Shown here piece by piece: positions 1-32,491 of a stretch of DNA of 32,491 bases; the first letter of the stretch is position 1; each line of letters begins with the position of its first letter. The notes beneath the pieces are model-generated. The model was given only the letters and a program-made list of their open reading frames with translations, was not told the origin of the DNA and ran no database searches. The stretch is from a virus, in IMG/VR virus record IMGVR_UViG_3300027704_000090, positions 1 to 32,491 of that record; one strand, given 5' to 3'. A program made the position numbers and the translations under genes.

Positions 1-127
1 AGGTTCGCGAGTTACAGTTCCGAGCGGAGCAAGGCGGACTTGTTAAGGGAACCCCAGAGTATGAGCAGTTTATACTGTCTGGCGGTTCTAACGACGCAGA
101 ACCTTTGTCTGGGATTGGGAAGTTGGC
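1..127. repeat. Terminal direct repeat, left copy (assembly overlap of a circular genome)
   Basis: These 127 bases are identical to 32365-32491. The repeat lies inside a coding frame that continues without interruption across the join. A length of 127 is a common maximum k-mer size in short-read assemblers. It is therefore best read as the overlap left on a circular or circularly permuted contig, not as a biological terminal repeat. Confidence 0.9.
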
Positions 128-890
128 TTTTGACCTAGATCGTGGAATCATTACGCAAGAACAGTTTGACGGTGCTGTTGATAAGATGGACGGCTCTGGC
201 GTTACGGTTACAAACGTAATCGGAGATGAGGAAGGAACGCTGGCAAAGGAATTGTCCAAACGCAATGCTAAGAATATAAATGATTCGATAGCCGCTGGTA
301 TGCAGGGATCTAAGCGTTTGCAAGACCTTATAACATTAGGCGAATTATTCGAGCAAGTTGATACCGGCGCTTCAGCATCAGTGAAAGCCGCTCTTGGCCG
401 TTACGGAATTAAAACTGAAGGGGTTGATGTAATTGAAGCTGCCAGCGCCCTTATCAGTCGTTTAGTCCCGACAGCTAGAGAGCCTGGTTCTGGACCCATG
501 TCTGATAAAGACCTGGAGCTATTTAAACAAACATTCCCAAGCTTAATCAATACGCCTGGAGGTAACGCTTTAATCCTAAAAACACTTGAGGAAATCTCTC
601 AATATGAAATTGCAGAAGGTATGATTTCTGGAAAGATTGCAGATTGGGCAATGACGCCAAAAGCTGATCGAGCGGATCTAGAGGAAAAGGGGCTTATTCT
701 AAGCCCACAAAACGGAAGAAAAGCTATCTTCGATCTTCCAAAGGTTCTGTTCAGCGATTTTGCTCCTGAAAATACAGGGGATGTTGTTTCTAGGTCTCGT
801 GAAAGCTTTATGAGTGACCCCAGGGTCATGGCTCTTTCAGAAGCAAGTCGTGAGAGCGCGTGGAAATATTACCAGGAGCAAGCGAACTAA
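1..890 (+). CDS. C-terminal part of a 511-aa internal virion / DNA-ejection protein (gene split by the window ends)
   Basis: This is the 3' part of a gene that starts at 31719 and crosses the circular join. Codons here begin at base 3, and the codon before is completed by base 32364, so residues 216-511 lie here. It ends in TAATG, overlapping the next start. The part seen here is soluble, helical and rich in acidic and polar residues. No enzymatic motif was recognised. It is the second of three consecutive genes between the gp10-like/cupin block and the tailspike. P22 keeps its ejection proteins gp7, gp20 and gp16 in that position, so a role in the capsid lumen and in DNA delivery is inferred from order, size and composition. 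It could also be another internal structural protein. Confidence 0.75.
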   Translation, partial: VRELQFRAEQGGLVKGTPEYEQFILSGGSNDAEPLSGIGKLAFDLDRGIITQEQFDGAVDKMDGSGVTVTNVIGDEEGTLAKELSKRNAKNINDSIAAGMQGSKRLQDLITLGELFEQVDTGASASVKAALGRYGIKTEGVDVIEAASALISRLVPTAREPGSGPMSDKDLELFKQTFPSLINTPGGNALILKTLEEISQYEIAEGMISGKIADWAMTPKADRADLEEKGLILSPQNGRKAIFDLPKVLFSDFAPENTGDVVSRSRESFMSDPRVMALSEASRESAWKYYQEQAN

Positions 891-3139
891 TGGCCGAATT
901 TGATCCTATCGCAATGTCGATTGCTATTGCTAAAGCCCAAGAGCAAGAGCCAAGCGTTCTTTCAAAGATGTGGAGCGCGGTAACTGGTGAAGGTTCAGAC
1001 CCGACCATTCCGTCTGCCATCGATGCAAATTTAGGTCTTTCAGCTTCAAAGTCTGCGCAAATGTCTGCGCTATTTGCAACCACGCGCAGCCCAGATCGAT
1101 TGAAAAGCGGAATGCTCAAAGTAGAGCCAACTGCTGAGTTTACTGAGGATGATACCGGACGATTGGTGGCATTGTGGCCAATCAGAAGAGAAGGCGAGTT
1201 GACCGGGCAGGTAACGCGATTTTACCCAAACGAGCCGGGTCTGGGCTTTACTGAGGCGCTTCAGGCTTCTGGGGTTGTTGCTGCTGCTGGCCCAATAGGC
1301 AAGGCTCTCAAGATGATTGGACTGCCAACTGCTGGATATACTGGTGCCGCTACTGTTGGCGCAACTGAGGCCGCATTAGTTGAGGGTGCTAGTTCTCAGC
1401 TAACTGACGCCCCATTTCAAGTAAGTGATATTCCCATTGGCGCTGTTGGCAGTACCGCTGGGCAGAAATTGTTTAACATGGTTGGATCTCTGGTTATTGC
1501 CATCAGGCGAAGCGGACCGGAGCGCGTTTTGGGACCGGACGGAAAGCTTCTCCCAGGCCCAGCACAGATGGCGAGAGATGCTGGCCTAGATCCAGAGGAA
1601 GTATCCGCAAGTGTTGCGGCAGAAATGCAAAAGCAAGTTCGTCGGGGGATTGAGCCTGAAGCCGCTGGTGTATCTGCTATGTCCACAGGGCTTCCTGTAG
1701 AGGTTCCTATGACGCAGGGCGCTATGTCCGGCAGCAAAGGTCAGCAACTTGTAGAAAATCAAATGGAAAGCGGCGTATATGGAGGCGCAGCCGAGAGAGC
1801 AATGGGGACTTTCAGAGAAGGTCAACAGGGTGCGTTGCGTGAAAACATTGACGTAATCACAGAGCAAATGGTTCCAGAAAGTTTTGGCGGGCAGGTTATT
1901 GATCCTGTGACGTATCGCTCTCCAGTTACCAAGCAGGGTGGCGGAAAGATGGCCCAAGAGACGTTGGTGGCCAGAAGGGCTTTTGAAGCCCAAAGGGCCA
2001 AAGGGTTATACACTCAGGCTCGTGCATCTGGTTCGGCAGTCGTTGAGCCAGAGGAGGCTTTGAACATTGCTGACACTGCAAGGGCTGTTTTTCGAGAAGA
2101 CTTTAACCCAAATACTGCACCTAAAGTTGATGAGTTTCTTTTGGAACTTGATGAAATCATGGCGAATGGCGGAGATATACCGGCGTTGCAGGCTTGGCGT
2201 CAGCAACTTAACTCACTTAGAAAGGGTGTTCCGACTGTAGATGGCGCTGCGGCTGGCGCAATTATAAGGTCAGTGGACGGCTCCTTGATGGATGCCGTGG
2301 ACAACCAGCTTATTATTGGCGATCAAGCCGCTGTGAAGGCGTGGAGGAACGCAATCACCAATTATGCTGAGTATGCAAAGCGCTGGAAAGATGGCGGAAT
2401 GCTTAAATTACTGACTGACAAAGCGGGTCGGGATGGCGAAATGGTTCTGAAAGTTTCCCCGGAAGATGCAGCAAATGCTATTTTTACTGCAACAGCTTCA
2501 GGCATGGCTAAAAGAACGAACTTAGCGCGAGACCTTTCAACGCTTAGATCTGAGCTGCCTTTGTCCGATTGGAACTCGCTGCGCCAATCTGCATTCATTC
2601 GCTTAACTGATATGGCCGAAGGCGCTTCCAAGGGTGGAGATCAGCAAGTATCCGGCGTCAAATTCAAGAAGGCTTGGGAAAATTTGAAAAAAGAAAGCCC
2701 TGCTGTGGCCAATGTTTTGTTCAATAAGGCCGAACGCGATATGATTACGCAGTTTGGTAACGTCGCTGCAAAAGCAACCAACACGGCTGTAAACGCCTCG
2801 AATAGCGCAAATGCTGCGGCTGGAATGATTCAGCGCCTTGCTGCTGCGTTTACGTCATCCGGTCCTGGGCAGTTTATAATTCAGAACTACCTTTCAGGCA
2901 TCCTCAGAGAGCCATACGGTGCGCTTAAAGCCACAAGGGCAACCGCTGCGGCTTTGGCACCACGCCAACTTGTCCCTAACCCCCAAGAAGGGTTTGTTGG
3001 GGCCATTCAGGGCGCTGTCTCGACATCTCCAAGAGGGGCTGCTGTTGGTGCTGGCGCTGGTGCTGCACTGTCACAGGAAGAAAGCATCAGCTCTAACATT
3101 CCGCTTATAGGTGGTCGCATGACTGTTGGTGGCCAATAA
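890..3139 (+). CDS. Large internal virion / DNA-ejection protein (749 aa)
   Basis: This is the third and largest of the consecutive ejection-type proteins, in the place P22 gp16 holds. I chose the ATG at 890 because it overlaps the previous stop (TAATG); an in-frame GTG at 860 would lie inside the previous gene. A glycine/alanine-rich hydrophobic stretch at about residues 125-175 and another near the C-terminus (about 715-735) suggest membrane interaction. The middle, about 250-650, is long, helical and soluble. I see no lysozyme or transglycosylase motif. Ejection proteins of P22-like phages leave the capsid with the genome and help form a conduit through the envelope. That role is inferred from position, size and composition. 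Confidence 0.7.
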   Translation: MAEFDPIAMSIAIAKAQEQEPSVLSKMWSAVTGEGSDPTIPSAIDANLGLSASKSAQMSALFATTRSPDRLKSGMLKVEPTAEFTEDDTGRLVALWPIRREGELTGQVTRFYPNEPGLGFTEALQASGVVAAAGPIGKALKMIGLPTAGYTGAATVGATEAALVEGASSQLTDAPFQVSDIPIGAVGSTAGQKLFNMVGSLVIAIRRSGPERVLGPDGKLLPGPAQMARDAGLDPEEVSASVAAEMQKQVRRGIEPEAAGVSAMSTGLPVEVPMTQGAMSGSKGQQLVENQMESGVYGGAAERAMGTFREGQQGALRENIDVITEQMVPESFGGQVIDPVTYRSPVTKQGGGKMAQETLVARRAFEAQRAKGLYTQARASGSAVVEPEEALNIADTARAVFREDFNPNTAPKVDEFLLELDEIMANGGDIPALQAWRQQLNSLRKGVPTVDGAAAGAIIRSVDGSLMDAVDNQLIIGDQAAVKAWRNAITNYAEYAKRWKDGGMLKLLTDKAGRDGEMVLKVSPEDAANAIFTATASGMAKRTNLARDLSTLRSELPLSDWNSLRQSAFIRLTDMAEGASKGGDQQVSGVKFKKAWENLKKESPAVANVLFNKAERDMITQFGNVAAKATNTAVNASNSANAAAGMIQRLAAAFTSSGPGQFIIQNYLSGILREPYGALKATRATAAALAPRQLVPNPQEGFVGAIQGAVSTSPRGAAVGAGAGAALSQEESISSNIPLIGGRMTVGGQ

Positions 3140-3176
3140 TGACACTGTTCAAATCAACATATTTTGTGATAAAAGA

Positions 3177-3189
3177 CTTGCAAAGCAAG
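3177..3189 (+). other. Small hairpin before the tailspike ribosome-binding site
   Basis: CTTGC-aaa-GCAAG is a perfect 5-bp stem with a 3-nt loop. It lies in the 62-nt gap between the ejection protein and the tailspike, directly before GGGGAACG and the ATG at 3202. It could tune tailspike translation or be chance. I found no convincing promoter in this gap. Confidence 0.3.
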
Positions 3190-3201
3190 GGGAACGAATA
3201 A

Positions 3202-6200
3202 ATGGCACTGACGCAACTTGCACCTCCGTATCCAGTTTTCACTGATAAAAACGGGGATCCTCTTGATAATGGGTATCTGTATTTCGGTGAGGTGAACTTA
3301 AACCCCGAAACAAACCCCATCCAGGTCTATTACGACAGCGCGTTCACACAGCCTGTGGCGCAGCCGGTACGCACATCTAACGGCTATGCCGTGCGCAATG
3401 GCGCACCTGCGCTGATATACGCTGGTAGCCAGTTCTCTGTTACTGTACGCGACAAGAACAGCGACCTGGTGATCTACAGCCCTGTTGGGTATGGTATCGA
3501 TCCCGGCGCAGTTGCTGGCCTAGTTGTGGTCCAAGATCAAACAGGCGATGGCGTCACGACTGCATTTGGCATGGGCGCATCACCAGCAACAAAAAACGCG
3601 ACAAATGTTTACATTAATGGCGTGTATCAAAGCAAAGCGGGTTACAGCATAAGCGGCAGCACTTTGACGTTTTCAGAGGCACCATCACTTGATTCCGCCA
3701 TTGAGATCGTCAGCAATGAAACATCAATCATTGGTGTGACTGAAGCTGGGGTGGTTTCTTACAACGAAGGTGACACTGGCGCTGTTACTCGTACAGTCAA
3801 AGCCAAACTGCAAGAGACTGTATCCGTCAAAGACTTCGGTGCTGTCGGTGATGGTGTGACGGATGACACTGCGGCTATTCAGGCTGCTCTGGATAACGGA
3901 TCAGGTACTTATGCAGTTCACCTACCTGCTGGCACATATATGGTCTCAGCAACCATTTATATTCCGAGCAATACTTATTTCGTTGGTGACGGCAAAAACA
4001 GTGTAATCAAAATGATTGGCACTGAGGGTCGTAACACAACTGTTGTTATGACTGGCTTCAGAAATAACAAACGTGAAAACATCGTCATTGAAAACATGAT
4101 GATTGATTTCAACCGCACCCGTTGGTCTGTTACGGGCGGAACTCAATTGGCAGATGCGTTTAATGGCACTGCTGGATATACCGCATATCAAGACAACGAT
4201 GAGACAGCATTAAGTATTTGTTACTCAGAAAACGTATTGGTTCAAAACGTCTGGGCAATTGACGGATACAAGCATTGTATTGATGTCCAGGCTCCGTCTT
4301 ATCGTACAGGCACAGACGGTGCGACTTACGATAGTCAGCCATCTAAGAATGTAACACTTGAGAACTGTTATGCCTCTGGTGCTGGCGATGACAACATTAC
4401 AACTCACCACTCCACAGACATTAATATTATTGGTTGTTGGTCAGAAAATCCATCTGGTGTTCGGGTTCCTCAAAACTCAAACTGTATTGAGATTGATGAC
4501 GGTAGCCGAAATGTATTTGTAACTAACTGCGTCACCATCGGTGGGATATACGGCCTTCAGATTAAAGGCCACGACTATGCACCAGCACCTTATAACGTAA
4601 TTGTAAACGGACTTCGTACTGTAAACAACACTCAGGGCGTAGAGCTACGTCATTCGGGTTGGTATGCAAACAAAGTTACATTTAGTGGTAATGCGAGTAC
4701 AACAGATTTTACTCTGCCATTAGGATATACTGTCTCTCCAGTCGTTTATGTTGGCGGCGTTAAGCAGACATCAGGCGTTTCTGTTAGTGGTGTAACCTTA
4801 ACTTTCTCATCAGCACCAGCTTCTGGGACGAATAACATTGTTGTCTACAAGGCCGATGCAGGAGAAGACCCAGAGATTGTAGACGAAGAAGGCAAGACGA
4901 TTGTTTACTCAGGCACAAGCCCAACGGCTCGTAATGTTATGTTGTCAAACATTTCTGTCATTGCCCCTAAGTCTATAGCTCACCCAACGGTAACAACTGT
5001 TGGCGGTACTGCCATTCCTAATTTTAGTGGCGGGGGTAATGTTTCTCAATCAACCTACGCAGCAAAAGCTGGTATGCGTATTCGTTCTTACGAGAATGTT
5101 AATTTAGTTAATGTTAGCTTCAATGACAGCACTCTGGACTTAGCTGGTGATTACAGTGCTGCAACTGCTCTATCTGAGGACGCAGTGTGTCGCATTTATA
5201 GTGGCGCGTCCAATATCCTTATTAAAAATATGTCTATCTATGGGTTCGGAGCTGGCAGCTTAGAAATGGAACGAGGGCTGTACACAACCAACAGTTTAGT
5301 TGGGCCAATATCCGTGGATGGGTTTGCGTCTAGCAATGGTCCAGAACACCCTATTAGGTTTAGTGAGAGTGAAAGTTTATACGAAGGTTACATTAATAAC
5401 TTTTTAATTTCTGGTAGTCAGTCAGATAAGATTGCTGTTTTTGTTACTTGCCCAAATGTCCAAGTCGGCTCTGGTACTGTGACTGGATACGGAACGCCTG
5501 TTGGCGGTGGCATTGGCTCAACAGATACTGGCCAACCAAAAGGTGTTACCTTTTCAAGAACGGCTCGGAGTGCATCTGATACTACTACCACTCCAGTAGC
5601 TGTCACGAACTTTGATTGGTATGAGAGAGCAACTGCTCAGAACTTAGGTTTAGGTGAGGGTTTAAAGCAATCGTGGCGAACAAAGCTAACTGGTGACGCC
5701 GCACCAATTGAAGTTGGTTATGTAGGTTTTATTAAAAACTCTGCAACTGATACAGACAGGCAGCATGACTTTGTTGTAGCCAACTCTGCTGATGGCGGTA
5801 ATACTGCGGCTGCTCCTGTGTTTGAGGTTGCATCTAATGGTACTGTTCGCCCATCCGCAAATGGCAGTCAGTCATTAGGTGATGCAAGCCACAAATGGAG
5901 TGAGGTCTTTGCATCCAACGGCACAATCAACACATCTGATGAACGTCAGAAGCAAGACATTGCTGACATAGATGATGCTGAAACTAGAGTGGCTGTAGTT
6001 CTTAAAGGCAAGCTGAAGAAGTTTAAGTTTAAGGATGCTGTTGCGGCCAAGGGTGAAAATGCCCGTGTTCATATCGGTGTAATAGCCCAGGAAGTAAAGG
6101 CTGCTTTTGAGGCAGAAGGCTTAGATGCTCACGACTACGCCATGTTATGCTATGACCAGTGGACTACTGGATCAGAAGAAGCTGGTGATTTAGAAACACA

Positions 6201-6258
6201 TGACAGTTATGGGGTTCGATACACTGAGCTTCTAACATTTATAATTTCTGCGATGTAA
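3202..6258 (+). CDS. Tailspike: P22-like head-binding domain, pectate-lyase-type beta-helix, S74 intramolecular chaperone
   Basis: This is the receptor-binding tailspike, 1018 aa. Residues 1 to about 105 resemble the P22 gp9 head-binding domain (NGYLYFGEVN, then NPIQVYYD, TSNGYAVRNG and QFSVTVRD). Residues about 108-172 are a small beta module. At about 207-240 begins a Pectate_lyase_3 type right-handed beta-helix (VKDFGAVGDGVTDDTAAIQA), which probably holds the surface-polysaccharide binding or cleaving face. A second copy of the small beta module interrupts at about 491-550. The C-terminus from about 909 is a Peptidase_S74 chaperone: TSDERQK gives Ser912 and Lys917, the expected Ser/Lys pair five residues apart, followed by His957 in VHIGVIAQEV. 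In this family the chaperone trimerises, assists folding and cuts itself off before the serine. Mature length would be about 911 aa. The receptor cannot be read from sequence. Confidence 0.92.
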   Translation: MALTQLAPPYPVFTDKNGDPLDNGYLYFGEVNLNPETNPIQVYYDSAFTQPVAQPVRTSNGYAVRNGAPALIYAGSQFSVTVRDKNSDLVIYSPVGYGIDPGAVAGLVVVQDQTGDGVTTAFGMGASPATKNATNVYINGVYQSKAGYSISGSTLTFSEAPSLDSAIEIVSNETSIIGVTEAGVVSYNEGDTGAVTRTVKAKLQETVSVKDFGAVGDGVTDDTAAIQAALDNGSGTYAVHLPAGTYMVSATIYIPSNTYFVGDGKNSVIKMIGTEGRNTTVVMTGFRNNKRENIVIENMMIDFNRTRWSVTGGTQLADAFNGTAGYTAYQDNDETALSICYSENVLVQNVWAIDGYKHCIDVQAPSYRTGTDGATYDSQPSKNVTLENCYASGAGDDNITTHHSTDINIIGCWSENPSGVRVPQNSNCIEIDDGSRNVFVTNCVTIGGIYGLQIKGHDYAPAPYNVIVNGLRTVNNTQGVELRHSGWYANKVTFSGNASTTDFTLPLGYTVSPVVYVGGVKQTSGVSVSGVTLTFSSAPASGTNNIVVYKADAGEDPEIVDEEGKTIVYSGTSPTARNVMLSNISVIAPKSIAHPTVTTVGGTAIPNFSGGGNVSQSTYAAKAGMRIRSYENVNLVNVSFNDSTLDLAGDYSAATALSEDAVCRIYSGASNILIKNMSIYGFGAGSLEMERGLYTTNSLVGPISVDGFASSNGPEHPIRFSESESLYEGYINNFLISGSQSDKIAVFVTCPNVQVGSGTVTGYGTPVGGGIGSTDTGQPKGVTFSRTARSASDTTTTPVAVTNFDWYERATAQNLGLGEGLKQSWRTKLTGDAAPIEVGYVGFIKNSATDTDRQHDFVVANSADGGNTAAAPVFEVASNGTVRPSANGSQSLGDASHKWSEVFASNGTINTSDERQKQDIADIDDAETRVAVVLKGKLKKFKFKDAVAAKGENARVHIGVIAQEVKAAFEAEGLDAHDYAMLCYDQWTTGSEEAGDLETHDSYGVRYTELLTFIISAM

Positions 6259-6268
6259 GGAGCTAACA

Positions 6269-6796
6269 ATGATTAGACAACAGGGCGGTATATTTGGGAG
6301 AAATCCTGTCTTCAACTCGATTGACGCAAGCCAATGGATTGGGGTTCCTCACAATATTGTTGTCAGCAACACTCGTCAAACACGAACAGGCTCAACAAGT
6401 GAGGCTGAGATTGCAACCTTTACAATGCCAGCAGGTAGTATGGGTGCAAATGGTTGGTTTAGATTTAGAACTTTAATTAGCACAACCGATAATGGTAATG
6501 ACAAAAATGTCAGAATGACTATGGGCGGTTCTGATATTGTAAACACCACATCAGGATATACTGATGAGGAGTGTACCACTCGAATTACTCAGGTCTGGAA
6601 TAGAGGTGCCGAGAACTCACAGGTTCTTATGGGTGCGACTGCTGCTCTTGATCCAAGTGAGAGTGGTGCTGCTTTAACAACTACTTCAATAGATACATCT
6701 GCTAATGTTGTGTTTAGCATTAAGGGTACATTAGCTGATGCTACTGATAGTATTCACTTAGAAGCATTCTCATTTGAGGTTTGCTATATACCATGA
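6269..6796 (+). CDS. Beta-rich protein next to the tailspike, possible tailspike accessory or decoration protein
   Basis: A 175-aa protein follows the tailspike by 10 nt with its own site (AAGGAGC before the ATG). It is rich in Thr, Ser, Gly and Asn with alternating hydrophobic residues, and it looks like an all-beta virion surface protein. It has no signal peptide or membrane segment. The N-terminus (IFGRNPVFNSIDASQWIG) reads like the short attachment tags of proteins that dock on a spike or fibre, but I do not recognise a named family. Its position suggests co-assembly with the tailspike or a secondary receptor contact. Stop and next possible start overlap as ATGA. Confidence 0.65.
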   Translation: MIRQQGGIFGRNPVFNSIDASQWIGVPHNIVVSNTRQTRTGSTSEAEIATFTMPAGSMGANGWFRFRTLISTTDNGNDKNVRMTMGGSDIVNTTSGYTDEECTTRITQVWNRGAENSQVLMGATAALDPSESGAALTTTSIDTSANVVFSIKGTLADATDSIHLEAFSFEVCYIP

Positions 6797-6852
6797 TGGA
6801 TCGGCGCACAGTGGCAGCTTATCAAACGCATCTAACAGCGCAGGTAGACTAA
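6793..6852 (+). CDS. Possible 19-aa coupled micro-ORF
   Basis: ATGATG overlaps the stop of the preceding gene (ATGA), and the ORF reads MMDRRTVAAYQTHLTAQVD before TAATG. Only the overlapping start/stop pattern typical of this genome supports it. It may simply carry ribosomes to the next small ORF. Confidence 0.25.
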   Translation: MMDRRTVAAYQTHLTAQVD

Positions 6853-6935
6853 TGGAACGCGAACCCATCCAGACTTTTAGCACCGTATTCGGCACCGTGT
6901 TTGGATCGGTGTTTCGTCCAATAACTTTAAAATAG
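6852..6935 (+). CDS. Possible 27-aa coupled micro-ORF with VFG repeats
   Basis: It starts in TAATG coupled to the previous micro-ORF and ends 9 nt before the next gene's ATG. The peptide has an internal repeat, TVFGTVFGSVF, flanked by charged ends (MEREPIQ and RPITLK), so it is amphipathic or hydrophobic. Function unknown. It could be a real small membrane-active peptide or chance. Confidence 0.35.
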   Translation: MEREPIQTFSTVFGTVFGSVFRPITLK

Positions 6936-6944
6936 GAGGCTATC

Positions 6945-7238
6945 ATGCCTAGAACTTCAGTTTCCGCAGGGGCGCAAAACACTTGGTCAAATGCTATCCA
7001 AGTGGTTGGCAGCTTCAACCTTTCAATTAGCGGCACGTTTGCTGGCACTGTGACTGTGCAGCGCTCAGACGATGGCACAACATGGCGTGACGTTGATACG
7101 TTCACCGCAGTGTCTGAAGAGGTTGGTTATGATCCAATTCTGAACTATTACCGTGTCGGTATTGCTACTGGTGATTACACATCAGGAACGGCTGTTGCCT
7201 CATTGAACGGTTATGACGTTTGGCCAAATCGGATGTAA
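6945..7238 (+). CDS. Small beta-sandwich virion-associated protein (97 aa)
   Basis: The start has a good site (AATAGGAGGCTATC then ATG). The sequence is all-beta in character: SFNLSISGTFAGTVTVQRSDDG, then a WRDVDTF strand and YYRVGIATGDYTSGTAVASL. Small jelly-roll or Ig-like proteins of this look are common in tailed phage structural cassettes, often as decoration or tail-accessory proteins. The exact role is unknown. It sits between the spike genes and the membrane and lysis genes. Confidence 0.6.
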   Translation: MPRTSVSAGAQNTWSNAIQVVGSFNLSISGTFAGTVTVQRSDDGTTWRDVDTFTAVSEEVGYDPILNYYRVGIATGDYTSGTAVASLNGYDVWPNRM

Positions 7239-7240
7239 TT

Positions 7241-7474
7241 ATGGAAATGGACGCGCTTTTGAACATGGTATTTGCCGCAGTAATTAGCGGTTTAGGGTGG
7301 TGGATTAAATCTCAGCACGATGACATAAGGCGCGTCACCATTCTGCTCAACAGAACCCGCGAAGAAATGGCTAAAGAATACGTCACTAAGGCTGACAGTT
7401 CTGAAGTTCTCTCGCAAATTATGAATAAGTTTGACCGCCTTGAAGAAAAAATAGACCGACTTATGGAAAGGTAA
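7241..7474 (+). CDS. Small membrane-anchored coiled-coil protein, lysis-cassette neighbour
   Basis: A 77-aa protein. One hydrophobic segment lies at about residues 5-22 (LLNMVFAAVISGLGWWI). A charged helical tail to the C-terminus follows, ending in a heptad-like stretch (IMNKFDRLEEKIDRLMER). I chose the ATG at 7241, 2 nt after the preceding stop, over an upstream TTG inside that gene. The shape fits XhlA-like or spanin-like accessory lysis proteins. I see no lipobox partner and no clear family match, so the lysis role rests on the nearby holins and endopeptidase. Confidence 0.6.
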   Translation: MEMDALLNMVFAAVISGLGWWIKSQHDDIRRVTILLNRTREEMAKEYVTKADSSEVLSQIMNKFDRLEEKIDRLMER

Positions 7475-7490
7475 ACTGAGGTGACGGCAC

Positions 7491-7967
7491 ATGATGATAG
7501 ACCCCATTACTGCTATGGCCGCTGCCAGCGCAGCATACTCAGGCATAAAAAAAGCCGTATCTGTTGGTCGTGAAATCAGTGGAATGGCTGGCACGATCTC
7601 TCAGTGGAGCAAGGCCGTAAGCGACTTAGACTTCTTAGAGAAAAAAGCTCAGAAGCCTCCAATGTATAAGATTTTCAGTGACACACAAGCCACTGCTCTC
7701 GATATTTGGTCCCAAAAACAGAAATTAGCAGAAATGAGAGAAGACCTCCGCTCTCATATTTCTTGGCATTATGGCCCATCCGCTTGGGATGAAATTTTGC
7801 GTATTGAGGCTCAACAGCGTAAAGAACAACGTAAACTTGTGTATAAGAAACAAGAATTTATAGACAACTGCATCAACTGGACCGTGGGCATTTTAGCTTT
7901 TTTCGCAGGGGCAGGAGTTTTGCTTGTATTTGTTTACTTTCTAAGCGCGAAACAAGGGAAGTGGTAA
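7491..7967 (+). CDS. Conserved-looking C-terminal membrane protein (158 aa)
   Basis: The N-terminus is small and alanine-rich (MIDPITAMAAASAAYSGIKK). A polar helical middle follows with WHYGPSAWDEI and a basic stretch (QQRKEQRKLVYKKQE). One strong membrane helix lies near the end (about 132-151, TVGILAFFAGAGVLLVFVYF). Proteins of this shape occur near lysis or tail genes of aquatic phages, but I cannot name a function. Lysis accessory and inner-membrane docking are both possible. Confidence 0.6.
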   Translation: MMIDPITAMAAASAAYSGIKKAVSVGREISGMAGTISQWSKAVSDLDFLEKKAQKPPMYKIFSDTQATALDIWSQKQKLAEMREDLRSHISWHYGPSAWDEILRIEAQQRKEQRKLVYKKQEFIDNCINWTVGILAFFAGAGVLLVFVYFLSAKQGKW

Positions 7968-7979
7968 TAAGGAGTATAG

Positions 7980-8177
7980 ATGATGGCAACAAAGCTAGAT
8001 GAGTGGAAAGTTCTACCGCGTCTCATGATGCTGGTAATGACGATCATGTACATACGCTGCCTGGAGTGGGCGCTTTCTCAGCCTGATCTGTCGGTAGCGC
8101 AAGCTGGTCTTATCTCAGTGGTAACTGGCGCTATGACAGGTAGCTTTGGCATCTGGATGGGCAAGGAAAGTTCATGA
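7980..8177 (+). CDS. Putative small holin with two membrane helices
   Basis: A 65-aa protein with a strong ribosome-binding site (AAGGAG). The two hydrophobic segments are about 13-27 (LPRLMMLVMTIMYIR) and about 42-58 (GLISVVTGAMTGSFGIW). The N-terminus is charged and the tail short (MGKESS). This fits a class II holin, which forms inner-membrane lesions to trigger lysis. The next gene overlaps its stop (ATGA) and is also holin-like, so the pair may act as holin and partner. A dual start (ATGATG) is visible; dual starts occur in some holin genes, but here the two codons are adjacent. Confidence 0.65.
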   Translation: MMATKLDEWKVLPRLMMLVMTIMYIRCLEWALSQPDLSVAQAGLISVVTGAMTGSFGIWMGKESS

Positions 8178-8518
8178 TTGGTGCAATCGTAACAAGCGTT
8201 GCTAATCTAGCGACCAGCGTGATCGACGGCAAGACTGCTGTTAAGAAAGCTGAAGCTGAGACCAAGATGAAGATCGCCACTGGTGAAATTAGTTGGGAGC
8301 AATCCGCTATAGAGGCCAGTAAAGATTCTTGGAAGGATGAAGCCTGGACCGTGGCTTTCATTGCCATTGTGATTGGAAGCTTCATTCCAGGCTTACAACC
8401 GTACATGGCTGAAGGCTTTGCCAACTTAGAGAAGGCACCAAGCTGGTTTCAGTGGGCTATGTATGCAAGCATTGCAGCTAGCTTTGGTATCAGGACCATG
8501 AAGGGGTTTAAGAAATGA
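8174..8518 (+). CDS. Holin of the 3-TM gene-transfer-agent type
   Basis: A 114-aa protein starting in ATGA overlap with the previous gene and ending in ATGA overlap with the endopeptidase. It has an amphipathic N-terminal segment (about 1-18), a charged helix with KAEAETKMKIATGEISWEQ, and hydrophobic segments at about 57-74 (TVAFIAIVIGSFIPG) and about 90-106 (WFQWAMYASIAASFGI). This resembles the GTA_holin_3TM family known from alphaproteobacterial gene transfer agents and phages. Direct coupling to the M15 gene supports a lysis role. Confidence 0.7.
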   Translation: MIGAIVTSVANLATSVIDGKTAVKKAEAETKMKIATGEISWEQSAIEASKDSWKDEAWTVAFIAIVIGSFIPGLQPYMAEGFANLEKAPSWFQWAMYASIAASFGIRTMKGFKK

Positions 8519-8970
8519 CTTACAAACTATCACAGCGCAGCCTTGATCGGCTTGATGGTGTAGATGAACGGCTGGTTGCTGTCGTCAAGCAAGCTATCAC
8601 AACTACCAAGATTGACTTCGGTGTTATCCAAGGGATGCGCACACTGGAGATGCAGAAGGCACTGGTTGCCAAGGGTGCATCACAGACTATGAAGTCTAAG
8701 CACCTGACGGGTCACGCTGTGGATCTTATGGCATACATCGAGGGGCGTGGCTCATGGGAGCTTAACCTGTACGATGACATAGCCGATGCAATGAAAGAGG
8801 CCGGCGATACGCTAGGTATTCAGATGCGCTGGGGCGCAGCGTGGCACATCAATGACCTTCGCAAGTGGGATCACACGATGGAAAACGCAATGAATAGTTA
8901 CATTGATTTGCGTAGATCGCAAGGTCGTAGGCCATTTATTGATGGACCTCACTTTGAAATTATGGAGTAA
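8515..8970 (+). CDS. M15-family endopeptidase (endolysin)
   Basis: A 151-aa zinc peptidase of the VanY / T5-endolysin type that cuts peptide stems of peptidoglycan. The zinc motif SKHLTGHAVDL gives His63 and Asp70, seven apart as in the family. The third ligand is His146 in GPHFEI, close to the C-terminus. It has no signal peptide or transmembrane segment, so it would depend on the holins encoded immediately upstream. About 10-15 residues between the second and third ligands (DHTMENAMNSYIDLRRSQG) look like an extra insertion. Length is otherwise normal. Confidence 0.9.
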   Translation: MTYKLSQRSLDRLDGVDERLVAVVKQAITTTKIDFGVIQGMRTLEMQKALVAKGASQTMKSKHLTGHAVDLMAYIEGRGSWELNLYDDIADAMKEAGDTLGIQMRWGAAWHINDLRKWDHTMENAMNSYIDLRRSQGRRPFIDGPHFEIME

Positions 8971-8972
8971 TT

Positions 8973-9134
8973 ATGGCTAAAGGTTTATATTCTAACATCC
9001 AAGCAAAGCGTAAACGCATTGCTGCTGGATCTGGTGAGAAGATGCGTACAGTCGGGGCTAAAGGCGCTCCAACCTCTGGTGCGTTTAAGAAGGCAGCTAA
9101 GACTGCGAAGAAACCAACTAAAAAAGGAAAGTAA
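8973..9134 (+). CDS. Very basic 53-aa protein
   Basis: It starts at ATG 2 nt after the endolysin stop. The sequence is lysine-rich throughout (MAKGLYSNIQAKRKRIAAGS, ending KTAKKPTKKGK) with no hydrophobic segment. Small basic proteins of this kind are common near the end of late operons in aquatic phages. Nucleic acid binding or a minor virion role is plausible, but no function can be assigned. Confidence 0.65.
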   Translation: MAKGLYSNIQAKRKRIAAGSGEKMRTVGAKGAPTSGAFKKAAKTAKKPTKKGK

Positions 9135-9136
9135 CA

Positions 9137-9337
9137 ATGTACGGATTAAAAAAATCACTGCGCCCGAAGGCTCGATCAAAAAGCCTTGGTAGCACTCGCC
9201 ATCCAAGCAATAAGAACATGGATGAAAGAACGTATGGATCTCCAGGTGCTGGCACACGCCACCCGACTGGAAAAAACATCAATGAGCAATCAACGATTGT
9301 TTTTAAAAGAGCCAAGCCTAAAGCCAGAGGCAAGTAA
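9137..9337 (+). CDS. Basic 66-aa protein
   Basis: It lies 2 nt after the previous gene with AAAGGAAAG before the ATG. It is Lys/Arg/Gly rich and apparently disordered, with two related segments: GSTRHPSNKNMDER and GTRHPTGKNINEQ, an internal duplication of about 17 residues. Ends ARGK. Function unknown; its composition suggests nucleic acid or phosphate binding. Confidence 0.6.
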   Translation: MYGLKKSLRPKARSKSLGSTRHPSNKNMDERTYGSPGAGTRHPTGKNINEQSTIVFKRAKPKARGK

Positions 9338-9399
9338 TGGCTCGAACTAAAGCAGAGAAGATTGCTTCTGCTAATAAGACGCTTCAAGCCAATCCTTAA
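9337..9399 (+). CDS. Possible 20-aa micro-ORF at the operon junction
   Basis: It starts in TAATG overlap and encodes MARTKAEKIASANKTLQANP. Its last 29 bases overlap the 3' end of the convergent HNH gene. The coupled start is its only support. It may be a short remnant of a longer basic protein. Confidence 0.25.
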   Translation: MARTKAEKIASANKTLQANP

Positions 9400-9703
9400 C
9401 GGTTTGTAAGTATCCGTGATCTGGCCCGTGTTTTTCGACCCAAGACCTTTTCCCGTTATGTATCGCCTCTGGCCCGTCTTGGTGATGGGCTTTGCATAGC
9501 GGGATGACATCGAAATCACTTGCCTTTGATGTGCCGTATCTGTCGCAAATAATGTGATGAGCATCTGATGGGCCGTGCCTTCGGCATATTACGCAAGGAA
9601 GCTGCTTGACACATCCTATGTGTTCTCTTGCAGCTTTGGTCCCGCGCACTGGCTTTGGCTTTTTTAATCCCAAAGGCGGTTTCATTTGAGATATTTTTCC
9701 CAT
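9371..9703 (-). CDS. HNH nuclease of the Ref (RecA-dependent nuclease) type
   Basis: A 110-aa protein. Zinc-binding and active-site residues are visible: Cys37-x2-Cys40, His49-His50 (AHHI), then Cys70-x2-His73-His74 (PLCKAHHQDG), ending with a Trp-rich helix (RSWVEKHG). This is the core of the P1 Ref / DUF968-like HNH family, in which Ref cuts DNA inside RecA-made D-loops. It is the last gene of the leftward recombination operon, which fits a recombination role. The N-terminal 25 residues are basic and probably bind DNA. It overlaps the next gene upstream by 22 bp. Confidence 0.75.
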   Translation of the reverse strand: MGKISQMKPPLGLKKPKPVRGTKAAREHIGCVKQLPCVICRRHGPSDAHHIICDRYGTSKASDFDVIPLCKAHHQDGPEAIHNGKRSWVEKHGPDHGYLQTVKDWLEASY

Positions 9704-9864
9704 TTGATAGCGTCTGTGGAAAGTTTCTTCGCGTGGTCGTACAGCCCGGTAACTCTCCTCTTATTGCGTCTAGCTCGTTTGATTGCCGCTTCTGTCCCAG
9801 CACGCTCTTCGTAGATCCTGGCCAGTTCTCTTTTCGCCTTTGGGCGCATTAGGAATTTAAACAT
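9682..9864 (-). CDS. Basic helical 60-aa protein
   Basis: I chose the ATG at 9864 because AAAGGAAATACA lies just before it; a longer frame upstream would run into the GapR-like gene. It is strongly basic and helical (AAIKRARRNKRRVTGLYDHAKK). It lies between the GapR-like and Ref-like genes, so a small DNA-binding helper is possible. Family not recognised. Confidence 0.55.
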   Translation of the reverse strand: MFKFLMRPKAKRELARIYEERAGTEAAIKRARRNKRRVTGLYDHAKKLSTDAIKWEKYLK

Positions 9865-9874
9865 TGTATTTCCT

Positions 9875-10150
9875 TTATAGCCAAAGGGCTGTTTTATACA
9901 TTTCAACAATAGCCTGCTCTTCAGCCAAATCATCCGCGTCCCGCTTCCTATCCGCTATGATACGTTTCAGAGCCTTAACGTCATATCCAGAGCCTTTAGC
10001 TTCAGACATAATTTCCTTCTGGCCATCCATTATGTCTTTCTTTTCTGCCTCCATGCGCTCGTAACTCTCCACAATTGCGCGAAGCTGCTCGGCTGCTGCT
10101 GTTGTGGCATTGTCGCCCATTTCTTTAAAGTCTTGGTCTGTCTTAAACAT
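9875..10150 (-). CDS. GapR-like nucleoid-associated protein (DUF2312)
   Basis: A 91-aa helical protein. The segment EQLRAIVESYERMEAEKKDI, then GSGYDVKALKRIIADRKRD and an acidic AEEQAIVEMYKTAL end, matches the alphaproteobacterial GapR family in order and length. GapR forms clamps on overtwisted DNA ahead of forks and RNA polymerase and stimulates topoisomerases; it is tied to chromosome replication and the cell cycle in Caulobacter. I chose the ATG at 10150, preceded by AAAGGATAG and just after the upstream stop. A phage copy could relieve supercoils during rapid phage replication or displace the host protein. Its place in the recombination operon is seen; the role is inferred. Confidence 0.85.
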   Translation of the reverse strand: MFKTDQDFKEMGDNATTAAAEQLRAIVESYERMEAEKKDIMDGQKEIMSEAKGSGYDVKALKRIIADRKRDADDLAEEQAIVEMYKTALWL

Positions 10151-10154
10151 TGGT

Positions 10155-10406
10155 CTATCCTTTGTTTTTGATGGTTTTATGGTAAAATTGATTTGCGCCA
10201 TTACAAACATCGCTCATAACATCAGAAAGAAGAATGCTCCGATCATTTTCTAACATTGATAAATACGCTCCCTCACCCATCACTTCATTTTCAACTGCAA
10301 TTCCAATAATGTAAAAATTGCTATCAATATATTTTTTGTCGTGGTTTATTTTTTCAATAAGCTCATGGAATAAATCCAAAGCATCCGCTTCCCATTCATG
10401 TTTCAT
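10155..10406 (-). CDS. Hypothetical acidic 83-aa protein
   Basis: It starts at ATG 10406 with AAGGAG in front and overlaps the NinB-like stop as ATGA; an upstream ATG at 10427 lies within NinB. Acidic N-terminal helix (HEWEADALDLFHELIEKINH) followed by mixed sequence with FYIIGIAVENEV. No membrane segment or known motif. Function unknown. Confidence 0.6.
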   Translation of the reverse strand: MKHEWEADALDLFHELIEKINHDKKYIDSNFYIIGIAVENEVMGEGAYLSMLENDRSILLSDVMSDVCNGANQFYHKTIKNKG

Positions 10407-10789
10407 TTTCTCTCCTTTTCGGACCATTCGACATCATGCCGAGATCCATATTCATAAATTACTTCGATCAGGTCTGACATCTGCTGCTTGTTTAGCTTGG
10501 ATGTTTTGAACCCCAATGGAAACGGCCCAGATCCATCCAGCCCATCTGCGAACTGCACCTGATGACCTAGACTGTGCATAAAGGCGCATTTCCACGTCTC
10601 TGGTGGCCACTTGCGCCCTTCGGGACGTGACAGTGCCACATCAGTCAACATGGCCCACATTTTGGCGTTCTGATCGACTGACCTATCTCCACCAATAATT
10701 GTGATGGTGGAGAGGTCTGGGGCGGCATCTATAAGCTGGTGGGCATAAGCCCTCTGCCTCATGCCCGTGAGGCGCACCTTATACGGCAT
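10403..10789 (-). CDS. ninB: NinB / Orf-type recombination mediator
   Basis: A 128-aa protein resembling lambda Orf (NinB), which helps load recombinases on SSB-coated DNA. Typical features are VDQNAKMWAMLTDVA, the WPPETWKCAFMHSLG helix and the C-terminal LNKQQMSDLIEVIYEYG. I chose the ATG at 10789, which overlaps the end of the exonuclease gene by 11 bp; the longer frame inside that gene lacks family similarity. Its position directly after annealing and exonuclease genes supports one recombination module. The SSB at 14916 is the likely partner. Confidence 0.85.
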   Translation of the reverse strand: MPYKVRLTGMRQRAYAHQLIDAAPDLSTITIIGGDRSVDQNAKMWAMLTDVALSRPEGRKWPPETWKCAFMHSLGHQVQFADGLDGSGPFPLGFKTSKLNKQQMSDLIEVIYEYGSRHDVEWSEKERK

Positions 10790-11396
10790 TGAACTTGTCA
10801 CGAAGCCTCTGAAGCTTGTCTTCAGCCTCCAGCAAAAACAGGAGCACCTCTGTCTCAATTTCCTTCTGTCGATCAGCATCTGCCCAGACACGTTTCATCC
10901 AGAAGTTCATGTCGCCAGGTAGGCGAGGATCAAAGCTTACGAAATCGCACCATTCGCGCTGGCAGCACATCATCTGCACCTGCATCTGCGTAACATACTT
11001 CGCAGGCACCTTTTCTGACAGCAGCGTATCAATGTGCGTGGCACTGTTAGGGCACTTAATCTCTACAAGCCCGTCAGACCCCACAAGACCGTCAGGAGAC
11101 GCTCCAAGGCCTTTTATAAAAGGATGGGCTACAAAACCATCTTCTAACACATCCTCGCCCGTTATAATCTCGTATGCGTTTCGAGCCTGTGGCTCTGTCT
11201 CAGTTCCCCATTGCATTGCAGAAGATGAGAACCCGTCAGCTTTTTCACCAGTCAGGCGCTCAGTAATAAGCTGCGCCATGTAGTTTCCTCGGCTGGCGCT
11301 GTATCCACTTTTTGTTTTGGCCATGACATCGGCGGTGCGGGATGCTGTTACACATCCCAACCGTGCCGCGAACCATTCTTCACTGCGCTGTTCCAT
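10779..11396 (-). CDS. YqaJ / lambda-exonuclease-type recombination nuclease
   Basis: A 205-aa PD-(D/E)xK nuclease. The motifs seen are RSEEWFAARLGCVTASR at the start, Glu68 in WGTETEPQARNAYE, Asp102 in GLGASPDGLV, and Glu112-x-Lys114 in LVEIKCPN. Asp and Glu are ten residues apart as in lambda exonuclease. Start ATG 11396 with GGAGGA in front, overlapping the ERF gene by 17 bp. It would degrade 5' strands at double-strand ends to expose 3' tails for the ERF annealing protein. Length is normal for the family. Confidence 0.92.
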   Translation of the reverse strand: MEQRSEEWFAARLGCVTASRTADVMAKTKSGYSASRGNYMAQLITERLTGEKADGFSSSAMQWGTETEPQARNAYEIITGEDVLEDGFVAHPFIKGLGASPDGLVGSDGLVEIKCPNSATHIDTLLSEKVPAKYVTQMQVQMMCCQREWCDFVSFDPRLPGDMNFWMKRVWADADRQKEIETEVLLFLLEAEDKLQRLRDKFNAV

Positions 11397-11970
11397 TGTC
11401 TTCCTCCTGCTTTGATTTCTTCTTGGCAAGCATTGCAATTGCGTTTGATGCTTGCTTGGCGTTCATCTGTGTGAGTTCATCAACCTTCCAGTATGCGCAG
11501 AACTTTACTTCGTCTGCCTCTGTATCAAAGATTAAGTCGTTCATTTTTTGGAACTGATCGGCACTAATTGGCTTCGGTGGCTCTACTTTTGGAGCAGCCT
11601 TTGCGGCAGCGTTGCCATCATCATCTTCAGGAGCGATGCCAGCCATTGCCATGAGGCCGTAGCGTCGAGCATATGTAACCGCAGAGCCATAACCCTGCAT
11701 GTCGTTCTTACCAACAATCAGAGGCACACGGCACGAAAGCTGTTCGCCACTTTCGCCGTGGATCATCACAGTCTCTACAAAGCGACCATGTTCGTCTTCA
11801 CCTGTTGGCTGAACTACAGCAATGCCGTGTTCGTTAAGCGCTGGCAGGCAGGCGTCAATCACGCTCCCAAGATCAGCATACTTGCTGCGGAAGTGTTGGT
11901 TGTTAGCTTGCTTGAGTGCTTTGCCCATGTTGATCTGGGCTGAAGCCAATGCTGTTGCGATGTTTTTCAT
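11380..11970 (-). CDS. erf: ERF-family single-strand annealing protein
   Basis: A 196-aa protein with the ERF signature: NIATALASAQINMGKALKQ, HFRSKYADLGSVIDACLPAL, HGIAVVQPTGEDEHG, then QGYGSAVTYARRYGLMAMAGI followed by EDDDGNAA. P22 Erf and relatives form rings on single strands and promote annealing, needed for circularisation or concatemer formation. I preferred the ATG at 11970 over one 18 nt earlier. The C-terminal 60 residues are charged, a typical variable tail. Confidence 0.93.
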   Translation of the reverse strand: MKNIATALASAQINMGKALKQANNQHFRSKYADLGSVIDACLPALNEHGIAVVQPTGEDEHGRFVETVMIHGESGEQLSCRVPLIVGKNDMQGYGSAVTYARRYGLMAMAGIAPEDDDGNAAAKAAPKVEPPKPISADQFQKMNDLIFDTEADEVKFCAYWKVDELTQMNAKQASNAIAMLAKKKSKQEEDNGTAQ

Positions 11971-11971
11971 G

Positions 11972-12070
11972 TTATAGTCCCCACGCATGTCCGATAATTA
12001 AAAAGATGTATCCGCCACCAAAGATTGCGATGATGCCGATTAGGTCGCCCAGTAAATCTGTTATTTTCAT
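11972..12070 (-). CDS. 32-aa single-pass membrane peptide
   Basis: It starts as ATGA overlapping the preceding stop and ends 1 nt before the ERF start. The sequence is a polar N-terminus (MKITDLLGDL) and one hydrophobic helix (IGIIAIFGGGYIFLIIGHAW). Tight coupling on both sides indicates it is translated. Small early membrane peptides can inhibit host functions or exclude superinfection, but nothing specific can be read here. Confidence 0.6.
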   Translation of the reverse strand: MKITDLLGDLIGIIAIFGGGYIFLIIGHAWGL

Positions 12071-12276
12071 TGATCCTCTCCCTGTTCTTCACGCGCTTTG
12101 CGTAAGATGAAGGAACGATCCAGCATGATTTCAACACCCATAAGTGGACCTTCCATAATTACGCAAGGTATCTCATCGTGGCTGTACGGGTGAGACAAGT
12201 CACATTCTACCTCTGTGGCGTATGAGCCGACAGTGATGTAGACGCGCTGGTCTTCAATGTATTGTTCTGTTGTCAT
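12067..12276 (-). CDS. First gene of the leftward operon, 69-aa hypothetical
   Basis: ATG at 12276 follows a strong site (TGGAGGCAATATC). It is an acidic protein with a beta-like centre (VYITVGSYATEVECDL, then IPCVIMEGPLMGVEIML) and a charged tail. No HTH is seen, so I do not think it is a repressor, although it holds the place a leftward regulator might take. Function unknown. Confidence 0.65.
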   Translation of the reverse strand: MTTEQYIEDQRVYITVGSYATEVECDLSHPYSHDEIPCVIMEGPLMGVEIMLDRSFILRKAREEQGEDQ

Positions 12277-12317
12277 GATATTGCCTCCATCTGGTTATCA
12301 ACAGTTAAACGAGCCGA

Positions 12318-12330
12318 TTGCATTGTGCAA
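12318..12330. promoter_or_regulatory. Candidate operator, palindrome TTGCA-ttg-TGCAA
   Basis: A perfect 5/3/5 inverted repeat 8 bp upstream of the rightward -35 box. Its right part also reads TTGT-gca-ACAA. A dimeric HTH protein such as the adjacent Cro-like product could bind it. From here it could act on both directions of transcription. Confidence 0.5.
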
Positions 12331-12337
12331 CAAATAT

Positions 12338-12366
12338 TTGGCATTGTAACAATCTTTTTTTATGAT
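12338..12366 (+). promoter_or_regulatory. Rightward early promoter (sigma70 type)
   Basis: TTGGCA at 12338-12343 and TATGAT at 12361-12366 are separated by exactly 17 bp; each differs from consensus at one base. Transcription would begin near 12373 and give a short leader before the GTG at 12393, which has AAGGAG in front of it. Confidence 0.75.
12343..12353. promoter_or_regulatory. Candidate operator inside the early promoter, ATTGT-a-ACAAT
   Basis: A perfect 5/1/5 palindrome that begins at the last base of the -35 box and lies in the spacer. Bound protein would block RNA polymerase. It shares TTGT/ACAA half-sites with the palindrome at 12318 and with those at 13225 and 21982. Confidence 0.5.
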
Positions 12367-12392
12367 ATGTTGTTTTTGAAAAGGAGATTAAC

Positions 12393-12599
12393 GTGGAAAA
12401 GTCAAAAGCAGTTGAGTTGTTTGCCGAGTGGTTCAAGCATGAAGGAATTAAAAAGGGTTGGTTTGCGGAGCAGCTTGGCGTTGATAACGCATCAATCTCA
12501 AGATGGTTGTCTGGCAAGGTCAAACCACATCGTGCCGTTCGCAAGCGCATTGATGAACTGACAGGTGGCGCTGTGCCAATAGAGACCTGGAAGCCCTAA
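12393..12599 (+). CDS. Cro-like HTH transcription regulator
   Basis: A 68-aa protein, GTG start with AAGGAG. It contains a lambda-repressor-type helix-turn-helix: GWFAEQLGVDNASISRWLSG (about 22-41), then KVKPHRAVRKRIDELTGG. It is the first gene rightward, in the place of Cro in lambdoid phages, and probably represses its own promoter. No CI partner is present in the genome. Confidence 0.8.
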   Translation: MEKSKAVELFAEWFKHEGIKKGWFAEQLGVDNASISRWLSGKVKPHRAVRKRIDELTGGAVPIETWKP

Positions 12600-12883
12600 T
12601 GGGATTTCGCGGCAGGTACAAAAACAAGCGGGATGCAAACGAGGCTGAAATCATAGAGCAGTTTAAGGCTCATGGTTTTAGCGTCTATCCGCTCGATCAA
12701 CCTCTTGATTTACTGGTTGGTTATATGGGGCATAATTACCTAATTGAAGTAAAGATGCCCAAGGGAAATCTTACGGATGCACAGGTTCAGTTTTTGGATG
12801 GCTGGCGTGGATCTGCAAACATCATCCGCACCACAGAAGAAGCAGATAAATTTGTTGTCTTAGTAAAAGGAAAAGACGCATGA
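12599..12883 (+). CDS. VRR-NUC / PD-(D/E)xK small nuclease
   Basis: A 94-aa protein starting in TAATG overlap. The active-site pattern is seen: Glu15 or Glu17 in the first helix, Asp37 in PLDLLVG, Glu50-Val-Lys52 in YLIEVKMPKG, then LTDAQVQFLDGW. This matches short VRR-NUC or Holliday-junction-resolvase-like proteins of phages. It may resolve recombination intermediates made by the leftward operon's proteins or process forks. It could also act on host DNA. Confidence 0.75.
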   Translation: MGFRGRYKNKRDANEAEIIEQFKAHGFSVYPLDQPLDLLVGYMGHNYLIEVKMPKGNLTDAQVQFLDGWRGSANIIRTTEEADKFVVLVKGKDA

Positions 12884-13092
12884 AGCAGGATATTCTAATC
12901 TATTTATTTACGGTTCACGGGGCGTCTGCTGGTGATATTGCGCAAGGCATATCAGCCCATCCAAGGAAGGTTCAGGATCTTTTGATCGAGATGGACGATG
13001 ATGATGAGGTAATTATGCGGAACGGGTTTTACCGTTTGAGTGAACTTTCCAGAGCAAAGGCAATAAAGAAATTTGACGCACTGACGATATAG
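12880..13092 (+). CDS. Possible winged-helix DNA-binding protein (70 aa)
   Basis: It overlaps the preceding gene as ATGA. The order GASAGDIAQGISAHPRKVQD, an acidic patch (EMDDDDEV) and FYRLSEL is the shape of a small winged helix: helix-turn-helix, then a beta wing. As the third gene of the control operon it could regulate the structured region that follows or the initiator gene. No family name is secure. Confidence 0.6.
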   Translation: MKQDILIYLFTVHGASAGDIAQGISAHPRKVQDLLIEMDDDDEVIMRNGFYRLSELSRAKAIKKFDALTI

Positions 13093-13224
13093 TGTAAAAA
13101 AAAGTGGCGGGGAGCTGTGGGAAGCTCGACCCGCCTAGTAATGCCAAGCTGTCGGGAGGCAGGAACAGCGAAGGCGAAACGCATAGAGAGATGCGTCGGC
13201 TCAGTCATATACTGGGTTCGACGT

Positions 13225-13232
13225 TTGTACAA
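13225..13232. promoter_or_regulatory. TTGTACAA palindrome in the leader region
   Basis: An 8-bp perfect palindrome, part of TTTGTACAAT. The same 8-mer occurs elsewhere only at the late promoter (21984-21991), as far as I could find by eye. It may be an operator for the same protein. No good -35 box accompanies it. Confidence 0.35.
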
Positions 13233-13239
13233 TAAGCAA

Positions 13240-13274
13240 AAGCCCCCAGTCGTATATGATACAACTAGGGGCTT
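13240..13274 (+). other. Long hairpin in the leader (possible attenuator)
   Basis: AAGCCCC pairs with GGGGCTT; after a C/A mismatch AGT pairs with ACT; after a second C/A mismatch GTAT pairs with ATAC, closing a 3-nt loop. That is 14 base pairs broken by two symmetrical mismatches. There is no clear U-run after it (GAGTTT), so it is not a typical intrinsic terminator. Its right arm can pair instead with 13355-13364. Confidence 0.6.
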
Positions 13275-13359
13275 GAGTTTCCGCTGGTAAGGCGGTAGTC
13301 TCTGAGCATCAACTGCTGAGAAACTTGTAGCACGTCGTGGTGGCGTAGCGCAACACTCA

Positions 13360-13374
13360 GCCCCAAAAGAGGGC
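13360..13374 (+). promoter_or_regulatory. Hairpin that can hide the initiator's ribosome-binding site
   Basis: GCCC (13360-13363) can pair with GGGC (13371-13374) across a 7-nt loop. The right arm contains most of AGAGGG, the likely ribosome-binding site, which ends 7 nt before the ATG at 13381. The left arm lies inside ACTCAGCCCC, which can pair instead with 13268-13278. Confidence 0.45.
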
Positions 13375-13380
13375 ATTTAT

Positions 13381-14112
13381 ATGCACAGCTTTGAACCCGA
13401 AATTGCAGCGAGGGTTGGATTAAACGCTGCTGTTATTTACCAGAATATTGTTTGGTGGACGCAGAAAAATGCTGCGAATGCAAAGAACATTAGAGATGGG
13501 CTTGTTTGGACGTATAACAGCCGCACAGCTTTTGGAAAACTTTTCCCATACCTTACACAAAGCCAGATCAAAACTGCGCTTTCAAAGCTGGTTGATACAG
13601 GCTTGCTGGTAAAGGGTGAATACAACGCGGCAAACTACGACAAGACGAATTGGTATTCACCAATTGTAAGTGCAGAATGGATCAATAACGCCATTGGTCA
13701 AAAATCGCCAATGGATTGGTCAGAAATAGCCAATGGATTGGTCAAAAATCGCCAACCTATACCAGATATTAAACCAGATATTAAACCAGTTGTTAAACCT
13801 ATAGATCATTTTGAAGATTTCTGGGCCTCTTATCCTCGTAAGATCGGTAAGGGAAACGCAAGGAAAGCTTTTGAAAAGGCTATGAAGAGTGCAACGATTG
13901 ATGAAATATCCTCTGGGTTAAATTCACAGTTGGACATCCTCACAAGCAAAGAACAAAAATTCATACCACACGCAGCTACATGGCTAAACGGAGAAAGATG
14001 GAACGATGAACCAGATCACAACAAAGAGATTAATTCCCGCAGCCACGCCACGCTTGACGCAATCGCTATCGCCGCAAGAGCAAGCAGATCACCGAGCGAA
14101 GATTGCTTTTGA
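13381..14112 (+). CDS. Replication initiator (lambda O-like / replisome organiser)
   Basis: A 243-aa protein. The N-terminal winged-helix region has the replisome-organiser look: IAARVGLNAAVIYQNIVWWT, then GLVWTYNSRTAFGKLFPYLT and IKTALSKLVDTGLLVKGEY. A flexible linker (about 103-140) holds PDIKPDIKPVVKP. The C-terminal part, HFEDFWASYPRKIGKGNAR to HAATWLNGERWND, is typical of phage initiators. As in lambda O, the linker-coding DNA contains the likely origin. The protein would bind the iterons and recruit the loader encoded next. Translation may be controlled by the upstream structured leader. Confidence 0.85.
   Translation: MHSFEPEIAARVGLNAAVIYQNIVWWTQKNAANAKNIRDGLVWTYNSRTAFGKLFPYLTQSQIKTALSKLVDTGLLVKGEYNAANYDKTNWYSPIVSAEWINNAIGQKSPMDWSEIANGLVKNRQPIPDIKPDIKPVVKPIDHFEDFWASYPRKIGKGNARKAFEKAMKSATIDEISSGLNSQLDILTSKEQKFIPHAATWLNGERWNDEPDHNKEINSRSHATLDAIAIAARASRSPSEDCF
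13693..13797. other. Putative replication origin (iterons plus AT-rich repeats)
   Basis: Three direct repeats of 22 bp lie end to end at 13693-13714, 13715-13736 and 13737-13758. Their shared core is ATTGGTCAAAAATCGCCAA, with two changes in copy 2; ATTGG/CCAAT in each unit gives dyad symmetry. Four bases later come three 12-bp AT-rich repeats (CCAGATATTAAA twice, then CCAGTTGTTAAA) at 13762-13797. Because 22 is not a multiple of 3, the copies are read in three different frames. The repeat is therefore kept at DNA level, not for protein. The arrangement matches lambda ori inside gene O. Confidence 0.8.
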
Positions 14113-14437
14113 GGTTGAGGTCATCATGCACAGCTACTGGCAGTCCACACCTCCAGAGCAGGTCAAGGCAGGCATCTTAGCAGATTGGTGTGATGCTCTT
14201 GAGGATTGGAAGCAGGAGCAGGTTGTCTGGGCTTTGCGTAAGTGGCGCAATGAAAACCCAAACAAGCGCCCTAATCCTGGTCATGTTCTCATTCTGATGA
14301 AGGAAGCGCGTGGAAAGAAGATCGCCGCACAGCTTCCCAAGCAGTCTCCAGAGACTGAGAAGAAACGCATCAGTGGCGAGAGAGCGGCAGAGATTTTGGC
14401 GGAAGCAGGCTTCAATGTAAAAAAGTTTGGACAATAA
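14006..14437 (+). CDS. Putative helicase loader (replication partner protein)
   Basis: A 143-aa protein. The core, ADWCDALEDWKQEQVVWALRK followed by PNKRPNPGHVLILM, resembles small helical helicase-loader or G39P-like proteins that sit after phage initiators. The C-terminus (SGERAAEILAEAGFNVKKFG) is typical of such partners. It overlaps the initiator gene by 107 bp in another frame if the first ATG is used. A shorter product from the ATG at 14126 is possible and would remove the overlap. The role is inferred from position and weak similarity. Confidence 0.65.
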   Translation: MNQITTKRLIPAATPRLTQSLSPQEQADHRAKIAFEVEVIMHSYWQSTPPEQVKAGILADWCDALEDWKQEQVVWALRKWRNENPNKRPNPGHVLILMKEARGKKIAAQLPKQSPETEKKRISGERAAEILAEAGFNVKKFGQ

Positions 14438-14512
14438 CGCAAATAAACCTTGCACCTTGAGATTGTGTTGATATGTTGGTTGTAGAAAATAAATAAGGCA
14501 GGAAAAAATATA

Positions 14513-14731
14513 ATGACAAAATGTTTTGTAACAAAAGCAAATGCATCTTTTATTATTGGTGACACAGACCAGACAATCACTGTCAAGGGTGTGGAATTTA
14601 TTTATCCATACGGAGCAGATCGTGACACATATGCAATTTCCGCTGTAGGAATTTACATTCGCCAAAACATTCAAGAACTAACAAATCAGATGTTGAGGCT
14701 TGTTTGGGTTGAGACTGGAAAGTCTGCATGA
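14513..14731 (+). CDS. Hypothetical 72-aa protein
   Basis: It follows a 75-nt gap, with AAGGCAGG ahead of the start. A beta-like protein (SFIIGDTDQTITVKGVEF, then DTYAISAVGIYIRQN). No membrane segment or motif. It overlaps the next gene as ATGA. Function unknown; the neighbourhood is replication. Confidence 0.55.
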   Translation: MTKCFVTKANASFIIGDTDQTITVKGVEFIYPYGADRDTYAISAVGIYIRQNIQELTNQMLRLVWVETGKSA

Positions 14732-14925
14732 AATGCGATGGGCTGACAAATGAATTTGTCTGCAAAATTATCAAAAATCTTTTACAAGGTTATGGCGTTG
14801 AAGACATTGCAGTCCGAGGCATAGCGACTGAAGAAGAAGCTCGGAGAGTCATCAAGAAGCTTAGAAAATACAACTTAATCGACCAACTGTACAAAAGTAA
14901 AAAGGAAAAATATCAATGCAACTAA
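14728..14925 (+). CDS. Possible small HTH protein (65 aa)
   Basis: Starts in ATGA overlap and its end overlaps the SSB start by 10 bp. The pattern CKIIKNLLQGYGVEDIAVRG, then EEEARRVIKKLRKYN and a basic tail suggests a short DNA-binding helical bundle (the 'L..G....IA..' pattern of small phage HTH proteins). Assignment is tentative. Confidence 0.5.
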   Translation: MKCDGLTNEFVCKIIKNLLQGYGVEDIAVRGIATEEEARRVIKKLRKYNLIDQLYKSKKEKYQCN

Positions 14926-15296
14926 CAACAATCGCAGGAAACGTAGGTCAAGACGCAGTGTTGCGCCGCACAGGCAATGGTGACGCAGTTCTTGGGTTCT
15001 CGGTGGCTGTAGACAACGGCAAAGACAAGGGCGGCAATAAGCGCGACAGCACTTGGTTTAAGTGTTCTCTCTGGGGCAAACGAGCAGAAAGCCTTGAGGC
15101 GTACATCACAAAGGGAACCAAGCTAACACTAAGTGGCCGGGTTGGTGTGGATGTCTACGAGGGAAAAGGATCTCTAAGCCTGTCAGTTAATGACCTGACA
15201 TTTCAGGGTGGTGGGTCTCAAGGCAGGGACCAAGTAAAACACACTGAACATGACGCGCCTCCCCGTGATGATCTAAATGACGAAATTCCGTTTTAA
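14916..15296 (+). CDS. ssb: Single-stranded DNA-binding protein
   Basis: A 126-aa OB-fold SSB: TIAGNVGQDAVLRRTGNGDA, VLGFSVAVDNGKD, STWFKCSLWGKRAESL, KGTKLTLSGRV, then a short disordered linker and the acidic tip DDLNDEIPF. The tip is the protein-docking tail used by replication and recombination partners; here the NinB-like protein is a likely one. It is shorter than cellular SSB, mostly in the linker, as usual for phages. Confidence 0.95.
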   Translation: MQLTTIAGNVGQDAVLRRTGNGDAVLGFSVAVDNGKDKGGNKRDSTWFKCSLWGKRAESLEAYITKGTKLTLSGRVGVDVYEGKGSLSLSVNDLTFQGGGSQGRDQVKHTEHDAPPRDDLNDEIPF

Positions 15297-15299
15297 AGA

Positions 15300-15530
15300 G
15301 TGACGCCTTGGAAATTGGGAGATCCTGTCGGGGGAGGTAAAATCTACCTTCCCGACATTAAAACTAAAAAAGAATACGCATCTGAATGCAGGCGGATGAT
15401 GATCGAGAGCGCGGCACAACACGTCACAAAAATGAGGACGGTGAGCGAGCGCAGGCTTTTTATAAGCAAGCAGCCAATTGATCGTCAGGAAGATCTGAAA
15501 ATCAGAATAACAGAAATATGGAGGAAATAA
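15300..15530 (+). CDS. Hypothetical basic 76-aa protein
   Basis: GTG start 3 nt after the SSB stop, with AAAGAG in front. N-terminus WKLGDPVGGGKIYLPDIKTK, then a helical basic part (YASECRRMMIESAAQHVTK and ERRLFISKQPIDRQ). No recognised domain. Close spacing indicates it belongs to the SSB operon. Confidence 0.6.
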   Translation: MTPWKLGDPVGGGKIYLPDIKTKKEYASECRRMMIESAAQHVTKMRTVSERRLFISKQPIDRQEDLKIRITEIWRK

Positions 15531-15531
15531 G

Positions 15532-15987
15532 ATGATAACAGCAGCAACATGCTTGGCACTGGCGGTTTACTATGAGGCCAGGGGCGAGAGTTTAGATGGC
15601 ATGGCATATGTGGCCGAGGTTATTGTGAACAGAAAAAACCACTCTGACTTCCCAGATACGATCTGTGATGTTGTCAAAGAAGATCGTGGACCAAAATCAT
15701 ATGATTGCCAGTTTTCATTTTATTGCGATGGCAAGGCTGAGAACCCGCGTGACCTGGTTGCATGGTCAACAGCAAAGGATGTTGCTTCAACAGCTCTCAG
15801 CGGCGATTCCATCAATCATGGGGCCACATATTTCCATGCAGTAAACGTCAAACCATACTGGGCCAGCATTTTTGAGCCTGTAGGCAAGGTTGGAAGCCAC
15901 ATATTTTACGTTGATCTTTCCAAGTGTGAACTACCGACATGCTCACTGCGACCTAAGTCTCGACCAATGGTTTCCGATAATGGATGA
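15532..15987 (+). CDS. SleB-type cell wall hydrolase
   Basis: A 151-aa protein of the Hydrolase_2 (SleB/CwlJ) family. The N-terminal ALAVYYEARGESLDGM places the catalytic Glu at 15. It is followed by AYVAEVIVNRKNHSDFPDT, then C59-QFSFYCDG, HGATYFHAVNVKPYW and GSHIFY. The family cuts glycan strands (lytic transglycosylase type). There is no signal peptide. Its place among early genes after SSB, far from the holins, is unusual and argues against simple endolysin duty. It could weaken the wall from within late in infection or be packaged. It overlaps the next gene by 8 bp. Confidence 0.85.
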   Translation: MITAATCLALAVYYEARGESLDGMAYVAEVIVNRKNHSDFPDTICDVVKEDRGPKSYDCQFSFYCDGKAENPRDLVAWSTAKDVASTALSGDSINHGATYFHAVNVKPYWASIFEPVGKVGSHIFYVDLSKCELPTCSLRPKSRPMVSDNG

Positions 15988-16132
15988 GAAGTTAGACATC
16001 AGTCTAGAGTTCGAACGCATTTACGATGAGCTTGCAGAACTTTCTAAGTGGTCAGATTTAGCAGATGACACCTTGGGTTTATTGATCGTTCTGATGCAGG
16101 AAAATTACAAATTACAACAGGAGATAAAATGA
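15980..16132 (+). CDS. Acidic helical 50-aa protein
   Basis: ATG at 15980 lies inside the hydrolase end; the stop overlaps the next start as ATGA. Predominantly helical and acidic (ISLEFERIYDELAELSKWSD). A longer frame upstream would be antisense to sense within the hydrolase and is not preferred. Function unknown. Confidence 0.5.
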   Translation: MDEKLDISLEFERIYDELAELSKWSDLADDTLGLLIVLMQENYKLQQEIK

Positions 16133-16296
16133 CTGATCAAAATCAAGAATTATTTGAAAAAATTCTAGTACAGACGCAACTAGAAGCATTGCGGGATGAG
16201 CTTATGAATGCCCACCTAGATTACTATTCTGAGCATGTGGAGTTCATCATTGAATTGCTTGGTGTAGATCCAGAGGAGGTTTTGAAGAATGGCTAA
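16129..16296 (+). CDS. Acidic helical 55-aa protein
   Basis: Coupled by ATGA to the gene before and overlapping the next by 8 bp. Helical throughout (LFEKILVQTQLEALRDELMN, then EFIIELLGVDPEEVLKNG). No motif. Function unknown. Confidence 0.5.
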   Translation: MTDQNQELFEKILVQTQLEALRDELMNAHLDYYSEHVEFIIELLGVDPEEVLKNG

Positions 16297-16453
16297 ACAC
16301 GCGAAGGGCTGGAGCGATGACGACATTCTTGATGCGCTGCATATGCGCGAAGAGAACTACACGATGCGGGAAATTGGTGAACACTTTGGATACACCAAGA
16401 ACGCAGTTATCGGAATGGTAAACAGAGTTTTAAACGAAAGCCGGGAGGACTAA
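16289..16453 (+). CDS. GcrA-like small DNA-binding protein 1 (54 aa)
   Basis: It resembles the N-terminal DNA-binding part of alphaproteobacterial GcrA: GWSDDDILDALHMREE (Trp8), TMREIGEHFGY, then TKNAVIGMVNRV with NAVIG at 38-42. GcrA is a sigma70-associated cell-cycle regulator that recognises methylated GANTC promoters; its recognition helix carries R/K-NAVIGK-V-R. The sigma-binding C-terminal domain is absent here. It may compete with or redirect host GcrA, or regulate phage promoters on its own. Confidence 0.65.
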   Translation: MAKHAKGWSDDDILDALHMREENYTMREIGEHFGYTKNAVIGMVNRVLNESRED

Positions 16454-16458
16454 TTAAA

Positions 16459-16791
16459 ATGAACGTACAAACAAAAATGTCACGCTACGAAGATGTCTAT
16501 CGGGATGCTTGGGGTGAGCAGGTTAAGGCAGATAGGAAAATCCAGCCAAGCCTTAGACCGCCTTATTACAATCACCATGACAGAGCAAAGTACGTGTCCA
16601 ATGGGAAAAAAGGCGGAGCGCCGAGGCTTCAGCTAACCAGTGAGGCTGAATTATTCAATTGGATGCTCGCAAACGGAATGGGTAAAGAAAAAATCACGGA
16701 CATCACTGGTGCTGATCCCAAGCATGTAGATCATGTTATAAAGCGGTTTAGGCTTCCAAGAAAAGATACCAACGCGAGGGTAAAGGCATGA
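16459..16791 (+). CDS. Hypothetical 110-aa protein with a C-terminal HTH-like part
   Basis: It follows 5 nt after the previous gene. The N-terminal half is polar and basic (RKIQPSLRPPYYNHHDRAK). The second half, EAELFNWMLANGMGKEKITD then ADPKHVDHVIKRFRLPRK, has the helix pattern of a DNA-binding HTH. It is preceded by a GcrA-like gene, so it may be another regulator. Coupled by ATGA to the next gene. Confidence 0.55.
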   Translation: MNVQTKMSRYEDVYRDAWGEQVKADRKIQPSLRPPYYNHHDRAKYVSNGKKGGAPRLQLTSEAELFNWMLANGMGKEKITDITGADPKHVDHVIKRFRLPRKDTNARVKA

Positions 16792-16961
16792 CCCCGACTA
16801 AAAACGCAGACGGCTACACTTTTGCAGAACTTTACGCCAAAGAGATTAAGGCCACGCCACTCGAAGTGAAGGACAATCTTAACTGGACGGTTCATCACCC
16901 GCGAAGCGAAACCCCAAAGGCATTTAGTAGAAACAAAGGCCCAGAGTGGCTAGTGAAATGA
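16788..16961 (+). CDS. Hypothetical 57-aa protein
   Basis: ATGA overlap at its start. Mixed charged sequence (GYTFAELYAKEIKATPLEV, then NWTVHHPRSETPKAF). No motif. A 50-nt gap follows with GGTGAAAACC before the next start. Confidence 0.5.
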   Translation: MTPTKNADGYTFAELYAKEIKATPLEVKDNLNWTVHHPRSETPKAFSRNKGPEWLVK

Positions 16962-17011
16962 CCGACGCACAGCCCCACCATACATAGAAACACAAACAAA
17001 GGTGAAAACCA

Positions 17012-17404
17012 ATGACAACTGAAATCAAAACAATCGAAGACATTCATACGGCCCTCAACGGTATCTCGGAAGTAATGACCGAAAAAGGTATCCTTGACCC
17101 GCGCCCAGATATTAGCTTCAAGCAGGGCGCGCGGTCGCAAGGGTGGCTCCATGCTGACGGCCTAATCGGGGGTAAGAACTGCGTTAGTTTTAATGGTAGC
17201 GACGCAACGATTGTTCTTGCAGATATGCTAGGCCACGTTGTTGCTCTGAAATCCGCAGATGAAGAGCGCGTGATTGCTTGGCAGAAAGACTTGGCGCACG
17301 TCATCGACGAGGGCCACGACTTGAACTTGCCCGACAACGTGCTTGATCCGCTTCGCTCATCATCCCAGGCAATGACCGAAAACCTTTTGGAGGTGACAAC
17401 ATGA
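17012..17404 (+). CDS. Hypothetical 130-aa protein
   Basis: A clear start with AAAGGTG in front. Mixed alpha/beta: helical beginning (IEDIHTALNGISEVMTEKG), strands GWLHADGLIGGKNCVSFNG and ATIVLADMLGHVVALKS, then a helix (ADEERVIAWQKDLAHVIDEG). No known domain. The coding DNA looks more G+C-rich than its neighbours, which may mean recent arrival. Coupled by ATGA to the next gene. Confidence 0.55.
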   Translation: MTTEIKTIEDIHTALNGISEVMTEKGILDPRPDISFKQGARSQGWLHADGLIGGKNCVSFNGSDATIVLADMLGHVVALKSADEERVIAWQKDLAHVIDEGHDLNLPDNVLDPLRSSSQAMTENLLEVTT

Positions 17405-17571
17405 CCTACGCCACCGACGCACAACAACTGCAATGGGCTAATGAGGATGAGGCGGAGCGCAAGGCTGTAGCCGACCTGAATTACCTCGACGACGCCCATA
17501 TGTGGCCGCTTGATCCAAGCGCGTCACCTGCACATAGCAATCTTGAATTTTACCAACGTCGGGGCGAATGA
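17401..17571 (+). CDS. Hypothetical acidic 56-aa protein
   Basis: Starts in ATGA overlap. Helical acidic N-terminus (DAQQLQWANEDEAERKAV) and a proline-containing tail (MWPLDPSASPAHSN). Function unknown. Confidence 0.45.
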   Translation: MTYATDAQQLQWANEDEAERKAVADLNYLDDAHMWPLDPSASPAHSNLEFYQRRGE

Positions 17572-17592
17572 TCCGCAATAAGGAACGATGAA

Positions 17593-17763
17593 ATGAACAC
17601 TGACGGAAACCTAGACGCCATTGAGCGCGAACTTGCAGAGCAAGAGCGGTATGACGCGGCCCAGCCAGAGGATGACATGTATTGCTCCCACTGCGATGAA
17701 GGCTTTGACGGGTCAGTAGATATTTGCCCAAACTGCGAAAAGGAACTGGATAAATTACCATGA
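17593..17763 (+). CDS. Small zinc-ribbon protein (56 aa)
   Basis: Two CxxC pairs are visible, Cys31-x2-Cys34 (YCSHCDEGFDG) and Cys45-x2-Cys48 (DICPNCEKE), spaced as in a zinc ribbon. The N-terminus is acidic and helical. A preceding ATG (17588) makes a 2-codon frame. Such ribbons bind nucleic acid or protein partners; the target is unknown. Confidence 0.55.
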   Translation: MNTDGNLDAIERELAEQERYDAAQPEDDMYCSHCDEGFDGSVDICPNCEKELDKLP

Positions 17764-17912
17764 CTGACCAAGAATTGATCTCGAAACTAAAGAGCAAGAT
17801 CACAACGCAGCGCAGCGAGATAGCGCGGCTGATACGCAAGATGGAGACGTTGACCACAGAGAAGTCTGCTCTGCTGCGTGACGTCAAATGGATGAGGGGA
17901 GAAGCAAAATGA
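17760..17912 (+). CDS. Coiled-coil 50-aa protein
   Basis: ATGA overlap at both ends. Heptad-like helical sequence (ELISKLKSKITTQRSEIARL, then IRKMETLTTEKSALLRDV). It may pair with one of the neighbouring small proteins. Function unknown. Confidence 0.5.
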   Translation: MTDQELISKLKSKITTQRSEIARLIRKMETLTTEKSALLRDVKWMRGEAK

Positions 17913-17971
17913 GCGAGGACATGAGAGATGAGGTATCGCAGATTATGGCAGCGTTTGGGGTGGTGACATGA
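17909..17971 (+). CDS. Possible 20-aa coupled peptide
   Basis: ATGA overlaps on both sides; MSEDMRDEVSQIMAAFGVVT. The continuous chain of overlapping starts suggests it is translated, at least to pass ribosomes to the next gene. Confidence 0.4.
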   Translation: MSEDMRDEVSQIMAAFGVVT

Positions 17972-18198
17972 AGACTCCAGATAGAGCAAGAGACAACCGA
18001 GACCTGATGGCCCTACACTTAGTAGAGTCAGAACAGTTTAGCTGCACCGATGCTGGCAAGAAGTTGGGCATAACAAAAAGCGCAGTGATTGGTATGAGGT
18101 GGAGGGTCAACACGCAAGAAGTCAATGACCTCTGCGTAAAACCAGAGAATCAGGACGGAGGGATGCCAAACTTATGGTGGAGGGATTGGTGTGGATAG
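17968..18198 (+). CDS. GcrA-like small DNA-binding protein 2 (76 aa)
   Basis: It carries the same recognition-helix signature as the 54-aa protein at 16289: CTDAGKKLGITKSAVIGMRW, with SAVIG at 38-42. The N-terminal helix differs (ARDNRDLMALHLVESE), so this is a diverged relative and not a recent copy. The C-terminus (GGMPNLWWRDWCG) is Trp-rich and could contact a partner such as sigma factor; that is speculation. Starts in ATGA overlap. Confidence 0.6.
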   Translation: MKTPDRARDNRDLMALHLVESEQFSCTDAGKKLGITKSAVIGMRWRVNTQEVNDLCVKPENQDGGMPNLWWRDWCG

Positions 18199-18328
18199 CC
18201 AGTTATATATCAAACTGTGGCGCAATCTGGTAAACGCTTCAACCAACTATAAAACCAGCGAACCGCACGTAGCAAGGCTCGAAGGACGAATGCTGTTGTT
18301 AAGGTTAAGCCACCCACCCAGACTTTAG
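18191..18328 (+). CDS. Hypothetical 45-aa protein
   Basis: GTG start overlapping the previous stop by 8 bp. Basic and helical (DSQLYIKLWRNLVNASTNYK, then LEGRMLLLRLSHPP). It reads as a plausible protein but has no known family. The following 43 nt hold no gene. Confidence 0.45.
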   Translation: MDSQLYIKLWRNLVNASTNYKTSEPHVARLEGRMLLLRLSHPPRL

Positions 18329-18371
18329 ACCAGATAAGCCCTAAATCAACAATACTAAAATTGGAAATAAA

Positions 18372-18641
18372 ATGAATAGATCTGAAATTTTACAGCTTGC
18401 AGAGCATTATGTTTCAAAAGACAGATCCAAAACTCACGGATCGGCGGAGGATAACTTCACTGAGCTTGGTAAGCTGTGGGGATGCCGACTGGGGATTGAT
18501 CTGCACCCGTCACAGGTCGCAATCATGCTGCTAGACCTCAAGACAGTGAGAGCGTGGAACAATCTGGGGAATGAAGACAACTGGGTCGATATGGCTGGCT
18601 ACGCATCATGCGGTGGAGAAATCGCAACTAAGATTGATTAA
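18372..18641 (+). CDS. DUF6378-like protein
   Basis: An 89-aa protein with the pattern of this small phage family: KTHGSAEDNFTELGKLWGCR, then LHPSQVAIMLLDLKTVRAW and NWVDMAGYASCGGE. Helical, with conserved Asp and Lys in the second part, reminiscent of MazG-like nucleotide-binding helices; enzyme activity is not shown. It is the last gene before packaging genes. Confidence 0.7.
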   Translation: MNRSEILQLAEHYVSKDRSKTHGSAEDNFTELGKLWGCRLGIDLHPSQVAIMLLDLKTVRAWNNLGNEDNWVDMAGYASCGGEIATKID

Positions 18642-18658
18642 CATCTCAAACTAAGCTA

Positions 18659-18695
18659 TATCTCAGCTATGCGTCCAGTCCGCTTGGCTGAGATA
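18659..18695 (+). promoter_or_regulatory. Hairpin before the small terminase gene
   Basis: TATCTCAGC (18659-18667) and GCTGAGATA (18687-18695) are a perfect 9-bp inverted repeat around a 19-nt loop that itself holds GCG/CGC. It ends directly beside AAGGTG, the ribosome-binding site of the gene at 18707. It could be a weak terminator between early and late genes, an RNA processing site, or a site for a bound protein (including terminase itself). Confidence 0.55.
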
Positions 18696-18706
18696 GAAGG
18701 TGTGAA

Positions 18707-19123
18707 ATGGCTGTTAAACGAAAAGTAGGGCGTCCTAGTAAATACAACTCCAAGATGTGCAAGACTGTTGTTGAGTGTGGCAGGCAAGGAATGAGCAAAT
18801 GCGAAATGGCTCTGGAACTTGATATTGCATACTCAAACTTCGACAGGTGGCAGAATGAAATACCAGAATTTCAGGAGGCCATAAAGGACGCAGTTCGTCA
18901 TTCGCAGGCATGGTGGGAGAGAAATGGTCGCTTGGCTACATTCGGGGCCGTCGATGGGTTTAACGCCACAAGCTACGTCTTCAACATGAAAAACCGTTTC
19001 CGCGCCGATTGGAACGACACTGTTAAGAACGAACTGTCTGGCCCAGATGGCGGGGCAATCGTCCAGAAGATCGAGCGCGTTATTGTAGACCCAAAGGATT
19101 ACCCTAATGGAACGACTGGCTGA
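18707..19123 (+). CDS. terS: Terminase small subunit
   Basis: A 138-aa protein that would recognise the packaging site and hand DNA to the large subunit. The start is basic (VKRKVGRPSKYNSKMCK), then an HTH-like segment (GMSKCEMALELDIAYSNFDR, about 28-48), EFQEAIKDAVRHSQAWW and a central GFNATSYVFNMKNRFRADW. This is the usual layout of phage small terminases with an N-terminal HTH. Its 3' end overlaps the next gene by 17 bp. Confidence 0.8.
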   Translation: MAVKRKVGRPSKYNSKMCKTVVECGRQGMSKCEMALELDIAYSNFDRWQNEIPEFQEAIKDAVRHSQAWWERNGRLATFGAVDGFNATSYVFNMKNRFRADWNDTVKNELSGPDGGAIVQKIERVIVDPKDYPNGTTG

Positions 19124-20588
19124 ACTGGCACAATACGATCAAGCATTTAACGGGGCTTTGATCGACGATGACTTCTTAGCCGCTGGCTTCACTCCAGATG
19201 AGGTTTCATCATACAGGTCTCAGACAGCACCACAGCCAATGATGCAGCCTGATCGGCAGGCAATGGCGGATCAATACGGAACACTTCAGGAACCAGACTA
19301 TACGCTCCGTGAGCGAACGGCCCAAGGTCTCCAAGACTTTTTTTCAGACCCAATAAGCTATTTATCAGGTGAGTCACCAGATCCAAATGCTACATTCGGA
19401 ATGGAACCATACAATGCAGGCGTCTTTTCTCGCAGAATTCTAGGCGATCCAAATTCATCAGGGTCAAGTTACGGCATGGGTCTTGCTGACTTCACACCGC
19501 TGGGTGCTGTATTCGGTGCGGAAGAGGGATATAGGACAGCTTCACGCGGCTATGAGGCTGGAGACCCCGTGCAGATGGGTCTGGGTGCCCTTGAGGCTGG
19601 TCTAGGCATGGCAGAGGCGTTTCCGTTGACGAAAGCGGTTGCTGCCCCTGCTGCGCGCGCTGTTAGGCGATGGACAAAAGGCGGACCTCAGAGCGTTGGT
19701 GAAGCCGCTTCACAAGCATATATGGTCGGAGAAAAGTTAAAATCTTTCACCGATTATGAGGGGGTCAAAGGAAAAGGCTCAAGCGTAAACATTCCAGACA
19801 CCGGAAGAGTTGACGCTAGGCCAATCAGTGAAATTGAAAACGCAGCAAAATCTTACATGTCATCTAGGGGCATGGATGTAAGCGTTTTTGACGCTTATCC
19901 GGCCTTTAGTGAGGAAAGAGCGCGCCTGATTGCTGCTGCTTATGACATGATGCCTAATGACCCTAAAAACCCTGCTGTGAGGGATGCGTATGACGCCATG
20001 ATTGAAGAAACATTGGCTCAGTACAAAACCTTAAAGGACAGCGGGATCAGCTTTAACTTTTTAAAGGAGGGTCAAACAGACCCTTATTCAAAGTCACCTG
20101 CTCTTGGCTACCAAGACTTAGTTGAAAATGGTCGCTTGGTCGTTTTCCCGACTGACTTTGGCTTTGGAACGGACAGCGCTTTTGATGCCGCAGAAAACCC
20201 TCTGTTGAAGCGCGTCGGGAGAATTGGGGATAAAGAGAACGCGGTTGCCAATGATGCGTTCAGGGCCGTTCACGATATATTTGGTCACTTTGGATCTGGA
20301 AACCCTTTTTTCAGACGGCAGGGCGAAGAAAGAGCGTTTTTGGAGCATTCAAGGATGTATTCCCCAGAAGCCAAGGGCGCTATGACTTCAGAAACCAGAG
20401 GCCAGAATAGCTGGCTCAACTCTGGACCCTTCGGAGAGAGCAACAGAACGGCTTTGGTAAACGATACGGTTTTTGCAGACCAGAAAACAGGGCTGATGCC
20501 GTCATGGACCTATGAGCCAAGCGGTATGCCAAGCGATGAAGAGGCCAAAGTGTTAATGGATTACATTAAAAGCAAGAAATGGAAATGA
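19107..20588 (+). CDS. Unusual 493-aa protein: ejection-like N-half, conserved HD-FGH C-terminal domain
   Basis: The N-terminal half holds a short acidic start, disordered Gln/Pro stretches and an Ala/Gly-rich hydrophobic part (about 156-188), like membrane-active ejection proteins. The C-terminal half (about 250-470) looks enzymatic and conserved: FRAVHDIFGHFGSGNPF (His389, Asp390, His394), GEERAFLEHSRMYSPEA (Glu407, Glu408, His414) and TSETRGQNSW (Glu429, Arg431, Asn434). The same type of domain appears in large polyvalent phage proteins, where its chemistry is not known to me. The His/Asp/Glu set could bind a metal. The gene sits between the two terminase genes, so the protein may be packaged and injected, or may act on DNA or peptidoglycan. 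Confidence 0.7.
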   Translation: MERLAELAQYDQAFNGALIDDDFLAAGFTPDEVSSYRSQTAPQPMMQPDRQAMADQYGTLQEPDYTLRERTAQGLQDFFSDPISYLSGESPDPNATFGMEPYNAGVFSRRILGDPNSSGSSYGMGLADFTPLGAVFGAEEGYRTASRGYEAGDPVQMGLGALEAGLGMAEAFPLTKAVAAPAARAVRRWTKGGPQSVGEAASQAYMVGEKLKSFTDYEGVKGKGSSVNIPDTGRVDARPISEIENAAKSYMSSRGMDVSVFDAYPAFSEERARLIAAAYDMMPNDPKNPAVRDAYDAMIEETLAQYKTLKDSGISFNFLKEGQTDPYSKSPALGYQDLVENGRLVVFPTDFGFGTDSAFDAAENPLLKRVGRIGDKENAVANDAFRAVHDIFGHFGSGNPFFRRQGEERAFLEHSRMYSPEAKGAMTSETRGQNSWLNSGPFGESNRTALVNDTVFADQKTGLMPSWTYEPSGMPSDEEAKVLMDYIKSKKWK

Positions 20589-20731
20589 GAACAACATCCA
20601 AAAACTATTCTGGAAGCTGGGCTGATCTTGAAGACAAGGATGAGGAAATGCTCGCAAAGGGAAAATCCAAAATCCCAACAATTGCAGAATTGAAAGAATT
20701 TGCTGCAAAGGAAGGCCCGCAAACATTGTGA
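20585..20731 (+). CDS. Hypothetical 48-aa protein
   Basis: ATGA-type overlap with the preceding gene and 4-bp overlap with the large terminase GTG. Acidic middle (WADLEDKDEEMLAKG) and a helical end (IPTIAELKEFAAKEG). Function unknown; it probably couples translation into the terminase gene. Confidence 0.55.
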   Translation: MRTTSKNYSGSWADLEDKDEEMLAKGKSKIPTIAELKEFAAKEGPQTL

Positions 20732-21954
20732 ACTTACAGATAAACACACCCCGCTGGTCCCTGCCTATCGTTGATGGGGCCGGCGCACGTTACCTGGGCG
20801 CTCACGGTGGCCGAGGGTCTGGCAAGTCTCACTTGTTTGCAGAGATGCTGATCGAGCGCAGCATCATGGAGAAAGTGGACGCTGTGTGCGTTCGTGAGGT
20901 GCAGAAGTCTCTGGCTCAGTCAGTAAAGAAGCTGCTTGAGAACAAGATCAATGAGCTTGGCGTTGCTCACATGTTTCAGATCAAAGAGTTTGAGATCCGA
21001 TCCGTTCACGGCGGCATCATCATCTTTCAGGGATTGCAGAACCACACAGCCGACAGCATCAAGTCACTTGAGGGCTACCAAATCGCCTGGGTTGAGGAAG
21101 CCCAGAGCGTTTCGCAGTTCTCGCTGGATATTCTGCGCCCCACAATCCGTAAGCCTGGTTCGCAGCTTTGGTTCACATGGAACCCCAGATACGACACTGA
21201 CCCGATTGAGAGCTTGCTGCGTGGCCCAGAGCCTCCGAACAAAAGCATCGTGGTCGAGGTCAATTATCAGGACAATCCGTGGTTCCCTGCCGAGCTTCAG
21301 GAGGAGATGGAATATGACAAGCGCCGTGATCCAGATAAATACATGCACGTCTGGAAGGGCGATTACGTTCGCAACAGTGAAACCAGAGTGTTCAAAAACT
21401 GGACAGTCCAAGACTTTGAAGCGCCACCTGAAGCAATCCATCGCCTTGGTGCTGACTGGGGCTTTGCTACAGATCCCACAGTTGCTGTTCGCTGCCACAT
21501 AGTAGGGCGCAAGCTTTACATCGATCAGGAGGCTTATCAGGTTGGCTGTGAGATTGTGGACACCCCATCATTGATTATGTCCATCCCAGAGGCTGAGAAG
21601 TGGCCTATGGTGGCAGATAGCGCCAGGCCTGAGACCATCAGTCATATGCGCAAGAATGGCTTTCCTAAGATACAATCAGCAGTCAAAGGCGCTAAGTCTG
21701 TTGAGGAAGGTGTTGAGTGGCTGAAGTCTTACGACATCATCGTGCATCCAAGGTGCCAGCACACCATCGATGAGCTTACGCTTTACAGTTACAAGACTGA
21801 TAAAGACACGGGTTCCATTTTGCCTGTGCTTGAGGATAAAGATAACCACGTCATAGATGCTTTGAGATATGCATGTGAGGGCGCAAGACGCGCATCGGCG
21901 CAGAAGAAGCCAAAAGCCAAGCCAATTCCAACAATGATGCCTCTGGCTCGATGA
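20728..21954 (+). CDS. terL: Terminase large subunit (PBSX/Terminase_3 type)
   Basis: A 408-aa packaging motor and nuclease. Walker A is GGRGSGKS (27-34). Walker B with catalytic glutamate is IAWVEEA (119-125). The RNase-H-like nuclease acids are Asp243 (ADWGF), Asp297 (ADSARPE) and Asp377 (DNHVIDALRY). Start GTG 20728. The sequence matches the Terminase_3 family used by many headful or cos phages rather than the P22 gp2 type, even though the head genes that follow are P22-like. That suggests modular exchange between terminase and head genes. Packaging strategy cannot be read with certainty. Confidence 0.95.
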   Translation: MNLQINTPRWSLPIVDGAGARYLGAHGGRGSGKSHLFAEMLIERSIMEKVDAVCVREVQKSLAQSVKKLLENKINELGVAHMFQIKEFEIRSVHGGIIIFQGLQNHTADSIKSLEGYQIAWVEEAQSVSQFSLDILRPTIRKPGSQLWFTWNPRYDTDPIESLLRGPEPPNKSIVVEVNYQDNPWFPAELQEEMEYDKRRDPDKYMHVWKGDYVRNSETRVFKNWTVQDFEAPPEAIHRLGADWGFATDPTVAVRCHIVGRKLYIDQEAYQVGCEIVDTPSLIMSIPEAEKWPMVADSARPETISHMRKNGFPKIQSAVKGAKSVEEGVEWLKSYDIIVHPRCQHTIDELTLYSYKTDKDTGSILPVLEDKDNHVIDALRYACEGARRASAQKKPKAKPIPTMMPLAR

Positions 21955-21983
21955 TTGTTTTTGGTTTAAATATGTTCTATAAT
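21955..21983 (+). promoter_or_regulatory. Promoter before the portal gene
   Basis: TATAAT at 21978-21983 is a perfect -10 box; TTGTTT at 21955-21960 is a weak -35 box at the ideal 17 bp. Transcription would begin near 21990 and give a short leader to the portal start. It overlaps the very end of the large terminase gene and would boost head and tail genes. Confidence 0.6.
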
Positions 21984-21993
21984 TTGTACAAAT
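21982..21993. promoter_or_regulatory. Candidate late operator, palindrome ATTTGTACAAAT
   Basis: A perfect 12-bp palindrome covering the end of the -10 box and the expected transcription start. Its centre, TTGTACAA, also occurs at 13225 and resembles TTGTaACAA in the early promoter. Binding of a Cro-like or other HTH protein here would hold back late genes. Confidence 0.5.
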
Positions 21994-22012
21994 CCTATTG
22001 CGAGGCAATATC

Positions 22013-24085
22013 GTGGCAAGAATGACCAAGCAGGAACGTCTATCAAGTGTGCATGAAGATGCCCTGCTTGAGTTTGACAACATCCAATCGTCAATGCGCG
22101 AAGAGCGCCTCCAGTGCCTTGAGGATCGGCGGTTCTACTCCATTGCTGGCGCTCAGTGGGAAGGCAACCTTGCAGAGCAGTTTAACAATAAGCCTCGGTT
22201 TGAGGTAAACAAGATCCATCTCAGCGTCATGCGGATCATCAATGAGTATCGCAACAATCGCATCGCTGTTGATTTCGTCAGCAAAGATGGCAACTCAAAT
22301 GACAAGCTTGCTGACACTTGCGACATGCTATTCCGCGCCGATGAACAAGACAGCACTGCCGATGAGGCTTACGACAATGCTTTTGAAGAGGCTGTTGGCG
22401 GTGGCTTTGGTGCATTCCGTCTGCGCACTGTCTACGAAGATGAGTATGACGAAGACAACGACAACCAGCGCATCCGCCTAGAGCCTATCTATGATGCCGA
22501 CACGACTGTGTTCTTTGACCTAGACGCCAAGCGCCAAGATAAGTCTGATGCCCGGATATGCTTTGTCCTGACAGCTATGACCCGTGAAGCCTACATTGCC
22601 GAATACGATGACGATCCAAGCAGTTGGCCCAAAGAGATCCACCAGTATGAATTTGACTGGGCGACTCCAGACATGGCCTACATTGCTGAAGTTTACCGGG
22701 TTGAAGAAGCTTCTGAGCAAATCCGCATCTTTGAGAACATCGACGGTGAGGAAGAGCGCTATTCCGAACGTGACTTCGCAGATGATGAAGAGCTTGAAGC
22801 AATGCTTGACGCTATTGGCACCATTGAGGTCCGCCAGAAGCGCGTTAAACGCCGCAAGGTGCGCAAGTACATTATGAGCGGTTCAGGTGTCCTGGAGGAC
22901 GCTGGCTACATCGCTGGCACTGAAATCCCTATCGTCCCTGTATATGGCAAGCGCTGGTTTATCGATAACGTAGAGCGTTGCATGGGTCACGTTCGCATGG
23001 CCAAGGATGCACAGCGCCTGAAGAACATGCAGCTATCTAAGCTGGGCGAAATCTCTGCGCTATCCACAGTCGAAAAGCCATTGTTTGCACCAGAGCAAGT
23101 CGCTGGCTTTGAAATGATGTGGGCTGAAGATAACCTGAAAAACTACCCGTATCTTCTGTTAAACACGGTGACTGATGCGAATGGCAATGAAACCCTAGCT
23201 GGTCCTATTGGCTACACTAAGCCGCCACAGATACCACCTGCACTGGCTGGCCTATTGCAGATCACGGAGCAAGACATCTCTGACCTTCTTGGCAATCAGG
23301 AAGCCGGTGAGCAAATCACGTCTAACATTTCGGGGAAAGCTGTTGAGCTAATCCAGACACGTTTGGACATGCAGACGTTCATCTATATGTCCAACATGTC
23401 CAAGGCGATCAAACGCGCCGGCGAGATTTGGCTGTCTATGGCCCGCGAAACAATGGTTGAACCCGGTCGCAAGATGAAGGGTCTCGGTGCCCAAGGCGAA
23501 ATGAGCAGCCTTGAGCTTGGCAAGCCTATGATGAACCAAGAGACTGGTAAGATCGAATATGAAAATGATCTGAGCAAAGCCAAGTTTGATGTGACTGTTG
23601 ATGTTGGGCCATCGTCTTCTTCTAAGCGTTCTGCGACTGTTCGCGCATTGATGGGCATGATGCAGATCACACCAGACCCAGAGACCCAGCAAGTGCTTGG
23701 CGCTATGGCGATGATGAACATGGAGGGCGAAGGTCTTTCAGAAGTTCAGGACTTCTTCCGTAAGAAGTTGATCCGCATGGGTGCTGTTGAGCCAACAGAT
23801 GAAGAGCAAGAAGCGCTGACAGCAGAACTTGAACAGCTTCAGGGCCAGCAAGATCCGCAGTCAATGTATCTTGAAGCGGAGGCATCCAAGTCTCAAGCCC
23901 AGGCACAGAAGGCACTTGCAGACACAGAATACACAATGGCACGGACTGAAGAGACCCGCGCTGACACCATCGAGACGCTTGCTGGGATTGAACGCAGTGA
24001 ACGCAAAGATGTATTGAACACAGCCGAGCAGCTTCAAAAAGTTGTTCAAGGCTCACAGATACGGCAACCGCCCAGCCGTGTATAA
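22013..24085 (+). CDS. Portal protein (P22 gp1-like)
   Basis: A 690-aa ring protein at the special vertex through which DNA is packaged and ejected. I chose GTG 22013 with GAGG seven bases in front; a TTG at 21998 and an ATG at 22022 are alternatives. It matches the large P22-type portals: early EDRRFYSIAGAQWEG and FEVNKIHLSVMRIINEYRNN, the acidic wing region (about 120-160), then VPVYGKRWFIDNVERCMG and NMQLSKLGEISAL. The C-terminal helical, Gln/Glu-rich part (about 590-690) would form the barrel that projects inward. Length is close to P22 gp1 (725). Confidence 0.93.
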   Translation: MARMTKQERLSSVHEDALLEFDNIQSSMREERLQCLEDRRFYSIAGAQWEGNLAEQFNNKPRFEVNKIHLSVMRIINEYRNNRIAVDFVSKDGNSNDKLADTCDMLFRADEQDSTADEAYDNAFEEAVGGGFGAFRLRTVYEDEYDEDNDNQRIRLEPIYDADTTVFFDLDAKRQDKSDARICFVLTAMTREAYIAEYDDDPSSWPKEIHQYEFDWATPDMAYIAEVYRVEEASEQIRIFENIDGEEERYSERDFADDEELEAMLDAIGTIEVRQKRVKRRKVRKYIMSGSGVLEDAGYIAGTEIPIVPVYGKRWFIDNVERCMGHVRMAKDAQRLKNMQLSKLGEISALSTVEKPLFAPEQVAGFEMMWAEDNLKNYPYLLLNTVTDANGNETLAGPIGYTKPPQIPPALAGLLQITEQDISDLLGNQEAGEQITSNISGKAVELIQTRLDMQTFIYMSNMSKAIKRAGEIWLSMARETMVEPGRKMKGLGAQGEMSSLELGKPMMNQETGKIEYENDLSKAKFDVTVDVGPSSSSKRSATVRALMGMMQITPDPETQQVLGAMAMMNMEGEGLSEVQDFFRKKLIRMGAVEPTDEEQEALTAELEQLQGQQDPQSMYLEAEASKSQAQAQKALADTEYTMARTEETRADTIETLAGIERSERKDVLNTAEQLQKVVQGSQIRQPPSRV

Positions 24086-24100
24086 TTGCAATGGGTGAGA

Positions 24101-25009
24101 ATGAAACGGGAAACTATGACTATTGAAAAGGCAGAAACAGACGAAAGCATTGAGCTGGAAAATTCTGAAGTAGAGGATCCAGAGGTCATTACTGAGGATG
24201 ATAGTGAGGTTGAAGAAGCCGAGCTTGAAGTCGATGATGAGCCTACTGAGGCTGAAGCTGAAGATGAGGATGATGTTGTTGTCAGTATCGCTGGGGAAGC
24301 GCCTAACCCAGAAGATGAGGAAGAAGCACGAGCGCCTGAATGGGTTCGTGACCTTCGCAAGGAGTATCGCAACGAGAAACGTCGAGCTAAAGAGCTTGAG
24401 CAGAAGATTGAGCAGTTGGAACGGGGCAGTACCCCACAAGCCCAGCCTCTCGGTCAGAAGCCCACACTTGAAGGCGTAGACTATGACACTGAGCGGTATG
24501 AGACGGAACTTGCCTCGTGGTATGAAAATAAGCGAGAGCATGACGAAAAACAGAATGTCGTTCAATCTCAACAGAAAGCTGTTCAGAAAGAATGGGATAC
24601 TAAGTTGGAGAGTTACCACACATCTAAGACTAAACTTAAAGTTAAAGACTATGAGTTTGCCGAAGATGTTGTGCAGGACAATCTAAGCGTCATGCAACAG
24701 GCGATGATCGTCCAAGGTGCAGATAATCCTGCTCTTGTCGTTTATGCTCTAGGTAAGCACCCGATGAAAGCGAAGGAGATTGCCTCGATTACAGATCCCG
24801 TGAAGTTCGCTTTCGCCGTAGCAAAATTGGAAAGCAATTTGAAAATTAATGAGCGAAAAGCGTCATCAAAGCCGGAAAAGAAGATCAGCGGCACAGGCCG
24901 TCCCTCTGGATCGGTTGACAACACTCTAGATCGCCTGAGAGCGGATGCCGAAAAGACTGGAGACTTTTCTAAAGTTCTTCAGTATAAAAAGCAAAAGCGA
25001 TCAGCTTAA
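24101..25009 (+). CDS. Scaffolding protein
   Basis: A 302-aa protein between portal and coat, the usual place. The N-terminal 70 residues are extremely acidic (runs of Glu/Asp). A charged coiled-coil follows (VRDLRKEYRNEKRRAKELEQ), then a polar helical middle, and a basic C-terminus (INERKASSKPEKK, ending VLQYKKQKRSA) of the kind that binds coat protein. The start is uncertain: ATG 24101, or ATG 24116; a TTG at 24086 is also in frame. Confidence 0.88.
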   Translation: MKRETMTIEKAETDESIELENSEVEDPEVITEDDSEVEEAELEVDDEPTEAEAEDEDDVVVSIAGEAPNPEDEEEARAPEWVRDLRKEYRNEKRRAKELEQKIEQLERGSTPQAQPLGQKPTLEGVDYDTERYETELASWYENKREHDEKQNVVQSQQKAVQKEWDTKLESYHTSKTKLKVKDYEFAEDVVQDNLSVMQQAMIVQGADNPALVVYALGKHPMKAKEIASITDPVKFAFAVAKLESNLKINERKASSKPEKKISGTGRPSGSVDNTLDRLRADAEKTGDFSKVLQYKKQKRSA

Positions 25010-25029
25010 CCCTATGAAGGAAATGCCAC

Positions 25030-26298
25030 ATGGCTAACTCATTTTCAAAAGAAGAACGAGTCGCGTTTGAAAGCATCTTGGAGGGCTTCAACGATGCTCT
25101 CGTAATGTCTTCAATCGTCAGTAAATACAGCACCAATGGTCAACAAATGGAGCGCTCAAGCGACACCATCTGGCGTCCAATGCCGTACATCGCCCAGTCT
25201 TATGATGGTTCCGATGCTACATCTAACTTCGGTGACAACACACAGTTGGCTGTTCCATCAACAATTGGCTACCAGAAGCACTCAACAGCATTGCTGACTG
25301 CAAAAGAACTGCGTGACCAATTGCAAGAAAACCGTCTGGGTCAAGCAGCAGCACAAAAGCTTGCTTCTGACATCAACGTAGCAACCTTGTCAGTTGCATC
25401 TAACCAAGGCACAATCGTTGCTGCTCGTAGCACTGCTGCAAGTGGCTATAGCGATGTTGCTGAAGCTGATGCCCTGATGAACGAACAAGGCGTAATGATG
25501 GACGGACGCTGCTTTGCTTTGTCCAGCCGTGATTATAACGGCATGGCCGGTGACTTGGCTGCTCGTGAAACCATGAACAACATTCCGACAGAAGCTTATC
25601 GTCGGTCTTATGTTGGTGAAGTTGCTGGTTTTCAGACCTTCAAGATGGACTATGCGAACCGCCTCACAGCGGCTGCTGGCGTAACTGTTACGGTAAACGG
25701 TGATGACCAGTATTACACACCTGCTGCAACCTCAACTTCTGGCACAGGCGAAACCTCAAATGTTGATAACCGCTCACAGAGCCTAATCATCGGGGTTTCT
25801 TCTGGTACGGTTAAAGTTGGCGATGCGTTTACTATCGCTGGTGTTAATGCCGTTCACCACATCACCAAGCAAGACACAGGTCAGTTGAAAACATTCCGCA
25901 TCACTGCGATTGTTTCTGGCTCTGGTGGCGCTGGCACTGTGACTATCTCACCTGCAATCGTATCAGGCGAAGGCGCTACAGACGCAGAACTTCAATATCA
26001 GAACGTTACAGCAACGCCAGCAACTGGCGCGGCGATTACATTCCTGAACATTGCTTCTGCACCTGTAAACTGCTTCTGGCATAAAGATGCGATTGAATTG
26101 CTTCCTGCTTCTTTGGCTGTGCCAACAGATGCCGGTGCTGACATCATGCGTGCAACAACCGACCAGGGCGTTGAACTTGTGATGCAGAAGCAGTTCGACA
26201 TCAACACACAGAAAACAAAGTATCGCTGGGATACACTGTTTGGTGTGGTAATGGTTCAGCCTGAAATGGCTGGCATCATGTTGTTCTCACAGGCTTGA
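25030..26298 (+). CDS. Major capsid protein (P22 coat-like, with I-domain)
   Basis: A 422-aa HK97-fold coat protein clearly related to P22 gp5. Shared features are QMERSSDTIWRPMPYIAQS near the start, LRDQLQENRLGQAAAQKLAS, the NIPTEAYRRSYVGEVAGFQ segment, an inserted I-domain at about 225-345 (NVDNRSQSLIIGVSSGTVKV, GDAFTIAGVNAVHHIT), then NCFWHKDAIELL. It ends FGVVMVQPEMAGIMLF. Start ATG with AAGGAAATGCCAC ahead. Length is near the 430 of P22. Confidence 0.96.
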   Translation: MANSFSKEERVAFESILEGFNDALVMSSIVSKYSTNGQQMERSSDTIWRPMPYIAQSYDGSDATSNFGDNTQLAVPSTIGYQKHSTALLTAKELRDQLQENRLGQAAAQKLASDINVATLSVASNQGTIVAARSTAASGYSDVAEADALMNEQGVMMDGRCFALSSRDYNGMAGDLAARETMNNIPTEAYRRSYVGEVAGFQTFKMDYANRLTAAAGVTVTVNGDDQYYTPAATSTSGTGETSNVDNRSQSLIIGVSSGTVKVGDAFTIAGVNAVHHITKQDTGQLKTFRITAIVSGSGGAGTVTISPAIVSGEGATDAELQYQNVTATPATGAAITFLNIASAPVNCFWHKDAIELLPASLAVPTDAGADIMRATTDQGVELVMQKQFDINTQKTKYRWDTLFGVVMVQPEMAGIMLFSQA

Positions 26299-26307
26299 TG
26301 ACAATCT

Positions 26308-26329
26308 GGGAGGGGCTTCGGTCCCTCCC
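26308..26329 (+). terminator. Strong UUCG hairpin after the coat gene
   Basis: GGGAGGGGC, loop UUCG, then GUCCCTCCC forms a 9-bp stem (one G-U pair) capped by the very stable cUUCGg loop. It lies 10 nt after the coat stop. The following TACTTTA is only partly U-rich, so it is probably a partial terminator or a 3' stabiliser that keeps coat mRNA more abundant than the tail genes. Confidence 0.7.
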
Positions 26330-26349
26330 TACTTTATGGAGAATTGAAC

Positions 26350-26538
26350 ATGGCTGTAATGCTTTACAAACACCCAGGCCCGCACAGTTTGCATGGCGAC
26401 AAGTTTGACTATATTGTTGTGAATAATGACGGTGTTGACGATGCCGTAAAAGACGGATGGTCTAAAACTACAGATGAGGCCAAAGCTGGACCTGCGAAAC
26501 AAAAGAGCGTTCGCAAGACCAAAGCTAAAAAGGAATAG
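26350..26538 (+). CDS. Small basic-tailed protein after the coat gene (62 aa)
   Basis: ATG 26350 with GGAG in front; an upstream TTG is not preferred. The N-terminal part (VMLYKHPGPHSLHGDKFDYI) looks folded, and the end is Lys-rich (KQKSVRKTKAKKE). Small proteins in this place may act as head-completion or decoration factors. No family is recognised. Confidence 0.6.
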   Translation: MAVMLYKHPGPHSLHGDKFDYIVVNNDGVDDAVKDGWSKTTDEAKAGPAKQKSVRKTKAKKE

Positions 26539-26540
26539 GC

Positions 26541-27026
26541 ATGGCATACACCAAGCGCGATATTGTCGATCAAGCTTTCGAAGAAATTGGTTTGGCGGGT
26601 TATGTATTCGATCTCCAGCCGCAGCAGCTTAACAGCGCTTTGCGCAAGCTGGATATGATGATGGCAACGTGGAACAGCCGGGGCATTCGCCTTGGTTATC
26701 CGCTACCTTCCTCACCTAATGACAGCGACCTAAATGAAGAGGTTGGTGTTCCTGACAACGCATTTGAGGCCATGTACCTGAACTTATCTGTTCGGATATC
26801 TGGTGGCTTTGGCAAGACTGTAAGCCCAGGGACAAGATCCGCAGCCAAGCTTTCATACAAAGAACTGATGGCAAACTCTGCGCTTCCAATTGAAATGCAG
26901 CTTGGCAATGAAACCATTCCGAGCGGTGCTGGCAATAAAGGCTGGCGCTACTATAACAATCCATTCCTGCGCGAGCCGCAAAATCCCTTAACTGTCGGTT
27001 CTGACGGCATCCTTGACCTGGAGTAA
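26541..27026 (+). CDS. Tail accessory factor, P22 gp4-like
   Basis: A 161-aa helical adaptor protein that docks under the portal ring after packaging. The start TKRDIVDQAFEEIGLAGYVF, then QQLNSALRKLDMMMATWNSR, GYPLPSSPNDSDLNEEVG, and PDNAFEAMYLNLSVRIS match the P22 gp4 family; length is close to 166. P22 gp4 also has cell wall hydrolase activity; I cannot confirm that here. Confidence 0.9.
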   Translation: MAYTKRDIVDQAFEEIGLAGYVFDLQPQQLNSALRKLDMMMATWNSRGIRLGYPLPSSPNDSDLNEEVGVPDNAFEAMYLNLSVRISGGFGKTVSPGTRSAAKLSYKELMANSALPIEMQLGNETIPSGAGNKGWRYYNNPFLREPQNPLTVGSDGILDLE

Positions 27027-27031
27027 GACAA

Positions 27032-27472
27032 ATGGCTAACATTAACCAGCTTTCTACAATCAGCACGCTGCAAGGCGGAGATCTGATACCCGTGTGGTCC
27101 ACCAACAATGGTGACAGCCGTAAAGCATCCATGACAGCGCTCGCAGCGTACATGCAGAGCGCCCTGACGCTCCCTGGCGCACTAGCAACGCAGTATTCAG
27201 CCCCAAGCACCACAGGCTTCTCTGTGACCATCTCTTCGGGTGACACATGGCTAGTGCTGACGCCAACTGGCACACTGTCGTCTGGCGCTATTGTTTTGCC
27301 TACAGGCGCAACGGACAAGTCTATAGTAAGCGTAAACTGCACACAGATTGTCACTTCATTAAGCGTAACCTCTGGCAACACAGTCACAGGCGCACCTACA
27401 GCACTTGCGGTAAATGATTTCTTCACCATGCGTTATGACGCAGCAACAGCGGCGTGGTATCGCGTAGGATAA
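27032..27472 (+). CDS. Beta-rich structural protein (146 aa)
   Basis: The N-terminus (NINQLSTISTLQGGDLIPVW, SRKASMTALAAYM) is a short helix-containing tag seen at the start of many phage fibre and decoration proteins. The rest is Thr/Ser/Gly-rich beta (GFSVTISSGDTWLVLTPTG, LSVTSGNTVTGAPTAL) and ends in a Trp/Tyr pair (AAWYRVG). It may be a tail-associated or head-surface trimer. It lies between the gp4-like and gp10-like genes. Confidence 0.6.
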   Translation: MANINQLSTISTLQGGDLIPVWSTNNGDSRKASMTALAAYMQSALTLPGALATQYSAPSTTGFSVTISSGDTWLVLTPTGTLSSGAIVLPTGATDKSIVSVNCTQIVTSLSVTSGNTVTGAPTALAVNDFFTMRYDAATAAWYRVG

Positions 27473-27477
27473 AATCA

Positions 27478-28878
27478 ATGCAACTTCCAATTCTTAGCGG
27501 CATTTATGCGGATGCAACACCGGGCTTTAGGACTTCTTACCCAAAGAACTTAATTCCAGTACCGCTATCTAATGGCATTTCGCCAGGATTTCTTAGACCT
27601 GCTGATGGTGTTGTGGAGGCTGGCACTGGTCCAGGCGTGGGACGTGGCGGCGTCAATTGGAATGGTGGATTGTATCGAGTGATGGGAACCAAGCTGGTTT
27701 ATATCGCAGAAGATAATACTGTGACGGAGATTGGCGATGTTGGCGGCACAGATCGTGTGACATTCGATTATGGCTTCACTTATCTGGCAATCGCATCAAA
27801 CAACAATTTGTTCTTGTACGATGGCACAACGCTAACGCAGGTCACAGATTCTGATCTTGGCACTGTCTTGGATGTTGTTTGGGTTGATGGTTACTACATG
27901 ACCACAGATGGCGAGTTTCTGGTGGTTACTGACCTAGATGACCCGTTCGCCGTGAACCCACTTAAATACGGATCGTCTGAAGCTGACCCAGATCCGGTTA
28001 CGGCGCTTTTAAAGCTTAGAAACGAAGTCTATGCCCTGAACCGATACACCATTGAGGTTTTTGACAACGTAGGCACCACTGGCTTTCCGTTCCAGCGTAT
28101 CGCAGGCGCACAAATCCAGAAGGGGGCTGTTGGCACGCACGCCTGCTGCGTCTTTATGGATAACATTGCCTTCATGGGTGGTGGCCGCAATGAAGCTCCG
28201 TCTATTTTCATGGGGGCAAACGGATCAACTCAGAAGGTTGCCACGCGGGAGATCGAACAAATCCTGGCGACCTACACTGAGACACAGCTTGCATCTGCCT
28301 TCCTGGAGGAGCGGATTGATAAAGCCCACCAGTTTCTAATTATTCACCTGCCAAACCACACCTTGGTTTTCGACGGCGCAGCAACGCAGGCGATGAGCCA
28401 GCCCGTATGGTTTACGCTGTCATCAACTCTAACTGGGGACGGCCAGTGGAAAGCTTTCTCTGCGATCTGGGTTTATGACAAATGGCAAGTTTGCAACACT
28501 AGCAGCACGCAGTTTGGTTATCTGGATGACACCATTTCATCGCACTGGGGTGCGGAGATCGGCTGGGAGTTTGGAACCCAGATTACTTACAATGAAAGCA
28601 ATGGCGCAATCTTTCACCAGCTTGAGTTGATTGCCCTGACTGGGCATGTCGCTGCAAATGCCTCCCCGACCATCTGGGCGCAGCATTCAACCGATGGGGA
28701 GACGTGGAGTGTTGAGAAGCCTGTACGCGCTGGGACGCTGGGGCAACGATCTAAGCGTCTTGTTTGGCTTCAGCAGGGTTACATGAACAATTGGCGCATA
28801 CAGCGCTTCAGGGGCACCTCTGAGGCTCACATATGCATCTCAAGACTAGAGGCGCGGCTAGAGCCGCTGGCATTCTAA
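27478..28878 (+). CDS. Packaged DNA stabilisation protein, P22 gp10-like
   Basis: A 466-aa beta-propeller-like hub protein that plugs the tail below the gp4 ring. MQLPILSGIYADATPGFRTS, LIPVPLSNGISPGFLRPADG, the repeated strands (YIAEDNTVTEIGDVGG, LFLYDGTTLTQVTDS), then IEVFDNVGTTGFPFQRI match P22 gp10 in order and length (472). I chose ATG 27478, six bases after the previous stop. It ends in TAATG. Confidence 0.92.
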   Translation: MQLPILSGIYADATPGFRTSYPKNLIPVPLSNGISPGFLRPADGVVEAGTGPGVGRGGVNWNGGLYRVMGTKLVYIAEDNTVTEIGDVGGTDRVTFDYGFTYLAIASNNNLFLYDGTTLTQVTDSDLGTVLDVVWVDGYYMTTDGEFLVVTDLDDPFAVNPLKYGSSEADPDPVTALLKLRNEVYALNRYTIEVFDNVGTTGFPFQRIAGAQIQKGAVGTHACCVFMDNIAFMGGGRNEAPSIFMGANGSTQKVATREIEQILATYTETQLASAFLEERIDKAHQFLIIHLPNHTLVFDGAATQAMSQPVWFTLSSTLTGDGQWKAFSAIWVYDKWQVCNTSSTQFGYLDDTISSHWGAEIGWEFGTQITYNESNGAIFHQLELIALTGHVAANASPTIWAQHSTDGETWSVEKPVRAGTLGQRSKRLVWLQQGYMNNWRIQRFRGTSEAHICISRLEARLEPLAF

Positions 28879-29771
28879 TGGTAACGCCAATCACGCCCAC
28901 CCGGAACCAAATTGCAAAGATGGCTCAGAACGATCCTGAGTTGACGAAGGCGATTGAGCAACTTTTCACAGTTTCTGGAACAACTACGCCTGCTGACATT
29001 GCCGCTCTAACGATTTTGATTGAGAACGCGGCGTTTAATGCTGGTGTTGCCAACAACAAGGCCGAAAGCTATCAGCCAAATTTCCAGAAGCTGGATTACG
29101 TTGACTTCAACCGGGTTGGTCCGCACGTTGCTGCGGCACGGCGTATGCAGTGGAACGATGACGATGGCACAATTGACTTTGGCCTTAACGATGATGTGGT
29201 GCTGCAAGTCGGTCAAGAAATGCAATTCTACGCCAAGAACACGTCTGGCGGTGCAATTGATAACGGCAGTCCGGTTATGTTTACTGGCGCTCTCGGCGCA
29301 TCTGGAAAGCTTACGTTTTCAAAAGCTGTGGCTGACGGGTCTATTGCTTCACTTTACATGATGGGCGTTGCGACTGAAGAAATCCCTGACAATGGGTTTG
29401 GATACATCACCAGCTTTGGCAAAGTTCGCGGTTTTGATACCAGCGGAACGCCTTACAGTGAGACATGGACTGATGGCGATATTATTTACTTCAGCCCAAC
29501 TGTTGCGGGTGGATGGACTAATGTTCTCCCAGTAGCGCCAAATCTTGATCTGCCTGTCGCTGTGGTTTTAAACGCTGGCGGATCTGGTTCAATCTTTGTT
29601 CGTATGAACACGGGGCAATATTTAACTTCACTGCATGACGTTCACGCGCCTTCGCCTTCTGATGGTCAGGTGTTGGCTTATAGTACCGCAAACAGTAGGT
29701 GGCAAAACACAACACCTATTTCTGCTAATGACGCAACAGCACGCACACTCGTTTGGTTGGAGGCTTACTAA
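28878..29771 (+). CDS. Structural protein with a conserved beta domain, possible tail needle or head fibre
   Basis: A 297-aa protein starting in TAATG. The helical start (ITPTRNQIAKMAQNDPELTK, IEQLFTVSGTTTPADIA) would suit a trimeric stalk or attachment region. It is followed by MQWNDDDGTIDFGLNDD and VGQEMQFYAKNTSGGAIDNG, a domain seen in many phage virion proteins. The C-terminus has the HDVHAPSPSDGQVLAYST motif common in fibre ends. It sits where P22 has its needle gene (gp26), but it lacks a long coiled coil, so needle function is only one option. Confidence 0.65.
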   Translation: MVTPITPTRNQIAKMAQNDPELTKAIEQLFTVSGTTTPADIAALTILIENAAFNAGVANNKAESYQPNFQKLDYVDFNRVGPHVAAARRMQWNDDDGTIDFGLNDDVVLQVGQEMQFYAKNTSGGAIDNGSPVMFTGALGASGKLTFSKAVADGSIASLYMMGVATEEIPDNGFGYITSFGKVRGFDTSGTPYSETWTDGDIIYFSPTVAGGWTNVLPVAPNLDLPVAVVLNAGGSGSIFVRMNTGQYLTSLHDVHAPSPSDGQVLAYSTANSRWQNTTPISANDATARTLVWLEAY

Positions 29772-30106
29772 TGGCATATAATGACATCACCCCGATCAAG
29801 CTGGGTCAGGATGCAATCACAGCAAGCGTGACAACGCTCTATACTGTCCCAGCGTCCACTCGCGCCTTTGTGAAGAACTTGGATGTTGTAAACACATCTG
29901 CGGGTGCTTTGACTTATAACATCTTTCTTGTGCCTTCTGGCGATACAGCGGGAACTGCCAATGCTTTGTTCTATAACTTCCCGATCAGCAGCAAAGAAAA
30001 CATTCAGTGGACTGGTACGCAGATCCTAGACGCGGGTGACACAATCCAAATTCAGGCATCCAGCACTGGCGTCACAATCACAGCAAGCGGGGCGGAGGCA
30101 ATATAA
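29771..30106 (+). CDS. Small beta-sandwich virion protein A
   Basis: A 111-aa protein, TAATG-coupled at both ends. Beta strands are clear (SVTTLYTVPASTRAFVKNLD, VVNTSAGALTYNIFLVPSG, then GDTIQIQASSTGVTIT). It looks like a distant relative of the next gene's product. Likely a decoration or tail-surface protein. Confidence 0.6.
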   Translation: MAYNDITPIKLGQDAITASVTTLYTVPASTRAFVKNLDVVNTSAGALTYNIFLVPSGDTAGTANALFYNFPISSKENIQWTGTQILDAGDTIQIQASSTGVTITASGAEAI

Positions 30107-30444
30107 TGACCATCACACCAACAGTTCTGATCGAGCCTAAGTTGGCTGAAGCCACCAACACGGTACAATACAGCGCAACCGGCGTGAACGCCATTGTGGA
30201 CAAATTCACTGTAACCAACAATGGCGCTGCGGCGGCAACCGTCACAATCAATGTCCCAACAAATCTTGGGACTGCTGACGCCTCAAACCGCATTGTGAAT
30301 GCTCGAAACATTGAAGTTGGTGAGACGTACACATGCCCTGAACTTGTGGGTCAGGTGCTTTTGGATGCTGATTACATTTCCACAACATCCAGTGTGGCTA
30401 CGACATTAACCATTCGCGCCTCTGGGCGTGAGATAAAACTATAG
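30106..30444 (+). CDS. Small beta-sandwich virion protein B
   Basis: A 112-aa protein, TAATG start. The strands follow the same order as in the preceding gene (NAIVDKFTVTNNGAAAATVT, INVPTNL, then ISTTSSVATTLTIRASGREI). It has equal length and a shared VxN...A.T.xI pattern, so the two genes probably arose by duplication. Likely surface protein. Confidence 0.6.
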   Translation: MTITPTVLIEPKLAEATNTVQYSATGVNAIVDKFTVTNNGAAAATVTINVPTNLGTADASNRIVNARNIEVGETYTCPELVGQVLLDADYISTTSSVATTLTIRASGREIKL

Positions 30445-30463
30445 AGACTGAGGGGTTGGCAAA

Positions 30464-31009
30464 ATGACAAATCTAAGCGATAATGCGGGTGCTGAGACAG
30501 TGGCCCACCAGCAGGCGATCCTTCAAGAGGACAGCCCATTGCAGCTTGTTGAGAGAAATGAAGAGTTTGCGGAGATCGACTTAGATATTGTCGAGGAATA
30601 TCTTTTGTCTCAGGACCAGGCTGAATGCCCTGTTCAGCATTACTTCGGCCCAGGTGTATGTATCCGTGAATTGTTTGTTCCTGCGGGTTCTCTGGTTTTG
30701 AGCCATAAGCACAAAGAGCAAACAATGAACATTCTGCTCAAGGGCAAAGCGGCAGTCGTTATCAACGAAGAAGTCCGCGTTATCGAAGGGCCGTATATTT
30801 TTGTAAGTGAGCCTGGCAGAAAGCTTGGCTACGCAATTGAGGATGTTGTCTGGCAGAATGTTTTTGCCACAGATGAGACAGATCCAGAAAAGATAGAAGA
30901 TCTGTTCGTTGACAAGTCTGATGCTTGGAAAAGCAAGCAAGATGAAAAGAAATATGCAGATGCGATAAGCCAAGCTGTTCGCAAGCAACTCGGAGGGTTT
31001 AGCATATGA
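30464..31009 (+). CDS. Cupin-fold protein in the virion operon (181 aa)
   Basis: A helical acidic start (about 10-50) leads into a cupin barrel: GVCIRELFVPAGSLVLSHKH (Gly75, His81, His83), then NILLKGKAAVVINEEV, IEGPYIFVSEPGRKLGYAIE and WQNVFATDETD. The first metal motif keeps both histidines but has Thr87 where Glu is usual; motif 2 lacks its histidine. So it is either a degenerate structural cupin or a metal site with changed ligands. A helical tail follows. The place between tail and ejection genes suggests a virion or assembly role. Function unknown. Confidence 0.75.
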   Translation: MTNLSDNAGAETVAHQQAILQEDSPLQLVERNEEFAEIDLDIVEEYLLSQDQAECPVQHYFGPGVCIRELFVPAGSLVLSHKHKEQTMNILLKGKAAVVINEEVRVIEGPYIFVSEPGRKLGYAIEDVVWQNVFATDETDPEKIEDLFVDKSDAWKSKQDEKKYADAISQAVRKQLGGFSI

Positions 31010-31719
31010 GCATGATGGCAACAGCGGTAATTGGATCGGCTGTCATTGGCGGTGTGATGCAAAGCAAAGCAGCTAAAACAGCAGCAGCCGCGCAAACACA
31101 AGCCGCAGATAAGGGCATTGCCGAGCAGCAGAGGCAGTTTGACAGAGTAAGGGAACTTTTAAACCCATACGTTGAAGCCGGTGGCGTAGGTCTTGAGCAG
31201 CAAATGGCACTGGGCGGTATGTCTGGTCCTGAAGCGCAGCAGGCTGCTATCGATGCCATTGAAGGCGGGGTTGAGTTCGAAACATTAACCCGACAGGGCG
31301 AAGAAGCAATTTTACAGCAAGCTTCTGCGACAGGCGGTTTGCGTGGCGGAAACACTCAGGGCGCTTTGGCTCAGTTCCGACCACAGGTTTTGTCATCGCT
31401 TATTAACCAGCAATATACACGGCTGGGTGGCTTTACCTCTATGGGACAGAACGCTGCGGTTGGAGTTGGTAACGCGGGAATGGAGACAGGACAGAATATT
31501 TCGAACCTCTATGGCCAGCAGGGCGCTTTTGCTGCTAAGTCTGCCGTGGCCCAAGGCGAGGCTTGGGGCAATGCTATGGGTGGCGTCAGCAAGTACGCAG
31601 GCGGTGTTTCTTCTGGAGCTTTCCCTGGCTTTGGTGGGTTTGGTGGTGGTTCGTCTAGCACAAACTCCATAAGTGGCCCTATGACCAGTTCCATGAGACC
31701 ACCAGCGGGGACGTTCTAA
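31006..31719 (+). CDS. First ejection-type protein (P22 gp7-like position, 237 aa)
   Basis: ATGA overlap with the cupin gene. The N-terminal segment (MATAVIGSAVIGGVMQSKAA) is hydrophobic and small-residue rich, followed by a helical Ala/Gln region (AAQTQAADKGIAEQQRQFDR). Then comes the ELLNPYVEAGGVGLEQQMAL motif that recurs in phage DNA-transfer proteins, and a Gly-rich C-terminus (YAGGVSSGAFPGFGGFGGG). This is the usual look of the smallest ejection protein of P22-like phages. It would be packaged inside the capsid and inserted in the host envelope. Confidence 0.75.
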   Translation: MSMMATAVIGSAVIGGVMQSKAAKTAAAAQTQAADKGIAEQQRQFDRVRELLNPYVEAGGVGLEQQMALGGMSGPEAQQAAIDAIEGGVEFETLTRQGEEAILQQASATGGLRGGNTQGALAQFRPQVLSSLINQQYTRLGGFTSMGQNAAVGVGNAGMETGQNISNLYGQQGAFAAKSAVAQGEAWGNAMGGVSKYAGGVSSGAFPGFGGFGGGSSSTNSISGPMTSSMRPPAGTF

Positions 31720-32491
31720 TGGTAAACCCTGTTGATTATACGATGAACGTCCTAAACCCGGTTGAAGGCTACATGCAGGGCTTGAAGTTTGGTGAGGGCA
31801 TTCAGACCAATCGCCAAAACCGTGAACTGGCTCAAAACCAAGAAGGGCGGACGCAAGAAAAATTTGCTATGGCCAAAGAGGATCGCGCTAAAGACATTCA
31901 ACAGCAGCAGGCTAAAGCCGCAGCAGCGAGAAAGCAGCAACAGCAAGCAGTGGCTGGCAGGGAAATGCTTTTTGAATACTATCAAAAGCAAAAGGATGGG
32001 AGCGCCACGCCAGATGATTTGCGTAAAGCCATGCTGTATTTCCCTAATCAGCTTGCAAAGTTTGAAGAGTTGAACCGGAGCTTCACAGAAGAAAGACGTG
32101 GCAACGAGGTGACGTTTGGCAGACAGGTTCTGTTTGGTTTGAAAAACAACCGCCCTGAAGCTGTTCGAAGGTTACTTCAAGAACGCCATGATGCTGCTAC
32201 TGATCCTGGCTCAAGAGCTGCATATCAATCTCAGCTAGAGATGCTTAAAGTAGATCCCGAAGGGCTGGCAATGGAAATGACCATGCCAATGCTTTCAATT
32301 GACCCGGAGTTCAATGATTTTTCTAAGCAATACCTTGAGGCAGGTGATGAAGATCTTCCTGCCGAGGTTCGCGAGTTACAGTTCCGAGCGGAGCAAGGCG
32401 GACTTGTTAAGGGAACCCCAGAGTATGAGCAGTTTATACTGTCTGGCGGTTCTAACGACGCAGAACCTTTGTCTGGGATTGGGAAGTTGGC
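31719..32491 (+). CDS. N-terminal part of the 511-aa internal virion / DNA-ejection protein
   Basis: ATG in TAATG overlap. The gene runs past 32364 into the repeated bases and continues at base 1 of the window, ending at 890. N-terminal features are MVNPVDYTMNVLNPVEGYMQ, then a long Gln/Ala/Lys-rich helix (RAKDIQQQQAKAAAARKQQQ, about 56-75), likely coiled coil. A folded part follows (EVTFGRQVLFGLKNNRPEAV, RRLLQERHDAA, then SQLEMLKVDPEG) resembling repeats in other phage ejection proteins. It fits the place of P22 gp20. Function inferred. Confidence 0.75.
   Translation, partial: MVNPVDYTMNVLNPVEGYMQGLKFGEGIQTNRQNRELAQNQEGRTQEKFAMAKEDRAKDIQQQQAKAAAARKQQQQAVAGREMLFEYYQKQKDGSATPDDLRKAMLYFPNQLAKFEELNRSFTEERRGNEVTFGRQVLFGLKNNRPEAVRRLLQERHDAATDPGSRAAYQSQLEMLKVDPEGLAMEMTMPMLSIDPEFNDFSKQYLEAGDEDLPAEVRELQFRAEQGGLVKGTPEYEQFILSGGSNDAEPLSGIGKL
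32365..32491. repeat. Terminal direct repeat, right copy
   Basis: Identical over 127 bases to 1-127. See the left copy for interpretation. Confidence 0.9.

Follow-up and report, generated by a model that had tools for sequence, protein, structure and literature searches.

What occupies the long gap before the replication initiator gene of a tailed phage, and could it govern how much initiator is made? The window analysed here, a 32,491-base virus record that encodes a PHROG 156 portal protein, raises this question at positions 13093-13380. An earlier note had read these positions as a structured leader whose successive segments pair with one neighbour or the other, in the manner of an attenuator or riboswitch, with the last helix lying on the ribosome-binding site of the gene that follows.

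The gap and its two leader elements

The early region of the window is lambda-like, with Erf and exonuclease genes running leftward, and with rightward genes for a repressor-like HTH protein, a small nuclease-like protein and a 70-aa protein, followed by the gap and then by the initiator gene (13381-14112, + strand; PHROG 11233, E 3e-31, replication initiation protein), which would be under control of the leader. The gap is indeed the longest between likely genes (288 nt; the next in length are 173 and 148 nt), and every segment that the earlier note quoted is present at its position. The gap is more stably folded than its dinucleotide shuffles on the + strand (z -3.0) and even more so on the - strand (z -4.5). 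Elsewhere in the window, an 89-aa protein (18372-18641) matches PHROGs 474 and 1167, which are labelled phosphofructokinase; it is much too short for that enzyme, and the family name is probably misleading.

That the gap is a protein-coding gene, or that its helices arose by chance, is hardly credible. A 115-aa minus-strand ORF at 13029-13376 does stay open in the window, but relatives carry stops at the homologous place, indels from leader to leader are not in multiples of three, and coding ORFs in the gap were rejected on either strand because relatives show stops; chance helices are ruled out by the covariation described below. No tRNA or tmRNA was found in the gap. The statement that the region matches no recognised RNA family holds: a search of Rfam 15 with the window and seven relatives gave zero matches at the gathering score and chance-level matches only at relaxed limits. 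The ctRNA families in Rfam likewise did not match the leader, cultured phages and plasmids gave no real match to it at this sensitivity, and a literature search, which cannot prove absence, found no description of it.

To understand the make-up of the gap, relatives were collected via the initiator and the 70-aa protein. Eight of them align with the window over about 13060-13239. In most of these eight, AAAAGGAAATGTCGATG or a comparable site follows directly, and nothing corresponding to 13240-13380 is present. The opposite holds for L003 and L004, which match the window over 13240-13380 and have no counterpart of the gap's first part; the 70-aa gene was undetected in both. These separate alignments show that the two parts, here termed elements A and B, are separate leaders placed in tandem by recombination, and that the 288-nt gap is a natural fusion of the two. 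Strand d, the last of A, has been lost from the window, where B supplies the ribosome-binding site. One link of the chain proposed in the earlier note, the pairing of 13211-13216 with 13245-13250, spans the joint between A and B; no relative found has both elements, which leaves this link without comparative support, and it looks incidental, a probable by-product of the fusion. The composite nature of the gap had been overlooked in that note, as had the real switch of element A, namely the pairings a:b, b:c and c:d, of which the window lacks the final strand, d.

A putative promoter for the leader, TTGACG-16-TAAAAA (13073-13100, + strand), lies a few nucleotides 5' of the first hairpin, P1. 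The nearest relatives have a homologous site, TTGACG/TTGGAC-16/17-TAAAAT, at 8-12 bits, with P1 4-6 nt downstream; the site is weaker in clade A2, and a strict consensus scan does not flag it.

Competing helices over the ribosome-binding site

Element A extends in the window from P1 to strand c (13105-13239, + strand; strand d lost), as delimited by a nine-leader alignment and by an independent covariance model. This model, built from 12 leaders with the window and its near relatives left out, gives the window a score of 43.5 bits, with E between 1.1e-9 and 1.9e-9. A pattern search brought up many copies beyond the first relatives, and the element is known from 37 leaders of viral contigs; it was not found among the listed upstream sequences of initiator homologues in cellular genomes. 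Over the 37 aligned leaders 98.3% of the cells of helices P1-P5 are paired (85.1 when shuffled, 33-45 when slid), and double-sided changes affect 28 of the 42 pairs, with 194 such cells against 41.7 after shuffling, figures that lean upward because the alignment was fitted to the structure and because relatedness of the leaders inflates pairing and change counts.

The individual helices differ in their strand behaviour. P1 (13106-13135; GGCGGG-GAGCT/AGCTC-GA-CCCGCC) has double-sided changes in 6 of its 12 pairs and is terminator-like on the minus strand, where its tail reads CTTTTTTTTACA. P2 (13143-13175) pairs GCC with GGC and GCTGT with ACAGC, and helices 2 and 3 together show double-sided changes in 9 of 10 pairs in relatives. 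P3 (13178-13196) is formed by strand a (13178-13184) with strand b (13189-13199), and has 99.6% of its cells paired, two pairs with double-sided change and no G-U. P4 (13200-13216, + strand; CTCAGT/ACTGGG) has double-sided changes in all six pairs among relatives and many G-U on the + strand; its core is the pairing of CAGT 13202-13205 with ACTG 13211-13214 given in the earlier note, which is thus borne out. Strand c (13218-13228, + strand) has b as its partner in the open state and, in relatives, the Shine-Dalgarno region d, which is absent here. The helix c:d, or P5, always covers the ribosome-binding site in element A leaders, and its loop, CCACAA, is nearly invariant. CsrA-like GGA loops were rejected as an explanation, since GGA is not kept in the loops of P2 and P3.

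In the 3' half of element A, therefore, a:b (P3), b:c and c:d (P5) compete with one another, and c:d hides the Shine-Dalgarno site of the initiator. The b:c helix around P4, first proposed by RNAalifold, has 93% of its cells paired against at most 50% in slid controls, and a covariation score of 0.259 versus 0.177 that is reached by none of 500 shuffles; double-sided change occurs in only 4 of its 9 pairs, a count that 203 of the 500 shuffles also reach. This helix is conserved, with moderate covariation. For c:d, counted in a register that was set by hand before the model existed, 218 of 233 cells are paired, whereas shuffles of entire strands give 195.7 +- 4.5. In structure prediction for 11 leaders, c:d, i.e. 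the site-hidden form, was the ground state in 10, with the free-site state 1.3-10 kcal/mol above it. Element A has the logic of an attenuator with the ribosome-binding site as its last arm: across the 37 leaders it combines a stem-loop hiding that site with a competing upstream strand, and a site-hiding switch in this family is well supported by leader comparison. In the window itself this stem-loop has been replaced by element B.

Element B (13236-13380, + strand), the second leader, supplies the working ribosome-binding site and is homologous, with rigid spacing, to the leaders of L003 and L004. Only these three copies are known, and a pattern search for more returned L003 and L004 as the only real matches. 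Its hairpin B1 (13240-13274), also picked up by the terminator scan, contains the earlier note's pairing of 13240-13246 with 13268-13274, which recurs in L003 and L004 with different sequence; on the minus strand it forms 16 pairs and then TTTT, with a stability of -24.7 kcal/mol versus -16.7 on the plus strand, the T-rich tail following on the minus strand. No convincing minus-strand promoter common to the three copies was found. The long-range helix of 13268-13278 with 13355-13364 (+ strand) is kept in L004, where GAGT:ACTC is replaced by GCCT:AGGC, but the alternation claimed for it applies only to the GGGGCT half, as GAGT:ACTC can form in both states. The site-hiding helix GCCC:GGGC (13360-13363 with 13371-13374, + strand), which lies over the Shine-Dalgarno sequence AGAGGG (13368-13373), is kept as GCCC:GGGC in L003 and as GCCU:GGGC, with one U-G, in L004, and 13371-13374 is mostly paired in the predicted fold. 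The predicted folds of the window are close in energy, -54.5 kcal/mol with B1 and the site-hiding helix versus -51.8 with the long helix; the long-helix fold of B alone is not predicted to free the ribosome-binding site, and the B fold of L004 is no better than chance.

The proposal of mutually exclusive helices ending on the ribosome-binding site of the initiator is upheld by covariation in relatives, with the amendment that two fused elements are involved, that one link is incidental and that B is represented by three sequences only. For the family, regulation of the initiator by its leader is well supported; for the window phage, where it would act through element B, which may work like element A, it is probable. 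The scan of the window found no sense-strand terminator (hairpin with U-run), only a minus-strand terminator-like site, and the sequences have no U-run behind B1 or P5 on the + strand. The aligned leaders of groups A, B and the window have no conserved leader ORF, and a leader-peptide attenuator was rejected for the window, as the short ORF with a Shine-Dalgarno sequence is conserved in neither A nor B and is present in a further group, C (see below). With no sense terminator arm found and no conserved leader peptide in A and B, nothing points to a ligand-binding riboswitch, and antisense-RNA control is the better fit to the evidence.

A candidate counter-transcript and the alternatives to it

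G-U pairs occur on the + strand in P4, P5 and b:c. In P1-P3, 7 of 1038 standard cells are G-U, and five of the 7 fall in a single, apparently misaligned column pair; these helices switch freely between G-C and A-U despite the near-absence of G-U. Pairs with double change that also show G-U number 2 of 16 in P1-P3 versus 8 of 10 in P4/P5 (p 0.001, indicative as the sequences are related). The mean fold z of P1-P3 is about -4.3 on both strands, and that of P4-P5 is -3.2 and -1.3. Such a near-absence of G-U together with equal folding of both strands is as expected if RNA is read off both strands across P1-P3. Further, the minus-strand U-tract behind P1 has a mean of 6.8 T of 12 in group A versus 2.7 in ten group C leaders, which share P1 and use a leader peptide. 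The P5 loop (CCACAA) and the P4 loop together form a minus-strand TTGTGG-17/18-TANNNT, which is often the best promoter-like site there, and a start behind it would fall near strand b; promoter scores are modest, and clade A2 and the window score poorly.

From the both-strand folding, the lack of G-U, the U-tract and the promoter-like site of the relatives (poor in the window) we infer a counter-transcribed RNA over the element A leader (13097-13200, minus strand), which would start near b/P4, form three hairpins and end in the U-tract behind P1. Among the explanations considered, an antisense RNA accounts best for these signals on both strands, with about an even chance in our estimate, and the predicted RNA may repress initiator synthesis in trans.

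The reading of the whole gap that we favour by a small measure is that it is the 5' leader of the initiator mRNA, of the kind known from pT181, pSK41 and repABC, with a counter-transcribed RNA. In the family of element A, the leader transcript would begin at P1, just behind its own promoter, and end on the ribosome-binding site. With strand c paired to b the site would be free, and with c paired to d (the Shine-Dalgarno and start region) it would be hidden; a:b would compete with b:c, the site-hidden fold being more stable. A counter-transcript of ~100 nt, starting near b and running leftward through P3 and P2 to end at P1, would pair with the nascent leader and remove b, upon which c:d would close the site, the resulting logic being that of initiator dosage control in pT181, pSK41 and repABC. 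In the window phage, recombination swapped the last part of A for B, with its own site-hiding helix and minus-strand terminator-like hairpin. Comparison of the leaders establishes the helices, the a:b/b:c/c:d alternation, the + strand sense of P4 and P5 and the fusion; the promoters, the antisense RNA and its effect are predicted.

The + strand switch, which is the best supported part, and its closed default state would also suit a regulator working on the sense strand only, in which the same alternation responds to a protein or metabolite or to the timing of folding (a riboswitch, autoregulation or a kinetic timer). We consider this unlikely, as it leaves unexplained why P1-P3 are constrained on both strands, why the minus strand has a U-tract and why the P5 loop hardly varies; no Rfam aptamer was matched, and the initiator is exchanged behind the same leader, contrary to autoregulation by it. 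The symmetry of the two strands and the lack of G-U in P1-P3 would equally fit hairpins that act as DNA, for example as part of a replication origin or as a primosome site beside the initiator gene. This is improbable, given that P4, P5 and b:c accept G-U on the + strand and that P5 always lies over the ribosome-binding site; moreover, a U-tract is not expected of such hairpins, and leader types A, B and C are swapped before the same initiator family, contrary to a fixed origin. A 5' hairpin directly behind a promoter is a known type of stabiliser, and the structures could in principle form a passive leader that stabilises the mRNA or fixes the level of translation with no switching; the conservation of b:c despite its conflict with both a:b and c:d makes this quite improbable.

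Initiators behind the leader and related control systems

The MHSFDP initiator follows leaders of type A, as do two HTH_36 proteins, one whose C-terminal part is similar (L021:3366-4082) and one in which it differs (L025:3220-3930); on one contig (L283) a small T5orf172-type protein does. Element A thus precedes at least three different N-terminal domains and is not bound to a single initiator. The same leader is found in L021, L025, L116, L266, L269, L300 and L304 before initiators with unrelated N-terminal DNA-binding domains (HTH_36 types), so that the origin-recognition domain changes behind a leader that stays. The presence of a type A leader before different initiators also makes it unlikely that control is exerted by one initiator binding its own leader.

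A different arrangement is seen in group C, comprising 21 relatives with initiators of the same family (L010, L051, L053, L054, L056, L058, L061, L062, L064, L066, L074-L077, L081, L082, L086, L087, L089, L091 and L092). These have an ORF of 15-16 aa (M..NTRH..I.QG..) whose stop overlaps the initiator start by ATGA in all 21, preceded by a detectable Shine-Dalgarno-like motif in 18 of the 21; at least ten group C leaders also carry P1. Three further relatives have longer leader ORFs overlapping the initiator start. Within one phage group, then, the initiator is gated in two ways, through a site-hiding switch or through translational coupling. Among more distant initiators (L034, L036, L079, L093 and L097), leaders open with a GC-rich hairpin and have inverted repeats near the Shine-Dalgarno sequence, with different sequences; these are possibly further leader types. 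Separately, many marine Rhodobacterales (L124-L158, mostly genomes of this order) have an initiator homologue about 100-150 nt behind an apparent tRNA gene. A stretch resembling an inverted repeat, CGTACAAAACCTGTACAAAATTCGCACGTTTGTGCG, is conserved before the start of this initiator-like gene, and the locus has the look of a fixed element sited at a tRNA.

Leader-peptide attenuators and translational coupling are familiar from trp, erm and IncFII/IncI rep. The phage leaders share with these a chain of alternative helices and, in group C, a leader ORF overlapping the initiator start, whereas groups A, B and the window depart from them in having no conserved leader ORF. Closer in logic are the pT181/pSK41 plasmids, in which the antisense RNAI acts on the repC/rep mRNA leader (PMC5703833). 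In both cases a pre-emptor strand in the initiator leader competes for the 5' arm of the ribosome-binding-site stem-loop (PMC5703833), and the pSK41 stem-loop hides that site (PMC5703833) as c:d would here. However, those are Gram-positive plasmids with unrelated sequences and a proven antisense RNA, while here the RNA is predicted, the carriers are tailed phages and several different initiators lie downstream. The repABC plasmids have a ctRNA between repB and repC (PMC3155836) and likewise combine a counter-transcribed RNA (predicted in our case) in the intergenic leader of the initiator with alternative folds that set Shine-Dalgarno access (PMC3155836), but their antisense RNA triggers a sense-strand terminator (PMC3155836), and no such terminator was found here. 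Like lambda OOP (PMC5869508), the RNA predicted here is short, leftward, ends in a terminator hairpin and is encoded in a lambda-like early operon, immediately ahead of the initiator gene. The target of OOP is cII, with whose 3' end it shares 52 bases (PMC5869508), whereas the predicted RNA sits in the initiator leader and would end outside the upstream gene: its U-tract (about 13097-13104, minus strand) is beyond the upstream stop codon at 13090-13092, and so no OOP-like overlap with the upstream gene is predicted. Extrachromosomal mycobacterial prophages have an RNA-based replication that requires a noncoding RNA region and operates without RepA (PMC7157519); they too have a noncoding RNA bearing on phage replication (PMC7157519), but here a protein initiator follows.

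More broadly, it is possible, though we put it forward tentatively, that tailed phages carry a widespread and portable replication-dosage cassette, in which an antisense RNA and a leader toggling the ribosome-binding site of the initiator are kept while the DNA-binding domain is exchanged. To our knowledge, plasmid-like dosing of the replication initiator is not something usually attributed to tailed phages. If true, copy-number control of the plasmid style would limit phage genome replication. A conserved site-hiding leader before several initiators, probably under an antisense RNA, would make both the timing of phage replication and incompatibility between related phages directly testable. 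The element would also add a structured RNA family missing from Rfam.
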